Positions 1-64,000 of a DNA stretch of 64,000 bases are shown here, piece after piece. The DNA comes from Catellatospora sp. TT07R-123 (lineage in GTDB: Bacteria; Actinomycetota; Actinomycetes; Mycobacteriales; Micromonosporaceae), in the NCBI RefSeq assembly GCF_018327705.1, contig NZ_BNEM01000002.1, forward strand, positions 2,108,001-2,172,000. The letters are read 5' to 3'. The notes beneath the pieces are model-generated. The model had not been told where the DNA came from, made no database searches, and was given only the letters and a program-made list of their open reading frames with translations. How positions within the stretch are numbered: position 1 is the first letter of the stretch; every line of letters begins with the position of its first letter. Both the position numbers and the translations under genes were made by a program.

Positions 1-1026
1 ATCTACTCGCCGCTCGGCTCGGCCCTGCGCGAGGTGCCGCTGTGCGTGGCGGGCGACATCTGCGCGATCACGAAGTCGAGCGCGGCCGAGACCGGCGACA
101 CCATCTCGGGCAAGGACAGGCCGCTGCTGGTGGCGCCGTGGCGGATGCCCGAGCCGCTGCTGCCGGTCGCGGTGGTGCCCAAGACCCGCTCCGACGAGGA
201 CGCGCTGGCCAAGAACCTGGCCAAGCTCGTGGCGGGCGACCCGACGCTGCGGCTGGAGCGCAACCCGGAGACGCACCAGCTGGTGCTGTGGTGCATGGGC
301 GAGGCCCACGCCGACGTGGTCCTCGACCGGCTGCGGACCGGCGGCGTCGAGCTGTCCACCGAACCGGCGAAGGTCGCCCTGCGCGAGGCGTTCGGCGCCG
401 CCGCCAGCGGCAGCGGCCGCCACGTCAAGCAGTCCGGCGGGCACGGGCAGTACGCGGTGTGCGCGATCGAGCTGGAGCCGCTGCCGCGCGGCGCCGGGAT
501 CGAGTTCGTCGACAAGATCGTGGGCGGGGCGATCCCGCACAACTACATCCCCAGCGTCGAGAAGGGCGTACGCGCCCAGGCCGAGCGCGGCATCGTCGCC
601 GGCTACCCGGTGGTCGACTTCCGGGTGACCCTGGTCGACGGCAAGGCGCACAGCGTCGACTCGTCCGACGCGGCGTTCCAGACGGCGGGCAGCATGGCGC
701 TCAAGGACGCGGCGGAGAAGGCGCAGATCGCGCTGCTGGAGCCGGTCGACGAGGTGGTGATCACGGTGCCGGACACGGCGGTCGGCGCGGTGATGAGCGA
801 CCTGTCCGGGCGGCGCGGCCGCGTGCTGGGGTCGGAGTCGGACCCGGCGGGCGGCGAGCGTACCCAGATCCGGGCCGAGGTGCCCGCGCTGGAGTTGCAG
901 CGGTACCTGGTGGACCTGCGGTCGATGACGGCTGGGGCGGGGACGTTCACGCGGGAGTTCACCCGCTACGAGCCCATGCCCGGCCACCTGGCCGACCAGG
1001 CCCGCAAGGAGCACACCACCCGCTGA
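1..1026 (+). CDS. Elongation factor G-like protein (EF-G2), C-terminal part
   Basis: The gene enters from the left edge in frame 1 and stops with TGA at 1024-1026, so only about the last 341 residues are seen. They cover the end of EF-G domain II and domains III-V: a domain III-like segment (residues about 75-110), a domain IV with the long loop around SGGHGQYAVCAIELEPL and IPHNYIPSVEKGV, and a domain V ending in the YEPMPGHL tail. The G domain lies outside the window. The divergent domain IV and the actinobacterial context point to the EF-G2 (FusA-like paralogue) family rather than the main FusA. That family binds GTP, but its precise role in actinobacteria is not settled. A strong hairpin follows the stop. 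Confidence 0.88.
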   Translation: MYSPLGSALREVPLCVAGDICAITKSSAAETGDTISGKDRPLLVAPWRMPEPLLPVAVVPKTRSDEDALAKNLAKLVAGDPTLRLERNPETHQLVLWCMGEAHADVVLDRLRTGGVELSTEPAKVALREAFGAAASGSGRHVKQSGGHGQYAVCAIELEPLPRGAGIEFVDKIVGGAIPHNYIPSVEKGVRAQAERGIVAGYPVVDFRVTLVDGKAHSVDSSDAAFQTAGSMALKDAAEKAQIALLEPVDEVVITVPDTAVGAVMSDLSGRRGRVLGSESDPAGGERTQIRAEVPALELQRYLVDLRSMTAGAGTFTREFTRYEPMPGHLADQARKEHTTR

Positions 1027-1043
1027 CCCCGGCCCGGGGCGGC

Positions 1044-1072
1044 GCCGCCCGGCCGGTCTGCGGCCGGGCGGC
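1044..1072. terminator. GC hairpin between convergent genes
   Basis: GCCGCCCGGCC pairs perfectly with GGCCGGGCGGC across a 7-nt loop. It sits in the 51-bp gap between the convergent EF-G2 and deacetylase genes. There is no T-tract, which is usual for actinobacterial terminators. It could serve both strands. Confidence 0.6.
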
Positions 1073-1077
1073 ACGGC

Positions 1078-1875
1078 TCACGTGGCCGCGTGCTGGGCCG
1101 CCGCCGCGCGCAGGGCGGAGACGGTGACCAGGCGCAGGCCGCGGTCGCGCAGCCCGGTGATGATCTCGGCGAGGTGATCGATGGTCACCAGGCGATCCCG
1201 GTCGCCCACGTCATGGGCCAGGATGATCGCCCCGGGCCGGGCTGCCGCGGCCGTGTCGGCCGCGATCCCGCCCGGATCGGCCCTGAACACGTCCTCGCGC
1301 ATCCGCTGCGACCACATCACCACGTCGTAGCCGAGCTCCTCGGCCACCGTGAGCGTGGTCCCGCCCAGGTGCCCCCACGGCGGGCGCATCAGCGTGGGCT
1401 CGCGGCCGACCACGTCGGCGATCGCGTCGTGGCAGCGGCGCAGCTGGTCGCGTACGCCCTTGTCGTCGCGCTGGGCGAGATCCTTGTGGGCCCAGGTGTG
1501 GTTGCCGACCTCGTGGCGGGCGTACCGGTCGCGGACGAGGGCGGCGTTGCGCCGCAGCCGCTCGCCGACGACGAAGAACGTGGCCGGGGCGTCGAGCCGG
1601 TCGAGGGTGTCCAGGACCCGGGGCGTCCAGTCGGGTTCCGGGCCGTCGTCGAAGGTCAGCGCGACGAGCGGCTGCTCGGTGTGCACGTGCCACAGCACGT
1701 CGACCGTGCCCCGCTCGTGCCAGCCAAGCTCGTTGCCGGCGGGCGCGTACCCGCCGTCGATGGGCAGGCGGTCCGGTCCGAACCACTCACGTCCGCGCAG
1801 CACCCCGAGCGTGGCGGCGGCACCGCCGAGCGCGGCCAGCCCGCCTCGCACCAGCCCGCGGCGCGACACCCCCAT
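1078..1875 (-). CDS. Secreted polysaccharide deacetylase (NodB domain)
   Basis: The carbohydrate esterase 4/NodB fold is clear: motif 1 VALTFDDGP (metal-binding Asp-Asp), motif 2 HEVGNHTWAH (HxxxH metal ligands), motif 3 MRPPWG and a late IILAHDVGD motif. These enzymes remove N-acetyl groups from chitin- or peptidoglycan-type polymers. The N terminus SRRGLVRGGLAALGG has a twin-arginine followed by a hydrophobic stretch, suggesting Tat export or membrane anchoring. I chose the ATG at 1875, which puts the RR motif at the N terminus. An in-frame ATG at 1923 would add 16 residues. The substrate cannot be read from the sequence. Confidence 0.85.
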   Translation of the reverse strand: MGVSRRGLVRGGLAALGGAAATLGVLRGREWFGPDRLPIDGGYAPAGNELGWHERGTVDVLWHVHTEQPLVALTFDDGPEPDWTPRVLDTLDRLDAPATFFVVGERLRRNAALVRDRYARHEVGNHTWAHKDLAQRDDKGVRDQLRRCHDAIADVVGREPTLMRPPWGHLGGTTLTVAEELGYDVVMWSQRMREDVFRADPGGIAADTAAAARPGAIILAHDVGDRDRLVTIDHLAEIITGLRDRGLRLVTVSALRAAAAQHAAT

Positions 1876-2030
1876 ACCGCCGATGCTCCCCTGCTCCGCC
1901 GACCGGCGGCCCCCGATTCCCATGTTGATCAGAGGGTTTCCCCCGGGTCAAGGGTTGCAGGCCGGCCGAGTGACCTGGCACACGTGCGCGCGGCCGCGCC
2001 GCCGGCGCCCGGGTGCCAGGCCGCTTCGAC

Positions 2031-2744
2031 TCACCAGACGAGGCAGAACGGGTGGCCGGCCGGGTCGGCGTACACCCGGAAGTTATCGCCGCCGCCGGGC
2101 AGGCGGACGGCGCCGAGAGCCAGGGCCTTCGGCTCGGCGGCCTCGATGTCGGCGACCTCGACGTCCAGGTGCAGCTGCTGCGGGTGGGCCGGGTCCGGCC
2201 AGCGCGGCGCCTGGTAGCCCTCGACCTGCTGGAAGATGACCGGAAGCTTGCCCTCGGCGCTGATCATGGCGCCGACGCCCTCGCCCTCCCAGGTCACCGG
2301 CAGCCCGAGCAGCTCGCCGTAGAAGCGGGCCAGCTCGCCCGCGGCGGGGCAGTCCAGCGCCACGTCGGCGATGGTGGTGCCGCCGTCGGGGTCGCCCTGG
2401 CACAGGCAGAACGGGTGCCCGGCCGGGTCGGCCAGCACGGTGTAGGTGTCGCCGCCGCCGGGCAGCCGGGTCGCGCCCAGCGCGACGGCCCGCTCGACCG
2501 CCGCGGCCAGGTCGGGCACCCGCAGGTCGAGGTGGAGCTGCTGCGGGTGGGCCTGGTCGGGCCACTGCGGCCGCACGTGGTCGTCGGCGCGCTGGAAGCC
2601 CAGCCGGGTGCCGTCGGCAGCCTGAAGCGAGACCCAGTGTTCGTCGGCGTACTTCTCGGCCAGGTCGGCCAGGGACGCGTAGAACGCGCTGAGCCCCTTG
2701 ATGTCGGGAGTGTCGAGTACGACGCTGTACAGGGTGCCAATCAT
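2031..2744 (-). CDS. Two-domain VOC (glyoxalase/bleomycin-resistance fold) protein
   Basis: Two tandem VOC domains of about 115 residues are visible. Each carries a PQ(W)PDQAHPQQLHLD-like strand and ends in ADPAGHPFCL, so the protein looks like an internal duplication. Families of this type are often annotated as glyoxalase-like or antibiotic-resistance proteins, but no substrate can be assigned. The ATG at 2744 is preceded by GGAAGG at 9-nt spacing. In-frame ATGs at 2753 and 2774 are less well placed. It lies just downstream of the HIT gene on the same strand, beyond a gap of only 36 bp, and may be read with it. Confidence 0.82.
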   Translation of the reverse strand: MIGTLYSVVLDTPDIKGLSAFYASLADLAEKYADEHWVSLQAADGTRLGFQRADDHVRPQWPDQAHPQQLHLDLRVPDLAAAVERAVALGATRLPGGGDTYTVLADPAGHPFCLCQGDPDGGTTIADVALDCPAAGELARFYGELLGLPVTWEGEGVGAMISAEGKLPVIFQQVEGYQAPRWPDPAHPQQLHLDVEVADIEAAEPKALALGAVRLPGGGDNFRVYADPAGHPFCLVW

Positions 2745-2780
2745 GGCAGCCATCCTTCCCGACGGGTACGACAAAGTCCG

Positions 2781-3281
2781 TCAGCTGGGCCAGGCCGCCA
2801 GGAGCAGGTCGCGGGTGTCGGTGAGCAGCTGCGGCAGCGCCTTGGTCCGCCCGACCACGGGCAGGAAGTTGTTGTCGCCGCCCCAGCGCGGCACCACGTG
2901 CTGGTGCAGGTGGGCCGCGATCCCGGCCCCGGCCGCGCCGCCCTGGTTGAGGCCGATGTTGAACCCGTGCGCGTTGGAGACCTTGCGCACCACCCGCATC
3001 GCCGTCTTGGTGAACTCGGCCAGCTCGGCCGTCTCGGCCGCGTCGAGCTCCGGGTAGTCGTCGATGTGCCGGTACGGGCAGATCAGCAGGTGCCCGGGGT
3101 TGTACGGGAACCGGTTGAGCACCGCGTACACCGCCTCGCCCCGGGCCACGACCAGCCCGTCCGGGTCGGTCTGCGGCGCGACGCAGAACGGGCAGCCGTC
3201 AGGCCGGGGGCCGCCGCTGACGTACGCCATCCGCCACGGGGTCCACAGCCGCTCCAGGCCGTCGGGGTCGGCGGTGCTCAT
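2781..3281 (-). CDS. HIT family nucleotide hydrolase/phosphorylase
   Basis: A 166-residue histidine-triad protein with the signature HLHQHVVPRW (HxHxH) near the C-terminal third and a CPFC motif at the N-terminal end. The family hydrolyses or transfers nucleoside monophosphates (for example Ap4A, adenosine 5'-phosphosulfate or AMP-lysine). The length and CPFC...PYNPGHLL pattern resemble the actinobacterial AP-4-A phosphorylase-like group. Its ATG overlaps the TGA of the GNAT gene (ATGA at 3278-3281), so the two are translationally coupled, and both follow thrS in the same transcription direction. Ap4A is a side product of aminoacyl-tRNA synthetases, which makes the thrS linkage suggestive, though that is inference. 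Confidence 0.88.
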   Translation of the reverse strand: MSTADPDGLERLWTPWRMAYVSGGPRPDGCPFCVAPQTDPDGLVVARGEAVYAVLNRFPYNPGHLLICPYRHIDDYPELDAAETAELAEFTKTAMRVVRKVSNAHGFNIGLNQGGAAGAGIAAHLHQHVVPRWGGDNNFLPVVGRTKALPQLLTDTRDLLLAAWPS

Positions 3282-3748
3282 GCGGCGGCCTGCCGGGGGG
3301 CGATCGTCGGGATCACCGGCCGGGTGTCGAGCTCCATCCAGCGCTCGGGCCGGGCCATCGGCGCGAAGCCGACCTTGGCGTAGACCCCGTGCGCGTCGGC
3401 GGTGGCCAGGATGATCCGGCGTACGCCCAGCGCCTGCAACTCGTCGCGGATCACCGTGACCGCCCAGTGCGACAGCCCGATGCCACGGTGCGCGGTGTCG
3501 ATGAACACGTCGCACAACCACGCGAAGGTGGCCCCGTCGGTGACCACCCGGAACACGCCCACCTGCGCGCCGGACGGGGCGTACAGGCCGTACACCGTGG
3601 AACCGGCCAGCGAGCGCTCCATGACCTCGCGGTCGCGGCCGGAGGTCCAGTACGCCTCGCGCAGCAGCCACTGCTCGACGGCGTCGAGGTCGAGCCGGGC
3701 CGGGTCCGTGTCCAGCACGTACCCGGCCTCGTGCGCGCGCGTGCTCAC
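3278..3748 (-). CDS. GNAT family N-acetyltransferase
   Basis: A 156-residue protein with a GNAT fold: a central strand [20 protein letters not shown], then the acetyl-CoA pyrophosphate loop in the form HRGIGLSHW, and a C-terminal strand around YAKVGFAPM. Members acetylate small molecules or protein amino groups; this substrate is unknown. The start is GTG at 3748, overlapping the thrS TGA as GTGA (3745-3748). The stop overlaps the HIT start as ATGA. The protein therefore sits between ThrS and a HIT hydrolase in a tightly coupled three-gene unit. Confidence 0.85.
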
Positions 3749-5793
3749 GCCGCGCCGCCCGCCTCGACAGACTCCGCGACACCGGCCGAGGGACCGGAGT
3801 TGGTCCGCGACCGGACCACCTCGACCACGTGCGCGACCGCCTCGTCCAGGCTCACGCCGTTGCGCTGCGAGCCGTCGCGGTAGCGGAAGGACACGGTGCC
3901 GTCGGCCAGGTCCTGGTCGCCGACGATCGCCATGAACGGGATCTTCTGCTGCTGGGCGTTGCGGATCTTCTTCTGCATCCGGTCGTCGGAGGCGTCGACC
4001 TCGGCCCGGATGCCCTCCTTGCGCAGGCGGGAGACGAAGTCGAACAGGAACGCGGTGTGCCCGGCCTCGTCGTCGGAGCGGATCGGGATGCCGACCACCT
4101 GCACCGGCGCCAGCCACGCCGGGAAGGCGCCCGCGTAGTGCTCGGTGAGCACGCCGATGAACCGCTCGATCGAGCCGAACTTGGCGCAGTGGATCATCAC
4201 GGGCTGCTGGCGGGTGCCGTCGGCGGCCTGGTACTCCAGCTCGAAGCCGCGCGGCTGGTTGAAGTCGTACTGGATGGTCGACATCTGCCAGGTGCGGCCG
4301 ATCGCGTCCTTGGCCTGCACCGAGATCTTCGGGCCGTAGAAGGCCGCGCCGCCCGGGTCCGGCACCAGCTGGAGGCCGGTCTCGACCGCGCACTGCTCCA
4401 GCACCGCGGTCGCGGTCGCCCAGTCCTCCTCCGAGCCGACGAACTTCTCCGGCTTGGAGTCGTCGCGGGTGGACAGCTCCAGGTAGAAGTCGGTGATGCC
4501 GAAGTCCTTGAGCAGGCCGAGCACGAAGTCCAGCAGGTGCTTGATCTCGGCGGCCGCCTGCTCCTTCGTCACGTACGAGTGCGAGTCGTCCTGGGTGAAG
4601 CCGCGCACCCGGGTCAGGCCGTGGATCACACCCGACTTCTCGAACCGGTACACCGACCCGAACTCGAACAGCCGGATCGGCAGCTCGCGGTAGGACCGGC
4701 CGCGCGAGCGGTAGATCAGGTTGTGCATCGGGCAGTTCATGGCCTTGAGGTAGTAGTCGCTGCCCTCCATGTCCATCGGCGGGAACATGGTCTCCTTGTA
4801 GTAGGGCAGGTGACCCGAGGTGTGGAAGAGGCCTTCCTTGGTGATGTGCGGCGTCCCGACGTACTGGAAGCCCTCCTCGATGTGGCGCGCGCGGACGTAG
4901 TCCTCCATCTCGCGCTTGATCACACCGCCCTTGGGGTGGAAGACGGCCAGGCCCGAGCCGATCTCGTCGGGGAAGCTGAACAGGTCCAGGTCGGTGCCGA
5001 GCTTGCGGTGGTCGCGGCGGGCCGCCTCCTCCAGCAGCTTCAGGTAGTCCTTGAGCTGGTCGCGGGTCGGCCACGCGGTGCCGTAGACCCGCTGGAGCTG
5101 CGGGTTCTTCTCCGACCCGCGCCAGTAGGCCGCGGCCGAGCGCATCAGCTTGAACGCGCCGATCAGCCGGGTGCTGGGCAGGTGCGGGCCGCGGCACAGG
5201 TCGCCCCAGCAGCGGTCGCCGGTCTTGGCGTCGAGGTTGTCGTAGATGGTCAGCTCGCCGCCGCCGACCTCCATCACGTCGTCGCCGGCGTCGCCCTTGA
5301 TGTCGACCAGTTCGAGCTTGAACGGCTCGTCCTTCAGCTCGGCCTTGGCCTGCTCGAGCGTGTCGAACCGCCGGCGCTGGAAGCGCTGGCCCGACTTGAC
5401 GATCTCCTGCATCCGCTTCTCGATCTTGTCCAGGTCGTCCGGGTGGAACGGCTTGGGCACGGAGAAGTCGTAGTAGAAACCGTTGTCGATCGGCGGGCCG
5501 ATGCCGAGCTTCGCCTCCGGGAAGATGTCCTGCACCGCCTGGGCCAGCACGTGCGCGGTCGAGTGGCGCAGCACGTTGAGGCCGTCGGGGGTGTCGATGG
5601 CGACCGGCTCGACCGCCGTCTCCACCGACGGGGTCCAGTCGAGGTCGCGCAGGCGGCCCTCCGGGTCGCGGACCACGACGACCGCCTTGGCGCCGGTGAC
5701 CGGCAGGCCCGCGGCGGCGACCGCATCGGCGCACGTCGTCCCGGCCGCGACGACGACGGGGTCGACGGCTGGCGGGCTCTTCGGTGCACTCAC
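3745..5793 (-). CDS. thrS: Threonyl-tRNA synthetase
   Basis: A 682-residue class II synthetase that charges tRNA-Thr. It has an N-terminal TGS-like domain (about residues 10-65), the [11 protein letters not shown] editing-domain signature (SAD/N2 His motif near residue 77), and the catalytic core with motif 2 around [12 protein letters not shown] and [10 protein letters not shown]. The C terminus is an anticodon-binding domain containing [12 protein letters not shown]. Length matches the family. The start is GTG at 5793 with GAGGAG about 7 nt upstream. GNAT and HIT genes follow with 4-nt overlaps. No T-box-like leader is evident in the upstream 170 bp. Confidence 0.96.
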
Positions 5794-5961
5794 GGTGTTC
5801 TCCTCAGGGTGTGGCCTCAGCGGTTTGTCCGGCTCCGGCCATGCTATCGGGCGTACTGATCATGCCGGTAACCAGTCAGCCGGTGCCGCCGGCAGCTCCC
5901 GTCGTGCCCCGTTCACCGGTGACCCCTTTCGAGGCGGTTTCGGCGCCGTTACATTGGCGCA

Positions 5962-7101
5962 ATGACGAGCATTGATCTCGGTCGTACGCTGGACCGACGT
6001 TTCCAGCAGTTCTTCTCCGGCCGGTCCGGAACCCCCTTTTCGGTGCGCCACGGGGACTTCGCGCACACCGTCGGCGCGGGCGCGCCCGCCTTCACCGTCG
6101 TCGTCAGCGACCCGCGCGGCGCCAAGGCGCTGGCCGGGCTCGACCAGTTCCAGATCGGCGTGGCGTACCTGCGCGGCTGGCTGGACTTCGAGGGCGACCT
6201 GATGGCGGCCCTGAAGATCCGCGGCATGTTCCACGACCGGCACCCCATCGCCTGGCTGGCCCGGTTCGCCCCCGGGTTGCGCCTCGGCGGCGCCGAGCAC
6301 GACCGGCGCGCCATCTCCGCGCACTACGACGAGGAGTCGGAGTTCTTCCTCACCTTCATGGACTCCCGGCACCGCTGCTACACCCAGGGCGTGTTCGCGC
6401 GCGACGACGAACCGCTGGAAGACGCGATGACCCGCAAGATGGAGCTGGCCCTGGAATCGCTGCGGGTCTCCCCCGGCGACCACGTCCTGGAGGTCGGCGG
6501 CGGCTGGGGCGCCTTCGCCGAGTACGCCGCCCGCCAGGGCGTCCACGTCACCACGCTGACGCTGGCCGAGGAGTCCGAGCGCTACCTGTCCGCCCTGTTC
6601 GCCCGCGAGCAGCTGCCCGCCCAGGTCGTCCGGCAGCACCTGCTGCGCTACCAGCCGCCGCGCCGCTACGACGCGATCGTCAACATGGGCGTCACCGAGC
6701 ACCTGCCCGACTACCGCGCCACCCTGCGCAAGTACGCCGAGCTGGTGCGCCCCGGCGGCCACGTCTACCTGGACGCGCTGGCGATGCGGGCCAAGCACCG
6801 GGTGTCGACGTTCATGAGCCGCTACATCTACCCGGGCAAGTCCTCGCCGCTGGTGCTGCACTCGTACCTGCGCCAGGTGGCCCGCTCGCCGTTCGAGCTG
6901 GTCAGTGTGGACGACGACCGGCACAACTACCACCTGACCTGCGCCGAGTGGGCGCGGCGGCTGGACGCGGCCCGCGACGAGGTGGTCCGGCGCTGGGGCG
7001 AGCCGCTGTACCGGCGGTTCCGGCTGTTCCTGTGGGGCTCGGCGGCCAGCTTCGACACCGGCCTGGTCCAGGCGTACCGGTGGGTGCTCCGGATGCCTTG
7101 A
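5962..7101 (+). CDS. Cyclopropane-fatty-acyl-phospholipid synthase-like SAM methyltransferase
   Basis: A 379-residue protein with an N-terminal region typical of CFA synthases (FQIGVAYLRGWLDFEGDL, then HYDEESEFFLTFMD). A Rossmann methyltransferase core follows with SAM motif VLEVGGGWGAFAEYAA at about residues 175-190 and the NMGVTEHLPDY segment. CFA synthases methylenate double bonds of membrane lipids using SAM. Here the usual active-site sequences are altered, so the exact acceptor (a lipid or another unsaturated substrate) is uncertain. The ATG at 5962 lies divergent to thrS across a 168-bp gap. Confidence 0.8.
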   Translation: MTSIDLGRTLDRRFQQFFSGRSGTPFSVRHGDFAHTVGAGAPAFTVVVSDPRGAKALAGLDQFQIGVAYLRGWLDFEGDLMAALKIRGMFHDRHPIAWLARFAPGLRLGGAEHDRRAISAHYDEESEFFLTFMDSRHRCYTQGVFARDDEPLEDAMTRKMELALESLRVSPGDHVLEVGGGWGAFAEYAARQGVHVTTLTLAEESERYLSALFAREQLPAQVVRQHLLRYQPPRRYDAIVNMGVTEHLPDYRATLRKYAELVRPGGHVYLDALAMRAKHRVSTFMSRYIYPGKSSPLVLHSYLRQVARSPFELVSVDDDRHNYHLTCAEWARRLDAARDEVVRRWGEPLYRRFRLFLWGSAASFDTGLVQAYRWVLRMP

Positions 7102-7147
7102 CCCGTTTTCCCGAAGTATGTCCGGGTTGGCGCGGTACCGTCTATAG

Positions 7148-10100
7148 GTGTCGCCTGACGCCACTCCGCTAGCGGCGAATGCCCGCGGCCCGCACGAGCG
7201 GGCCGGCGGTCTCCCCGCGGCGGTAGGGGTGCTCTCGCCGTTCCTCGGCGGTTGGTACTTCGGCGGGGTGCTGGCGGGCATCGTCGGCACCGCGGCCGAG
7301 GCCGGCGCGGGCGTCATCGCCGTGCAGACGCTCGACGCCGGCACCGACCACATCGAGGTCACCGAGCCGGGCGAGCTGGCCCACCCGGTGGCGTGGCGGC
7401 ACACGTGCGGCTTCATCGTCGTGCTCAAGGCCGTGTCGCCGCACTACCTGGCCGGGCTGCGCTCCGCCGGGCTGCCGGTCGTGCTGGTCAGCCAGCCGAC
7501 GCCGGGTATAGACCTCCCGCTGGTCATGCCGGACAACCGCACCGGCGTCCGCGAGGCCGTGGCGCACCTGGTCGCGCACGGGCACCGGCGCATCGCGTTC
7601 GCCGGGCACTTCGGCACCGTGGACGTCCAGGAGCGCTGCGAGGCGTACCGGGCCGCGCTGCGCCAGCACGACCTGGAGCCGGACCCGCGCCTGGTATACC
7701 CGGCGACCGACAACCAGCCCGCCGGAGGGGAGGCCGCGGCCCGGCTCATGCTCGCCGACGGCCTGCTCTCGACCGCGGTCGTGTGCGGCACCGACGAGAA
7801 CGCCGCGGGCCTGATGCACGTGTTAGAGCGGGCCGGCCTGCGCCTGCCCGAGGACCAGGCGGTGATCGGCTACGACGACATCCGCTCGTCGTCGTACCTC
7901 ACCCCCCGGCTGACCAGCGTGCGGCAGCCGATGGACATGATCGGCCGGACGGCCGCCGCCACCCTGCTGGCGATGGTGGCGGGCCAGCCGCCGCCGCGGG
8001 AGCGGATCACGGTGCCGACCTCGCTGATCGTGCGCGAGTCGTGCGGCTGCCCGAGCGAGCATGCCGCTCCCAGCCCGCCGCCGCGCGGCGACCGCCTGAC
8101 CGAGCAGATCGCCGACCTGGTCGCCCCGGTGCACGGCACGCTGTCGGACACCGAGACGGTCACGCTGATGCACGCCGCCGGAGTGGTCGCCGAGGCCGTC
8201 CAGGCGCCCGCCGCCGGGTGCGAGACCGACCTGCTGCTCGCCTCCCGCCAGGACGGCACGTCCGTGGTCGAGCTGCGGCTGGCGCTGGCGAAGCTGCTCC
8301 ACCTGGGCGGCCGGGCCGAGGTGCTGTACGAGATCGCCGAGCTCGTCCGCTGCCACGGGGAGACGGCCATGCCGGTGCTGCTGGCGCTGACCCAGATGCG
8401 CGGGCGGACCCTGTTCCACGAGGGCGCCCGGCTGCGCGAGGACCTGAGCATCCAGTACGAGGTCGGCATGGACCTGCTGCGGGGCCACCGCGAACCGGCC
8501 CGGCTGGACTGGCTGGGCCGCACCGGCGTACGCGCGGGCTGCCTCGGGCTCTGGGCGGGCGGGCTGCCGCCGACCGAGGCCGACCCGGTGCTGGAGGTGG
8601 CCAGCCTGTTCGAGGCCGGGCAGGCCCCGCGGGCGGGGACCGAGCCGTCGCTGCCGGTCAGCGAGTTCCCGCCGCCGAAGCTGCGCCACCCGCTCGACCT
8701 CGGCCCCGACCTGGTCACGTTCCTGGTGCCGGTCAAGAACGGCACCAGCGACTGGGGCTGGCTGGCCGTCGTCGACGCGGTCAGCACCACGGGCGCCACC
8801 GGCCGCGAGCCGTTCAACCAGTGGTCGGCGCTGCTGACCGTCGCCCTGGACCGGCAGGCGCTGCTGAGCGAGTCGCTGCGGCAGAAGGAGCAGCTGCGCA
8901 TCGCGGCGCTGTACGACGAGCTCACCGGCCTGCCCAACCGCTCGCTGTTCCTGGACCGGCTGCGCCAGGCGATGCGCCAGTTCCGCCGCCCGCACGGCCG
9001 CCCGTTCGGGGTGCTGTTCCTGGACCTGGACGGGTTCAAGGTGGTCAACGACAGCATGGGCCACTCGGCCGGGGACCGGCTGCTCAAGCAGGTCGCCCGC
9101 CGGATCAAGGGGGCGCTGCGCGACACCGACACGGTGGCCCGCTTCGGCGGCGACGAGTTCCTGGTGCTGCTGGACGAGGTCGACGCGCCGCACACCCCCG
9201 CGCAGGTCGCCGAGCGGCTGCACCGGGTGCTGGCCCAGCCGTTCCAGCTGCACGGCCAGGACGTGGTGGTGACCGCCAGCATCGGCATCACCATGAGCAG
9301 CCGCCGCTACCTCAACGCCGAGGACCTGCTGCGCGACGCCGACATCGCGATGTACTCGGCCAAGTCGGCGCACAAGGGCCGGCACGCGATGTTCGACACG
9401 ACCATGCACGACCGCGCGGTGAGCCGGATGCAGATCGAGACCGAGCTGCGCCAGGCGATCGACGGCGGCGAGTTCGAGGTGCACTACCAGCCGATCGTGC
9501 TGCTGCGCTCGGGCGCGGTCCGCTCGTTCGAGGCGCTGATCCGCTGGCGCCACCCGGTGCGCGGGCTGCTCGCCCCCGGGGAGTTCATGCCGGTCGCGGA
9601 GGAGACCGGCCTGGTGGTGCCGATCGGGCGCTGGGTCATCGACGAGTGCGCGCGGCGGCTGGCCGGGTGGCGCGCCGCGGGCGCCCCGTCCGGGCTGTCG
9701 GTCGCGGTCAACGTCTCCAACCGCCAGTTCTGGGCCGGTACGGTGCTCGACGACGTGGCCGGGGCGCTGGCCCGGCACGACCTGCCCACGGGCAGCCTCG
9801 CCATCGAGATCACCGAGGGCGTGGTGATGGAGAACGTCGGCCCGGCCCGCGACATCCTCGACGCCCTGCACGAGGTCGGCTGCCGGCTCTACATCGACGA
9901 CTTCGGCACCGGCTACTCGTCGCTGGAGGCGCTGCACCGGCTGCCCATCGACGCGCTGAAGATCGACCGCTCGTTCGTGACGCGGCTGTCGGCCGACCGC
10001 CGCAGCGGCGAGCTGGTGCGCACCATCGTCCTGATGGGCCGCAACCTGGGCCTGGAACTGATCGCCGAGGGGATCGAGACCACCGACGAGCGCGACCGCC

Positions 10101-10210
10101 TCATCCAGCTCGGCTGCGGCTACGGCCAGGGCTTCCTCTTCTCCCGGCCCGTCCCGGCCGACACCGCCTACCGCCTCCTGGAGCCGTCCCGGGCGCAGAT
10201 CCCGTCTTAG
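7148..10210 (+). CDS. LacI-type sensor + GGDEF + EAL cyclic-di-GMP protein
   Basis: A 1020-residue soluble protein. Residues about 25-300 look like a periplasmic-binding/LacI effector domain (RIAFAGHF, AVIGYDDIRSSSYLTPRLTSV, ESCGCP) without the DNA-binding HTH. A middle region of about 290 residues is unassigned. The diguanylate cyclase domain follows with an intact GGDEF at residues 667-671 and an RDTD inhibitory-site motif five residues upstream. The C-terminal phosphodiesterase domain has EAL at 795-797 and DDFGTGYSS. Both catalytic motifs look intact, so it may make and degrade cyclic di-GMP under control of a sugar-like ligand (inference). The start is GTG at 7148. The stop lies inside a long inverted repeat. 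Confidence 0.9.
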   Translation: MSPDATPLAANARGPHERAGGLPAAVGVLSPFLGGWYFGGVLAGIVGTAAEAGAGVIAVQTLDAGTDHIEVTEPGELAHPVAWRHTCGFIVVLKAVSPHYLAGLRSAGLPVVLVSQPTPGIDLPLVMPDNRTGVREAVAHLVAHGHRRIAFAGHFGTVDVQERCEAYRAALRQHDLEPDPRLVYPATDNQPAGGEAAARLMLADGLLSTAVVCGTDENAAGLMHVLERAGLRLPEDQAVIGYDDIRSSSYLTPRLTSVRQPMDMIGRTAAATLLAMVAGQPPPRERITVPTSLIVRESCGCPSEHAAPSPPPRGDRLTEQIADLVAPVHGTLSDTETVTLMHAAGVVAEAVQAPAAGCETDLLLASRQDGTSVVELRLALAKLLHLGGRAEVLYEIAELVRCHGETAMPVLLALTQMRGRTLFHEGARLREDLSIQYEVGMDLLRGHREPARLDWLGRTGVRAGCLGLWAGGLPPTEADPVLEVASLFEAGQAPRAGTEPSLPVSEFPPPKLRHPLDLGPDLVTFLVPVKNGTSDWGWLAVVDAVSTTGATGREPFNQWSALLTVALDRQALLSESLRQKEQLRIAALYDELTGLPNRSLFLDRLRQAMRQFRRPHGRPFGVLFLDLDGFKVVNDSMGHSAGDRLLKQVARRIKGALRDTDTVARFGGDEFLVLLDEVDAPHTPAQVAERLHRVLAQPFQLHGQDVVVTASIGITMSSRRYLNAEDLLRDADIAMYSAKSAHKGRHAMFDTTMHDRAVSRMQIETELRQAIDGGEFEVHYQPIVLLRSGAVRSFEALIRWRHPVRGLLAPGEFMPVAEETGLVVPIGRWVIDECARRLAGWRAAGAPSGLSVAVNVSNRQFWAGTVLDDVAGALARHDLPTGSLAIEITEGVVMENVGPARDILDALHEVGCRLYIDDFGTGYSSLEALHRLPIDALKIDRSFVTRLSADRRSGELVRTIVLMGRNLGLELIAEGIETTDERDRLIQLGCGYGQGFLFSRPVPADTAYRLLEPSRAQIPS

Positions 10211-10281
10211 CATCGACACTGGCCTATCTAGTGGACGAAATTCGTCCAGCCGTCCTCCGGATAGGCCAGCGTCGATGCTAA
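10207..10281. repeat. Inverted repeat, TGGCCTAT family, copy A
   Basis: Arms 10207-10228 and 10260-10281 match at 21 of 22 positions and carry TGGCCTATC / GATAGGCCA. The 31-nt loop holds a second perfect palindrome, TGGACGAA-A-TTCGTCCA (10232-10248). The left arm overlaps the stop codon of the GGDEF-EAL gene. Related elements occur at 41314-41386 and 57511-57595. Confidence 0.8.
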
Positions 10282-10324
10282 GTGCGCCCGGCAGCGCCCC
10301 TCACGGCAGCGGGAGCCGGCCCGC

Positions 10325-10330
10325 CTAAAC
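10325..10330 (+). promoter_or_regulatory. Probable -10 box for a leaderless mazF-like transcript
   Basis: TAAACT ends 9 nt before the ATG at 10340 and there is no ribosome-binding site between them. This arrangement is typical of leaderless actinobacterial mRNAs. Confidence 0.45.
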
Positions 10331-10339
10331 TCAGCGGGC

Positions 10340-10804
10340 ATGTGGCTCACCCTCATCGTGCTCGCACTGCTCGCGCTGGCCGCCCTGGCCTGGTGGCTGC
10401 GGCGGCGCCCCGCCGCGCCGACCCGCCCCGGCCGTCCCGGCCGCAAGCCCGGCCGCCCGACCGCGCCGAGCCGCCCGGGGACACCGGCCGGCGGCCCGCA
10501 GTCCGGGGAGATCTGGTGGGCCGACGTGCCGTACGAGGACGGCACCGGGCACAAGGTGCGCCCCTGCCTCGTGCTGCGCGGCGACGCCAAGGCCTATGAC
10601 GTGCTGAAGATCACCAGCCAGGACCAGTCGCACCGGCACGACCACATCGCGATCCCGACCCGGACCTGGGACGCCGACGCCGATCACGACAGCTTCCTCG
10701 ACCTGACCGACCCGATCCGGGTGCCGGCCGGGTCGTTCTCCAACCGCGCCGGCACCCTGGACGCCGCCGTCTGGCGCAAGGTGCGCACCCTGCACAAGGT
10801 CTGA
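10340..10804 (+). CDS. Membrane-anchored PemK/MazF-fold protein
   Basis: A 154-residue protein. Residues 1-20 form a transmembrane helix (MWLTLIVLALLALAALAWWL), followed by an Arg/Pro-rich linker to about residue 50. A PemK/MazF-like domain comes next: GEIWWADVPYEDG, KVRPCLVL, and a late strand ending VWRKVRTLHKV. Soluble MazF proteins are endoribonucleases paired with an antitoxin. Here no antitoxin ORF adjoins and the domain is tethered, so toxin activity is doubtful and an RNA- or protein-binding role is possible. It converges on the adenosine deaminase gene with no gap: the two stop codons abut in a TGATCA hexamer. Confidence 0.8.
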   Translation: MWLTLIVLALLALAALAWWLRRRPAAPTRPGRPGRKPGRPTAPSRPGTPAGGPQSGEIWWADVPYEDGTGHKVRPCLVLRGDAKAYDVLKITSQDQSHRHDHIAIPTRTWDADADHDSFLDLTDPIRVPAGSFSNRAGTLDAAVWRKVRTLHKV

Positions 10805-11818
10805 TCAGGCCGCGTACGCGTCGATCTCGGCCAGTAGCGAGCGCTTGACCGCGTCGGGGGCGAACGACTGCCGCACCCCGGCGCGGGCCAGCTCGGCCAC
10901 GCCCGCCGCGTCCAGCCCCAGCAAGCCCGCGGCGACCTCGTACTCCCGGTTCAGCGTCGTGCCGAACATGGGCGGGTCGTCGGAGTTGATGCTGATCGGC
11001 ACCCCGGCCGCCACGATCGCGGCCAGCGGGTGCTGCCCGATCTCGGCCACCGCCCGGGTGCGCACGTTCGAGGTGGGGCACACCTCCAGCGGGATGCCGC
11101 GCTCGGCCAGGTACGCCAGCAGCTCCGGGTCCTGCGCGGCGTGGATGCCGTGGCCGATGCGCTCGGCGCCCAGCTCGGTCAGCGCGTCCCAGACCGTCTG
11201 CGCGCCCGTGGTCTCCCCCGCGTGCGGGACGCTGCGCAGCCCGGCCGCCCGCGCCTGGTCGAAGTACGGCTTGAACTGCGGCCGCGGCACCCCGATCTCC
11301 GGTCCGCCCAGCCCGAAGCTGATCAGGCCCTCGGGCTGCTCGTCCAGCGCGATCCGCAGGGTCTGCTCGGCCGCGGCCAGGCCCGCCTCGCCCGGGATGT
11401 CGAAGCACCAGCGCAGCACCACGCCGAGCTCGCGCTCGGCCCGCGCCCGCGCGTCCTCGATCGCCTCGCAGAACGCCCGCGCCGGGATGCCCCGCCGCAC
11501 GCTGGAGAACGGCGTGATGGTCAGCTCCGCGTAGCGCACCTGCTGGGCGGCCAGGTCCTCGGCGATGCCGTAGGTCAGCGTGCGCACGTCCTCGGCGTCG
11601 CGGATCAGGTCCACCACGCTGAGGTAAACCTGGATGAAGTGCGCGAAGTCGGTGAAGGTGAAGTATTCGGCCAGCCCGGCCGGGTCGGTGGGGACCCGGG
11701 TGTCGCCCTCGTAGCGCGCGGCCAGCTCGGCGACCACATGCGGCGAGGCCGACCCGACGTGGTGGACGTGCAGCTCCGCTTTCGGCAGTCCGGCGACGAA
11801 ACCGGCAAGATCAGACAT
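10805..11818 (-). CDS. add: Adenosine deaminase family protein
   Basis: A 337-residue amidohydrolase-fold deaminase. Zinc ligands appear as HVH (H17, H19), the catalytic HAGE motif occurs in RSVPHAGETTG, and the metal/acid motif is ISINSDDPPMFGT. It converts adenosine (or deoxyadenosine) to inosine. The closest actinobacterial paralogues include aminofutalosine deaminases, so the true substrate needs testing. The ATG at 11818 has AAGGTG 6 nt upstream. An in-frame GTG at 11827 is the alternative. The stop abuts the stop of the convergent mazF-like gene. Confidence 0.87.
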   Translation of the reverse strand: MSDLAGFVAGLPKAELHVHHVGSASPHVVAELAARYEGDTRVPTDPAGLAEYFTFTDFAHFIQVYLSVVDLIRDAEDVRTLTYGIAEDLAAQQVRYAELTITPFSSVRRGIPARAFCEAIEDARARAERELGVVLRWCFDIPGEAGLAAAEQTLRIALDEQPEGLISFGLGGPEIGVPRPQFKPYFDQARAAGLRSVPHAGETTGAQTVWDALTELGAERIGHGIHAAQDPELLAYLAERGIPLEVCPTSNVRTRAVAEIGQHPLAAIVAAGVPISINSDDPPMFGTTLNREYEVAAGLLGLDAAGVAELARAGVRQSFAPDAVKRSLLAEIDAYAA

Positions 11819-11848
11819 GACAGGCACCTTACGCGTCCCACCACCGGG

Positions 11849-12664
11849 TCAGCGTTTGCGGGCGGTGGCGAAGACGCGGCGGAAGGGGAAGTCGACGATT
11901 CCGGCGTACGGCGGGTAGGCGCGCTCCAGCGCAGGCTGGAGCCCGGCCCGGAACTCGTCCCACCCGGCGTCGTCGAGCAGGGCGCGGACCGGGCGCAGCG
12001 CCGTGCCGGAAAGCCAGGTCAGCACGGGGTGCTCCGGGCCGCCGACGGGCAGCTGGTGCAGGTATTCGGTCTCCCAGGCGTCGACGTCGCATCCCGCGTC
12101 GCGCAGCAGCCGGGCATACCCGGTGGCGTCGGGGACGCGGCGGACCTGGTCGTCGAGCTCGCCGAGCCGGTCGGCCCAGCGAGGGCTGCCGCACAGCTCG
12201 CGCAGGGCCAGGTGGGCGGGGGCGTCCTGGTTGCCGGGCACCTGGAGCGCCAGCCACGCGCCGGAGCGCAGGGCGGCCGCCCAGGCGGTCAGCAGCTGCT
12301 CGTGACCGGGCACCCACTGGAGCACCGCGTTGGTCGTGATCACGTCGACGTCCGGGCCGGGCACGTAGTCGCGCACGTCGGCGACCTCGTACGCGACGCT
12401 GCCGCCCTGTGTCGCGACGCTGCCGCCCTGTGTCGCGACGCTGCCGCCCTGTGTCTTCGCCTTCTCGATCATCTCGGCCGAGGAGTCGAGGCCCCGCACG
12501 CGCGCCCCGGGCCAGCGGGCCGCGAGGGTCTCGGTCAGGTTGCCCGGCCCGCACCCGAGGTCGACGACCTCGCGCGGGTCGTCCGCGGCGATCCGCGCGA
12601 CGAGATCGTGGAACGGCCGCCCCCGCTCGTCGGCAAACCGCAGGTAGATGTCCGGATTCCACAT
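11849..12664 (-). CDS. Trans-aconitate 2-methyltransferase-like protein
   Basis: A 271-residue class I methyltransferase starting MWNPDIYLRFADERGRPF, characteristic of Tam. SAM motif I is VVDLGCGPGNLTETLA and motif II lies at GLDSSAEMIEKA. Tam methylates trans-aconitate, an inhibitory by-product of the citrate cycle. An unusual in-frame tract of three TQGGSVA repeats is inserted just after motif II (residues about 70-90). The reading frame and the downstream NAVLQWVPGHEQLL motif stay intact. The gene lies 30 bp downstream of the adenosine deaminase start, on the same strand. A TetR-like dyad precedes it. Confidence 0.82.
   Translation of the reverse strand: MWNPDIYLRFADERGRPFHDLVARIAADDPREVVDLGCGPGNLTETLAARWPGARVRGLDSSAEMIEKAKTQGGSVATQGGSVATQGGSVAYEVADVRDYVPGPDVDVITTNAVLQWVPGHEQLLTAWAAALRSGAWLALQVPGNQDAPAHLALRELCGSPRWADRLGELDDQVRRVPDATGYARLLRDAGCDVDAWETEYLHQLPVGGPEHPVLTWLSGTALRPVRALLDDAGWDEFRAGLQPALERAYPPYAGIVDFPFRRVFATARKR
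12393..12455. repeat. Three perfect 21-bp tandem repeats inside the Tam-like gene
   Basis: Three identical 21-bp units (12393-12413, 12414-12434, 12435-12455) encode TQGGSVA three times on the minus strand. The unit length is a multiple of three, so copy-number changes would keep the frame. Confidence 0.95.
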
Positions 12665-12693
12665 GATCGTTCCTCCGTCGCCGGGCCAGGTTT

Positions 12694-12719
12694 ACAAACC
12701 GTACGTACGTCTTGGTTTG
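12694..12719. promoter_or_regulatory. TetR-type operator dyad upstream of the Tam-like gene
   Basis: CAAACCGTACGTACG is followed by CTTGGTTTG, giving an imperfect dyad AAACC...CGTACGTACG...GGTTT. This pattern is common for actinobacterial TetR-family operators. It lies 30-55 bp upstream of the start at 12664. No TetR gene is adjacent. Confidence 0.4.
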
Positions 12720-12901
12720 AGGATAGACCCCTGCCCGGCCACCTGCCAACCCGCCTACGGCGGCAGGCAAAAGCTGTCCGATGATCGCGAGCCTCGGTCG
12801 AACGCTCACGTCAGAAGGAACCTTCCGACCCCAAATGGCGACCAACAGCCCACGCCACGGCCCAGGCCACCGCCAGGCCACCGGCCGGCCCGGGAAAGCA
12901 G

Positions 12902-12938
12902 CGAGCCCCGCATCCACGGTGGGATGCGGGGCTCGGCG
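12902..12938. terminator. Strong hairpin 3' of cspA
   Basis: CGAGCCCCGCATCC pairs perfectly with GGATGCGGGGCTCG across a five- to six-base loop. It lies directly behind the cspA stop on the minus strand and is the likely terminator for this small gene. Confidence 0.75.
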
Positions 12939-12945
12939 TGTCAGA

Positions 12946-13149
12946 TCAGACGGGGCGGACCGCGTCGGCCTGGGGGCCCTTGGCGCCCTGGACGATGTCG
13001 AACTCGACCCGCTGGTTCTCCTCGAGGCTACGGAAGCCGGAGGACTGGATCGCGGAGAAGTGGACGAAGACGTCCGAGCCTCCGCCGTCGACCGAGATGA
13101 ACCCGAAGCCCTTGTCGGCGTTGAACCACTTGACGGTTCCCTGAGCCAT
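12946..13149 (-). CDS. cspA: Cold-shock protein (CspA family)
   Basis: A 67-residue single cold-shock domain: [18 protein letters not shown] contains RNP1 (KGFGFI) and DVFVHFSAI contains RNP2. It binds single-stranded RNA/DNA and melts mRNA structure. The length is exactly that of the family. The ATG at 13149 lies about 145 bp downstream of a TATACT -10 box, giving the long 5' UTR typical of cold-shock genes. The mRNA would end at a perfect hairpin just past the stop. Confidence 0.95.
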
Positions 13150-13296
13150 TTTCACCATTTCCTTGCACAAAACGAACCGCTCCGCACACTTCGTGCGGGG
13201 GCTGGCCACTTGAGCAGCGGCACCGGCGGCTCTCACAGGAGGGTGACTCCCAGGGAGGGCAACGCGAGCAGACCACATACACAAAAACCGAGGACT

Positions 13297-13302
13297 AGTA
13301 TA
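13297..13302 (-). promoter_or_regulatory. Probable -10 box of cspA
   Basis: On the minus strand the hexamer reads TATACT. It predicts a 5' UTR of roughly 140 nt ahead of cspA, consistent with csp regulation at the RNA level. Confidence 0.4.
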
Positions 13303-13419
13303 GCCCACCACGCCGGAACAGCCTATGGCCAGGTGGCACAGTTACTCTTGCCACCAAGTGCGAGCTGGTTTCCGAATCGTTACGAACCTTACTGTGGTGA
13401 GCGCTGGACAGCGTGAGAT

Positions 13420-13433
13420 CGAAAGCGTTTGCA
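13420..13433. promoter_or_regulatory. LacI-family operator ahead of the ABC sugar importer
   Basis: CGAAAGCGTTTGCA is a near-palindrome centred on CG, with the AAAGCGTTT core typical of LacI/GalR-family sites. It lies 74-87 bp upstream of the lipoprotein start at 13507, where it could block the promoter until a sugar inducer binds the repressor. The repressor gene is not in the window. Confidence 0.55.
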
Positions 13434-13506
13434 TATCTTGCGTCACGTTGCGTGTAGTCCGGCACATTCGGGCTGCGCTCCGACAACGAATCGAGGAGGA
13501 AACTCC

Positions 13507-14850
13507 ATGTCCACCAGACACCGGCGTCTGCTCGCCCTCTCGGGCGCGGTCGCGCTGGCCCTGTCCGCTGCCGCGTGCGGCAGCTCGGACAAGCCAGACG
13601 CCACCGGCAATCTCGACAAACCCGAGTGCGCGGCGTACACGGACTACACCGGCATCGCCGGCAAGACCGTCACGATCTACTCCCCCATCCGCGACGCCGA
13701 GGCAGGCCTGCTCGAGGAGTCCTGGAAGGCGTTCGCGAACTGCACCGGCGTCAAGATCGAATACGAGGGCTCGGGCGAGTTCGAGGCCCAGCTCAAGGTC
13801 CGCGTCGAGGGTGGCAACGCACCCGACCTGGCCTTCCTGCCCCAGCCGGGCCTGCTGGAGTTCTTCGCCAAGGGCAGCAAGCTCAAGGCCGCAGGCGACA
13901 AGACCAAGGCCATGGCGGAGAAGAACTTCTCCCCCGACTGGCTCAAGTACGGCACCGTCGACGGCACGCTCTACGGCGCTCCGCTCGGCGCGAACGTGAA
14001 GTCCTTCGTGTGGTACTCGCCGAAGACCTTCAAGGAGAAGAACTGGACCGTCCCGACCACGTGGGACGAGATGATCGCGCTCAGCGACAAGATCGCCGCC
14101 AGCGGCGTCAAGCCGTGGTGCGCCGGCATCGAGTCCGGTGACGCGACCGGCTGGCCGGCCACCGACTGGATCGAGGACGTGCTGCTGCGCGACCAGGGCG
14201 CCGACGTGTACGACCAGTGGGTCAAGCACGCGATCCCGTTCAACGACCCGCGCATCGCGTCGGCGACCGACCGGGTCGGCTCGATCCTGAAGAACGAGAA
14301 GTACGTCAACGGCGGCTACGGCGGCGTGAAGTCGATCGCCACCACCGCGTTCCAGGAGGGCGGCCTGCCCATCATCGAGGGCAAGTGCGCGCTGCACCGC
14401 CAGGCCTCCTTCTACGCCAACCAGTGGCCGAAGGGCACCAACGTGTCGGCCGACGGCGACGCGTTCGCGTTCTACTTCCCGGCCATCGACCCGGCCAAGG
14501 GCAAGCCGGTCCTGGGCGGCGGCGAGTTCGTCGCGGCCTTCACCGACCGTCCCGAGGTCCAGGCGGTGCAGACCTACCTGGCCACCTCGGACTGGGCCAA
14601 CGGCCGCGCGAAGCTGAAGAACTGGATCTCGGCGAACAAGGGCCTGGACGTGAACAACGTCGAGAACCCGATCGACAAGGTCGCGGTCGGCATCCTGCAG
14701 GACCCGAAGTCGGTCTTCCGCTTCGACGGCTCGGACCTGATGCCGGCCGCCGTCGGCGCGGGCTCGTTCTGGAAGGGCATGACCGAGTGGATCAACGGTA
14801 AGGACACCAAGACCACCCTCGACGCGATCGAGGCGTCCTGGCCGAAGTGA
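13507..14850 (+). CDS. Sugar ABC transporter substrate-binding lipoprotein (alpha-glucoside type)
   Basis: A 447-residue family 1 extracellular solute-binding protein. The signal peptide ends in a lipobox LSAAAC with Cys24 as the lipidation site. The body has VTIYSPIRDAEAGLLEESW, GNAPDLAFLPQPGLLEFFA and LDAIEASWP, features resembling the AglE alpha-glucoside-binding group. The ATG at 13507 is preceded by GAGGAGGA. Two permease genes follow on the same strand, the first after a 101-bp gap. A LacI-type operator upstream suggests sugar induction. The assignment to alpha-glucosides rests on family resemblance only. Confidence 0.88.
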   Translation: MSTRHRRLLALSGAVALALSAAACGSSDKPDATGNLDKPECAAYTDYTGIAGKTVTIYSPIRDAEAGLLEESWKAFANCTGVKIEYEGSGEFEAQLKVRVEGGNAPDLAFLPQPGLLEFFAKGSKLKAAGDKTKAMAEKNFSPDWLKYGTVDGTLYGAPLGANVKSFVWYSPKTFKEKNWTVPTTWDEMIALSDKIAASGVKPWCAGIESGDATGWPATDWIEDVLLRDQGADVYDQWVKHAIPFNDPRIASATDRVGSILKNEKYVNGGYGGVKSIATTAFQEGGLPIIEGKCALHRQASFYANQWPKGTNVSADGDAFAFYFPAIDPAKGKPVLGGGEFVAAFTDRPEVQAVQTYLATSDWANGRAKLKNWISANKGLDVNNVENPIDKVAVGILQDPKSVFRFDGSDLMPAAVGAGSFWKGMTEWINGKDTKTTLDAIEASWPK

Positions 14851-14951
14851 TCCGGCACCGCATGATCTCTTGATCATCTGACTGCGCCGTGTGGGTCCGA
14901 CCGGGCCCACACGGCGTAGTCTTCCTCCCGATCGGCCGACGAGGAGACCGC

Positions 14952-15971
14952 GTGGACTTCGACTTCACCGCCGAAAGCCCGAAGCTGATGATGCTGCTGT
15001 ACGGTGTCGTCGCCTTCGCGGCCGTGGTGGGACTGCTGCTGCTGGTGCTCGATGTGCTGCCCAGCCGCAAGGACCGCTGGGTGGCGCTGGGCCTGCTGTT
15101 CCCGGCGGGCGCCCTGCTGACCGTGGGCCTGATCGTCCCGGCGGTCCGCACCCTGATCCTGTCGTTCATGAACGCCGACTCGACGAAGTTCGTGGGCTTC
15201 GACAACTTCGTCTGGATGTTCACGGACAAGACCTCGGGCATGCTGCCCGACTTCAGCTCCGACCCGGTCTCCTACGGCGTGCTGCTCAGCACCGTGATGT
15301 GGGTGCTGCTGGTGCCGAGCGTCTCCACCGCGATCGGCCTCGTCTACGCCGTACTGGTCGACCGGGCCAGGCTGGAGTCGTTCGCCAAATCCCTGATCTT
15401 CATGCCGATGGCGATCTCGTTCGTCGGCGCGGGCATCATCTGGAAGTTCATCTACGCCTACCGCCAGGAAGGCGAGGACCAGATCGGCCTGCTCAACCAG
15501 GTCGTCGTCGCCCTCGGCGGCACCCCGCAGCAGTGGCTGCTCGACGGTCCCTGGAACACGCTGTTCCTGATCGCGGTGCTGGTCTGGATCCAGGCCGGCT
15601 TCGCCATGGTGATCCTGTCGGCGGCGATCAAGGCCATCCCGGCCGACATCGTCGAGGCCGCCCGCATCGACGGCGTCACGCCGTGGCAGATGTTCTGGCG
15701 GGTGACCATCCCCAGCATCCGGCCCGCGCTGGTCGTGGTCATGGTGACCATCTCGATCGGCACCCTGAAGGTCTTCGACATCGTCCGCACCATGACCGGC
15801 GGCCAGTTCGGCACCAGCGTCGTGGCCAACGAGATGTACAACTACTCGTTCCGCTTCGACGAGAAGGGCAAGGGCGCCGCGCTGGCGGTGCTGCTGTTCG
15901 TGCTCGTCGCACCGATCGTCATCTACCAGATCCGGGTCATGCGCCGGCGGCGGCTGGAGGGTTCTCGATGA
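14952..15971 (+). CDS. Sugar ABC transporter permease (AglF-like)
   Basis: A 339-residue inner-membrane permease with about seven hydrophobic segments. The first is near residues 12-38, and another runs around ALLTVGLIVPAVRTLILSF. The conserved EAA loop appears as IVEAARIDGVTPWQMFWRVTIPSIRP and contacts the ATPase. The start is GTG at 14952 with GAGGAG 5-6 nt upstream. It ends in an ATGA overlap with the second permease. With its partner it forms the channel for the sugar captured by the upstream lipoprotein. Confidence 0.9.
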   Translation: MDFDFTAESPKLMMLLYGVVAFAAVVGLLLLVLDVLPSRKDRWVALGLLFPAGALLTVGLIVPAVRTLILSFMNADSTKFVGFDNFVWMFTDKTSGMLPDFSSDPVSYGVLLSTVMWVLLVPSVSTAIGLVYAVLVDRARLESFAKSLIFMPMAISFVGAGIIWKFIYAYRQEGEDQIGLLNQVVVALGGTPQQWLLDGPWNTLFLIAVLVWIQAGFAMVILSAAIKAIPADIVEAARIDGVTPWQMFWRVTIPSIRPALVVVMVTISIGTLKVFDIVRTMTGGQFGTSVVANEMYNYSFRFDEKGKGAALAVLLFVLVAPIVIYQIRVMRRRRLEGSR

Positions 15972-16927
15972 GCACCGGTACGGAAACGATCGCGGCGATG
16001 CCCGAGTCGGAGGTGCCCGCGACCCCGGCGGGACGGGTGCGCAAGCGGCTGACCAGCCGCACCGCCAGCGCCGTGTCGCTGGTCATCGCGCTGCTGTGGA
16101 CGGTGCCGACGTTCGGCCTGCTGGTGTCGTCGCTGCGGCCCGAGGACCAGATCAAGAGCAACGGCTGGTGGAACTTCTTCAGCGACCCCCAGCTCACCCT
16201 GGACAACTACCAGGAGGTGCTGTTCGGCACCACCGCGTCCTCCGGGCGGCTGGCGGGCTACTTCATCAACTCGCTGGTGATCACGATCCCGTCGGTGCTG
16301 TTCCCGCTCGCGTTCGCCTCGCTGGCCGCGTACGCGCTGGCCTGGACGCGTTTCCGGGGCCGCGACTGGGTCTACATCGGCATCTTCGCGCTCCAGATCG
16401 TGCCGCTCCAGATGGCGCTCATCCCGCTGCTGCAGTTCTTCACCAAGGGCGTGGCGATCGACGGCTTCCAGCTGCTGCCCGCGTGGGACCTGGAGAACGA
16501 GGCCAAGTTCGTCACGGTCTGGTTCGCCCACACCTGCTTCGCGCTGCCGCTGGGCATCTTCCTGCTGCACAACTTCATGGCCGAGCTGCCCGGCGAGCTG
16601 GTCGAGGCGGCGAAGGTCGACGGCGCCAGCCACGCGAAGATCTTCCGGTCCGTGGTGCTGCCGCTGATCGTGCCCGCGCTGGCTTCGTTCGCGATCTTCC
16701 AGTTCCTGTGGGTATGGAACGACCTGCTGGTCGCGCTGATCTTCGCGGGCGGCCCGAAGAACGCCCCGCTGACCGTCCGGCTGGCCGAGATGGCGGGCAC
16801 CCGGGGCAACGAGTGGCAGCGGCTCACCGCGGGCGCGTTCGTCTCGATCGTCGTACCGCTGATCGTCTTCCTGTCCCTCCAGCGCTACTTCGTCCGAGGC
16901 CTGCTCGCAGGCTCCGTCAAGGGCTGA
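15968..16927 (+). CDS. Sugar ABC transporter permease (AglG/MalG-like)
   Basis: A 319-residue permease with six predicted membrane spans. Its EAA loop reads LVEAAKVDGASHAKIFRSVVLPLIVP. The N-terminal 35 residues are cytosolic. The start ATG at 15968 overlaps the preceding stop by 4 nt. No ATP-binding subunit gene follows. In actinobacteria such importers commonly share one ATPase (MsiK) encoded elsewhere, which is the likely explanation. A long inverted repeat lies 21 bp past the stop and probably ends the operon. Confidence 0.9.
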   Translation: MSTGTETIAAMPESEVPATPAGRVRKRLTSRTASAVSLVIALLWTVPTFGLLVSSLRPEDQIKSNGWWNFFSDPQLTLDNYQEVLFGTTASSGRLAGYFINSLVITIPSVLFPLAFASLAAYALAWTRFRGRDWVYIGIFALQIVPLQMALIPLLQFFTKGVAIDGFQLLPAWDLENEAKFVTVWFAHTCFALPLGIFLLHNFMAELPGELVEAAKVDGASHAKIFRSVVLPLIVPALASFAIFQFLWVWNDLLVALIFAGGPKNAPLTVRLAEMAGTRGNEWQRLTAGAFVSIVVPLIVFLSLQRYFVRGLLAGSVKG

Positions 16928-16948
16928 CCCGCCCACGCCGAACGACAC

Positions 16949-17000
16949 TTTCGGGGAAACTGCAGGAATCCGAGCCCGGATTCGCGCAGTTTCCCCGAAA
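16949..17000. repeat. Inverted repeat, TTTCGGGGAAA family, copy 1
   Basis: Arms 16949-16972 and 16977-17000 pair at 22 of 24 positions across a 4-nt loop. The arm begins TTTCGGGGAAACTGC and ends GAATCCG. A second member with the same core lies at 46868-46927. It is positioned as the terminator of the ABC importer operon. Confidence 0.75.
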
Positions 17001-17031
17001 CTGCATTCAGCCCCGCCCGCCCCGCGGCGAC

Positions 17032-17286
17032 CGTCGAGACCTCGACGATCTCTCCCGGCTTGGCCTTATTCGGTGCGGCGACCAGCGGCACACCGCGTTT
17101 CTGCCCGCCGACCGTCGCCCCGTCGTGTGGGATCTCGCGATGGAGCGTCGCCGCCCCGTTCCCGGTGCCCTTGACCCGCACGCCGAGCCGCAGTCCGGGC
17201 GTGCGACGGAAGCGCCTGAGCCTGTGGATAACCGGGCGGACGCCTATGTCCCCCCGGTACGTGACCGGGCGGACGTGTACGTCTGA
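17032..17286 (+). pseudogene. C-terminal remnant of a winged-helix-like mobile-element protein
   Basis: The frame ending with TGA at 17284-17286 reads LDDLSRLGLIRCG...TAFLPADRRPVVWDLAM followed by a polar tail ending RADVYV. The first part resembles the recognition helix and wing of small HTH proteins found in actinobacterial integrative elements. No plausible start lies between it and the hairpin ending at 17000, so the 5' part appears lost. A perfect 13-bp hairpin follows the stop, as expected for a once-intact gene. The family assignment is tentative. Confidence 0.35.
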
Positions 17287-17290
17287 GCGA

Positions 17291-17330
17291 CCGGACGTAG
17301 GCGACCGAGCGACCGGACGCCTACGTCCGG
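17291..17330. terminator. Perfect 13-bp hairpin after the gene remnant
   Basis: CCGGACGTAGGCG (17291-17303) pairs exactly with CGCCTACGTCCGG (17318-17330) across a 14-nt loop, 5 bp past the stop at 17286. The stretch from 17331 to 17503 shows no further gene. Confidence 0.6.
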
Positions 17331-17503
17331 GGAACCGCCCTTAACCATCAAGAACCATCCCCCGCGCGGGGCGCTCCCTCCGGGCCGCCGCTCCGGTGGG
17401 CGCTGCTCTCCCCGCGCCTCGTGCCGGACAGTGCCCCGAGGCACGCCGGACAGCCTGCCCACAACTGTGGCCCCTGCCGTGCCGAGCGCCTTGGAGGAGA
17501 CCG

Positions 17504-17914
17504 ATGACCGCCCACCCGATGACCGCTGCCATCGGCGAGATGGCCGCACGCCTCGCGGTGGCGAACTACTGCGCTGGTGTCGCCTTCACCAACGGGCAAT
17601 GCGGCGGCAAGTCCGTAGACCACTGGGACCGGGCGTCTGTCCGGCGGCTCCGGGCGGTTCAACGCCTCGCCGCCGCCATGTCCGCCCCGGTGTGCGCCAC
17701 CGCCGCCGACACGCCCGCCCGCACGCGGACAATGTCCGGGCAGCGGTCCGCCCCGACGCTGGTTATAGCAACGCCGGACATGGCGGTGTCCGCCCGGACG
17801 TCCGCCCCCGCCGCCACGACTGCCGCCCGAGTCGCCGCCATCGCCGCCGCCCTTGGCGTCTGTGACCGGACGGTCCGGCGGCATCGGGCGGCGCTGCGGG
17901 CGGTGTCCGCCTGA
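17504..17914 (+). CDS. Small HTH-domain protein of unknown function
   Basis: A 136-residue protein starting at ATG 17504 with a textbook GGAGGAGA ribosome-binding site 3-4 nt upstream. The N-terminal half is Ala/Arg-rich (RLAVANYCAGVAF, then RRLRAVQRLAAAM). The middle is low in conservation-like signal. The C-terminal end, AALGVCDRTVRRHRAALRA, forms a convincing helix-turn-helix. The product probably binds DNA and belongs with the other accessory genes of the 17-20.7 kb patch. No family name can be given. The codons include more Thr/Ala ACG and GCC runs than the neighbours. Confidence 0.6.
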   Translation: MTAHPMTAAIGEMAARLAVANYCAGVAFTNGQCGGKSVDHWDRASVRRLRAVQRLAAAMSAPVCATAADTPARTRTMSGQRSAPTLVIATPDMAVSARTSAPAATTAARVAAIAAALGVCDRTVRRHRAALRAVSA

Positions 17915-17984
17915 CCGCCGCCTGTGTCCGCCCGAGGTGCCCTCGCCACGCCCGATGGGGGTACTTCCTCGTAGGCTCGCTGCC

Positions 17985-18308
17985 ATGACTGGCCTTATTC
18001 AGGTGTCCACCGCGACCGAGCACCGCGACGCTGCCGTTACCCTCGCGGGCGAGGCTGTCCGCCTTCGCCTCGCTGCCTCCGCACAGATCATTGGCCCTGT
18101 GACGTCCGTGTTCTGGCACCTGGGCGAGTACGGCACGGGTGAGGAGTGGAAAACCGCGCTCATCACGACCAAGGACCGCTACGCCGAGCTTGAGGCGTTC
18201 ATCCTGGCGAACCACCCGTGGCAGAACCCGCAGGTGACCGCCGTCGAGATCGTCGCTGCCTCAGCCGCCTGCGCCACCTGGGCGCACAGCGCCGTCAACG
18301 CGGGCTGA
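17985..18308 (+). CDS. cutA: CutA-like divalent-cation tolerance protein
   Basis: A 107-residue protein matching the CutA1 family along its length: LIQVSTATEHRDAA at the start, SVFWHLGEYGTGEEWKTALITTKDRYAELEAFI in the middle, and NPQVTAVEI near the end. CutA1 forms very stable trimers. Its proposed role in metal tolerance is not firmly proven. The start is ATG at 17985. Its 3' end overlaps the convergent truncated regulator by 14 bp. It is the only recognisable housekeeping-type gene inside this accessory patch. Confidence 0.85.
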   Translation: MTGLIQVSTATEHRDAAVTLAGEAVRLRLAASAQIIGPVTSVFWHLGEYGTGEEWKTALITTKDRYAELEAFILANHPWQNPQVTAVEIVAASAACATWAHSAVNAG

Positions 18309-19098
18309 CCGCGAGGCCGTCCCGTAGTTCGCGCATGGCACGAGTCGCTTCGAAAGGCGCGGAGAGCGCGAGCGTCGCCGCTATCCGCGCCTTCGGTCGC
18401 GTCGAAGCAACACCCGCGGTCAGACTGTGAGCCCTGGTGATCGTGCTGGCGGCAAGCTCAACTTCGCGCCCGTGTAGGTACGCCTCGGCGAGCGCGAGCA
18501 GATAGAGCGCCTTGTCACGCGCGTAAGCGTCCGGGAAGTCCGCAAGCGCGCCGGTCAGCGGCGGCACCGCCCGCAACGGCCGGCCAAGCGCCGACCAGCA
18601 TCGGCCGGTCATGATGTCGATCTCTTGGGCGTCGACCCACGCTGCCCAGTCTGGATCGGCGGGGGCTCCCTGGCCATCGAGCGCTCGGGCCGCTTCGCCA
18701 AGAGCTGCCTCAGCCTCCGCAACGAGCCCAGCAACGGCGTAGGACCACGCAGCCCGGTCAAAGACCAGCGCTCGGACCTTCGCTGGGACGTAGGCGGTCA
18801 ACGCCTGGCACGATGCGCGGGCAAGCTCAACATCCACTCGCCCGCTGAAGGCCCGCTGATACGCATCGAGCGCGAGCGCGTTGGCGACAAGTGCTTGATC
18901 GCCCGCCTCAACCGCCGCGTGGCGACTCGTCTGGTAAAGGTGGGCGGAGCGGCCCATCCATCCCGCATCGAATGCAGCCCAGCCCGCTAGCTGAGCCTGC
19001 TCGGCAAGCACCGCGAGCAGCGCCCGGCGGGTGCCGTCGGTGTACGTCCCGCCGCTGAGCACGGCACTGCGGCGGCTGAAGAAACGGTCGACCCTCAC
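18295..19098 (-). pseudogene. N-terminally truncated XRE/TPR-type regulator
   Basis: A 267-codon frame of helical repeats: QAQLAGWAAFDAGWMGRSAHLY, ALDAYQRAFSGR, ALYLLALAEAYLHG and a C-terminal SPFEATRAMRELRDGL. This matches the TPR-like effector half of actinobacterial XRE-family regulators. Such proteins normally start with a 60-80 residue helix-turn-helix. Here the frame can be read only 15 codons above the GTG at 19098 (SKVRVDRFFSRR) before a stop, and no HTH is present. Either the 5' half has been lost or this stands alone as a TPR protein. The GTG at 19098 lacks a clear ribosome-binding site. Confidence 0.6.
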
Positions 19099-19142
19099 CT
19101 TGGAGTAGGCATCGCCCCGAGCATTTCGCGCATGCTCAGCGT

Positions 19143-19436
19143 GTCATCCCTCGCCATTACACCCTCAACGAACGCGCCCTTCGCCGCGCCTACGACCTCG
19201 GCGGCACGTTCCTACTCGAACGGTCCGCCCGGCAGCAGCTCTACATGGTCGTTCGTGGCAGGGCCGAGAGCGCCGAGGAGTGCGCGGCGCTGGCCGAGTG
19301 GTACCGCGCCGAGGCGCCGACGGTCGTGGCGTATTGGACCGACGTTGCCCAGGGCGAGGCGTGGCCGGCGGGGGCGCTTCCGGACGCCTACCTCAGCGAT
19401 GCGAGGGCCGCCGTAGCCGCCCTGACGGTCGCCTGA
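19143..19436 (+). pseudogene. Small conserved-looking ORF with no clear start
   Basis: The frame ending at 19436 reads VIPRHYTLNERALRRAYDLG, then FLLERSARQQLYMVVRGRAES and ends DARAAVAALTVA, giving about 97 residues of plausible helical protein. The frame is open upstream but contains no ATG/GTG/TTG before the ATG at 19245, which lacks a ribosome-binding site. It may be a fragment whose 5' end was lost, or it may start at 19245 with 63 residues. Function unknown. It sits head to head with the truncated regulator. Confidence 0.35.
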
Positions 19437-19637
19437 TTAGCGACGCAGATCGGCCGCAAGACGGCAGGCGGGCGACGCACACCACCGCGCGCAACCAGCG
19501 TGACTGTCGTCGTGATCCCGAAGAACGGCGTCCGCCAGGGCGCCGCTGTCGCGCTCGGCGCGGTGCGCGCGGTTCAGTAGGTCGTGCCAGTCGGACGCGT
19601 CCAGGTCATTCACAACGCGCACAGGGGTGCCCTCCAC
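19437..19637 (-). CDS. Hypothetical small protein
   Basis: A 66-codon ORF with GTG start at 19637 (GGGAG 9 nt upstream) or, more compactly, GTG at 19622 with GGAGG 7 nt upstream. The product is acidic and then Cys-containing at the end (GCARWCASPACRLAADLRR). It converges exactly on the preceding ORF with no gap. No family recognised, and coding status is uncertain. Confidence 0.3.
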   Translation of the reverse strand: MEGTPVRVVNDLDASDWHDLLNRAHRAERDSGALADAVLRDHDDSHAGCARWCASPACRLAADLRR

Positions 19638-19856
19638 TAGATCAAGCTCCCGCTCGCCCTGAGGCGGTAGCGGCGTCTCATGTCAAGTGTCAGGCCTGCT
19701 CAGAGTGGTTGATCAATCTCGTCAGCCGCCGCCAGGCGCCGTCAACGGCTGTCATACCGCAGTAACCACGTGGCACATTGAGCCTCTGGTTGTCGTGAGT
19801 TGCCAAGCATAGACTCAGCGTGTCGTCACTGGTTGAGTCGAGAGGACGCACCCCCT

Positions 19857-20261
19857 GTGCCTGGGCCAATCCGCATGCCGCCGCTGAGCGAGCTGCCGAA
19901 CGGACCCCGGCGCGAGTTCGTCGAGGAGATGTTTTTCTACTTTCGGACCGCCGGGCGGCCAACGCTGCGCGAGATCGACGACGCGATCAGGAAATATGAT
20001 CTAGTCGGAACCGCAAGCCGGGAAACCATTCGGCGGGTGCTACAGGGCACTTCGGTGCCCTCGCGGTGGACGACGGTTGAGGCGATCCTCTACGGCCTGT
20101 GTGACCTCGCTGGTTTCAAGGTGCATAGCGACCGCTGGCCAGACGAGATGGACTCGGCGTCGTGCTATGACTACGTAAAACGGCTCTGGAACGACGCCCT
20201 CGACAGCGACCCGAATCCGCCGAAGATCGTCGACCCATGGGACCAAGAGCCCCCGTTCTGA
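19857..20261 (+). CDS. HTH protein of the actinobacterial XRE-like accessory type
   Basis: A 134-residue protein. Residues about 10-80 (LSELPNGPRREFVEEMFFYFR, GRPTLREIDDAIRK, TASRETIRRVLQGTSVPSRW) form a helix-turn-helix like those at the N terminus of many large actinobacterial regulators and NTPases. Here it stands alone, with a C-terminal helix and a polar Asp/Pro tail ending DPWDQEPPF. The start GTG at 19857 has GAGG about 12 nt upstream. ATG at 19875 is an alternative. The base composition is visibly more AT-rich than that of flanking genes, suggesting recent acquisition. A strong terminator follows. Confidence 0.6.
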   Translation: MPGPIRMPPLSELPNGPRREFVEEMFFYFRTAGRPTLREIDDAIRKYDLVGTASRETIRRVLQGTSVPSRWTTVEAILYGLCDLAGFKVHSDRWPDEMDSASCYDYVKRLWNDALDSDPNPPKIVDPWDQEPPF

Positions 20262-20266
20262 CGACA

Positions 20267-20306
20267 CGCCCCGCCTCCCGGTTCGCGCCGGAGGGCGGGG
20301 CGTTTT
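20267..20306 (+). terminator. Rho-independent terminator after the HTH gene
   Basis: CGCCCCGCCTCC pairs with GGAGGGCGGGGCG and is followed by TTTT (20303-20306). This is the most classical intrinsic terminator in the window. The 150 bp beyond it hold no convincing gene. Confidence 0.85.
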
Positions 20307-20458
20307 GCGTTTACACGCTCGTCAACGATGGGCCTCCTCACGGGAAGAGATCATCGAACGTATGCACGCTCCTCGAAGTGGACCCCGGATCGCTGAAGTC
20401 GCTCCACTCCGTCTTGATCATGTTGCTCGCCGCTGGCGGAGCCCTGCTAATCCTGGTC

Positions 20459-20698
20459 CTAATTAACTATGTCTAGCGCAGGCTCAACGACCGCGCTGGC
20501 AAGCTCAGCATGTTGGATGCACAGAACATCCTCGCCGGTCGCCGGTAGCCGCCGAAGGAGCGCAAGGCGGCCGAGCAGGACCAGGTCGTATCCGCGCCGG
20601 GCCAGGGCGTGCGCCGTGGCCGCGCCGATCCCGGTGCCGCCGCCGCTGATCACGGCCAGCGGCCGCGTTTCCTCAGTCAAGATCACGCGAGCCACCAT
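20459..20698 (-). pseudogene. Truncated short-chain dehydrogenase
   Basis: From the ATG at 20698 the frame reads into a typical SDR nucleotide-binding start, LAVISGGGTGIGAATAHALARR. It departs from the family after about 45 residues and stops at residue 79. The catalytic Ser, Tyr and Lys regions are absent. It is best read as an SDR fragment whose remainder was deleted at the edge of the accessory patch. Confidence 0.55.
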
Positions 20699-20805
20699 AC
20701 CGGACAGAGCTGCACGAACAGGGTCCGGCCAGGCGGCTACTGAACCGGGCAAGCCCGGGTTTCGTGTCAATGTGGAAACCTGCCGGACACATTGATCTCT
20801 ACCCG

Positions 20806-20819
20806 TGGGAGCGCTTCCG
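20806..20819. promoter_or_regulatory. CebR-like operator without a gene (site 1)
   Basis: TGGGAGCGCTTCCG differs at two positions from the streptomycete CebR consensus TGGGAGCGCTCCCA. No ORF starts close by on either strand. Confidence 0.55.
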
Positions 20820-20938
20820 CAGGTAGCGGGCACATCGGTTATCAGGCAAGGATTTCCAGGTGGTTGCCTACAGATTCTGGGTCGGTGAAGGGTCTTCCCC
20901 TCCGGTTCAGAACTCGCTATCGTCTCAACAAACGTCCA

Positions 20939-20952
20939 TGGGAACGCTTCCA
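20939..20952. promoter_or_regulatory. CebR-like operator without a gene (site 2)
   Basis: TGGGAACGCTTCCA is a near-perfect dyad of the CebR type, 133 bp from site 1 and 392 bp from site 3. Nothing recognisable is encoded between 20700 and 21383. Confidence 0.55.
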
Positions 20953-21025
20953 CGGATGTTCATCAATGTAAGAATTAGCCCGTCGATGGCCCGCCCGGAC
21001 GCCATCGCCGGCCGCTCCCCGAGGC

Positions 21026-21085
21026 GGTCGGTCGCCGATCTCCCTACGACCGGCGACCGACCTCCCTCCGGGTGCCGGAGAGGAG
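21026..21085. other. Consecutive hairpins in the intergenic region ahead of bglC
   Basis: GGTCGGTCGCC (21026-21036) pairs perfectly with GGCGACCGACC (21052-21062). A second stem, CTCC.TCCGG / CCGGA..GGAG, follows at once (21062-21085), and a short GCGAC/GTCGC stem lies near 21100. No known riboswitch class is recognised. Confidence 0.4.
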
Positions 21086-21330
21086 GTGAAGCTCGCGACT
21101 ACGTCGCGTGCCAACGGCTCCCGCGCGTCACGCTGTCTCGTGACCTGCCGCCCGGCAGGCACAGGGCGTGAGCACCCGATGGGGGCGGGGACTGCCCTTC
21201 CCCGCTCCCATACCATCGGGATGCATTGTCCGCCTTGACGCCCATCAGCACCAGACTTGCGCCACCTTTGCGAAAGTCCGAACACCACATCTCCACCCGT
21301 CACCGGGATAGGGACAACTGTACCCGATCA

Positions 21331-21344
21331 TGGGAGCGTTCCCA
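21331..21344. promoter_or_regulatory. CebR-like operator of the GH1 beta-glucosidase gene
   Basis: TGGGAGCGTTCCCA is one base from the CebR consensus and lies 40 bp upstream of the ATG at 21384. CebR represses cellulose/cellobiose genes in streptomycetes until cello-oligosaccharides bind it. Confidence 0.75.
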
Positions 21345-21383
21345 CTCATGATCAGCCCTTTCCCAGTATTTGAGGAGCACCAC

Positions 21384-22820
21384 ATGCCAGGCACCCCCAG
21401 CGCCGACCCAAGCGGCGCCGCGACCACGACGGTCGCCACCGGCGCTCAGAACGCCGGCGTGGACGGGACCACTTCGGATCCCGCCCCCGCCGCGGCGCCG
21501 GCCCTGCGGTTCCCCGACGGATTCATCTGGGGGGCCGCGACCTCGGCGTACCAGATCGAAGGCGCGGCTCACGCCGACGGACGCGGGCAGTCCGTATGGG
21601 ACACCTTCTGCAGGATCCCCGGCAGGGTGCGCAACGGCGAGACCGGAGACGTCGCCGCCGACCACTACCACCGCTGGGCCGACGACCTGGACCTGATCCG
21701 GGAACTCGGCCTCAAGTCGTACCGCTTCTCGGTGTCCTGGCCGCGGGTCATCCCGACCGGCGCCGGACCGGTGAACCGCAAGGGCCTCGACTTCTACAAG
21801 CGCCTGGCCGACGGCCTGCGCAACCGCGGCGTCACGCCGATGGTCACGCTCTACCACTGGGACACCCCGCAGGAGCTGCAGGACCTCGGCGGCTGGGAGA
21901 ACCGCGACACGGCCTACCGCTTCGCCGAGTACGCCGCCACCGTGGCCCAGGCCCTCGGCGACGTCGTGCCCAACTGGCTCACCCTCAACGAGCCCAAGAC
22001 GATCGTGCAGAACGGCTACCTGTCCGGCACGCACGCCCCCGGCAAGCAGGACCCCGCCGCCGCGTACGTCGTGGCCCACCACCAGCTGCTCGCCCACGGC
22101 CTGGCCGTGCAGGCGATGCGCCCGCACCTGGGGGCCGCCGGCCGGATCGGACCCGCGCTCAACCTGCACCCCTGCTACCCGGCCGACGACAGCCCGCAGG
22201 CCCAGGCCCGCACCGTGCTGCACGACGGGTACGAGAACCGCCTCTACCTCGACCCGATCCTCAAGGGCAGCTACCCGCAGGACGTGCTGGACGACCTGGC
22301 GTCGTACTCGCCGATGCAGAAGTACGTCCTCGACGGCGACCTGCAGGTCATCAACTCGCCGATCGAGCTGCTCGCGGTCCAGTACTACACGCCCCTGTAC
22401 GTCACCGCCGACGGTGACACGGTCACCCGCTACCCGACGACCGAGGCGTTCTGGCAGCAGATCTATCCCGAGGGCATGTACGACATCCTGATGCGCATCA
22501 AGAAGGACTACGGCGACGTCGCCCTGACCATCACCGAGAACGGGCTGCCCACGCCGGACACCCTGAGCCACGACGGCCGGGTGCGCGACAACGGCCGCAT
22601 CGCCTTCCTGCGCGACCACTTCGCCGAGGCGCACCGCGCCATCACCGACGGGGTCAACCTGGAGAGCTACCACGTGTGGTCGCTGATGGACAACTTCGAG
22701 TGGGCGGAAGGCTACGACCAGCGGTGGGGCCTGGTCTACGTCGACTACGCCACGCAGCGCCGGATCCTGAAGGACAGCGCCGGGTGGTACAGCGGCGTCA
22801 TCAGCGCCAACGGCCTGTGA
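21384..22820 (+). CDS. bglC: GH1 beta-glucosidase, probably cytosolic
   Basis: A 478-residue family 1 glycoside hydrolase. The catalytic acid/base Glu203 lies in LTLNEPKT and the nucleophile Glu385 in ITENGLP. The N-terminal signature FIWGAATSAYQIEGA is present. No signal peptide is seen; the first 40 residues are a disordered Ala/Thr/Pro tail. It should hydrolyse cellobiose or short cello-oligosaccharides inside the cell. The ATG at 21384 has GAGGAG 6 nt upstream. A CebR-like operator overlaps the promoter. In streptomycetes this gene ends the cebEFG-bglC operon, but no cellobiose transporter genes lie here. A hairpin terminator separates it from the convergent kinase gene. Confidence 0.93.
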   Translation: MPGTPSADPSGAATTTVATGAQNAGVDGTTSDPAPAAAPALRFPDGFIWGAATSAYQIEGAAHADGRGQSVWDTFCRIPGRVRNGETGDVAADHYHRWADDLDLIRELGLKSYRFSVSWPRVIPTGAGPVNRKGLDFYKRLADGLRNRGVTPMVTLYHWDTPQELQDLGGWENRDTAYRFAEYAATVAQALGDVVPNWLTLNEPKTIVQNGYLSGTHAPGKQDPAAAYVVAHHQLLAHGLAVQAMRPHLGAAGRIGPALNLHPCYPADDSPQAQARTVLHDGYENRLYLDPILKGSYPQDVLDDLASYSPMQKYVLDGDLQVINSPIELLAVQYYTPLYVTADGDTVTRYPTTEAFWQQIYPEGMYDILMRIKKDYGDVALTITENGLPTPDTLSHDGRVRDNGRIAFLRDHFAEAHRAITDGVNLESYHVWSLMDNFEWAEGYDQRWGLVYVDYATQRRILKDSAGWYSGVISANGL

Positions 22821-22868
22821 AAGTTTCCCCGCCGGTGGGCGACCACCGAGTCCACGCCGGCGGGTGAC

Positions 22869-22899
22869 GGGGCCGGGCGACCAGTGGTCGCCCGGCCCC
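22869..22899. terminator. Bidirectional terminator hairpin
   Basis: GGGGCCGGGCGACCA pairs exactly with TGGTCGCCCGGCCCC around a single-base loop. It sits between the convergent bglC and kinase genes. Confidence 0.75.
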
Positions 22900-22908
22900 C
22901 AATGTGTG

Positions 22909-24300
22909 TCAGGCCCCCAGCGCCCGGCCGAGCGCCGCCACGTCGCCGCGCAGCCGCTGCGCGGCCGCCGGGGCGAGGCTGCCCTCGTCCTGCCGCAGGT
23001 CGATCTTGTCGTTGAGGTTCGCCAGCTGCTGGCGTAGCAGGTCGCCTGTCGGCTTGTTCTGGGCGATGTTGCGGATCACGTTGGCGATGTCGGTCTTGAC
23101 GTCCGAGCGCACCTGCGTCTGCGACTCGGCCAGCTCCAGGGTGTACAGGGCCGCGTCGCGGGCCTGCACAACCGTCAGCACCGCCGAGGACGGCAGCGGG
23201 GACGGGGGCGGCGGCGGCGACTTCGTGGGATAGCCGGTGGGCCAGTTGGCCGGCACGGACGGCGACACCGACGGGCTCGGCACCGGCGACGCCGACGCGG
23301 CGGGTGGGACGGTGCTGGGCGAGGCCGAGGCCGAGGGCGAGGCACCCGACCCGGCGGGCCGCTCGGTGTCGTCCAGCGGCAGCAGCCACACCAGCAGCCC
23401 CAGCGCGCCCAGCGCACCGGCGGTCAGCGCCACCGGGAGCAGCCGCCGGCGTCCGGGGACGGCCAGCGCCGAGCGCAGCACCCGGGCCGCCTCGGCCGCC
23501 GACGGGCGCCCGGCGGGGGTGCGCTGGAGACATTCGACGACCAGGCGGATGACCGAGCGGGGCAGCCCCGGCACCTGCGGCAGCACGATCGGGCCGTGGT
23601 CGGCGGCGACGTCGTCCCACCCCGCGACCCGGAACGGCGGATGGCCGGTCAGCATCTCGTACAGCACCACGCCCAGGGCGTACACGTCGGTGGCGGGCTG
23701 GGCGGGGGTGCCGTCCAGGCGCTCCGGGGCGACGTACGAGGGGGTGCCGAAGCTGGCGCCGGTGCTGTCGTCGTCAGGCTCGCCGACCCGGGCCGCGATG
23801 CCGAAGTCGAGCACGGTGACCTGCTCGCCGTGCAGCATGACGTTGTCGGGGGTGATGTCGCGGTGCACCACCCCGCGCCGGTGCGCGACCTCCAGCACCG
23901 TGGCGACCCGCCCGGCGATGCGCAGCGCCTCCCGCCACGGCAGCGGTCCCAGCGCGATCCGGTCGGCCAGCGGCTCGCCCGCGACCAGCTGGAGCACGAT
24001 GACGGCGATCTCCTCGCCGTCGGCGGTGCTGTCGCGGACGAAGTCGTGCACGCCCGCCACGTCCGGGTGGTTCAGCCGGGCCACCGCCCACGCCTCCCGG
24101 CGGGCGAGCTCCCGCAGCCGCTCGTCGCCGGCCAGGACCGGGTCGAGCACCTTCAGCGCCACCAGCCGGTCGAGCGTCTCGTCCTTGGCCCGCCAGATGA
24201 CCGACATCCCACCGGCCCCGATCCGGTCGATCAGCCGGTAGCGCCCGGCCAGCAGATCTCCGGCGCGCATCAGGAAATCATGTTCGGTCACGTCCCGCAC
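22909..24300 (-). CDS. Membrane Ser/Thr protein kinase (PknB type)
   Basis: A 463-residue Hanks-type kinase. The Gly loop IGAGGMSVIW spans residues 28-37, the ATP-binding lysine is K50, the catalytic loop HRDITPDNV begins at 146, DFG is at 165-167 and the APE motif is VAPERL. The catalytic loop has Thr150 where most Ser/Thr kinases have Lys. A transmembrane segment lies near residues 287-310, followed by a Pro/Ser-rich extracellular linker and a small helical C-terminal domain, so it likely senses a signal outside the cell. The start GTG at 24300 lacks a clear ribosome-binding site; ATG at 24270 is an alternative. Confidence 0.88.
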   Translation of the reverse strand: MRDVTEHDFLMRAGDLLAGRYRLIDRIGAGGMSVIWRAKDETLDRLVALKVLDPVLAGDERLRELARREAWAVARLNHPDVAGVHDFVRDSTADGEEIAVIVLQLVAGEPLADRIALGPLPWREALRIAGRVATVLEVAHRRGVVHRDITPDNVMLHGEQVTVLDFGIAARVGEPDDDSTGASFGTPSYVAPERLDGTPAQPATDVYALGVVLYEMLTGHPPFRVAGWDDVAADHGPIVLPQVPGLPRSVIRLVVECLQRTPAGRPSAAEAARVLRSALAVPGRRRLLPVALTAGALGALGLLVWLLPLDDTERPAGSGASPSASASPSTVPPAASASPVPSPSVSPSVPANWPTGYPTKSPPPPPSPLPSSAVLTVVQARDAALYTLELAESQTQVRSDVKTDIANVIRNIAQNKPTGDLLRQQLANLNDKIDLRQDEGSLAPAAAQRLRGDVAALGRALGA

Positions 24301-24372
24301 GGTGCGGCATGATCGGCGGTGGTGTCAACGCCCCCACCGACAACAGTTGCATGATCGTTGCGCGACCCGCCG

Positions 24373-25272
24373 TCAGCGCACCGCGACCGTGCGACCCTCC
24401 TGTTCGGACAGCTGAGCCGCGGCCAGCACCGCCACGACGTCGCGGCCGAACCGCACGTCGCACGGGTGCCCGGGGTGCCCGGAGCGCACCTGGGCCAGCA
24501 GTTCGTCGACCGCCCGGCCGAAGTTGACCACCGGATCGCCGGAACCGCCGGGCAGATCCACCACGCCCGCCTCGCCCAGCAGCTGGTAGCCGAACGGCTG
24601 CGCGGCGGGCGGGGCGTCGAGGGTCAGCTGCATGACGCTGACCGCGCCGCTGTCGTGGCGGGCCAGCACGTGGCTGGTGGCGTGCGCGCCGCGCAGCGCC
24701 GACACCTCGGCGACCGGGCCGAGCACCGGCAGCAGCCGCGACAGCGCGTGCGGCCCCAGGTCCCACAGGCCGCCGTGCTCGCGCCGCCACAGCGAACCGG
24801 AGTACGGGCCGCCCTGGGCGAAGATCGAGCCGTACATGACGACGCGGGCCGAGCTCCAGCCGCCCGCCGCCGCAGCGGTCTCCAGGGCCCGCGTCACCTC
24901 GGGGTCGAACCGGGCGGTGAAGAAGACGACGCTGGCCACGCCGCTGTCGGCGGCCGCCTGCACCACCGCGTCGGCGTCGGCGACGGTCAGCGACACCGGC
25001 TTGTCCAGCAACAGGTGGCGCCCGGCGCGGGCGGCGCGCACGGCCAGCGGCGCCTGCACGTCCGGCGGCAGGGCCACGGCGACGGCCTCGCAGTCGGCGA
25101 TGAGCGCGTCGGCGTCGGCGTACGGCCGCACCCCGAGGTCGGCGGCCAGCGCCGCCGCCTTGGCCGGATCGCGGCCCCACACCCCGACCAGCTCGGTCCC
25201 GGGATGGGCGGTCAGCGCCGCCCCCTGCGTCACCCGGGCCCAGTGGCCCGTGCCGAACAACCCGAATCGCAT
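24373..25272 (-). CDS. Gfo/Idh/MocA family NAD(P)-dependent oxidoreductase
   Basis: A 299-residue protein. The N-terminal Rossmann fold starts FGLFGTGHWARV and is followed by the conserved strand and lysine in HLLLDKPVSLT (the EKP-like motif). The C-terminal half holds GGLWDLGPHALS, the catalytic histidine helix of the family. Members oxidise or reduce sugars and cyclitols; the substrate is unknown. ATG at 25272 was chosen, with AGGGTG a few bases upstream; the in-frame GTG at 25281 is the alternative. It is transcribed in the same direction as the downstream kinase gene, 72 bp away. Confidence 0.87.
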   Translation of the reverse strand: MRFGLFGTGHWARVTQGAALTAHPGTELVGVWGRDPAKAAALAADLGVRPYADADALIADCEAVAVALPPDVQAPLAVRAARAGRHLLLDKPVSLTVADADAVVQAAADSGVASVVFFTARFDPEVTRALETAAAAGGWSSARVVMYGSIFAQGGPYSGSLWRREHGGLWDLGPHALSRLLPVLGPVAEVSALRGAHATSHVLARHDSGAVSVMQLTLDAPPAAQPFGYQLLGEAGVVDLPGGSGDPVVNFGRAVDELLAQVRSGHPGHPCDVRFGRDVVAVLAAAQLSEQEGRTVAVR

Positions 25273-25291
25273 GGTGATCACCCTAGCGACC

Positions 25292-25816
25292 TCAGGCTCC
25301 GGCGACCTCGTCGGTGTAGCGCTGGCGCACCCGCAGCGGCAGGTCGCGGTTCACGAAGCCGTCGAAGGCGCGGGCCTCGTACTGGTCGGGCAGCAGGGCG
25401 CGGACCCGGTCCTCGTAGCCCAGCCCCGCCTGCGCGATGCGCACCACCGGCGGGTCGCTCAGGTCGACGGCGACGGGTCCGGAGATGCGGGAGGCGAAGT
25501 CCCACGGCTGGCCGACGGCCCCGGCGGCGCAGAGGTAGTAGGCGTACACCACGCGGACGTCGGCGACGTCGCGGGCGTCGGCGGGCTCGTAGCCCATGGT
25601 CTCGGCGGTGCACAGCACCTTGTCGTCGGCGTTGACCTGGTGGCCGTGCTGGTGGTGCTCGGCCGGGGAGGACTGCTCCAGCACCTGGACCACGCGCTGG
25701 GCCAGCAGCGTGCCCAGATCGGGCGGCGGCACCAGCAGCGGATACAGCCACGCCACCGCGGCGAGCGCCAGCAGCTCCGGCAGCACCCACCAGGCGTTGC
25801 GGCGCACGGCGGTCAT
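25292..25816 (-). CDS. Hypothetical membrane-anchored protein
   Basis: A 174-residue protein with one N-terminal membrane helix (WWVLPELLALAAVAWLYPLLV) and an extracytoplasmic domain containing two cysteines (LCTAETMG, YYLCAAG). Its motifs ADVRVVYAYYLCA and FDGFVNRDLPLRVRQRY are not assigned to a family by me. The ATG at 25816 was chosen to place the helix at the N terminus. It lies 19 bp upstream of the oxidoreductase on the same strand, so the two may be cotranscribed. The 263-bp gap to the LPMO gene upstream holds the divergent promoters and no other feature I can name. Confidence 0.6.
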   Translation of the reverse strand: MTAVRRNAWWVLPELLALAAVAWLYPLLVPPPDLGTLLAQRVVQVLEQSSPAEHHQHGHQVNADDKVLCTAETMGYEPADARDVADVRVVYAYYLCAAGAVGQPWDFASRISGPVAVDLSDPPVVRIAQAGLGYEDRVRALLPDQYEARAFDGFVNRDLPLRVRQRYTDEVAGA

Positions 25817-26079
25817 CGACACCGGCACATGGTCGCAAAGCTGATGGCACTGCGCAACCATTGCCTGACCGGCTCATACATGGTGAAATGTCGATGCCGT
25901 GGCGCCGCGAGGGCACCCGTGGGCGCGCCGCGGCACGCGCGTGAGCCGTGTTCGACGCGACGCATCCCCCGCTCTGCCCGCAACCCGCGCAGCGGGTGCC
26001 GGGCAGGGATGACTCCGCAGTCGCAGCACGGCCCGTCCCGCCGTCGTGCGGTGCGTCTCCGTGCTGGAAAGGACAGCAC

Positions 26080-27237
26080 GTGAACAGATTCAAGGTGGCC
26101 GCGCTCGCGGCTACCGCGGCATTGACCGCCGGCCTGGCGACCATGCTGATCAATCCCGGCCCCGCGGCCGCGCACGGGGCGCTGCTGACCCCGGGCAGCC
26201 GCACCTACCTGTGCTATGTGGACGGCCTCGCCAGCACCGGCGAGATCAAGCCGACCAACCCCGCCTGCCAGAACGCGGCGACCGTGGGCGGCACCCAGCC
26301 GTTCTACGACTGGTTCGGGGTGCTGCGCTCCGACGGGGCGGGCCGCACCCGCGGCTTCATCCCGGACGGCGCGCTGTGCAGCGGCGGATTCACCAAGTAC
26401 GCCGGGTTCGACGCCCCGCGCAGCGACTGGCCGCTGACCCACCTCACCTCCGGGGCCAGCCACAGCTGGCGCTACAGCAACTGGGCCGCCCACCCGGGCT
26501 GGTTCTACCTCTACATCACCAAGGACGGGTACGACCCGAACCAGGCGCTGACCTGGGCGCAGATGGAGGAGCAGCCGTTCCTCAGCGTCGACCACCCGCC
26601 GATGTCGGGCCCGGCGCCGAACGGCTACTACTACTGGACCGGGAACCTGCCCGCCAACAAGACCGGCCGCCACGTCATCTACTCGGTGTGGCAGCGCTCG
26701 GACAGCAACGAGACCTTCTACGGCTGCTCGGACGTGGTCTTCGACGGCGGCACCGGCCAGGTGACCGGCATCAACAACCCGCTGCCGAGCCAGTCTCCGG
26801 GGCCGTCGGCGTCGTCGGGCACCTCGCCGTCGGCGTCGCCGTCGCGGTCGGCCTCGCCCTCGCCGTCGCCGTCGCGGTCGACCTCGCCGTCGCCGGTGCC
26901 GAGCAGCCCCGCGCCGAGCACGCCCGCGCCGACCGGGGCGTGCACCGCGACGTACGCGGTCACCAACAGCTGGGGCAACGGGTTCCAGGCGGAGGTGACG
27001 GTGAGCAATCCGCGCACCACGCAGCTCAACGGCTGGACCGTGAAGGCGACGTTCCCGAACGGGCAGATCGTGTCGCAGAGCTGGAACAGCACGTACACGC
27101 AGTCGGGGGCGGTGGCCACGTTCAAGAACGTGAGCTACAACGCCGCGATCCCCGGCGGCGGCAGCACCACGTTCGGGTTCCTGGGCAGCCATACCGGCGT
27201 GAACAACGCGCCGACGCTGACCTGCACCAGTCCGTGA
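26080..27237 (+). CDS. Secreted AA10 lytic polysaccharide monooxygenase with CBM2
   Basis: A 385-residue secreted copper enzyme. The signal peptide ends at Ala31, leaving mature N-terminal His32 (HGALLTPGSRTYLC), half of the copper histidine brace. The second histidine is His138 in SNWAAHPGW. The catalytic domain (32 to about 233) closely resembles cellulose-oxidising AA10 enzymes such as Streptomyces LPMO10C (RTYLC, NPACQ, DGALCSGG, SDVVFDGGTGQVTGI). A Ser/Pro-rich linker (about 235-286) and a family 2 cellulose-binding module (287-385) follow. It should cleave crystalline cellulose oxidatively outside the cell. The start is GTG at 26080 with AAAGGA upstream. Confidence 0.93.
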   Translation: MNRFKVAALAATAALTAGLATMLINPGPAAAHGALLTPGSRTYLCYVDGLASTGEIKPTNPACQNAATVGGTQPFYDWFGVLRSDGAGRTRGFIPDGALCSGGFTKYAGFDAPRSDWPLTHLTSGASHSWRYSNWAAHPGWFYLYITKDGYDPNQALTWAQMEEQPFLSVDHPPMSGPAPNGYYYWTGNLPANKTGRHVIYSVWQRSDSNETFYGCSDVVFDGGTGQVTGINNPLPSQSPGPSASSGTSPSASPSRSASPSPSPSRSTSPSPVPSSPAPSTPAPTGACTATYAVTNSWGNGFQAEVTVSNPRTTQLNGWTVKATFPNGQIVSQSWNSTYTQSGAVATFKNVSYNAAIPGGGSTTFGFLGSHTGVNNAPTLTCTSP

Positions 27238-27263
27238 GGTAGCACCGGCCGGCATGGCCGGAA

Positions 27264-27300
27264 ACGGCGGCGGGGGCGGCCCGAAGGCCACCCCCGCCGT
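27264..27300. terminator. Terminator hairpin between LPMO and protease genes
   Basis: ACGGCGG and GGGGGCGGCC pair with GGCCACCCCCGCCGT, with small internal mismatches, between two convergent genes. Confidence 0.55.
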
Positions 27301-27313
27301 CTCGTTCAGGTGG

Positions 27314-30300
27314 TCACTTCACCAGGCGGTACGCCCGGATGATGGTCTGCTCCACCGTGTTGCCCCTGCTGTCCTCGCCGCTGGCCTTCAGCGACACGAA
27401 GCCCGCCTTGTTCGGGTGCGCCACGGTCACCACCCAGCAGCCGAAGATGTGCAGCACCTTGGCCTTGACCCAGTGCTTCCCGTCGTCATACGACACCTGC
27501 ACGGTGAGCTTGCGCAGGCTGCCCGCGCCGGAGTCGTACTGCTGCGACACCGTCACCGGGATGACGCCGAGGCTGCCCGCCTTCGCCGTGTTGCGGTCGC
27601 TGAGCGCCGGGGCGAAGCCCAGCGCCGTGACCGGCAGGCGGGTGAGGTCGTCGGCGTGGCCCGAGCGGAAGGTCCAGACCGTCTTCTCCCGCACCGAGAG
27701 CACCGCCGGGGCGCCGCGCTCGATGCTCGACTCGACCCGGAACCGGCCGGGTGCGGCCGGGATGTCCTCGAAGAACGCCCAGGGCGTGTCGGCCTCGCCC
27801 ACCAGCACGCCGTCGCGGTAGACCGCGATGTGGCCGCCGGTGAACTCGCCGAAGCCGGTGTGACCCGCCGCGTCGCCGAAGAAGCCCTGGCCGATCAGCA
27901 TCTCGTCCTCGAACCGGGCCACGTCGGCGCTCTCCTCGCCCGAGGAGAACTTCGGCCCGAACACGGCCTCGTTCCACCGCTCCTGGTAGGTCCGCCCGGC
28001 CTGGTACGTCTTGCGGCCGCCGTTCAGCGACTGCACGAACGTGTACGACTCGTCGCTCTGCACCACCTCGTCGAACATCGGCTCCCAGGCCACGTCACCG
28101 GCGTAGTACTCGGTGCGCGTGTAGGGCAGCTCGCTGCCGATCGACAGTGCCGATGCGCTGAAGGCGCCGGGGATCCACGCGAACGCGCCCTTGTAGCCGT
28201 ACGCGCCCGGCACGTGGGCGTAGTGCTCGGCGCGGACCTTGGCGAAGTCCGCGGCGGACAGGTGCTTGGTCAGGCCGGCCATGAGCTGGTCGGTCTGCCA
28301 CCAGGCCCCGTTGTACACCACCGGGGTGCGCGACGCGTCACCGTCGGCGGCCACGCGGGCGAACGTGCCCGTGGTCCACGACAGCATGCCCGGCAGGGGC
28401 GCGCTGTCCAGCGGGCCGGAACGCAGCCCGTCGTAGCCGCCCACCGACGCGCCGACGCCGCCCTGGCCGCCGTCGCCCATCGGGAACTGCACGTTGATGT
28501 CGGCCGCCACCGCGGTGGCGGCCGGGTCCGGCACCGTCACGTCGAACGTGCCGGAGTTGCGCGCGTCCAGGGTGACGGTGGCCGAGCCGGAGACCACCAG
28601 GCGCGGGTACACCAGCTGGGTGACCCCCGTCTCGGTCGGGATCCAGGTGAACAGCAGGTACGTGCCCGCCGGGACGCGCACCTCGGTGCCCATACCCGGG
28701 AACAGCAGCTGCTCCTTGCCGGTGCCCTGGTTGAACAGCACGGTGAAGTAGTCCGCCGCGGGCTGGCCGTCGAGGCCCAGGTGCGGCAGGTTCAGCGTGA
28801 ACTTCTCCTCCTCGCGGTCCACCGCGAACGGGGTGGTCACCTTGGCCGCGCCCGCGGTGGCCGTGATCCGGCCGCCGAAGTAGCCGGTCGCGGTGCCCGA
28901 CCGCACGTCGGACGTGAGCTGCACCGAGGCGGTGCCGCCCGCGGGCACGGTCAGCGTGCTCGCGCTGAGCGCGAAATACCCCGCCGGGGCGGCGGTGTCC
29001 AGCGCCAGGGCCAGCGTGACGTCGGCCGCGCCGCCGTTGCGGTAGGTGACGGTGCGCACGTCGACCGGGTCGTCGCCGTGCGGCCAGGCCTGGCGGCCCA
29101 GGCTGACCACGGCCGGTTCGGCGGTGATCTGCTGGGTGATCGCGCGGGCCACGTCGACCCGGCCCGCGCCCTGCGCGAACGGGCCCTCGATGGCCGGGTT
29201 CGGCGCCGCCGACCCGATCAGCGTGGCCTTGCGCTGCGCCGCCGACCAGTCGGGGTGCAGCTGGGTGAGGATCGCGGCCGAACCGGCCACGTGCGGGGTC
29301 GCCATCGAGGTGCCCGACAGCGTCGTGTACGGCTGGCCGGGCTCGCCCAGGAAGCCGTCCTTGCTGTTGGCGGCGGTGATGTCGACACCCGGCCCGGTGA
29401 TCTCCGGCTTGAGCGCGGCGTCGCCGACGCGCGGGCCGCGGCTGGAGAACTCGGCCAGGTCCTCGTTCTTGTAGACCGCGCCGACCGCGAGCGCCGCGTC
29501 GGCGCTGGCGGGCGAGCCGACCGTCTCGTCGCCGCCGTCGTTGCCCGCGGCGATGACGAACAGGATGTTCGACGAGGCGGTCAGGTCGTTGACGGCCTGC
29601 TCGATCGGGTCGATCTCGGGGCCGTCCGTGCCGCCGAGGCTCATGTTGACGACGTCGGCGCCGTTGTCGGCGGCCCACTGCATGCCGTCGAGGATCCACG
29701 ACTCGGCGCAGCCGCCCTCGAAGCAGACCTTGCCGTCGAGCAGGGTCGCCCCGGGCGCCACGCCCTTGTACTTACCGCTGGACGCCGCGCCGGAGCCCGC
29801 GATGGTCGAGGCGACGTGGGTGCCGTGGCCGACGTGGTCCAGGCCGTCCTCGTACTCCCCGGCGAAGTTCTGCTCGGCGGCCACCTTCCCGGACAGGTCC
29901 GGGTGGGTGGCGTCGATGCCGGTGTCGAGCACCGCCACCTTCACGCCGGTGCCGTCGTAGCCGGCGGCCCAGGCCGCGGGCGCGCCGATCTGCGGCACGC
30001 TCACGTCGAGGCTGGGCTTGCGCACCCCGTCCAGCCACACCTTGCCCGGGTTGGCCGCGCGGGCGTCGCCGCCGCCGGCCGACTTCAGGTTCTTCCAGTA
30101 CGACCCGAGCTTGGCGCGCGGGGCCTTGGCGGCGTATCCGCGCAGCACCGGCAGCCGGCGCGTCACGGTCAGCCCGGCGGGTGCGGCGGTGGTGCTGCCG
30201 ACCCCGGACACCAGCAGCGGCAGCGAGTCACGGCGGTCGTAACCGGCCGCGAGCAGCCCCGTGATGTCGAACAGGCGCAGGTCGACCCGGTCGGCGCGCA

Positions 30301-30583
30301 GCAGCGGCAGCGCGTCGGTCGGGATGACGTAGCGGTGCCCGGCGCGGGTGTAGCGCAGGTACTGGACCCCCTTGCGCGGGGTCAGGCTGATCCTTCCGTC
30401 TCCGTGCGTGGTCACCCGGTCGCCGGTCACCAGCGTGACCGTGCGCCCGACTGACTGAGCCTGGTGCAACCCGGTCCCCTCGGGCGCGGCGGGCTTCGGG
30501 CCCGCCACGCCGGGTTCCCCGGCCACCAACGATGTTACGACGGCGGCGGCGAGTAGGCCGGCCAGCATCCGTCGAGATCGCAT
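27314..30583 (-). CDS. Large secreted subtilisin-like serine protease (S8)
   Basis: A 1089-residue secreted protease. A signal peptide (1 to about 27) is followed by a propeptide-like region to about 190. The peptidase S8 domain has the triad Asp220 (AVLDTGIDATHPDL), His253 (VGHGTHVAS) and Ser426 (LSGTSMATPH), with oxyanion Asn348 in IAAGND. The remaining 600 residues are beta-rich and carry no obvious cell-wall anchor, typical of the very large streptomycete and micromonosporal S8 proteases. Its role is probably nutrition or processing of secreted proteins. The ATG at 30583 follows a 585-bp intergenic region. Confidence 0.92.
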   Translation of the reverse strand: MRSRRMLAGLLAAAVVTSLVAGEPGVAGPKPAAPEGTGLHQAQSVGRTVTLVTGDRVTTHGDGRISLTPRKGVQYLRYTRAGHRYVIPTDALPLLRADRVDLRLFDITGLLAAGYDRRDSLPLLVSGVGSTTAAPAGLTVTRRLPVLRGYAAKAPRAKLGSYWKNLKSAGGGDARAANPGKVWLDGVRKPSLDVSVPQIGAPAAWAAGYDGTGVKVAVLDTGIDATHPDLSGKVAAEQNFAGEYEDGLDHVGHGTHVASTIAGSGAASSGKYKGVAPGATLLDGKVCFEGGCAESWILDGMQWAADNGADVVNMSLGGTDGPEIDPIEQAVNDLTASSNILFVIAAGNDGGDETVGSPASADAALAVGAVYKNEDLAEFSSRGPRVGDAALKPEITGPGVDITAANSKDGFLGEPGQPYTTLSGTSMATPHVAGSAAILTQLHPDWSAAQRKATLIGSAAPNPAIEGPFAQGAGRVDVARAITQQITAEPAVVSLGRQAWPHGDDPVDVRTVTYRNGGAADVTLALALDTAAPAGYFALSASTLTVPAGGTASVQLTSDVRSGTATGYFGGRITATAGAAKVTTPFAVDREEEKFTLNLPHLGLDGQPAADYFTVLFNQGTGKEQLLFPGMGTEVRVPAGTYLLFTWIPTETGVTQLVYPRLVVSGSATVTLDARNSGTFDVTVPDPAATAVAADINVQFPMGDGGQGGVGASVGGYDGLRSGPLDSAPLPGMLSWTTGTFARVAADGDASRTPVVYNGAWWQTDQLMAGLTKHLSAADFAKVRAEHYAHVPGAYGYKGAFAWIPGAFSASALSIGSELPYTRTEYYAGDVAWEPMFDEVVQSDESYTFVQSLNGGRKTYQAGRTYQERWNEAVFGPKFSSGEESADVARFEDEMLIGQGFFGDAAGHTGFGEFTGGHIAVYRDGVLVGEADTPWAFFEDIPAAPGRFRVESSIERGAPAVLSVREKTVWTFRSGHADDLTRLPVTALGFAPALSDRNTAKAGSLGVIPVTVSQQYDSGAGSLRKLTVQVSYDDGKHWVKAKVLHIFGCWVVTVAHPNKAGFVSLKASGEDSRGNTVEQTIIRAYRLVK

Positions 30584-31168
30584 TCGCTCTCCCCCATTTC
30601 GGCGTCTGCTTCAGACTGTCCACTTGCGACGCAATGTACTCACGCATCGCAATGCGTACACGCCGCAGGCATGCCGAACGGTTCCGCGAACTCTCAAGAT
30701 CTTTCGAGGTGGCACCACCAGGGCCGCCGCGATCCGCCTCGACAGGGGATGGATGGGCGGCTATTTTGTTGGTACTCTCGCCGAAGTATCGCCTGGCGGT
30801 GCCGAAGAGACCGCCCGCTTCCGGAGCTGATCGGGATCCGGCGGCGGGCGGTTGGCGAGACACGAAGGAGCCGCGCCACTGGGCAGGGCGCGGCTCCTAG
30901 GAAAGGTTATGGTCGGTGCGTGCGGTCGCCTCGCGGCGAGTGGCGCGACACGGCTCCAGCCGTACGGTATTCCGTGAAGGCTTTGTATTTGAGGCCCGGG
31001 GACACTGTCCACGCACCGACCTCGACCACCATAGCGCCGATCTGCGGCATTGCCGAACATGGTGGCCGTGATCACGTCCGGGAATCACCGCCGGTCGTGT
31101 TCCTGACGGCGGCTCATTCCGGCCGTCCGTCGCTTGCCCTGCGCTGACCTTGCCGCAAGGATGACCGG
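30584..31168. other. 585-bp intergenic region with one strong hairpin
   Basis: It lies between the divergent protease and ABC exporter genes. I see no convincing ORF by codon bias. A perfect stem GGAGCCGCGCC / GGCGCGGCTCC (30867-30897, 9-nt loop) stands alone in the middle. It could end a small RNA or protect an upstream transcript. Confidence 0.4.
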
Positions 31169-33379
31169 GTGTCCAACGACCCCACCACCTCCGCCCAGCC
31201 GGCCGCGTCGCCGGCCGGCTCCGGATCGGCGGCCGGCGACGGCGCCGCCCGCACCCGACTGGGACGCGACAGCGACAACGACATAGTCATCAGCGACCTG
31301 CAGGCGTCGCGCCACCACGCGGAGCTGCGGCGGGTCGGCAACACCTACCAGATCGTCGACCTGGGCAGCCGCAACGGCACCTTCCTCAACGGACGCCGGG
31401 TGCTCAAGGCCACGATCCTGCACGCCGGCGACAAGGTGTCGATCGGCCGGCACGAGATGCTGTTCGACGGCGACCGGCTGCACGCGTACGTCGACACCGG
31501 CCCGGCCTCGATCGTCGCCGACGACCTCACCGTGCGCATCGGCAACAAGGTGCTCATCGACGACGTCAGCTTCTCCCTCCAGGAGGGCAGCCTGCTGGCG
31601 CTGATCGGGCCCAGCGGCTGCGGCAAGTCGACGCTGCTCAAGGCGCTGACCGGCCTGCGCCCGGCCACCCAGGGCCGGCTGTGGTACGGCGGGCAGGACC
31701 TCTACGCCGACTACGCCCAGCTGCGCTACCGCATCGGCATGGTCCCGCAGGACGACGTGCTGCACAAGCAGCTCAAGGTCCGCACGGCGCTGCGCTACGC
31801 CGCCGCGCTGCGCTTCGCCGACGACGTGCCGCGCAAGACGCGCTGGGCCAAGGTCAACGAGGTCATGGAGACGATGCGCCTGACCCACCGGGCCAAGGCG
31901 CGCATCGACACGCTCTCCGGCGGCCAGCGCAAGCGCGCGTCGGTCGCGATGGAGCTGCTCACCGAGCCGTCGCTGCTGTGCCTGGACGAGCCCACCTCGG
32001 GCCTGGACCCGGCGCTGGACAAGGGCGTCATGACCGAGCTGCGCGAGCTCGCCGACAAGGGCAAGACCGTCGTGGTGGTCACCCACAGCGTGCTGCACCT
32101 GGACATGTGCGACCGGGTGCTGGTGATGTGCCTGGGCGGCACCATGGGCTACTTCGGCCCGCCGGACCAGCTGCTGGAGTTCTTCGGCGCCGACGACTAC
32201 GCCGACGTCTTCACCAAGATCACTGACGAGCCGGAGCGGTGGACCCGCGCCTTCCGCAACTCCCCGCTGTACGCCCGCTACGTCAGCGCCGTCGCCCCGG
32301 TCACCCGCACGGAGGCCGCCCCGGCGCCCGCCGAGCCGGCCGCCGCCGACCCGGTCGCGTCCATCCCGGCCCAGCGCACCGACGAGCAGACGCTCATCGA
32401 CACCGGTGCGGTCGAGCTGCCCGTCAACCCGGCCGACGACGCCGAACCGGCCCCGGCGGCCAGCGTCGACGCCCAGGGCGTGCGCATCCGGCCCAACGTT
32501 GCCGCGGCCAAGCCCGGCACCGTGAACATGGACAAACGGACGTTCCGGCTGTTCGCGCGCAACCCCAGCGCGCCGATCCGGCAGTACTTCACGCTGTGCC
32601 TGCGCATGCTCAACGTGATCTTCTCCGACCGCGGGTTCAGCCTGTTCCTGCTGGCGATGCCGCTGATCCTGGCGGGCCTGTCCTACACCGTGCCCGGCGA
32701 GCACGGCCTGGCCATGCAGCGGATCATCAGCCTGGAGGCGATGCAGCTGCTGGTCGTCCTCGTCACCGGCGCCGCCTTCATCGGCACGGCCGCGTCGATG
32801 CGCGAGATCGTCGGCGAGGCGCCGATCTACGCCCGGGAACGGGCGGTCGGCCTGTCGGCCGCGGCGTACCTGGCCTCCAAGCTGACGGTGTTCTTCCTGA
32901 TCAACACCGCGCAGGTGGCACTGTTCGTGTACCTCGCGCTGTTCAAGGGCACCCCGTCGTCGTACCTGGTGGTCCCGAGCCAGACCGCCGAGATCATCGT
33001 GGCGATGGTGGCGGTGGCGCTGGTCTCGACCGTGCTCGGCCTGCTCATCAGCGCGCTGGCGCGCACCTCCGAGCAGACCACGCCGATCATGGTCGTGGTG
33101 GTCATGGCCCAGCTGGTCTTCTCCGGCGGCCTGTTCCTGCTCGCGGGCAACCAGATGATGGAGATCATCGCCTGGTTCTTCCCGACCCGGTGGGGCTTCA
33201 GCGCTGCGGCGGCCACCGTCGACGTCGGCAAGATGCTGCCGAAGCTGTTCCAGGACCCGCTGTTCAACCACGACGCCACGACCTGGTGGCGGGCAGTGAT
33301 CTTCATCTCGGTGCAGCTGGTCGTCCTGACCCTGCTCACCCGCCTCGCCATGCGCCGCCTAGAACCCGGCCGCGGCTGA
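31169..33379 (+). CDS. FHA domain-ABC exporter fusion (ATPase plus ABC-2 permease)
   Basis: A 736-residue single-chain half transporter. The N-terminal FHA domain binds phosphothreonine: GR at 32-33, SRHH at 47-50 and SRNGTFLNG at 67-75. The ABC ATPase has Walker A GPSGCGKST (147-155), signature LSGGQRKR and Walker B LLCLDEPTSGLD. An acidic linker follows, then an ABC-2 permease domain of about six helices. The layout resembles the ABCG type and the mycobacterial FHA-ABC exporters regulated by Ser/Thr kinases. The substrate is unknown. The start is GTG at 31169 with AAGGA upstream. The kinase at 22.9 kb is a possible partner (inference). Confidence 0.92.
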   Translation: MSNDPTTSAQPAASPAGSGSAAGDGAARTRLGRDSDNDIVISDLQASRHHAELRRVGNTYQIVDLGSRNGTFLNGRRVLKATILHAGDKVSIGRHEMLFDGDRLHAYVDTGPASIVADDLTVRIGNKVLIDDVSFSLQEGSLLALIGPSGCGKSTLLKALTGLRPATQGRLWYGGQDLYADYAQLRYRIGMVPQDDVLHKQLKVRTALRYAAALRFADDVPRKTRWAKVNEVMETMRLTHRAKARIDTLSGGQRKRASVAMELLTEPSLLCLDEPTSGLDPALDKGVMTELRELADKGKTVVVVTHSVLHLDMCDRVLVMCLGGTMGYFGPPDQLLEFFGADDYADVFTKITDEPERWTRAFRNSPLYARYVSAVAPVTRTEAAPAPAEPAAADPVASIPAQRTDEQTLIDTGAVELPVNPADDAEPAPAASVDAQGVRIRPNVAAAKPGTVNMDKRTFRLFARNPSAPIRQYFTLCLRMLNVIFSDRGFSLFLLAMPLILAGLSYTVPGEHGLAMQRIISLEAMQLLVVLVTGAAFIGTAASMREIVGEAPIYARERAVGLSAAAYLASKLTVFFLINTAQVALFVYLALFKGTPSSYLVVPSQTAEIIVAMVAVALVSTVLGLLISALARTSEQTTPIMVVVVMAQLVFSGGLFLLAGNQMMEIIAWFFPTRWGFSAAAATVDVGKMLPKLFQDPLFNHDATTWWRAVIFISVQLVVLTLLTRLAMRRLEPGRG

Positions 33380-33492
33380 CCCAGCCCACCCCCGACACCC
33401 CCGACACCCCCGGCCCCGCGGCGCCCACCGGCCCGCGGGGCCTCCCTTTCCCCCACCCCACCCCACGCCCCCGCCCCGGCCAACCCCGACAC

Positions 33493-33553
33493 GTTGATCA
33501 TGAACTTATGGCCGTGTTCGACGGCGTGTCCCCACCCTGGCGCCGTGATCAAC
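33493..33553. repeat. Hairpin element, GTYGATCA family, copy 1
   Basis: GTTGATCA (33493-33500) pairs with TGATCAAC (33546-33553). The inner 35 bp beginning GATCATGAACTT match the copy at 61598-61658 with five differences. The outer stem shows a compensatory change between copies. Confidence 0.65.
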
Positions 33554-33570
33554 TCACGCAAGAACCGGGC

Positions 33571-33832
33571 CGGGCCGGGCCGAGCCAGGGCGGGCCGGGT
33601 CGGGGCGAGCCAGGGCGGGCGGGCCGGGCCAGGTCGGGCGGGCCGGGCCAGGGCGGGCGGGCCGGGCCAGGGCGGGCGGGCCGGGCCAGGTCGGGCGGGC
33701 CGGGCCAGGTCGGGCGGGCCGGGCCAGGTCGGGCGGGCCGGGCCGGGCCGGGCCAGGTCGGGCGGGCCGGGCCGGGCCGGGCCAGGTCGGGCGGGCCGGG
33801 CCGGGCCGGGCGGGTCGGGTCGGGTCGCAAGA
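33571..33832. repeat. G-rich minisatellite
   Basis: About 260 bp of imperfect tandem units built from GGGCGGGCCGGGCCAGGTC and shorter variants. One strand is almost devoid of A and T. Both strands show long open frames here, which are artefacts of the composition. Confidence 0.9.
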
Positions 33833-33892
33833 TCGCGGTCCTCGGTCACAAGCTGCGGTCTGTGGCGATATCGCGACCGCAGACAGTGATCA

Positions 33893-34350
33893 TGGCTAGC
33901 GACGAGGCGAAGATCGCCGACTCCGGGCGTTCCACCACGCGGGTTGCCGTCGCAGGGCATGGCGGAACCCGGCGGTGATGCGGGTCCTTCGGTGGGTGGC
34001 CCCGATGATCGGCGTTTGCGGTCAGGATCTGCGCTTCGGCAGCAGGTATCGACCGTAGGCGGCGATCATCGCCGGAAGCCGTGCGGCAGCGGGCAGGCGG
34101 GGGCGGGGCGGGGCGGTCCGGGAATCGGGATGTGGGCGGCGACGGGGCGAAGATCGTCGGCTCCGGGGTTTCACTGCGCGGGTTGCCGTCGCAGGGCATG
34201 GCGGAACCCGGCGGTGAGGCAGGTCTTCCGGTGGGTGGCCCCGATGATCGGCGGTTGCGGTCAGGATCTGCGCTTCGGCAGCAGGTATCGACCGTGGGCG
34301 GCGATCATCGCCGGAAGGCGCGCGGCAGCGGGCGGGTGGTCAGAGTGGGC
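33893..34350. repeat. Two tandem copies of a ~240-bp noncoding repeat
   Basis: The segment from GGCGAAGATCGCCGACTCC near 33906 recurs from 34146 at a period of 239-240 bp. Shared blocks include GGGTTGCCGTCGCAGGGCAT and TCAGGATCTGCGCTTCGGCA, at roughly 90% identity. No convincing gene lies in it. Confidence 0.85.
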
Positions 34351-34356
34351 GGGTGG

Positions 34357-34788
34357 TCAGGGGGTCGGGACGCGGGCGGCGAGGGGGCGGCCGGTGAGGC
34401 GGCGGTACGCCAGGAACAGCTCGCAGCCCAGGCAGAGCCCGAACGCGCCGTTGAGGAAGGCCGCGACCAGCGCGAACCCGGCCGCGACCGCCCCGACGAC
34501 AGTGGCGCCCGATAGGTATCCGGCCGCCGACACCAGCGCGAACCCCAGCCCGACCGCTTGGGCGAAGCGCACCGGTGCCAGCGGCTCCAGTTCGGCGGGC
34601 GGCGCCAGGCGCGGGGCGACCAGGACGCGGTACACCAGGCCGTACGGCCCCAGCCGGGGCCACGCGGCCGTGACCGCGAACACCGCCGCCTGCGCCAGCA
34701 TCAGCCATCCCGATCCGGTGAGCAGCACCGCCAGCACCACGAACGTCGTGATCACGGCGCCGAAACGGGGACCTCTGGGGTCGGTCAT
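34357..34788 (-). CDS. DUF4395-type membrane protein
   Basis: A 143-residue integral membrane protein with about four helices, starting TDPRGPRFGAVITTFVVL and containing a CLGC pair in FLNGAFGLCLGCELF. These features match the DUF4395 family, which is regularly encoded beside thioredoxin-like proteins and may be a redox partner in the membrane. Its ATG at 34788 overlaps the TGA of the upstream thioredoxin gene by 4 bp, so the pair is coupled. Function is unproven. Confidence 0.8.
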   Translation of the reverse strand: MTDPRGPRFGAVITTFVVLAVLLTGSGWLMLAQAAVFAVTAAWPRLGPYGLVYRVLVAPRLAPPAELEPLAPVRFAQAVGLGFALVSAAGYLSGATVVGAVAAGFALVAAFLNGAFGLCLGCELFLAYRRLTGRPLAARVPTP

Positions 34789-35273
34789 GCGGGACTCTTC
34801 TCGGTGTCGGCGGAGGTGTCGGCGGCTGAGGTGTCGGCGGAGGTCGGCGCGACGGCGGCCAGCAGGGGCGCGACGGCGGCCAGGACCTGTGCGCGGGTCG
34901 GGGTGCCCTGGGCGCGCCCGGCGATCCGGCCGGCCCGGTCGACGACCAGGACGGTGGGCGTACGCCAGATGTCCAGCGCGCGCACCGCCTCCAGCCTGCT
35001 CTCCGCGTCGATCTCGACGTGGGCGACGCCGGGGACGGTCTCGGCGACGTGCGCGCAGATCACCCGGGTGGCGCGGCACGGGGCGCAGAACGCGGACGAG
35101 AACTGGAGCAGCGTGACGGTCCCGCCGGGCACGCCGAGGTCGCGCAGCAGCGCGGTCTGGCCGTCGTCGTTCGACACCCGACGTACGGTACCCGCGCGCC
35201 GCCGGTGGACCAGCCCGGCCGCGGTCGCGGCGACCAGCGCCACCACCGCCACCACCGCTCCGGTCCCGTTCAC
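34785..35273 (-). CDS. Membrane-anchored thioredoxin-like protein
   Basis: A 162-residue protein with an N-terminal membrane helix (AVVAVVALVAATAAGLV) and a thioredoxin fold whose active site is FCAPC, close to the classical WCxPC. The cis-proline strand WRTPTVLVVDRAG follows. The C terminus is a short Ala/Thr/Asp-rich tail. It probably handles extracytoplasmic disulfides together with the coupled DUF4395 protein. The start is taken as GTG at 35273; the ribosome-binding site is weak, so a start within the following 10 codons is possible. Confidence 0.78.
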   Translation of the reverse strand: MNGTGAVVAVVALVAATAAGLVHRRRAGTVRRVSNDDGQTALLRDLGVPGGTVTLLQFSSAFCAPCRATRVICAHVAETVPGVAHVEIDAESRLEAVRALDIWRTPTVLVVDRAGRIAGRAQGTPTRAQVLAAVAPLLAAVAPTSADTSAADTSADTEKSPA

Positions 35274-35420
35274 GGCACCAGCGTGGCACGGGTACGCGCC
35301 AAGATCCGAGCACCGTCCCGAGGGGCGGACGTGGTTCACATCTCCGTCACGTCCGCGCCACATCACCGGCAAGTGCCCTTCCCCGCAGAAAGCGACAAGA
35401 AGACGCCCGTCCTTGCCGCC

Positions 35421-37480
<2,060 letters not shown>

Positions 37481-37549
37481 CTAATTGTCCGCTTTGCGCC
37501 CGCGGGCGATCTCCGGCGAACCCGTGGCCGATCCCCCTTGATCGTTCAT

Positions 37550-37604
37550 GTTGCCGGGCAATCGTGCGTATCTTGACCACCGACACGCCCGATTGCCCGG
37601 CAAC
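37550..37604. repeat. Long inverted repeat 3' of the chitinase gene
   Basis: GTTGCCGGGCAATCG (37550-37564) pairs exactly with CGATTGCCCGGCAAC (37590-37604) across 25 nt. It lies between the chitinase stop and the exporter start, both on the minus strand, and may terminate the former. Confidence 0.65.
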
Positions 37605-37659
37605 TTTGTGGATCTAGGGGACCGGTCGGCCGGTCACCCGGTCGGGCCGGTCGGGGCGG

Positions 37660-39234
37660 TCAGCGGGTGAAGCCGGCGGTGATGCGGGTGAAGTCCCAGT
37701 CGGACTGGGCGATGCCGGAGCAGTTGGAGACCACGCCGCCGCCGGCGCAGCCCCGGTCGCGGTTGACCGACCAGAACGCCAGGCGCGCGATGGCGTGGCT
37801 GTTGGCCCAGTCGCGGATCTGGGTCCAGGTCGCGGTGCTGGTCAGCTCCTGCTGGTCGGACAGGCCGTTCATGCCGGAGATGCCGATGTGGGCGTACGCC
37901 GTGGCGTCGCTCCAGCCGTACGCCGTCTTCAGGGCGTTCTTGAGCCCCTCGGTGGCGTTGACCGTGTTCTGGTACATGTTCGCGCCGCCGCCGAAGTCGA
38001 ACGGCATGATCGTGAAGATGTCGATGTTGGTGCCCAGCGCCGCCGACTGGTTGATCAGGCGGGTGCCCCACCAGTTCGGGCCGGTGGTCGTGGTGCCGAA
38101 CGTGATGATCGTCTTGATGCCGGGGTTGTTCTGCTTGACGATCTTCAGCGCGTTGAGGATGCGGTCCTGCACGGCCTCGTTCTCGAACTCGTCGGTGTTC
38201 TCGATGTCGATGTCGATGGCCTTCAGGCTGTACGCGTTGATGACCTGCTGGTACGCCCCGGCCAGCGCCGCGGCGGTGGAGCAGTTCGGGCCGAGCTTGT
38301 TGCCGCTGTACCCGCCGAACGACGGCACGATGTCGCCGCCCGCCGCCTTGATCGCGTTGATGGTGCTCTGGTCGGCGCCGCCGGTCAGCGGCCGGCTGCC
38401 GTCCCAGGCCGGGGTGCAGCCGCCGCCGGAGAGCACGAACGCCATGGTGAACCACTTGATGCCGGTGGCCGACATGACCGTGCTGACGCTGGGCGGGTTG
38501 CCCCAGCCGACGTAGTAGTACGGCGCGGCGCCCTTGAAGCCGCTGGTGGTGCAGCCCGTGGTGGTGGCACTGGCGGCGTTGCTGGCGGCGGACTCGCCGT
38601 TGCCGTTGTACGCCTTCACGGTGTACGTGTGCGCCGTGCAGGCGCCCAGGCCGCTGATCGTCGCCGAGGTGCCGGTGACGGTGGCCTTCACCGTGCTGCC
38701 CTCGTACACGCGGTAGCCGGTGACGGTGCCGGTGGAGGCGCCCCAGCTCAGCGCGATCGAGGTGTTGGTGACCGTCCCGACGGCGGGGTTGCCCGGCTTG
38801 CCGGGGACCCCGGCCGGGGGCGGCGAGGACGGCGGGGTGCCGCCGCCGCAGGAGGCCCCGTTGACGGTGCAGTTGAGCGGGTTGCCGGAGCCGCTCACGT
38901 TGAACCCGAACGAGGCGGTGCCGCCGGGGGCGACGGTGCCGTTCCAGCCCGCGTTCGTCGCGGTGACGTGCTGGCCGGACGTGGTGACGACCGCGTCCCA
39001 GGCGGTGCCCATGGTGGCGCCGGAGGGGAGGTCGAACTGCACGTTCCAGCTGGTGATGGTGCTGGAGGTGTTGTTAATGACGATGAACTTGCCCTCGTAG
39101 CCGGTGCCCCAGTCCTGCACCTTGGTGAAGGCGGCCGTGGCGGCGTAGGCGGGGGTGGAGCCGAGCAGCGAGGCGGCACCGGCGATCAGGGCCACGCTGA
39201 GCGTGGCGAGACCGGCGCGCAGGGATCTTCTCAT
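37660..39234 (-). CDS. Secreted chitinase: CBM2, FN3, GH18
   Basis: A 524-residue secreted enzyme. A signal peptide (1-31) precedes a CBM2 (about 35-122), a fibronectin type III domain (143-225) and a GH18 catalytic domain (235-524). The active-site motif reads AIDIDIENTD with Asp341, Asp343 and the acid Glu345, matching DxDxE. The substrate strand IMPFDFGGG and the final DWDFTRITAGF fit the family. It should cleave chitin outside the cell. The ATG at 39234 precedes a 171-bp intergenic region before the SGNH hydrolase. No chitin-type direct repeats were seen there. Confidence 0.93.
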   Translation of the reverse strand: MRRSLRAGLATLSVALIAGAASLLGSTPAYAATAAFTKVQDWGTGYEGKFIVINNTSSTITSWNVQFDLPSGATMGTAWDAVVTTSGQHVTATNAGWNGTVAPGGTASFGFNVSGSGNPLNCTVNGASCGGGTPPSSPPPAGVPGKPGNPAVGTVTNTSIALSWGASTGTVTGYRVYEGSTVKATVTGTSATISGLGACTAHTYTVKAYNGNGESAASNAASATTTGCTTSGFKGAAPYYYVGWGNPPSVSTVMSATGIKWFTMAFVLSGGGCTPAWDGSRPLTGGADQSTINAIKAAGGDIVPSFGGYSGNKLGPNCSTAAALAGAYQQVINAYSLKAIDIDIENTDEFENEAVQDRILNALKIVKQNNPGIKTIITFGTTTTGPNWWGTRLINQSAALGTNIDIFTIMPFDFGGGANMYQNTVNATEGLKNALKTAYGWSDATAYAHIGISGMNGLSDQQELTSTATWTQIRDWANSHAIARLAFWSVNRDRGCAGGGVVSNCSGIAQSDWDFTRITAGFTR

Positions 39235-39405
39235 GGCGGGGGGAGCCCTTTCGTCGGTAGCGCGCGGCGGGCGACGGCTGCAGGGAGCACGTCGCCCGAC
39301 GGCGAGCTAGAAGACTCTTCAGGCGCTCATGAGCTTGGGTACACCCTAGGGTTTAAGAGTGTTAACAGTAAAGAGTGTTGTCGATTTTTTCTGTGCCATC
39401 CCGGC

Positions 39406-40230
39406 TCAGAAACCGAAGCCGGCGGCGTAGGAGATCTGGGCGAGAACCGCCTGGCCGGAGGTGTTCGGGTGGAAGTAGTCCCACGTCGACACCTGCGAGA
39501 GCGCGAACGGGTAGTTGAACACCGCGTTGTCGTCGAAGTCGCAGTTGGCGCCGTAGGCGGCGCAGGCCTGGGCGAGCTGGGCGTTGAAATCGATCACCCG
39601 CTGGCGGACGCGGTCGCGGCGGTCGACGTCGGCCTGCGCGGTCGAGGTCGGGTTGGCCAGCAGCGACTGGCAGATGCCGAACAGCGACCAGGTCGACCGG
39701 GCCGAGGAGCTGTCCTTGCCGACCTGCCACAGCCGCTTGACGTCCGGGACGGAGATCAGCGCGACCTTCGCGTTCGGCAGGCCGGCCTTGAGCGTGCCGA
39801 GCGCCGAGTCGATCGAGGCACGGTACGAGGCGATCGAGGTCATCGACGCCTCGGTGCTGGTGCACGCGTCGTTGGCACCGATCAGGATCGTGACGTACTG
39901 CGCGTTCTGGCTGACCGCCGTGGCCGCCTGGCCGGGCATGTCGGCGGCCTTGGCCCCGCTCTTGGCGTCGTTGTAGTTCTTGCCGCTGATGGCGGCGTTC
40001 TTGGCCAGGATGCGCGAGTAGTGGCTGCTCACCGAGGCGTAGTTGCCGGTGCTGAACGACCGGGCGGTGCAGTCGGAGTACCAGCCGCAGGCGTTGAAGC
40101 CGCGGGTGATCGAGTCACCCATGCTGGCCATGGAGTCGGGCGGGGTGACGGCGGCGGCGGCCGGGCTGGCCAGCAGCATGACCGCGGCCGCGGCGGCCGC
40201 GAGCACGAGGGAGGGGCGCGCGAGGCGCAT
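39406..40230 (-). CDS. Secreted SGNH/GDSL hydrolase
   Basis: A 274-residue secreted esterase or lipase. A signal peptide (1-27) is followed by the block I motif SMGDSITRG with the catalytic Ser, the block III motif IGANDAC, and the block V motif DYFHPNTSG carrying the catalytic Asp and His. Six cysteines suggest disulfides. The substrate is not evident; relatives act on lipids or on acetyl groups of polysaccharides. It is read in the same direction as the chitinase gene, 171 bp upstream of it. Confidence 0.88.
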   Translation of the reverse strand: MRLARPSLVLAAAAAAVMLLASPAAAAVTPPDSMASMGDSITRGFNACGWYSDCTARSFSTGNYASVSSHYSRILAKNAAISGKNYNDAKSGAKAADMPGQAATAVSQNAQYVTILIGANDACTSTEASMTSIASYRASIDSALGTLKAGLPNAKVALISVPDVKRLWQVGKDSSSARSTWSLFGICQSLLANPTSTAQADVDRRDRVRQRVIDFNAQLAQACAAYGANCDFDDNAVFNYPFALSQVSTWDYFHPNTSGQAVLAQISYAAGFGF

Positions 40231-40381
40231 GGGGGCCTGCCTTCCAGGGGGACGGAGAAGACGGGGGCGTACGGTTTCCCGAGCTCAGCGCACAGCAACC
40301 GGGTCGGGGCACCGCTACCGCGCGGGCACGCGGTTACCGAAGGGTAATATTCCGGTGACCTAGGTCACAAGACGTTCGTCC

Positions 40382-41218
40382 CTATCGGGCATCCCGTTCG
40401 GACAGTCCCGCCTCGTCCTGATAGCGGACCCGGGCCGCGTCGTCGCGCAGCACCACCTGGTCCGGCACCAGCAGCCGGTATGCCACGTCCCGCCCGCCCT
40501 GCGGCAGCAGCGCCAGCAGCCGGGTCAGCGGGTTCAGCCGCCACGGCACGAACACCTCGAACCGGGGCCGCCGGATCGCCCGCACGACCGCCCGCGCCAC
40601 CTCGGCCGTGGTCAGCCGCCGCACCGAGCCGTGGCTGGTGCCCGCCGCGAGTTCGGTCTCCACGACAGACGGCATCACCACGGTCACCTGCACGCCGGTG
40701 CCGGCCAGCTCGTGGCGGGCGGCCAGGGCGAAGCCGTACACGGCGTGCTTGGTGGCGGCGTAGGTGGCCTCGCCGGGCGGGCTGATCCGGCTGGCCGCCG
40801 AGGCGACGGTGACGATGTGGCCCCGGCCCCGGGCCCGCATGCGCGGGGCGGCGGCCAGGAAGCCGTGGCGTACGCCGTGCACGTTGACGTCGAACTGCCG
40901 TCGGGCGGCGGCGTGCGGCTCATCGGCGAACGGGCCGACCCACATCACGCCCGCGTTGTTGACCAGCACGTCCACCGGGCCGAACGCCGCCTCGGCCCGG
41001 TCGAGGAAGGCGGTCACCGAGTCGGGGTCGGTGACGTCCAGCGGCACGGCCAGGGTCTCGCCGGGCAGCGCGGCGGCGGTCGCGGTCACGGCGGCGGCGT
41101 CCAGATCGCCGAGCACGACACGGGCTCCGGCCGCGGCCAGTTCGGCGGCGATCGCCGCGCCGATCCCCCGGGCGGCACCCGTCACCGCCACGGTCAGTCC
41201 CGCGATCGCCCGCGCCAT
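40382..41218 (-). CDS. Short-chain dehydrogenase/reductase
   Basis: A 278-residue classical SDR: nucleotide-binding TGAARGIGAA, NNAGVMW, and the catalytic YAATKHA (Tyr and Lys) with a Ser in VASAASR. It resembles the SDRs annotated as SDR family oxidoreductases in actinobacteria; the substrate is unknown. The ATG at 41218 has GGGGAG 7 nt upstream. An upstream in-frame start at 41296 is less likely. A TGGCCTAT-family inverted repeat lies 95 bp upstream. Confidence 0.87.
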   Translation of the reverse strand: MARAIAGLTVAVTGAARGIGAAIAAELAAAGARVVLGDLDAAAVTATAAALPGETLAVPLDVTDPDSVTAFLDRAEAAFGPVDVLVNNAGVMWVGPFADEPHAAARRQFDVNVHGVRHGFLAAAPRMRARGRGHIVTVASAASRISPPGEATYAATKHAVYGFALAARHELAGTGVQVTVVMPSVVETELAAGTSHGSVRRLTTAEVARAVVRAIRRPRFEVFVPWRLNPLTRLLALLPQGGRDVAYRLLVPDQVVLRDDAARVRYQDEAGLSERDAR

Positions 41219-41313
41219 CCCACCGCTCCCCTGCTCGTCGTGCGGGCCACCATACCGGTAGAGTCCGCGCAAAACGGCCCGAGAGTCCACGCCCAACGGC
41301 TCGGGTCCACGCC

Positions 41314-41386
41314 TTTCATAAACGTTGGCCTATCTCATTGACTTCGATCTACTGCGAATCGATGAGATAGGCCAACGTTTATGAAA
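41314..41386. repeat. Inverted repeat, TGGCCTAT family, copy B
   Basis: Arms 41314-41338 and 41362-41386 are perfectly complementary over 25 bp and contain ACGTTGGCCTATC. The loop is 23 nt and includes a TTCG/CGAA inner stem. The element sits 3' of the LysR gene on the minus strand. Confidence 0.85.
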
Positions 41387-41422
41387 AACGGGTGGTGAGC
41401 GGGTGCGGCTGGGTGTGACCGG

Positions 41423-42328
41423 TCAGGGGTGGGGTGCGGCGAGCTGCTGGAGGGTGTGCAGGAGGTCCTGGGTGACGGGGCGGGTGCGGCCGGGGGCGGT
41501 GACCGCGCCCAGGTAGCGGGTCGGGCACGGGGCGGCCAGCCGGATCGCGGTCACCCCGGGCGGCGCCCCGACCAGCGCCACCGACGGGACCACGCCGATG
41601 CCCACCCCGGCGGCGACCAGCGACAGCGCGAAGCCGTAGTCGGTGGCGCGGCAGGAGATGCGCGGGGCGAACCCGGCGATGGCGGCGTACCCGGCGAACA
41701 GGTCGGCGATGCTCTGGCAGCCCTGCACCCAGCGCTGCTCGGCCAGGTCGGCCAGGGCGAGGCTGGCGTGGCCGGACAGCGGGTGGCCCGGGGGCAGCAC
41801 CACGAACAGCGGGTCGTCCAGCAGCGGCGTCCACAGCAGGCCGGAGCGGTCGCCGGGGCGCACCGGCGGCGGCCCGTCGAAGTGGTACGCCAGCGCGAGG
41901 TCGGCCTTTCCCTGCCGTACCAGGGCAAGGCTCTCCTCGGGCTCGTGCTCCAGGACCGTGGTCTCCAGCCCGGGGCGGGACTCGGCCAGCCGGGTGAGCG
42001 CGGGCGGCAGCAGCCGCTGGCCGCCGCTGACGAAGGTCGCCACGGTGAGCAGGTCGGGGTCGGCCCCGGCGAGCCGGTCCAGGCGCACCCGCGCGTGGGT
42101 CAGCTCGGCGAGCACCACCTCGGCCGACTCGACCAGCACCCGGCCCGCCGGGGTGAGTTCGGTGCCGCGCGCCCCGCGCGCCACCACCTCGGTGCCGACC
42201 GACCGCTCCAGGGCCGCGATGTGCTGCGACACCGCCGACGGGGTCAGCAGCAGCGCGCTCGCGGCGCGGCTGAAGCTGCCGTGCGCGGCGACCTCCCGCA
42301 GGATGCGCAGCCGCTGGACGTCGATCAT
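41423..42328 (-). CDS. LysR-family transcriptional regulator
   Basis: A 301-residue regulator. The N-terminal winged HTH (residues 1-60) has the family signature GSFSRAASALLLTPSAVSQHIAALE. The effector domain carries LLTVATFVSGGQRLLPPAL and a late QRWVQGCQS. It is divergent from the EamA transporter across a 70-bp gap containing an 18-bp dyad, the classic LysR-target layout, so it probably controls that exporter and itself. The ATG at 42328 is well placed. Confidence 0.92.
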   Translation of the reverse strand: MIDVQRLRILREVAAHGSFSRAASALLLTPSAVSQHIAALERSVGTEVVARGARGTELTPAGRVLVESAEVVLAELTHARVRLDRLAGADPDLLTVATFVSGGQRLLPPALTRLAESRPGLETTVLEHEPEESLALVRQGKADLALAYHFDGPPPVRPGDRSGLLWTPLLDDPLFVVLPPGHPLSGHASLALADLAEQRWVQGCQSIADLFAGYAAIAGFAPRISCRATDYGFALSLVAAGVGIGVVPSVALVGAPPGVTAIRLAAPCPTRYLGAVTAPGRTRPVTQDLLHTLQQLAAPHP

Positions 42329-42373
42329 CAGTATTCCTTAAAGGTCATGAAGCAAGCGGTGACTACTGCTTAT

Positions 42374-42391
42374 GCCTGCGAGCTTGCAGGC
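42374..42391. promoter_or_regulatory. Dyad in the LysR/EamA divergent promoter
   Basis: GCCTGCGAGCTTGCAGGC has perfect outer arms GCCTGC/GCAGGC. It is centred in the gap between divergent LysR and EamA starts and is a candidate LysR site. Confidence 0.5.
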
Positions 42392-42398
42392 TGGACAC

Positions 42399-43298
42399 AT
42401 GAGACGTCAAGCCTGGCTGCTGCTGACCGCGATGTCCGTCCTGTGGGGCATCCCGTACCTGTTCATCAAGGTCGCGCTCGTCGACCTGCCCCCGGCGGCG
42501 ATCGCCTTCGGCCGCGTCGCCGTCGCCGTCGCGGTGCTGCTGCCGATCGCCGTACGCGCGAAGGCACTGGCGCCGCTGCGCGGCCGCTGGGGGGCGGTCA
42601 CCGCGCTCGCGGTCGTGCACGTGGTCGCGCCGCAGCTGCTGATCACGTACGGCGAGCTGCATGTCAGCTCCGGGCTCACCGCGCTGCTGCTGGCCGTGCA
42701 GCCGCTGGCCATCGCCGCCCTGGCGCTGCGGATCGACCCGGCCGAGCGCACCGACCGGCGCAAGCTGATCGGGCTGCTCGCGGGGCTGGTCGGGGTCGCC
42801 GCGGCGGTCGGGTTCGACCTCGGCGGCGGCACCGGGTCGCAGCTGGTGGGTGCGGGGCTGGTGCTGCTGGCCGGGATCTCGTACGCGCTGGCCACCACCC
42901 TGGTCAAGAAGCGGCTGGCCGACGTGCCGTCGCTGGGCGTGGTCACCGGCACCACCGGCATCGCCGCCGCGCTGCTGGCCCCGCTCGCGGTGCTCACCGC
43001 CCCGGCCCGGCTGCCCGGCACCTCCGCGATCGGCGCGGTGCTGGTGCTCGGCCTGCTCAGCACGGCCGCGGCGTTCCTGCTGTACTACCGGCTCATCGCG
43101 CTGGCCGGGTCCGGCGTCGCCGGGCTGGTCTCCTACACCAGCCCCGCCGTCGCGGTGCTGCTCGGCGCGGTGCTGCTCGGCGAGCCGATGCACGCCAGCA
43201 CGCTCGCCGGGTTCGCCCTCATCCTCGGCGGCTCGTGGCTGGCGACCCGCCCGGCCGCGCCGCGCCCGGCGCCGCTGCGGACCGCCGCGGCCTCATGA
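42399..43298 (+). CDS. EamA-family (DMT) metabolite exporter
   Basis: A 299-residue membrane protein of ten helices in two EamA repeats, starting WLLLTAMSVLWGIPYLFIKVAL, with the second repeat at LVLLAGISYALATTLVKKRLA. Members usually export amino acids or other small metabolites. The ATG at 42399 was chosen because the alternative at 42372 lies upstream of the regulatory dyad. The 3' end overlaps the convergent reductase gene by 6 bp. Probably under control of the divergent LysR regulator. Confidence 0.88.
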   Translation: MRRQAWLLLTAMSVLWGIPYLFIKVALVDLPPAAIAFGRVAVAVAVLLPIAVRAKALAPLRGRWGAVTALAVVHVVAPQLLITYGELHVSSGLTALLLAVQPLAIAALALRIDPAERTDRRKLIGLLAGLVGVAAAVGFDLGGGTGSQLVGAGLVLLAGISYALATTLVKKRLADVPSLGVVTGTTGIAAALLAPLAVLTAPARLPGTSAIGAVLVLGLLSTAAAFLLYYRLIALAGSGVAGLVSYTSPAVAVLLGAVLLGEPMHASTLAGFALILGGSWLATRPAAPRPAPLRTAAAS

Positions 43299-44264
43299 GG
43301 GCAGCAGCGCCCGCCACTCGGCCGCCGGCAGCGATGCCGGCGGCCGCCCCTCGCGCGCGAACAGGTTCGCCATCCGCCGGGCGTGCTCGTTGTACGGCGC
43401 CGCCACCCCGTGCAGCCGCCCCAGCAGCACGATCTCGCCGTTGAGGTAGTCGGCCTCGATGCTGCCCGTGCCCCGGGCCAGGCTCTGCCACGACGAGCTG
43501 CCGCCGCGCGGCGTGCCGGGCACGTCCTGGCGCACGATGGTGTCGCCGCGTCGCACCCGGTCCTCCTCCGCCGAGGCGTAGTCGATCCCGGCCGCGTCCA
43601 GCACCGCGACCGCCTCCGCGCGCAGCAGCTCGCCGAGCTCGGCCGCGCCGCCGTCGCGGCCGCACACCGCGTCGACCGCGTTGGACAGGTTCACCAGCAG
43701 CTTGCGGTACTTCCAGCGCATCACGTCCGGTCGGGTGGACGACGCGAACCCGGCCTCGCGCAGCGCCTCGGAGATCAGCTCCGCCGTGCCGTCCGTGCCG
43801 TACGGGTAACGGCCCAGGTCGAGGATGCCGGGAGTGGGCGCGCTGTGCGCCACGACCACGCCGGGCTCCAGGTGGGTGGCGGGGAAGGCGACGCAGACCG
43901 CGTACACGTTCGGGAACAGGCGCAGCGCGGCGCGCTCGTTGGCGACGCCGTTCTGTAGGCAGGCCACCGGCGTCGCCGGGTCCACCGCCGCCGCCAGCGC
44001 CCGCAGCGCCGCCTCGGTGTCGTTGCCCTTCATCGCCAGCAGCACCGCGTCCACCGGGTGCGGCAGCTCGGCCGGATCGGCGCAGGCCGCGACCGGGACC
44101 GTACGGCGGCCGGCGGGCGTGGCCAGGGTCAGGCCGTCGCGCCGGATCGCCGCCAGGTGATCGCCCCGGGCCAGCAGGACCGTCTCATGTCCGGCCTCGT
44201 GCAGCAGGGCGCCAGCGGCACCGCCCACGGCACCGGCGCCGTAAACCAGGAAACGCACGATCAC
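43293..44264 (-). CDS. Ketopantoate reductase-like (ApbA/PanE) oxidoreductase
   Basis: A 323-residue protein with a Rossmann nucleotide motif VYGAGAVGGAAGALL at residues 6-20 and the conserved LLAMKGNDT and LQNGVANE segments. The helical C-terminal domain has MRWKYRKLLVNLSNAV, which carries the catalytic-region Lys. PanE reduces ketopantoate in coenzyme A synthesis. Actinobacteria hold several paralogues with unknown substrates, so the panE name is not applied. The start is GTG at 44264 or GTG at 44258; neither has a strong ribosome-binding site. Confidence 0.83.
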   Translation of the reverse strand: MIVRFLVYGAGAVGGAAGALLHEAGHETVLLARGDHLAAIRRDGLTLATPAGRRTVPVAACADPAELPHPVDAVLLAMKGNDTEAALRALAAAVDPATPVACLQNGVANERAALRLFPNVYAVCVAFPATHLEPGVVVAHSAPTPGILDLGRYPYGTDGTAELISEALREAGFASSTRPDVMRWKYRKLLVNLSNAVDAVCGRDGGAAELGELLRAEAVAVLDAAGIDYASAEEDRVRRGDTIVRQDVPGTPRGGSSSWQSLARGTGSIEADYLNGEIVLLGRLHGVAAPYNEHARRMANLFAREGRPPASLPAAEWRALLPS

Positions 44265-44333
44265 TGAGCCTACTTCACGGCACGATCGACCAGGCCACTT
44301 CACAGACAGTGCCCCAGCGGGCACGATGGCTGC

Positions 44334-46190
44334 ATGCCTGAGGGGGGAAGGCTGGCTCAAGCACGGCAACTGGTGTCCCGGCTGGACTTTCCCGGTGCCC
44401 AGCAACTGCTGCGCGACGAGCTGGCACGCGCGCACGTCGATCCGCACGCCGCCGACGAGTCCGAAGCGGACACCGCGGCGCTGTACGCCGGAGTGATGCT
44501 CCAGCTCAACGAACCGCACACGGCCCGCACCTGGGCCGCGTACGCCCACACCGCCACGCGGCTGCACCACGGCGAGTTCGACCGGCGCACCCTGCACACG
44601 CTCGGCCTGCTCGCCCTGGCCCAGCACCGCACGGGCGCACTCGACCGCGCCGGGCTGCTCTACACCCAGCTCGTCGAGGACCTGACCCGGGTCGAGGGCC
44701 ACCGCGGCGACCGCACCCTGGCCGCCCGCGCCGACGCGGCGGTGGTCGACCACGCCCGGGGCCGCTGCGAGCGGGCCCGCGAGCAGCTCGCCGACGTCGT
44801 CACCGCGTACGAGCTGCGCCACGGCGCCGGGCACCCGATGGCGGTGCGGATGCTGGTGCGGCTGGCCGGGATGTGGCGCGACTGCGGCGACTTCGACCAG
44901 ACCCACCGGCTGCTGGCCCAGGCCCGGGAGCACCTCGCGGACCAGCCCGCGGGTGGCGACCTGCACCGCCTGCTCCAGTCGGCCTCCCGCGCCCCGGCCG
45001 ACCCGCACCACCACTGCGGCGTCGACCCGACCGCCGACCCCGACGAGGACGAGGACCCGCCGACCGCCCCGGCCCGGCCCGGCCCGGCAGCGGCCCCGCC
45101 GGGCGAGTGGCCCGCGCCCGCCGACGACCCGGGCAGCTGGCCGCCCATGACGACCGGCGCGGCAGGCTGGCCGCCACACGCCGGTGACGGTGACGGTGAC
45201 GGTGACGCAGTCTGGCAGCCACACGCCGACGACCGCTACGCGGCATCGCCTGAGCCGCGATCCTGGTCCGGCGAGGAACCGGCTGGGCACGGCGATGAAC
45301 GGCCCGCCTGGCAGCCCGCCCAGGCCGAGCGGCCCGCCTGGCAGGCCCCCGAGGCCGAGCGGCCCGCACCGCACGCGGGCCGGGCCGACACCGACGGGTT
45401 CTGGCCCGACGACGAGATCTTCGAGCCCGAACCCGTGGTCGGCGCGCCGGTCCGGCGGCCGGGACCTCGGCCGTCGCCGCGCCCCGCGCCGTCTCCCGCA
45501 CCCGAACCCGTGCTGACGTCCTTCGGGACGCGAGCGGCGCCGCTCGCGTCCGAGCCGGTGCCGGGGCGCGTTCCGTCCGGGCCGGCCGCCGACCGCCCCG
45601 GATACCACGACCGCCCTGGCTACGACGACCGCCCCGGCTACGACGACCGCTCCGGCTACGACGACCGCTCCGGCTATGAGAACCGCTCCGGCTACGACGA
45701 CCGTTCCCTGCCCGGGGACCGGCGGCTGCCGACCGACCGGGTGCCGACCGACCGGCTGCCGCGCACCGGGGTTGCGCCGCGGCGCCGGGGGCGGCTGGCC
45801 GCCGGGCTGGCGGTGGGTGCGGCGCTGGTCGCCGTCGCCGCGGTGGCCGGGACGGTGATGCTGGTGACCGGCGGGGATGATCCCGACGGCACCGAGTCGC
45901 CCGCTCCGGCCGGTGCGCCCAAGGCGCCCCCGGTGGCGGGGCTGACGCTGCACGACGAGGGGAGCCGGGTGCAGCTGTCGTGGACGTACCCGGAGGACGT
46001 GGCGGCGCCGGTGATCGTGTCGATGGCGTTCGCCGGGCAGCCGATGCGGCCGCTCCAGTCGCTGCCTGCGGGCACCGAGCTGGTCACCGTGCCGGGGCTG
46101 GACCCCGACCGGGACTACTGCCTGACCATCACGCTCGCGTACGCCACCGACCGCATGGTGATGGCCCCGGCCGTCTGCACCGAGCGCTGA
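44334..46190 (+). CDS. TPR-linker-membrane-FN3 protein of unknown function
   Basis: A 618-residue protein. Residues 1 to about 210 are tetratricopeptide-like helices (ARTWAAYAHTATRLHHGEFD, LLALAQHRTGALDRAGLLY). A long acidic/Pro-rich linker follows, including a run of six GYDDRP-like hexapeptides at residues 423-458. A membrane helix lies near 487-508, and the C-terminal domain is extracytoplasmic, with a fibronectin III-like fold (GSRVQLSWTYPEDV, GLDPDRDYCLTITLAY). The inside TPR and outside FN3 layout suggests a scaffold or signalling link across the membrane. The ATG is at 44334. Confidence 0.75.
   Translation: MPEGGRLAQARQLVSRLDFPGAQQLLRDELARAHVDPHAADESEADTAALYAGVMLQLNEPHTARTWAAYAHTATRLHHGEFDRRTLHTLGLLALAQHRTGALDRAGLLYTQLVEDLTRVEGHRGDRTLAARADAAVVDHARGRCERAREQLADVVTAYELRHGAGHPMAVRMLVRLAGMWRDCGDFDQTHRLLAQAREHLADQPAGGDLHRLLQSASRAPADPHHHCGVDPTADPDEDEDPPTAPARPGPAAAPPGEWPAPADDPGSWPPMTTGAAGWPPHAGDGDGDGDAVWQPHADDRYAASPEPRSWSGEEPAGHGDERPAWQPAQAERPAWQAPEAERPAPHAGRADTDGFWPDDEIFEPEPVVGAPVRRPGPRPSPRPAPSPAPEPVLTSFGTRAAPLASEPVPGRVPSGPAADRPGYHDRPGYDDRPGYDDRSGYDDRSGYENRSGYDDRSLPGDRRLPTDRVPTDRLPRTGVAPRRRGRLAAGLAVGAALVAVAAVAGTVMLVTGGDDPDGTESPAPAGAPKAPPVAGLTLHDEGSRVQLSWTYPEDVAAPVIVSMAFAGQPMRPLQSLPAGTELVTVPGLDPDRDYCLTITLAYATDRMVMAPAVCTER
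45600..45707. repeat. Six 18-bp tandem repeats coding for GYDDRP-like units
   Basis: The codons read GYHDRP, GYDDRP, GYDDRS, GYDDRS, GYENRS, GYDDRS in sequence. Unit length is a multiple of three. Confidence 0.85.
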
Positions 46191-46269
46191 ACGGCGGCGG
46201 CGCGGCGGGCGGGGTCGGCCGCCGGGCGGACACCCGGCGGCGGCGCGGTGGGCGGGCGGGGCGGGCGGT

Positions 46270-46761
46270 TCAGGCCGGGTCGGCCGGGGTGGTGGCGCGG
46301 ACGGTGAGCTGGCGCAGCCAGAGGCTCTCGCGCTGGCGCCGGTGCATGGTGGCCAGCAGCGCCGGTGGCAGCGGGCCGTGGCGCAGCTGCTGGGCGACGA
46401 GCCCGGCCAGGGTCATCACCGGCATGTCGTACGCGCTGTCGGCGGCGAACAAAAGCAGGTCGCGCACCAGGTCCGGGGGCAGCTCGGGTGGCAGCAGCGG
46501 GCACAGCGAACCGAGGACGGCGTCGGTGTGCCAGCCCCCGTCCGTGCGCCGGTGCGCGAGCAGTGCCCGGACCAGGGCGATCAGGGTGGGTGGAGGCAGG
46601 GTCGCGGCCATGCCGGACAGGCTGGGTTCGCCCGGGTCGCCCGCCATGCCGCCGCCGCGGCGCAGACTGACCAGTTCGGACGCGGCCTCGGCCAGGTCGT
46701 GGGCGGCGATGCGGGCCTCGATGCGCGCCAGGCGCTGCGCGTATGTGGCCGGGGCGGTCAT
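46270..46761 (-). CDS. Hypothetical helical protein
   Basis: A 163-residue protein with an ATG at 46761 and a purine-rich GAGGCGGGG upstream. It is almost all predicted helix: YAQRLARIEARIAAHDLAEAASELVSL at the N terminus, then alternating Leu-rich helices, including LLPPELPPDLVRDLLLFAAD. No catalytic motif is seen and no family is recognised. It converges on the TPR-FN3 gene across an 80-bp GC-rich gap. Coding is supported by strong third-position G/C bias in this frame. Confidence 0.65.
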   Translation of the reverse strand: MTAPATYAQRLARIEARIAAHDLAEAASELVSLRRGGGMAGDPGEPSLSGMAATLPPPTLIALVRALLAHRRTDGGWHTDAVLGSLCPLLPPELPPDLVRDLLLFAADSAYDMPVMTLAGLVAQQLRHGPLPPALLATMHRRQRESLWLRQLTVRATTPADPA

Positions 46762-46867
46762 CTGCGCCCCGCCTCGGGAGGCCCGTCCACAGTGGTCGGT
46801 GTCGTCATGTCGGCGGATTGTAGGCACCTCCCCCGACAAACCCGCTTCCACCGGTCGCGGCCTGCAC

Positions 46868-46927
46868 GCATTTTCGGGGAAAGTGCTGGAATCTTGGCCG
46901 GAATTCCAGCACTTTCCCCGAAAATGC
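46868..46927. repeat. Inverted repeat, TTTCGGGGAAA family, copy 2
   Basis: Arms 46868-46892 and 46903-46927 are perfectly complementary over 25 bp. They contain TTTTCGGGGAAAGTGCTGGAA, close to the copy at 16949-17000. The element sits 3' of the small gene 46985-47179. Confidence 0.85.
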
Positions 46928-46984
46928 AGCAACCCCGCACCCCGCGCGGACGCGGGACGTGCGGGGTGCGGATGCGGCGGTACG

Positions 46985-47179
46985 TCAGCCCGCGCGGCGG
47001 TTGGCCCACAGGCGCGGGCCGCCGCCCTGGGTCTTCTTGGGCACGAACGCCTGCTTGCCGTGCGCCTGCTGCTGCTGGCCCTTGCCCTTGGCGCGGCGCT
47101 CGGCCCGGTTCATGGGCTGGGGCTCGGCGGACTCGTCAGGCTCGGGCGCGTCGGACGGCGAGCTGTGATCTTCACGCAT
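46985..47179 (-). CDS. Small basic hypothetical protein
   Basis: A 64-residue protein with ATG at 47179 and AGGAG 5 nt upstream. The first third is acidic (DHSSPSDAPEPDESAEP) and the rest basic and Gln/Lys-rich (NRAERRAKGKGQQQQAHGK, then WANRRAG). It resembles small intrinsically disordered proteins common in actinobacteria; function unknown. A long inverted repeat lies downstream. The 300-bp stretch upstream to trmB shows nothing identifiable. Confidence 0.6.
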   Translation of the reverse strand: MREDHSSPSDAPEPDESAEPQPMNRAERRAKGKGQQQQAHGKQAFVPKKTQGGGPRLWANRRAG

Positions 47180-47480
47180 GGTGTCTCCTGTGGATGCGGG
47201 CACGCCGACGGCTGCCGATGGGCGGCGGGGCGGGCGAAGTCGGATCAGGACGAGCCGTACGTCGCGGCGTCGTCCCGGACGGGTACGGCCTCGAGGCTCT
47301 ATGCGGCACGCCCGCGGGCAGTCGGCCGCGGTCCGCCGGGGCGGGCCGCCGGTGGTGCGCGGCGCGCGTCGACTACGCGGGGCGTGGGATCACGCTCAGT
47401 TGTACATGCGCAGGAGCCTAGCAGGCTGCACGATGATCCGCACCCGCGCGCGCCCGGGGCCGCGGGCGGGGGCGGCGGGT

Positions 47481-48227
47481 TCAGGCACGCCGGTAGAGCA
47501 GGTCGAAGATCTGCCGCCCGGCGGCGACGCCGCGCTGCTCGAACTTGGTCAGCGGCCGGTGGGCGGGGCGGGGGGCGTAGCCGTCGTGCAGGTTGACCAG
47601 TCCCTCGTCGGCCGACAGGACCTCGGCCATCTGCTCGGCGTAGTCGGCCCAGTCGGTGGCGCAGTGCAGCACGCCGCCGACGGCCAGCCGCGAGCGCAGC
47701 AGCGCCACGGTGTCGGGCTGGATCAGCCGCCGCTTGTGGTGGCGGGCCTTGGGCCACGGGTCCGGGAAGTAGACGTGCACGGCGTCGAGGGCGCCCTCGG
47801 CGAGCATGTGCCGCACCAGGTGCAGCGCGTCGCCCTGCGCCACCCGTACGTTGGCCAGGTCCTGCTGCTCGACCACGGCCAGCAGGTTGCCCAGGCCGGG
47901 CGGGAACACCTCGACGGCCAGGTAGTCGCGGCCGGGGTCGGCGGCGGCCATCGCGGCGGTGGCGTCGCCCATCCCGGAGCCGATCTCCAGCACCAGCGGC
48001 GCCCGGCGGCCGAACAGCGCGACCTGGTCGATCGGGGTCCACGGCTCGGCGATGGTGACCCCGTAGCGCGGCCACAGCCGGGTCAGCGCGTCCTCGTGGC
48101 GGCCGCTCACCCGCCCCCGGCGGGGGTAGAACGTGGTGATCCGGGTGCGGTGGCGCCCGTCGGGCAGCACGTCGTCCGGTTCGGCGTCGTCGAGGTCGGC
48201 GGCGGGCACGAGGTCAGCGGAGGTCAC
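47481..48227 (-). CDS. trmB: tRNA (guanine-N7-)-methyltransferase
   Basis: A 248-residue enzyme that methylates G46 in the tRNA variable loop. The SAM motif VLEIGSGMGDATAAMA is followed by YLAVEVFPPGLGNLL and the TrmB signature VYFPDPWPKARHHKRRL. The C-terminal end TKFEQRGVAAGRQIFDL is also characteristic. The start is GTG at 48227, although a ribosome-binding site is not obvious. Confidence 0.95.
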   Translation of the reverse strand: MTSADLVPAADLDDAEPDDVLPDGRHRTRITTFYPRRGRVSGRHEDALTRLWPRYGVTIAEPWTPIDQVALFGRRAPLVLEIGSGMGDATAAMAAADPGRDYLAVEVFPPGLGNLLAVVEQQDLANVRVAQGDALHLVRHMLAEGALDAVHVYFPDPWPKARHHKRRLIQPDTVALLRSRLAVGGVLHCATDWADYAEQMAEVLSADEGLVNLHDGYAPRPAHRPLTKFEQRGVAAGRQIFDLLYRRA

Positions 48228-48299
48228 AAGAGAGTCAGGATATCAGCGCCGACAGGCGGCAGCCCCGGCCGCGGCGGGCGGCCGGGGCTGCCGGGTTCA

Positions 48300-48506
48300 T
48301 CAACGAGCGAGGGCCTGGCCCTGCTTGTCGTTGAACTTGCCGACCAGGATCATGATGAAGTCGATGAGCACCCATACGCCCAGGCCACCGAAGGTGACCA
48401 GCTGGAGGATGCCGGTGCCGACCTTGCCGACGTAGAAGCGGTGCACGCCCAGCACGCCGAGGAAGAAGCAGAGCAGCAGGGTCACGAGCCAGGACTTGCT
48501 GTTCAC
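48300..48506 (-). CDS. TM2-domain membrane protein
   Basis: A 68-residue protein of two helices: SWLVTLLLCFFLGVLGVHRFY, then LQLVTFGGLGVWVLIDFIMIL. The HRFYVGKVGTGI turn between them is the TM2 signature. Function is unknown in bacteria. The start is GTG at 48506 with AAGGA 6 nt upstream. Confidence 0.88.
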   Translation of the reverse strand: MNSKSWLVTLLLCFFLGVLGVHRFYVGKVGTGILQLVTFGGLGVWVLIDFIMILVGKFNDKQGQALAR

Positions 48507-48697
48507 AGGGGTTCCTTCTGTCGAGGGATCGCGATTCCCGCCGCCAGCCGGACGGCGGGAACCGGAACGTAGCAACCTGTGCGCTCCATCACATCGGCCG
48601 CAACGGCCGCAATGATCATGCGTTCGGTGGACGGATGCGCCGGGGCGGCCGGACCGCTACCATCGGGGGCAGACCGACCGATGCCGAAGGAGGAGCC

Positions 48698-48763
48698 ATG
48701 ACCCGCGCGCTCCCCGCATCGACGCTGTCGGTAGTACGCGTAGCCGAACCGGGCCGCGCGTAA
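48698..48763 (+). CDS. Putative Val-rich leader peptide of valS
   Basis: A 21-codon ORF, MTRALPASTLSVVRVAEPGR plus Ala, begins at ATG 48698 with a textbook AAGGAGGAG ribosome-binding site 3-4 nt upstream and ends TAA at 48761-48763. It contains SVVRVA, and all three valines are GTA (48731-48736 and 48740-48742), a very rare valine codon in this GC-rich genome. A hairpin follows, then valS 84 bp downstream. The layout fits a leader peptide whose ribosome stalls when charged Val-tRNA is scarce. The role is inferred from layout and codon choice alone. Confidence 0.65.
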   Translation: MTRALPASTLSVVRVAEPGRA

Positions 48764-48769
48764 TCCTTC

Positions 48770-48798
48770 GATCACCGCGCCCGACGCGCGCGGTGGTC
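48770..48798 (+). promoter_or_regulatory. Candidate attenuator hairpin of valS
   Basis: GATCACCGCGC (48770-48780) pairs with GCGCGGTGGTC (48788-48798), with one G-T wobble and a 7-nt loop. CCGCGCG inside the leader ORF (48754-48760) can instead pair with CGCGCGG (48787-48793), giving a mutually exclusive structure. No T-tract follows; the next 20 nt are pyrimidine-rich. Confidence 0.5.
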
Positions 48799-48847
48799 AC
48801 CCAACCTCTCTCTCGCGTCCGGGCGCCATACCCACCGAGGTGAGGTC

Positions 48848-51346
48848 ATGAGCCTTCCGGAGAAGCCCTCGATCGACGGGCTGGCCGACAGGTGGTCCCA
48901 GCGCTGGGACGCCGACCAGCTGTACCGCTTCGACCGCGCGGCGCCGCGCGAGCGCGTGTTCGCCATCGACACCCCGCCGCCGACGGCCAGCGGCGCCCTG
49001 CACGTGGGGCACGTGTTCTCGTACACCCAGACCGACGTGCTGGCCCGGTTCCAGCGCATGCGCGGGCGCGAGGTGTTCTACCCGATGGGGTGGGACGACA
49101 ACGGCCTGCCGACCGAGCGCCGGGTGCAGCACCGGTTCGGGGTGCGCTGCGACCCGTCCCTGCCGTACGACCCGGACTTCACGCCGCCGGAGCAGCCGGG
49201 CCGCGAGCAGGTGCCGGTGTCGCGGCGCAACTTCACCGAGCTGTGCGCCCGGCAGACCGAGCTGGACGAGCGCGCCTTCGAGGAGCTGTTCCGGCTGGTG
49301 GGGCTGTCGGTGGACTGGTCGCTGCTCTACACGACGATCGGCGAGCGGGCGCGGGCGGTGTCGCAGCGGGCGTTCCTGCGGGCCCTGGCGCGCGGGGAGG
49401 CGTACCAGGCGCAGGCGCCGACGCTGTGGGACACCACGTTCCGTACCGCGGTGGCGCAGGCCGAGACCGAGGACCGGGAGCGGCCGGGGGCGTACCACCG
49501 GATCGCCTTCCACCCCGACGGCGCCGCCGCCGACCCGATCATCGTGGCGACCACGCGGCCGGAACTGCTGCCCGCCTGTGTGGCGCTGGTGGCGCACCCG
49601 GACGACGCCCGCTACGCGCCGCTGTTCGGCACGAGCGTGCGCACGCCCGGGTTCGGCGCCCGGGTGCCGGTGCTGGCGCATCCGCTGGCCGACCCCGCCA
49701 AGGGCACCGGCATCGCGATGATCTGCACGTTCGGCGACGCCACCGACGTGATCTGGTGGCGCGAGCTGGACCTGCCGACCCGCCCGGTGCTGGGCTTCGA
49801 CGGCCGGCTGCGGCCCGAGGCCCCCGAGCACCTGGACGAGCAGGGGCGGGCGGCGTACGCGCGGCTGGCCGGGCTGACCCCCGCCTCGGCCCGCGAGCAG
49901 GTGACCGCGCTGCTGCGCGAAACGGGTGACCTGCTCGGCGAGCCGGAGCCGATCAAGCACCCGGTGAAGTTCTACGAGCGCGGCGAGAAGCCGCTGGAGA
50001 TCGTGCCGACGCGCCAGTGGTACGTGCGCAACGGCGGCCGCGACCCCGGACTGCGCGCCGCCCTGCTGGCCCGGGGCAGGGAGCTGAACTGGCAGCCCGC
50101 CCACATGCGCACCCGGTACGAGCACTGGGTGCACGGCCTGGCCGGGGACTGGCTGATCAGCCGCCAGCGGTTCTTCGGCGTGCCGATCCCGGTGTGGTAT
50201 CCGCTGGACGCCGACGGGCAGCCCGATCACGGCCGCCCGCTCACGCCCGCCGAGGGCGCGCTGCCGATCGACCCCAGCTCCGACACCCCGAGCGGCTACA
50301 CCGAGGAGCAGCGTGGGGTGCCGGGCGGGTTCACGGGCGACCCGGACGTGATGGACACCTGGGCGACCTCGTCGCTGACCCCGCAGATCGCGGGCGGCTG
50401 GGGCCACGACGACGACCTGTTCGCGCGGGTGTTCCCGATGGACCTGCGGCCGCAGGCGCACGAGATCATCCGTACCTGGCTGTTCGCGACGGTGCTGCGC
50501 GGCCACGCCGAGCACGGGGAGCTGCCGTGGCGCACCGCCGCGATCGCGGGCTGGATCCTGGACCCGGACCGGAAGAAGATGTCGAAGTCGGTGGGCAACG
50601 TGGTGACCCCGATCGGGCTGCTGCGCGAGTACGGCTCCGACGCGGTGCGCTACTGGGCCGCCGCGGCCCGGCCCGGCGCCGACACGGCGTTCGACACCGG
50701 CCAGATGCGCATCGGCCGCCGCCTGGCCACGAAGATCCTCAACGCCACCCGGTTCGTGCTCGGCCTGGGCGAACCCGCTGCGGACGCCGCGATCACCGCG
50801 CCGCTGGACCGGGCGCTGCTGGCCGCGCTGCGGCCGGTGCTGGCCGAGGCGACCGAGGCGCTGGAGCAGTACGACCAGGGCCGTGCCCTGGCCGCCGCCG
50901 AGCGCTTCTTCTGGACGTTCTGCGACGACTACCTGGAGCTGGTGAAGGTGCGCGCCTACGGCGAGCACGGCGCGGCCGCCGCCGACTCGGCCCGCCTCGC
51001 CCTGCGCACCGCCCTGTCGGTGCTGCTGCGGCTGCTGGCCCCCGTGCTCCCGTTCGTGACCGAGGAAGCCTGGTCGTGGTGGCACGACGGCAGCATCCAC
51101 CGGGCCCCGTGGCCGACCTCCGCCGAGCTCGACGGCGGCGGCGACCCCGCGGTCCTGTCCGCCGCCATCGAGGCGATCGAGGCGGTGCGCCGGGCCAAGT
51201 CGGAGGCGAAGGTGTCGATGCGTACCCCCGTGTCGGCCCTGACCCTGCCCGACGGCGACCGGCACGACGCGATCGCGGCGGACGTGCGCGACGCGGGCGT
51301 GATCACCACCCTCACCCGTGGCGCCCCGCTCGCCGTCACCCTCTGA
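48848..51346 (+). CDS. valS: Valyl-tRNA synthetase
   Basis: An 832-residue class I synthetase. The HIGH motif is HVGH at 52-55, the KMSKS loop is at 577-581, and the ValS-specific [14 protein letters not shown] and [14 protein letters not shown] segments are present. An editing domain lies between about 190 and 340. The protein ends shortly after the anticodon-binding domain, without the long C-terminal coiled coil of many bacterial ValS; this short form occurs in actinobacteria. The ATG at 48848 has GGTGAGG upstream. A 21-codon valine leader ORF and hairpin precede it. Confidence 0.95.
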
Positions 51347-51494
51347 GCGGGGCCCCTTCGCACCCCCTCTGAGCTGGGAAGTGTCTGAGTTGGGTGCTAA
51401 ATGAAAAAAATGCGATGTGCACCACATGTGCCGGGCGATCGGGGGCGGGCGGGGCAGTCTTGATCAGCCCCGTCCCTCCCCCGAAGGTGCTGCC

Positions 51495-53891
51495 ATGTCG
51501 CGAAAACCCCTGGCCAAGCGACTTACCAAGATCGGCGTGATCACCGCCGTGGCGGGTGTCGTGCTGGTCGCGGCCGCCGCCCCCGCGGCCGCCCTGGCCG
51601 ACTGGGCCATCGAGCAGACCGCGCCCTCGTACGAGTCGCTGCCGCAGGTGCTGCGCGAGCCGACCACGGCCCAGGCCAGCTACCTGTACGCGAACGACGG
51701 CAAGACGCTGATCACCACGTTCTACGACCAGAACCGCCGGGACGTGCCGCTGGACCAGGTCGCGCCCGCGATGCGCGACGCGGTGGTGGCCGCCGAGGAC
51801 ACCCGCTTCTACGAGCACCACGGCGTGGACGTGCGCGGCGTGCTGCGCGCCGTGGTCGCCAACAGCGCCAGCGGCGGGGTCGAGCAGGGCGCCTCGACGC
51901 TGACCATGCAGTACGTGCGCAACGTGCTCAAGAACGACCCGGGGCTGACCCCCGAGGAGCGCGAGTCCGCCACCGAGCAGACCGCCTCCCGCAAGATCCG
52001 CGAAGCCCGGTACGCGCTGTCGCTGGAGCAGAAGCTCACCAAGAACCAGATCCTGGAGCGCTACCTCAACATCGCGTACTTCGGCGCGGGCGCCTACGGC
52101 GTCGACGCCGCCGCGCACACCTACTTCTCCAAGGACGCCGCCGACCTGAGCCTGGGCGAGGCGTCGCTGCTGGCGGGCCTGCTCCAGGCGCCCGAAGCGG
52201 ACAACCCGCTGTCGCAGGGCCTCGACCGGGCGGTGGAGCGCCGCGGCTACGTGCTCAAGGCGATGGTCGGCACCGGCGCGATCGACCAGGCGCAGGCCGA
52301 CGCCGCCGCCGCCACGACGCCGGTGCTCAAGCACGGCTCCTCCCCCAACGACTGCGTCGCCTCGAAGAACGAGTGGGGCTTCTTCTGCGACTACTTCCGC
52401 ACCTGGTGGAAGGGGCAGCCCGCGTTCGGCGACACCCCCGAGGCCCGGGTGCAGGCGCTGCGGCTCGGCGGATACCGCATCGTCACCACGCTCGACCCGG
52501 CGATCGCCACCGAGGCGCAGCGGCAGGTCGTGAAGGTGTACGGGTACACCAACAAGCGCGCCCTGCCGATGGCCGTGGTCGAGCCCGGCACCGGCCGGGT
52601 GCTGGCGATGGCCGTCAACCGGCACTACAACCCGGCCGACAAGCCCGGCAACTCGGTGAACCAGCTCGTCGCGGGCGCCGACACCGCGCACGGCTACCAG
52701 GCCGGCTCGACGTTCAAGATGTTCACGATGCTGGCGGCCCTGGAGCAGGGCAAGACGCTGGACACCACCTTCGACTCGCCCAGCCGCCTGGTCACCAAGT
52801 GGCCGGACTCGGGCAAGGACACCAGCTGCGACGGCCTCTGGTGCCCCAAGAACGCCAACCCGGCCTTCATGGACGGCGACCGGAACATGTGGACCGGCTT
52901 CGGCCGCTCGGTGAACACGTACTTCGTGTGGCTGGAGCAGCAGGTGGGCGCCGACCGCGCGGTCGAGATGGCGCAGCGGCTCGGCATCCAGTTCCGCGAC
53001 TCCGGCGACGCCGACCGGGCCCGGACCAGCCCGGACAGCTGGGGCTCGTTCACGCTGGGCGTCTCGCTGACCACCCCGCTGGACCTGGCCAACGCGTACG
53101 CGACGCTGGCCGCCGACGGGCAGTACTGCACGCCGGTGCCGGTGCGCGAGGTGGCCACCGCCGCCGGTGAGCAGCTGAACGTGGGGCAGCCGGACTGCCA
53201 CCAGGCGGTCGACAGCGACGTGGCGCGGGCCGCCACCGACGCGGCCCGCTGCCCGGTGGGCCAGCAGAGCGCGTACCACGGCTGCGACGGCGGCACGGCG
53301 ACCGCGGTCTCGCAGCTCATGGGCGGGCGCCCGGTCGCGGGCAAGACCGGCAGCTCGACCGACAACATGACCGAGACGTTCGTGGCGTACACGCCGCAGC
53401 TGGCCGCCGCGGCGATCGCCGCCAACCCGGACAGCTCGCTCGACAAGGTGGGCGCGGCGGTGCTGCCGCAGGTCTACCGGGCCGTGGCGGCGACCCTGTC
53501 CACCGGCTCCAAGCCGCTGGAGGTCCGGCAGTTCGTGGCGCCGACCCGTACCAAGGTCGTCGCCGACGACCGCGACCGCGGCGACCTGCCCGGTAACGAG
53601 CCGACCACCGAGCCGTCGCCCTCGCCGTCTCCGTCGCCGAGCGTGCAGCCGTCGCCCAGCCGCGACAGCCACCATGACGGCAAGGGCAACGGCGACCAGG
53701 GCAATTCCGACAAGAACAACCAGGACAAGGGCAGCCAGGACAAGCCGCAGAGCGACAAGCCGGGCAAGCCCAAGCCGACCCCGTCGGCCAAGCCGAGCGC
53801 GTCGGTCAAGCCGACCGCGTCCAGCAGCCCCAGCCCGAGCCAGGACGAGAGCAAGCCGAGTCCGCAGCCCAGCCGCAGCCGGCGGCACTGA
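51495..53891 (+). CDS. Class A penicillin-binding protein (bifunctional)
   Basis: A 798-residue membrane enzyme that polymerises and cross-links peptidoglycan. The N-terminal helix (about 12-35) is followed by the glycosyltransferase domain with catalytic Glu101 in EDTRFYEHHGVD and further motifs GASTLTMQYVRN and RKIREARYAL. The transpeptidase domain has STFK (Ser405, Lys408), SVN (472-474) and KTG from Lys617. The last 110 residues form a Ser/Pro/Lys-rich low-complexity tail. The ATG at 51495 has GAAGGTG upstream. A hairpin terminator follows. Confidence 0.94.
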   Translation: MSRKPLAKRLTKIGVITAVAGVVLVAAAAPAAALADWAIEQTAPSYESLPQVLREPTTAQASYLYANDGKTLITTFYDQNRRDVPLDQVAPAMRDAVVAAEDTRFYEHHGVDVRGVLRAVVANSASGGVEQGASTLTMQYVRNVLKNDPGLTPEERESATEQTASRKIREARYALSLEQKLTKNQILERYLNIAYFGAGAYGVDAAAHTYFSKDAADLSLGEASLLAGLLQAPEADNPLSQGLDRAVERRGYVLKAMVGTGAIDQAQADAAAATTPVLKHGSSPNDCVASKNEWGFFCDYFRTWWKGQPAFGDTPEARVQALRLGGYRIVTTLDPAIATEAQRQVVKVYGYTNKRALPMAVVEPGTGRVLAMAVNRHYNPADKPGNSVNQLVAGADTAHGYQAGSTFKMFTMLAALEQGKTLDTTFDSPSRLVTKWPDSGKDTSCDGLWCPKNANPAFMDGDRNMWTGFGRSVNTYFVWLEQQVGADRAVEMAQRLGIQFRDSGDADRARTSPDSWGSFTLGVSLTTPLDLANAYATLAADGQYCTPVPVREVATAAGEQLNVGQPDCHQAVDSDVARAATDAARCPVGQQSAYHGCDGGTATAVSQLMGGRPVAGKTGSSTDNMTETFVAYTPQLAAAAIAANPDSSLDKVGAAVLPQVYRAVAATLSTGSKPLEVRQFVAPTRTKVVADDRDRGDLPGNEPTTEPSPSPSPSPSVQPSPSRDSHHDGKGNGDQGNSDKNNQDKGSQDKPQSDKPGKPKPTPSAKPSASVKPTASSSPSPSQDESKPSPQPSRSRRH

Positions 53892-53933
53892 CCGGGTACG
53901 ACTTCATCGAGTACGACTTCATCCGGTACGGCG

Positions 53934-53972
53934 AAAAGCCCCCTCCCCCGCGTCGGCGGAGGAGGGGGCTTT
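53934..53972. terminator. Bidirectional terminator between PBP and cellulase genes
   Basis: AAAAGCCCCCTCC pairs with GGAGGGGGCTTT around an 11-nt GC-rich loop. The gene ends on both sides converge here. Confidence 0.75.
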
Positions 53973-54012
53973 CACCACCCTGTCAGGTTCGCGGGCTCCG
54001 AGGAGCCCGGGA

Positions 54013-56124
54013 TCAGGAGAGCGGCGGGTAGGCGTTGGCCATCAGCTGCTGGAACTGCGCCGAGAACCACTGCCCCGAGATCGGGGCGTTCGGCAGCGAA
54101 CCGGTCAGGCTGTTGCCGTTGCGCTCGTTACCGGTGTAGGTCGGGTCGCACATCCGGTCGAAGCCCTTGCCCTCGTCGTTCGGGATCAGGCTGCTCGAAC
54201 CGTCCGACTCGCCCGGGGGCTTCACCCACACGTACGCGTCGATGCCGGAGGCCGGGGCGGCCTTCGGGCGCTCGCCCATGCCCGCACCGGCCTGGTTGCA
54301 CCAGTTGCCGGCGTGGATGCGGCGGTCGATCCGCGACTGGTTGACGAACGTGTTCACGTCGGTCGAGGTCGACGCGGCGGTGGGCCGGGTCGTCTGGATC
54401 GACTGGCACGGGGCCTGCACGCAGTTGCCCCAGCCGTTGCGGGACGTGTCGATCAGCATGCCGATGGTGGAGTTGAAGCCGACCGACACCAGCTGGCTGC
54501 GGAACGCCTGCGCGAACGTGAGCTCGTCGACGTAGAAGTTCCAGTCGACCCACTTGGCCTGGCGGACCGAGGTGCCGTTCACCGAGGTGTTGATGGTGAA
54601 GTACGGCTCGGTCAGGGCCGAGTAGTTGGCGGTGTTGGTGATGAAGCCGTGGACGTAGTTGACGTTGCTGCCCTCGGCGGTCGCCGCCTCCTTCAGCTTG
54701 GTGGCGGTGGGGCCGAAGTTGGTGTCCCAGCCGATCCAGCCGTGGTGGGCGGAGTCGATGTAGTTGTAGGTGTTGGCGATCGGGCCGAGCTTCGACAGCG
54801 CGTAGCCGATGCCCTTCACGTAGCCGCCGTTGGAGTTCATCGTGGCGCACTTGGCCACGTTGAGGTTCGTCACCAGGTTCGGGATCGAGTCGATCTCGAT
54901 GATGTTGACGATCCGCAGCGCCGAGTACTTCGAGTCGGCCTGGATCGCGGCGATCGGGTCGATGTACTCCGTCTTGTAGCGGGGCAGGTCCTCCGTGCCC
55001 AGCTCACCGTTGGAGGCCAGCGCCGAGCAGTCACGGCCGGGCAGGTCGTAGATCACGAACATGACCGTCAGCGGGGTGGCGCCGTTGGCGGCGTCCTGCG
55101 CGACAGCCGCGTCCAGGTGCGCCCGCAGGCCCATGCTGGTCGAGGAGCCGGCGATGGCGGCGATCCGGTCCAGCCACACGGCGGTGGAGGTGTTGGACAC
55201 CCGGCTGCCGCCGGGCTCCGCGTTGGCCTTGGCCTTCCACTCCGGGTTCACGTAACCGGTCGAGCCGGAGTACGGGTTGTCGACCTTGCCGATCGAGTCG
55301 TTGTCGGACTCGGTGACCGCCAGCGTGGCGCTGGTGTAGCCGGAGGACGACGCGGTGACCGTGGCGGTGCCGTTGGTCTGGTCGGCGTCCTCGGCCGCGG
55401 AGACGGCCACGGCCACGCCGGCGACGGCGTTGGCCGGGGTCAGCGTCACCGACGCCGGGGTGGTGATGTCGGTGTCACCGGTGCGGGCCAGGGCCACCGT
55501 CACGTTGGCGGTGGGGGCCGAGCTCAGCTTGACCGTCACCGAGCTGCTCGCGCCCTCGGCGACCACCGTGGAGGTGGGCGAGAAGATGATCTGCTTGGTG
55601 CCGCCGCTCGGGCTCGGGCTGGCGCTGGGGCTAGCGCTGGCGCTCGGGCTCGGCGGGGTGCTCGGCGACGGGCTGGTGGTGGTGCCGCCCGTGCAGGTGA
55701 CGCCGTTCAGCGTGAACGAGGTCGGCTTCGGGTTGCTGCCGGTCCACTTGCCGTTGAAGCCGATGCTGGTGGAGGCGCCCGTGGCGAGGTTCTTGTTCCA
55801 GTCCAGCGCCACCGCGGTGACGTTGGCGCCGGAGGCCGACCAGGTCGCCGACCAGCCCTGGGTGAACGTCTGGCCGCCCGGGAAGGCGAACTTCAGCGTC
55901 CAGTTGGTGATCGCGTCACCGGTGTTCTTGACGACGACCGTGCCGGTGAAGCCACCCATGTTGGTGCCTTCGGTCCAGTCGCTGGTGGTGTACGTGATGT
56001 CGCAACCGGGGGCGGCGTGCGCCAGGGTTGCGGGGAGGGTGACGAGGCTGGCGACCACGAGGGCGCCGGCACCGGTCAGCGCGGCTACCTTGCGCCTTCC
56101 GGCGAGCCTGATCGGGAACTTCAT
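54013..56124 (-). CDS. Secreted GH6 cellulase with CBM2 and Calx-beta-like domain
   Basis: A 703-residue secreted cellulase. A signal peptide (1-37) is followed by a CBM2 (about 40-144), a Ser/Pro linker (148-175), an immunoglobulin-like Calx-beta-type domain (178-275) and the GH6 catalytic domain (282-703). The GH6 motifs are MFVIYDLPGRDCSA with Asp365, and IIEIDSIPNLVTN with the general acid Asp412. Length and loops suggest an exocellobiohydrolase. The ATG at 56124 has AAGGAG upstream, and two CebR-like sites lie 42 and 319 bp above. It should act with the AA10 LPMO on crystalline cellulose. Confidence 0.93.
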   Translation of the reverse strand: MKFPIRLAGRRKVAALTGAGALVVASLVTLPATLAHAAPGCDITYTTSDWTEGTNMGGFTGTVVVKNTGDAITNWTLKFAFPGGQTFTQGWSATWSASGANVTAVALDWNKNLATGASTSIGFNGKWTGSNPKPTSFTLNGVTCTGGTTTSPSPSTPPSPSASASPSASPSPSGGTKQIIFSPTSTVVAEGASSSVTVKLSSAPTANVTVALARTGDTDITTPASVTLTPANAVAGVAVAVSAAEDADQTNGTATVTASSSGYTSATLAVTESDNDSIGKVDNPYSGSTGYVNPEWKAKANAEPGGSRVSNTSTAVWLDRIAAIAGSSTSMGLRAHLDAAVAQDAANGATPLTVMFVIYDLPGRDCSALASNGELGTEDLPRYKTEYIDPIAAIQADSKYSALRIVNIIEIDSIPNLVTNLNVAKCATMNSNGGYVKGIGYALSKLGPIANTYNYIDSAHHGWIGWDTNFGPTATKLKEAATAEGSNVNYVHGFITNTANYSALTEPYFTINTSVNGTSVRQAKWVDWNFYVDELTFAQAFRSQLVSVGFNSTIGMLIDTSRNGWGNCVQAPCQSIQTTRPTAASTSTDVNTFVNQSRIDRRIHAGNWCNQAGAGMGERPKAAPASGIDAYVWVKPPGESDGSSSLIPNDEGKGFDRMCDPTYTGNERNGNSLTGSLPNAPISGQWFSAQFQQLMANAYPPLS

Positions 56125-56165
56125 GCCATCTCCTTGGGCAGGTCCCGCAATCCCGGACGAGATCG

Positions 56166-56179
56166 CGGTAGCGCTCCCA
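56166..56179. promoter_or_regulatory. CebR-like operator of the GH6 cellulase gene (proximal)
   Basis: On the minus strand the site reads TGGGAGCGCTACCG, two mismatches from the CebR consensus TGGGAGCGCTCCCA. It lies 42 bp upstream of the ATG at 56124. Confidence 0.65.
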
Positions 56180-56442
56180 CGGACGGCCGGGAGGATGGCC
56201 GCGTATGAGAACACTGGGATGGAACGGGTTTACCCGGCCCGGCCGGGCGGAACTTGGTGACGCACGCGACCGCATCACGGTCCGTGCCACCGCCGTCCCG
56301 ATGAGACACCGGGCTGCCCTCGGCGATGAGTTCGCGTGTTCGGCTCCCCACGAACGGGCTTCATAGTCGCACAGGAAACACGGGCGACACAACACTGTCC
56401 GTCGATTTGAACGGCATGCGAAGGAAAGCACCTGACCAGCGC

Positions 56443-56456
56443 TGGTCGCGCTCCCA
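56443..56456. promoter_or_regulatory. CebR-like operator (distal)
   Basis: On the minus strand TGGGAGCGCGACCA, about 319 bp upstream of the cellulase start. It is weaker than the proximal site, but two sites favour loop or cooperative repression. Confidence 0.45.
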
Positions 56457-56490
56457 CGCAACCCCTGACGACGGGCGTGAAACCGCCTAA

Positions 56491-56523
56491 AAGCCGCCCC
56501 CGCGACGGCCGCGGGGGCGGCTT
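56491..56523. terminator. Hairpin 3' of the VOC gene
   Basis: AAGCCGCCCCCGC pairs exactly with GCGGGGGCGGCTT around a 7-nt loop, 3 bp past the VOC stop at 56527. The 400-bp stretch between this and the GH6 start otherwise holds only the CebR-like sites. Confidence 0.75.
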
Positions 56524-56526
56524 GTC

Positions 56527-56901
56527 TCATTCGGTGGAACGCTGCTGCATCAACGCCAGATGATGTCCGTCGGGGTCGCGCAGGAACGACATCCACAGCT
56601 CGGAGCCGCCGTCGCGGTGCACCGCGTGCGGTTCGTCCACGAAGGACACACCGAGGGCGCGCAGCCGGGCATGCTCGGCGTCGATGTCGTCGACGGTGAA
56701 GTACAGCGTCACCCGGCTGGCGAACTCCGGCGCCTCCGGCACCCCGAGGTAGAGCCGGACGTCGCCGCTGGCGAAGAAGGCCATCGGCTGCCCCGGCACC
56801 TGGAACAGCAGCGGGATGCCGAGCACGTCGCGGTAGAACGCGACCGAGCGGTCGATGTCGGTGACGCTGACGTGGATCTGGCCCAGTGGCCCGAGTGCCA
56901 T
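56527..56901 (-). CDS. Single-domain VOC family protein
   Basis: A 124-residue VOC protein: LGQIHVSVTDIDRSVAFYRDVLGI at the start, RVTLYFTVDDIDAEHARLRALGV in the middle, and RDPDGHHLALM at the end, the last carrying a metal-ligand Glu/His pattern typical of glyoxalase-like enzymes. It is divergent from a MarR regulator across a 52-bp gap with two overlapping dyads, suggesting direct control. The substrate is unknown; a detoxification or resistance role is plausible. Confidence 0.85.
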   Translation of the reverse strand: MALGPLGQIHVSVTDIDRSVAFYRDVLGIPLLFQVPGQPMAFFASGDVRLYLGVPEAPEFASRVTLYFTVDDIDAEHARLRALGVSFVDEPHAVHRDGGSELWMSFLRDPDGHHLALMQQRSTE

Positions 56902-56915
56902 GGCTGCCCCTATAC

Positions 56916-56937
56916 TTAACCGCAGTTAAATGTTAAC
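56916..56937. promoter_or_regulatory. Overlapping MarR-type operator dyads
   Basis: TTAACCGCAGTTAA (56916-56929) and GTTAAATGTTAAC (56925-56937) overlap in the gap between the divergent VOC and MarR genes. A TATACT -10 box lies at 56911-56916 on the plus strand. Confidence 0.6.
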
Positions 56938-56953
56938 TCAGGTGAAGGATGGC

Positions 56954-57451
56954 ATGAGCCCGAAGACCCGTCAACCCGGCCCGCTGCCCAGCCCGCTGCC
57001 CGGCCCGCCCGCCGACCTGCCCGACGACGAGCGCCACCGCACTGCCAACGTGCTGCACTCCGCCGCGTTGCGGCTGCTGCGGCGCGCGGCGGCGGCCGAC
57101 TCCGGGATGGACCTCGACGGGCCGCGCGCGTCCCTGCTGTCCGTGCTGGTGTTCGGCGGGGCCCAGCCGATGAACCGGCTCGCCGAGATCGAGCGGGTGT
57201 CGCCGCCCGCGATCACCAAGCTGGTCACGGCACTGGAGGCGGCCGGGCTGGCCACGCGTACGCCGTCGCCCGACGACCGGCGGGTGGTGCTGGTGTCGGC
57301 CACCGACGCGGGGCGGGAGGCGTTGGAACGGGGCCGGGCCGAACGGGTGCGCACGGTCGCCGCCCTGCTGGACGGCCTGCCCCCGGAGGACCTGGCCCTA
57401 CTGGAACGCGCCGCCCACCTCATCGCCGCCCGCCTTACCCCCCACCCCTGA
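56954..57451 (+). CDS. MarR-family transcriptional regulator
   Basis: A 165-residue regulator with a winged HTH: ASLLSVLVFGG, then MNRLAEIERVSPPAITKLVTALEAAGLATR and the wing SPDDRRVVLVSATDAG. The first 25 residues are a Pro-rich extension. It is divergent from the VOC gene and likely represses both, sensing a small aromatic or toxic compound (inference). The ATG at 56954 has AAGGA 5 nt upstream. It converges on the TetR gene with a TGGCCTAT-family repeat between. Confidence 0.9.
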   Translation: MSPKTRQPGPLPSPLPGPPADLPDDERHRTANVLHSAALRLLRRAAAADSGMDLDGPRASLLSVLVFGGAQPMNRLAEIERVSPPAITKLVTALEAAGLATRTPSPDDRRVVLVSATDAGREALERGRAERVRTVAALLDGLPPEDLALLERAAHLIAARLTPHP

Positions 57452-57510
57452 CCCCTGACGCCCTGACCCAACCCACTCCCGCCAGCCAGGGCGAGCACGC
57501 CCGGCCCCCA

Positions 57511-57595
57511 CCCGTTTTTCATAGACGTTGGCCTATTACATCGACTGAGCGAAGATCGTTTTCGACGTGATAGGCCAACGTCTATGAAAAACGGG
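57511..57595. repeat. Inverted repeat, TGGCCTAT family, copy C
   Basis: Arms 57511-57543 and 57563-57595 match at 31 of 33 positions and contain ACGTTGGCCTAT. The element lies in the gap between the convergent MarR and TetR genes. Confidence 0.85.
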
Positions 57596-57632
57596 GCGCA
57601 GGGCCAGACGCGGAGGCGGTCAGGGGAGGCGG

Positions 57633-58256
57633 TCAGGGGCGGAAGTTCAGTACCGCCGAGATCAGGCGGACCACGTCGGCGTGCAGTGCCGCGAACCGGC
57701 CGTCGCGGCCGCCGTCGGGCGCCACCGCGGGGGCGTACGGGTCGATCGCGTGCAGGAGCAGCTCGTTGATCCCGCCCACGATCGCCAGCGCCTGCGCCGG
57801 CGACAGCGGCTCCAGTCCCGGGTCGTGCTGCCGGCCGACCTCCACCAGGTCGACCAGCGTCTGCGCGAACCCCTGCAACGTCCGCTGGCGCAGCATGAAC
57901 GCCCGCTGCCCCGCCGCCTGCACCTCGATCAGCATCGTCCGGGTGAACTGCGGCATCGTCTCCAGCGCGCCGAGGTACGCCGCCGCGCCGTCGCCGATGC
58001 GCTGGGGCCACGGCTGGTCGCCCGAGGCGGCCGCCCGGATGATCAGCATCAGCCGGTCGCAGACGTGCTCGTAGAGCGCCATCAGGCACTCTTCCTTGTC
58101 GGTGAAGTGCTCGTAGAAGGTGCGTTTGGACACCCGCGCCAGGGCCACGATGTCGGCGATGGTGGTGGCGGAGTATCCCTTCTCACTCACGCATGTCGCG
58201 AGCGCACCGGTGAGGTCGCGACGGATGGTCTGGGCCGTTCTCGTGGGTGCGGCCAC
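57633..58256 (-). CDS. TetR-family transcriptional regulator
   Basis: A 207-residue repressor. The N-terminal HTH reads SATTIADIVALARVSKRTFYEHF and the C-terminal helical domain binds an inducer. The start GTG at 58256 has GGAGGAG upstream; an in-frame ATG at 58316 would add 20 residues without a ribosome-binding site. It is divergent from the FMO operon, and two dyads in the gap are its likely targets. Confidence 0.9.
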   Translation of the reverse strand: MAAPTRTAQTIRRDLTGALATCVSEKGYSATTIADIVALARVSKRTFYEHFTDKEECLMALYEHVCDRLMLIIRAAASGDQPWPQRIGDGAAAYLGALETMPQFTRTMLIEVQAAGQRAFMLRQRTLQGFAQTLVDLVEVGRQHDPGLEPLSPAQALAIVGGINELLLHAIDPYAPAVAPDGGRDGRFAALHADVVRLISAVLNFRP

Positions 58257-58332
58257 GGCTCCTCCGATGATGCTGGAACGGTTGCCGACTGTACCGGCGC
58301 GACGCTGCGGGAACATCCCCTTCCCTCCGGTG

Positions 58333-58346
58333 TTACCTGGTGGTAA
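58333..58346. promoter_or_regulatory. TetR operator dyad 1
   Basis: TTACCTGGTGGTAA is a palindrome (TTACC/GGTAA) in the 181-bp divergent promoter region. Confidence 0.45.
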
Positions 58347-58362
58347 TTTCGGCCGCGACGAC

Positions 58363-58380
58363 TGGTACCAGACAGTACCA
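58363..58380. promoter_or_regulatory. TetR operator dyad 2
   Basis: TGGTACCAGACAGTACCA has perfect TGGTAC/GTACCA arms and lies 58 bp above the monooxygenase start. Confidence 0.5.
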
Positions 58381-58437
58381 ACGGTCGGGCCGGACTTCGG
58401 AGGACGGCGACGGACCTCGGAAGAGGGAGGTGGGCCT

Positions 58438-59928
58438 GTGGCTCAGGCCGTGCACACGCGGATCGCCGTGGTGGGGGCGGGGTTCGGCGGCCTCGGGGCC
58501 GCGATCCGGCTGCGCCGGGCGGGATACCGCGACCTGCTGGTGTTCGACCGGGGCACCGAGGTCGGCGGCACCTGGCGCGACAACACGTACCCGGGCTGCG
58601 CCTGCGACGTGCCGTCGCAGCTGTACTCGCTGTCGTTCGCGCCCAACCCGGACTGGACCCGCAGCTTCTCGCCGCAGCCGGAGATCTGGTCCTACCTGCG
58701 CCGCGTCGCCGACGAGCACGGGCTGCGCCCGCACCTGCGGCTGGGCCACGAGGTCCGCCGCGCCGACTGGGACGGCGCCGACCGGGTGTGGCGGCTGGAG
58801 ACCCAGCATGGGACGTACACGGCGGAGGTGCTCGTGGCCGCGGGCGGGCCGCTCGCCGAGCCCAGCGTCCCGGACCTGCCCGGCCTGGCGGACTTCGAGG
58901 GCGAGGTCTTCCACTCGGCGCGCTGGCGCCACGACCTCGACCTCACCGGGCGGCGGGTCGCCGTGGTCGGCACCGGGGCGTCGGCGATCCAGTTCGTGCC
59001 GCGGATCGCGCCCGCCGTGGCCCGGCTGACCCTGCTGCAACGTACGCCCGCCTGGGTGCTGCCGCGTCGCGACCGGCGCCTCACCGCGCTGGAGCGCACC
59101 GTCTACCGGCACGTGCCCGGCGCCCGGCGGCTGGCCCGCGCCGCGATCTACTGGGCCCGCGAGCTGCAGGGCACCGCGTTCCTGCGGCCCGCGCTGATGC
59201 GGTTCGGGCAGGCGATGGCCCGCCGGCACCTGCGCCGCGCCGTGCCCGACCCGGTGCTGCGTGAGCGGCTGACCCCGCGCTACACCATGGGCTGCAAGCG
59301 GGTGCTGCTGTCCAACGACTACTACCCGGCGCTGAACCGGAAGAACGTCGAGGTGGTGACCGAGGCGATCACGCGGGTCACCGCGCGCGGCGTGGTCACC
59401 GCCGACGGGCGCGAGCATCCGGTCGACACGATCATCTTCGGTACGGGGTTCCACGTCACCGACCCCCCGCTGGCGCGGCTGACCCGGGGCGCCGACGGGC
59501 GCACCCTGGCCGAGCACTGGGGCGGCAGCATGTACGCCCACCACGGCGCCACGGTGGCCGGATTCCCGAACCTGTTCCTGCTGCTCGGCCCGAACACCGG
59601 CCTCGGGCACACCTCGGTCGTCTTCATGGCCGAAGCCCAGTACGACTACCTGCTCGGCGCCCTGCGCCATCTCGACCGCACCGGCGCCGCCGCGATCGAG
59701 CCGACCGAGTCGGCCCAGCGGGCCTACAACGAGCGCCTCGACCGGCGCATGCGGGGCACCGTGTGGACCACCGGCGGCTGCCGCAGCTGGTACCTCGACG
59801 CCAGCGGTCGCAACTCGACGCTGTGGCCGGGCTACTCGTGGACGTTCTGGCTGCGCTCGCGCCGGTTCGACCCGGCGTCCTACCGGGTGGTGGCCGCCGC
59901 GGCCGCGGCCGTGCCGGGCAGGTCGTGA
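58438..59928 (+). CDS. Flavin-binding (Baeyer-Villiger-like) monooxygenase
   Basis: A 496-residue flavoprotein. The FAD Rossmann motif VVGAGFGGLGAA is at about residues 10-20 and the second NADPH motif VVGTGASAIQ is near residue 178. The FMO/BVMO fingerprint appears as FEGEVFHSARWRHD, with Trp but then Arg where BVMOs have Pro/Asp. Such enzymes insert oxygen into ketones or oxidise amines and sulfides. The start is GTG at 58438 with GGGAGG upstream. The downstream SDR and hydrolase genes are coupled, so an operon for catabolism of a ketone or ester is plausible, similar to the mymA cluster of mycobacteria (inference). Confidence 0.9.
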   Translation: MAQAVHTRIAVVGAGFGGLGAAIRLRRAGYRDLLVFDRGTEVGGTWRDNTYPGCACDVPSQLYSLSFAPNPDWTRSFSPQPEIWSYLRRVADEHGLRPHLRLGHEVRRADWDGADRVWRLETQHGTYTAEVLVAAGGPLAEPSVPDLPGLADFEGEVFHSARWRHDLDLTGRRVAVVGTGASAIQFVPRIAPAVARLTLLQRTPAWVLPRRDRRLTALERTVYRHVPGARRLARAAIYWARELQGTAFLRPALMRFGQAMARRHLRRAVPDPVLRERLTPRYTMGCKRVLLSNDYYPALNRKNVEVVTEAITRVTARGVVTADGREHPVDTIIFGTGFHVTDPPLARLTRGADGRTLAEHWGGSMYAHHGATVAGFPNLFLLLGPNTGLGHTSVVFMAEAQYDYLLGALRHLDRTGAAAIEPTESAQRAYNERLDRRMRGTVWTTGGCRSWYLDASGRNSTLWPGYSWTFWLRSRRFDPASYRVVAAAAAAVPGRS

Positions 59929-60815
59929 TGGGCGCGACGCTGGCGGGGCAGACCGTGCTGATCACCGGCGCGGCGCGCGGCATCGGGGCGCACACGGCCC
60001 GGCTGGCCGCGGCCCGGGGCGCCCGGCTGGCCCTGGTCGGGCTGGAGCCGGTGCTGCTGCGCGAGCTCGCGGCCGAGCTGAACACCGGCGGCGGCGCGGC
60101 GGCCTGGTTCGAGGCCGACGTGACCGACTCGGCGGCACTGGCGGCGGCGGTGGCCGGGACGGTGGCGCGGTTCGGCCGGATCGACCACGTGGTCGCCAAC
60201 GCGGGCGTGGCCAGCCTCGGCACGGTCGCCACGGGCGACATCGAGGCGCTGGCCCGTACCGTGCAGGTGAACCTGATCGGGGTGATGCGCACCGCCGCGG
60301 CGACGGCCGGGCCGGTGATCGCCGCGCAAGGGCACTACCTGCTGGTCTCCTCGACGGCGGCGTTCGCGGCGATGCCGGGGATGGCGGCGTACTGCGCCGC
60401 CAAGGCGGGGGTGGAGCATTTCGGCAACGCGCTGCGGCTGGAGCTGGCCCACCACGGGGTCACCGTCGGCACCGCCCATCCGGGCTGGATCGACACCGAC
60501 CTGGTCCGCGACGCGCGCGACGACCTGCCGTCGTTCCGCGCGGCGCTGGGGCGGCTGCCGTGGCCGGTCGGGTCGATCACCTCGGTGGACCGGTGCGCGG
60601 CCGCGTTCGTGCGCGGGCTGGAGCGGCGCAGGCGGCGGGTGTACGTGCCGCGGGCGATCGCGGTGGTGCAGGCGCTCCGTACCGTGATCAACAGCCGGGC
60701 GGGCGGGGCGGCGGTGTCGCGGCACTCGCGTGAGCTGGTGCCCAGGATGGAGGCCGAGGTGGCCGCGCTGGGCCGCTCGTTCGGCGCCAGCAGCGCGGAG
60801 GAGGCGGGCCGGTGA
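59928..60815 (+). CDS. Short-chain dehydrogenase in the FMO operon
   Basis: A 295-residue SDR with TGAARGIGAH, VANAGVAS and catalytic YCAAKAG, preceded by LVSSTAAFAA. The ATG at 59928 shares its first base with the FMO TGA (TGATG), so translation is coupled. It probably oxidises or reduces an alcohol/ketone partner of the FMO reaction. The C-terminal segment NSRAGGAAVSRHSREL extends beyond the core fold. Confidence 0.9.
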   Translation: MGATLAGQTVLITGAARGIGAHTARLAAARGARLALVGLEPVLLRELAAELNTGGGAAAWFEADVTDSAALAAAVAGTVARFGRIDHVVANAGVASLGTVATGDIEALARTVQVNLIGVMRTAAATAGPVIAAQGHYLLVSSTAAFAAMPGMAAYCAAKAGVEHFGNALRLELAHHGVTVGTAHPGWIDTDLVRDARDDLPSFRAALGRLPWPVGSITSVDRCAAAFVRGLERRRRRVYVPRAIAVVQALRTVINSRAGGAAVSRHSRELVPRMEAEVAALGRSFGASSAEEAGR

Positions 60816-61594
60816 GGATCGCGTACGAGCGCCGCGGCAGCGGCACCCCGCTGGTGCTGATCCACGGCATCGGCCACCACTGGCGCGCCTGGGAGCCGGT
60901 GCTGGACCGGCTCGCCGAGTCGCACGACGTGATCGCGATCGACCTGCCCGGGTTCGGCTGCTCGCCGGTGCCCGACGGCGGGATGCCCGACGGCATGGGC
61001 CCGACCGTGGCGCTGCTGCGCCGCTGGCTGGCCCGGGAGGGCCTGGACCGGCCGCACGTGGCCGGCAACAGCCTGGGCGGGGCGATCGCGCTGGAGCTGG
61101 CCGCGGCGGGACTGGCCGCCTCGGCGACCGCGTTCGCCCCGGCGGGCTTCTGGCGCCGCTGGCACGTCGCGTACGCCCTGACCGTGCTGAACACCCTGCG
61201 CTGGGGCACGATGCTGCCGTCGCCGCTGGTCCGCGCCCACCTGAGCGCCCGGACCGGCCGCAGCCTCGCCTTCGGCATGCTGATGCGCCACCCCGGCCGG
61301 CTGACCGCCGAGCGGGCCACCGCCGACGCGCTGGCCATGCGCGACGCCCCCGGCTTCCGCCCGGTCGCCCGGACCGCGGCCGCCTACCGCTACCGCGGCA
61401 CCCCCACCGTCCCGGTCACCGTGGCCTGGGGCGACCGCGACCGCATCCTGCTACCGGCCCAGGCCGCCACCGCCCGCCGCGCCCTCCCCCACGCCACCCA
61501 CATCACCCTCCCCCACTGCGGCCACGTCCCCATGTCCGACAACCCCACCCTGGTCACCACCACCATCCTGTCCACCACCACCACCGCCCTCTGA
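60812..61594 (+). CDS. Alpha/beta hydrolase in the FMO operon
   Basis: A 260-residue esterase-type hydrolase. The oxyanion motif LVLIHGIGHH is at about 14-23, the nucleophile Ser lies in GNSLGG, and a late catalytic His lies in HCGHVPM. It starts with GTG at 60812, overlapping the SDR stop by 4 bp (GTGA). After a Baeyer-Villiger step, an esterase would open the ester or lactone, matching this gene order. The product ends in a Thr-rich tail. A hairpin element fills the 65-bp gap to the convergent dehydrogenase gene. Confidence 0.88.
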   Translation: MRIAYERRGSGTPLVLIHGIGHHWRAWEPVLDRLAESHDVIAIDLPGFGCSPVPDGGMPDGMGPTVALLRRWLAREGLDRPHVAGNSLGGAIALELAAAGLAASATAFAPAGFWRRWHVAYALTVLNTLRWGTMLPSPLVRAHLSARTGRSLAFGMLMRHPGRLTAERATADALAMRDAPGFRPVARTAAAYRYRGTPTVPVTVAWGDRDRILLPAQAATARRALPHATHITLPHCGHVPMSDNPTLVTTTILSTTTTAL

Positions 61595-61597
61595 GCC

Positions 61598-61658
61598 GTC
61601 GATCATGAACTTGTGGCACGGTTCGACGGTGTGTCGCGTGCACAGCTTCCTGATCGAC
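61598..61658. repeat. Hairpin element, GTYGATCA family, copy 2
   Basis: GTCGATCA (61598-61605) pairs with TGATCGAC (61651-61658). Relative to copy 1 at 33493-33553 both arms changed together (GTT to GTC, AAC to GAC). It fills almost the entire gap between two convergent genes. Confidence 0.7.
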
Positions 61659-61659
61659 A

Positions 61660-62703
61660 TCAGGTGAGGTGGAGGACGACCTTGATGTCGGTGGGCCGGT
61701 GCTGGAGGGCGTCGGGCCAGGAGTCCAGGGGGACGCGGCGGGTGATCAGGGAGGACAGCCAGTCGTGGTCGGCGGCGAGCAGGTCGGCCGCGGCAGCCTG
61801 CCAGTGGCGCATGTTGGCGTTGACCGAGCCGAACGCGACGTTGTTCTCCAGCACCACCTCGCGGTTCAGCCCGCCCAGGTCCAGCGCCAGCGCGCGGCCG
61901 CCGGTGGAGACCCCGGTCAGGCAGACGATGCCGTTCGGCCCGACCTGGCGCAGCGTGTCGGCGATGACGGTGGGCGCACCTGTGCACTCCAGCGCCAGGT
62001 CCGGCTCCAGCGGCAGGTCGCGTACGGCGCCGGTGTGGTAGGTCGCGCCCAGCCGCCGCACCAGCTCGGGCTTGGGGCCGCTGTCGGCCCGGTCGAGCAC
62101 GTGCACCTCCAGCCCGCGCTGCCGCCCCAGCAGGGCGGCGAGCAGGCCGATCGGCCCCGCGCCGGTGACCAGGACGGTACGCGGCCCGAACTGCGCCCGC
62201 GCACCGATCAGTTCGAGGTGCTCCCACGCCTTGGCCACCACGCTGGCCGGTTCCAGCAGCACCCCGACCTCGGCCAGCGCCGGATCGAGGCCGACGGCGA
62301 AGTCCGGTTCGGTCCGCCAGCGCTCGCGGGCGAAGCCGTGCCGCTGCTTGATCCCGCACTCGGTGTACTGCCCGTTGCGGCACATGTCCCACTCGCCGAT
62401 CGCGCAGTTCGGGCAGGGCACCGGGTCGGGGCGCCGGACGATGCCCGCGACCAGGTCACCGGGCTGCCAGCGGCCGGAGTCGTCGGAGACGACCCGGCCC
62501 AGCGACTCGTGACCGAGCACCAGGCGCCCGTCGGGGCCGGGGGCGGTGCCGTACTCGCCGGCGAGGATGTCGCGGTCGGTGCCGCAGATGCCGACCGCCA
62601 GGCCCTGTACCAGCACCTGGCCCTCGGCTGGATCGGGTTCGGGCAGGTCGTCGACGAGCTGGGCCGAGTCCGGCCGTCCCGCCTCGACGATGAGTCCGCG
62701 CAT
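61660..62703 (-). CDS. Zinc-dependent alcohol/glucose dehydrogenase family protein
   Basis: A 347-residue medium-chain dehydrogenase. Catalytic-zinc motifs are GICGTDRDI and GHESLG. The structural-zinc cysteines occur as CPNCAIGEWDMC. The NAD(P) Rossmann motif is VTGAGPIGLLAALL. The sequence resembles glucose 1-dehydrogenase-like proteins. The start is ATG at 62703. It converges on the FMO operon and could be functionally related, as in mymA-type clusters where a zinc dehydrogenase is present, but it is on the opposite strand. Confidence 0.9.
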   Translation of the reverse strand: MRGLIVEAGRPDSAQLVDDLPEPDPAEGQVLVQGLAVGICGTDRDILAGEYGTAPGPDGRLVLGHESLGRVVSDDSGRWQPGDLVAGIVRRPDPVPCPNCAIGEWDMCRNGQYTECGIKQRHGFARERWRTEPDFAVGLDPALAEVGVLLEPASVVAKAWEHLELIGARAQFGPRTVLVTGAGPIGLLAALLGRQRGLEVHVLDRADSGPKPELVRRLGATYHTGAVRDLPLEPDLALECTGAPTVIADTLRQVGPNGIVCLTGVSTGGRALALDLGGLNREVVLENNVAFGSVNANMRHWQAAAADLLAADHDWLSSLITRRVPLDSWPDALQHRPTDIKVVLHLT

Positions 62704-62808
62704 GGAACCGAATGTAAGGGCCCGGCCCCGGCTTCGCGCGGCGAACGGTTTCCGCACGCACGAAAAGATCACGCGAGAACGTGGCGGGTGTCGGGCATCC
62801 TTGACGAC

Positions 62809-64000
62809 ATGTCCACCCCCACGACGCCCCCCGTCAACCCGTCGCCCGCACCGCGCCTCGACCTGGTCGAACAGCTGCACGGCCGACTGGTCGCCGATCC
62901 TTACCGGTGGCTGGAGGATCCGGCGGACCCCCGTGCCCAGGCCTGGTCGGCCGGGCAGGACGAGCTCCTCGCCGCGCACCGCGTCCACTGGCCCGACCGG
63001 GCCGCGCTGCACGAGCGGCTGTCGCGGCTGCTGTCGGTCGGCGCCGTGAGCGCCCCGCGCTGGTACGGCGAGCGCGGCTTCTTCCTGCGCCGCACCGCCG
63101 AGCAGGACCACGCCGTGCTGCTGGTGATCGAGCCGGACGGCACCGAGCGCCCGCTGATCGACCCCGGCGCGCTGGACCCGTCCGGCGCCACCACCCTGGA
63201 CTGGTTCTACCCGTCCTGGGAGGGCACGCTGCTGGCGTACGCGCTGAGCGTCGGCGGCACCGAGGAGCCGCAGCTGCGCGTGCTCGACGTCGCCACCGGC
63301 GAGGTCGTCGACGGCCCGATCGGCCGGATGCGGCACACCCACATCGCCTGGCTGCCCGGCGGGGCCGCCTTCTACTACTCGCGCTTCCTGGCCCCGGGCT
63401 CGGTGCCCGGCGACGACCCGAAGCTGCACCGCCGGGTCTACCTGCACCGGCTGGGCACCGACCCGGACACCGACCCGCTGATCCTGGGTGACGGGTCGCC
63501 GCGCGGACGCTACTTCTGGCCCAGCGTCTCGCGCGACGGGCGGTGGCTGACGGTGCAGGAGAACCAGGGCACCGATCCGCGCAACGACGTGTGGATCGCC
63601 GACCTGTCCGCGTCCGCCGCCGACGCTCCGGCGCTGCGGCCGCTACAGGTCGGCGTCGACGCGCTGACCTACCCGTACTTCCACGGCGACCGGGTCTACC
63701 TGCGCACCAACCGCGACGCGCCGCGCTGGCGGCTGTGCACCACCGATCCGGCGCACCTGGACTACGCGCACTGGACCGACCTGGTCGGCCAGGACCCGGA
63801 CGCGGTGCTCAACGGGTACGAGATCCTCGACGGCGACGCGCTGGAGCAGCCGGTGCTGCTGGTCAACACCACCCGGCACGCCATCGACGAGCTGACCGTG
63901 CACGACCTGGAGTCCGGCGTCGAGCTGTCCAAGGTGGCGCTGCCCGGCCTGGGCAGCATCGGCCCGCTCAGCGTCCGGGCCGACCGGGCCGACCAGGTGT
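62809..64000 (+). CDS. S9 prolyl oligopeptidase family serine peptidase (5' part)
   Basis: The gene starts at ATG 62809 and runs off the right edge after about 397 codons. The visible part matches the N-terminal segment (VADPYRWLEDPADPRAQAW) and the beta-propeller of prolyl oligopeptidases (GRYFWPSVSRDGRWLTV, RVYLRTNRDAPRWRL). The catalytic alpha/beta-hydrolase domain lies beyond the window. No signal peptide is seen, so it is probably cytosolic. These enzymes cut short peptides after proline. Confidence 0.9.
   Translation, partial: MSTPTTPPVNPSPAPRLDLVEQLHGRLVADPYRWLEDPADPRAQAWSAGQDELLAAHRVHWPDRAALHERLSRLLSVGAVSAPRWYGERGFFLRRTAEQDHAVLLVIEPDGTERPLIDPGALDPSGATTLDWFYPSWEGTLLAYALSVGGTEEPQLRVLDVATGEVVDGPIGRMRHTHIAWLPGGAAFYYSRFLAPGSVPGDDPKLHRRVYLHRLGTDPDTDPLILGDGSPRGRYFWPSVSRDGRWLTVQENQGTDPRNDVWIADLSASAADAPALRPLQVGVDALTYPYFHGDRVYLRTNRDAPRWRLCTTDPAHLDYAHWTDLVGQDPDAVLNGYEILDGDALEQPVLLVNTTRHAIDELTVHDLESGVELSKVALPGLGSIGPLSVRADRADQV

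Follow-up and report, generated by a model that had tools for sequence, protein, structure and literature searches.

The sequence upstream of a second valyl-tRNA synthetase gene in Catellatospora sp. TT07R-123 is in all likelihood a ribosome-mediated leader-peptide attenuator, one that senses the charging of valine tRNA and controls this synthetase. The gene lies in a 64-kb stretch of DNA that was analysed as a whole (the window). The leader writes valine mostly as GTA and the gene almost only as GTG, which makes sensing of valine tRNA through translation of the leader very likely. The initial annotation had proposed attenuation by a valine leader ahead of valS; the proposal passed the sequence tests that had been named with it, but the signature of an intrinsic terminator is missing.

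The gene, initially called valS, does encode a valyl-tRNA synthetase, but it is the second, alternative enzyme (alt-valS, 48848..51346, plus strand, 832 aa). Its product scores 1402.3 bits against the NCBIfam model alt_ValS (NF000540), exceeding the cut-off of 900, and 575 bits against the standard valS model TIGR00422, under the cut-off of 612. A canonical ValRS is additionally encoded in all 11 genomes of the genus, the source genome included, and is the more conserved of the two, with genus-wide identities of 93-98% as against 81-95% for alt-ValS. All nine hand-picked genomes of the family have the canonical enzyme, and eight of them have a second, matched as the alternative type. Alt-ValS was matched at E 1e-100 in 266 of 300 family genomes, and it is seemingly dispensable because the other 34 (G021, for example) have no match. 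The neighbouring genes are a divergent small membrane protein with a TM2 domain (48300-48506, minus strand) and a Methyltransf_4 protein (47481-48227, minus strand) upstream of the leader, and a transglycosylase-transpeptidase (penicillin-binding protein; 51417-53891, plus strand) downstream of alt-valS; none of them has an obvious tie to valine.

The leader is a 21-codon ORF (48698..48763, plus strand) encoding MTRALPASTLSVVRVAEPGRA, followed by a stop codon that lies 84 nt before the ATG of alt-valS. Its Shine-Dalgarno sequence, AAGGAGGAG, read from the sequence at 48687..48695, is strong, as had been noted, and the AGGAGGAG within it is unchanged across the 11 rows of the genus. The peptide contains SVVRVA, and its three valines (Val12, Val13 and Val15) are all GTA, these codons starting at 48731, 48734 and 48740 within the regulatory series GTA GTA CGC GTA (48731..48742). 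The initial annotation was right that GTA is rare in this genome: it accounts for 51 of 1434 Val codons (3.6%) in long ORFs of high GC3 in the window, and for 294 of 8804 (3.3%) in 234 heuristically predicted genes from the window plus 20 stretches of 20 kb. The chance of three out of three leader valines being GTA is 4.5e-5.

A -10-like TACCAT (48658..48663) resembles a promoter element and points to a transcription start at about 48670, upstream of the leader, as attenuation by this ORF had presupposed. TANCAT is found 37-41 nt ahead of the leader start in 10 of the 11 genus rows, the exception (L093) having TAGCAT farther upstream; a sigma-70 consensus scan gave no site. The leader was also found at one locus each in three further genera (L127, L128 and L129, see below), where the start codon of the leader has a TANNNT box 13 nt ahead of it; a box so close suggests that in these three the leader mRNA may itself be leaderless. 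Leaderless polycysteine ORFs were reportedly described by Canestrari in 2020, and the leader start in L127-L129, 13 nt from a -10-like box, is comparable. A short ORF with initiation signals ahead of the gene is thus present both in the 11 genomes with a Shine-Dalgarno sequence and in the three with a start beside a -10-like box.

Conservation of the ORF and its Val codons in relatives was borne out in all 11 genus genomes and in the three additional genera, with no strong match beyond them in the genomes searched. Within the genus the flank upstream of the leader diverges, and VVRVA, GTACGCGTA, the Shine-Dalgarno sequence, the ORF and the stop are all kept. The N-terminus of the peptide is variable and is followed by a fixed core, VVRVA[ED][PS]GRA. 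The sole indel inside the ORF is 6 nt long and in frame, and the ORF closes with TAA or TAG; the in-frame indel and the conserved stop fit a leader ORF that is translated. A covariance model run on 250 family genomes recovered the leader in the three further genera, again directly upstream of alt-valS. The peptides there are MTHHLQAVVRVADQGRA, MTHRQAVVVRVPNKGRA and MTHTFQAVVRVANSGHA, with 3, 4 and 3 valines, all of them GTA, the fourth GTA being in L128. VVRV and GTA-CGC-GTA are invariant in all 14 leaders; codons 13 and 15 are GTA in every one, and codon 12 is GTA in six and GTC in eight. (The counts exclude L002, L003 and L094 (second locus of the gene in G009).)

A second covariance model, run on 354 family genomes, picked out these 14 genomes again, all with E no higher than 1.5e-12; the genome ranked after them had 9e-5. 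The leader is therefore confined to 14 of 354 genomes and 4 of 44 genera, and on this sample the element is not general within Micromonosporaceae. When 394 genomes from the class and 397 from the order were sampled, the source genome alone matched strongly (other matches 8e-4; 9.4e-5 and 4.1e-4). Model searches over more than 40 genomes used stricter filters, which lose weak matches, and matches at E of 9e-5 or above were taken as chance, eight other such family genomes by E value alone. Among the weak matches, G341 was rejected since it has no alt-valS in the 2.8 kb examined, and L142, L143 (G018, G759) and L144 (G028:C68) were rejected as being without GTACGCGTA and GTAGTACG.

The leaderless genes used for comparison are 19 alt-valS loci of the family and the best 80 of at least 587 GTDB candidates. 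Short-ORF scans of these loci found no arrangement of VVRV and hairpin; scattered short ORFs were seen in L040, L060 and L067, and in L095, L096, L099, L103 and L104 (loose filter), of which a strict filter left one, in L104. Model R2 gave nothing under E 0.06 in 85 of the 99 loci and nothing under E 0.3 in the remaining 14. In a quick tree of all 113 rows a branch with SH-aLRT 100 separates the 14 leader-associated alt-ValS from the rest, the GTDB collection being one that may omit the nearest relatives of the source genome. Loci named Micromonospora cluster in this tree with loci of one family genus. Among canonical valS loci, L114 has no short ORF led by a Shine-Dalgarno sequence upstream, and neither L114 nor L115 has a match to the leader model.

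Three pairings can be drawn in the leader RNA, and their statistics were calculated on 14 rows, 11 of them distinct. The first, hairpin 1:2 (48735..48762; 48735-48741 with 48756-48762 and 48743-48745 with 48752-48754), overlaps the Val codons and the leader stop codon. It is paired in 99.1% of cells over the 11 distinct rows, which is little of a test because 8 of its 10 pairs never vary. The second, hairpin 3:4 (48770..48798, arms 48770-48780 and 48788-48798), had been predicted initially and is well supported: it has 11 bp and about -21 kcal/mol, with none of 300 dinucleotide shuffles as stable, and z of -2.6 to -6.2 in the 8 of 14 rows that were folded. Of its cells 99.2% are paired; two of its pairs show changes on both sides and three on one side only. 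The genus rows alone give no covariation above shuffles; the compensatory changes appear once the three further genera are added, and with all 14 rows this is a covarying stem of the kind that had been looked for. Taken jointly, 1:2 and 3:4 are matched by at most 1 of 500 shuffles for cells paired, cells changed on both sides and covariation score, but doubly changed pairs are equalled by 55 of 500 and further pair types by 493 of 500.

The third pairing, 2:3, joins segment 2 (GGGCCGCGCG, the competitor strand, 48751..48760) through 48751-48758 to 48776-48779 and 48780-48782 in the 5' arm of the hairpin. The initial annotation had paired 48754-48760 with the 3' arm instead. That pairing exists, but the one with the 5' arm is better conserved: every cell of 2:3 is paired (100%), two of the pairs are doubly changed and 7 of 500 shuffles score as high, whereas 2:4 is paired in 97.7%, is reached by 171 of 500 shuffles and gives a weaker forced ensemble than 2:3 in all 14 rows. 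One of the eight pairs of 2:3 is gapped in 8 of 11 rows, and its covariation comes from the rows of L129, with two changes, and L127, with one. The whole 189-nt region is moderately better than its shuffles (z -1.63, 14 of 200 as stable).

From these pairings we infer both the stalling and the direction of the switch. When charged Val-tRNA is ample, the ribosome would read GTA-GTA-CGC-GTA through to the stop codon, 1:2 and 3:4 would form, and expression of alt-valS would be low. When the charged tRNA for GTA is scarce, the ribosome would stall at the GTA codons and cover segment 1, leaving segment 2 free to pair with segment 3 (48776-48782) as it emerges; 2:3 would then block hairpin 3:4, and alt-valS would be expressed. 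With a ribosome placed on the second Val codon, ensemble folding favours 3:4 over 2:3 in 13 of the 14 rows, by 0.6-13.4 kcal/mol (at most 3.0 kcal/mol in nine of the 13), and L129 alone prefers 2:3. The switch would for this reason depend on the kinetics of transcription, with 2:3 having to form first as the RNA is made. Since the leader stop is only 6 nt before 3:4, a ribosome waiting there would cover the base of the hairpin.

A scan of 48400-49000 for terminator patterns gave 0 sites, and by eye no run of T follows hairpin 3:4 in any of the 14 rows; an attenuator with an intrinsic U-tract terminator is thus not supported. An Rfam scan of the 64-kb window returned no family at gathering score, the T-box included. 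Hairpin 3:4 would probably act by tractless or Rho-dependent termination; action through the initiation of translation is possible at a rather lower likelihood. The corresponding rival, itself somewhat unlikely, is that the state of the leader sets the masking of the alt-valS Shine-Dalgarno sequence (GAGGTGAGG, 48837..48845, unchanged in the genus rows) by a complementary pyrimidine strand at 48804..48815, in the manner of the candidate translational T-boxes at actinobacterial ileS (PMC1262725, in its available sections). This would agree with the lack of a terminator pattern after the hairpin. It would agree too with an unpaired probability of the Shine-Dalgarno sequence of 0.11-0.12 in the 11 genus rows, as against means of 0.28-0.35 for linker shuffles (5-13 of 200 as low), and with the complementarity between the loop of 3:4 and a CGGGCGC block at 48820..48826, which is reached by 0 of 200 shuffles in L001, L084, L093 and L127 and by 12-76 of 200 in the other ten rows. 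However, the masking is not above chance in L127-L129, and replacing 3:4 with 2:3 raises the accessibility of the site only in L084 and L093, changes it little in most rows and lowers it in L127.

The strongest evidence for sensing of valine tRNA, and one independent of any structure prediction, is the mirror-image use of valine codons. The 14 leaders hold 3-4 Val codons each, 44 after the start, of which 35 are GTA, 8 GTC and 1 GTG; the 14 downstream genes, which are ValRS genes, hold 725, of which 664 are GTG, 60 GTC, 1 GTT and none GTA (Fisher 2e-40, ignoring shared ancestry, as do the Mann-Whitney and rank tests on codon use). In the source genome the 50 Val codons of alt-valS are 48 GTG and 2 GTC, which confirms the first impression that it has no in-frame GTA. 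GTG/(GTG+GTC) is 0.86-0.96 in the leader-bearing genes, 0.37-0.64 in the 19 leaderless family genes and 0.16-0.84 in the 80 others (the best 80 of at least 587 GTDB candidates), so that none of the 99 reaches the leader-bearing minimum; it is 0.54 in the canonical valS of the source genome. The bias appears to be maintained by selection, because the alt-ValS of the two deepest leader-bearing groups share only 63-66% protein identity.

Codon bias often follows expression, and the GTG bias of the gene could accordingly reflect expression level or local composition and have nothing to do with the leader. We consider this improbable. The median share of G-ending codons for Val is 0.92 in the leader-bearing genes (0.50 in the 19 family orthologues, 0.43 in the best 80 of at least 587 GTDB genes and 0.54 in the window pool). 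Given in the same order, Pro at 0.66 (0.80, 0.63, 0.68) and Arg at 0.39 (0.64, 0.38, 0.44) do also depart from the family orthologues, but both lie near the 80 others and the window pool. Leu at 0.85 (0.81, 0.66, 0.75), Ala at 0.44 (0.45, 0.44, 0.45), Thr at 0.33 (0.29, 0.32, 0.30), Gly at 0.28 (0.26, 0.20, 0.25) and Ser at 0.61 (0.55, 0.55, 0.65) are within 0.06 of the family orthologues, and valine alone leaves all comparison groups. The bias holds at 19 conserved Val columns (GTG in 254 of 258 leader-bearing cases as against 210 of 353 in the leaderless family genes) and, for the four genes examined, in every quarter of the sequence.

In stretches of four genomes alt-valS has the highest GTG share among 205, 29, 38 and 61 genes (binomial 1e-14, 4e-15, 3e-7 and 5e-7). 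These sets hold genes with at least 20 Val codons found by a simple ORF heuristic, alt-valS itself included, in 20 stretches plus the window (G000), 7 stretches (G026), 5 plus L127 (G028) and 6 plus L128 (G051). The lead over the next gene is wide in G000 (0.96, next 0.74) and G026 (0.94, next 0.56) and narrower for the other two genes (G051 0.84, next 0.76; G028 0.88, followed by two genes at 0.83). In these four genomes the canonical valS is near or somewhat above background, with GTG at 39 of 74 Val codons (G000), 32 of 77 (G026), 48 of 78 (G028) and 46 of 73 (G051).

It is more improbable still that the GTA codons are a mere by-product of hairpin 1:2, with the small ORF being neutral or a micropeptide. 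The bases of GTA13 do pair with the stop codon in this hairpin, and some GTA bases are thus also fixed by it; but the hairpin leaves both codon 12 and the last base of codon 15 unpaired, that last base nonetheless being invariant, L128 has a fourth GTA, and the Val codons of the gene itself are nearly all GTG. Least probable of all is sensing of a drug or metabolite by nascent-chain arrest in the style of the erm leaders, where Val-containing arrest motifs are known, since the VVRV core is indeed invariant in all 14 leaders but arrest would not account for the rare GTA in the leaders, the GTG valines in the gene or a ValRS as the target.

Sensing of valine-tRNA charging by leader translation, the preferred reading, gives the codon pattern a possible purpose. 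A gene needed while charging is lost would be expected to use the codons of other isoacceptors, and with Val codons that are nearly all GTG the alt-valS mRNA could itself still be translated at a time when GTA (and GTC) slow the ribosome. Selective tRNA charging predicts such mirror-image codon use in an attenuator together with a target that is translated in shortage. According to the available sections of the paper on that theory (PMC1183508), leaders use the codons sensitive to limitation, and other isoacceptors stay charged; the theory was developed for enterobacterial operons, whereas here the pattern shows in a synthetase gene purged almost completely of the other synonymous codons. Tentatively, alt-valS may be an emergency gene proofed against the loss of an isoacceptor, the leader sensing the loss of one Val-tRNA pool (GTA, partly GTC) and the coding sequence, purged of those codons, being made from the pool that survives. 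The natural trigger would then not have to be valine starvation; inhibition of the housekeeping ValRS might serve, as might damage to particular Val tRNAs. The four genera offer a natural test of selective charging, with sensor and target carrying complementary synonymous codons.

The available sections of a survey of synthetase operons in about 20 actinobacterial genomes (Seliverstov et al., 2005; PMC1262725) describe classical attenuators at trpS and leuS of Streptomyces; they name no valS case, and the genome list has no Micromonosporaceae. The Streptomyces attenuators resemble the present one in having a synthetase gene, a leader ORF with cognate codons and alternative hairpins; here, however, the amino acid is valine, the synthetase is the second one, and there is no poly-U terminator. 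The Cys leader peptides of mycobacteria described there are also leader ORFs without a conserved terminator, but they precede cysteine operons and have no conserved hairpins that could be terminators. As reported in the parts available, a His leader on two hisS paralogues of bacilli (PMC2965389) likewise places a leader peptide over duplicated synthetase copies, differing in that it concerns histidine, belongs to Firmicutes and was found via intrinsic terminators, and the uORF of Corynebacterium ilvB-II (PMC10272879) is likewise enriched in branched-chain residues ahead of a gene of that metabolism, but the operon is biosynthetic and valine is not the only residue. Among the open-licence papers listed for valS or valyl-tRNA synthetase, no title or abstract opening describes such a leader or attenuator. 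If the present reading is true, a valyl-tRNA synthetase would here be under a leader attenuator specific for valine, which would give a reason for these actinomycetes keeping two ValRS genes, one of them conditional.

It is worth adding some smaller observations on the genes. The class I signature HIGH reads HMGT or HMGS in the alt-ValS of L127-L129, and KMSKS is present as KMGKS in L129; the second His of HIGH is replaced by S or T in 5 of 113 alt-ValS (14 leader-bearing, 19 from the family and the best 80 of at least 587 GTDB sequences). An apparent internal TAG in alt-valS of G026 proved to be its terminal stop codon. Several leaderless alt-valS of the family (within L095-L113) and the canonical valS of L114 have, as judged by eye, a -10-like box only a few bases from the start codon. 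Because in leaderless genes the box adjoins the start codon, the leader region appears to have been inserted between promoter and gene.
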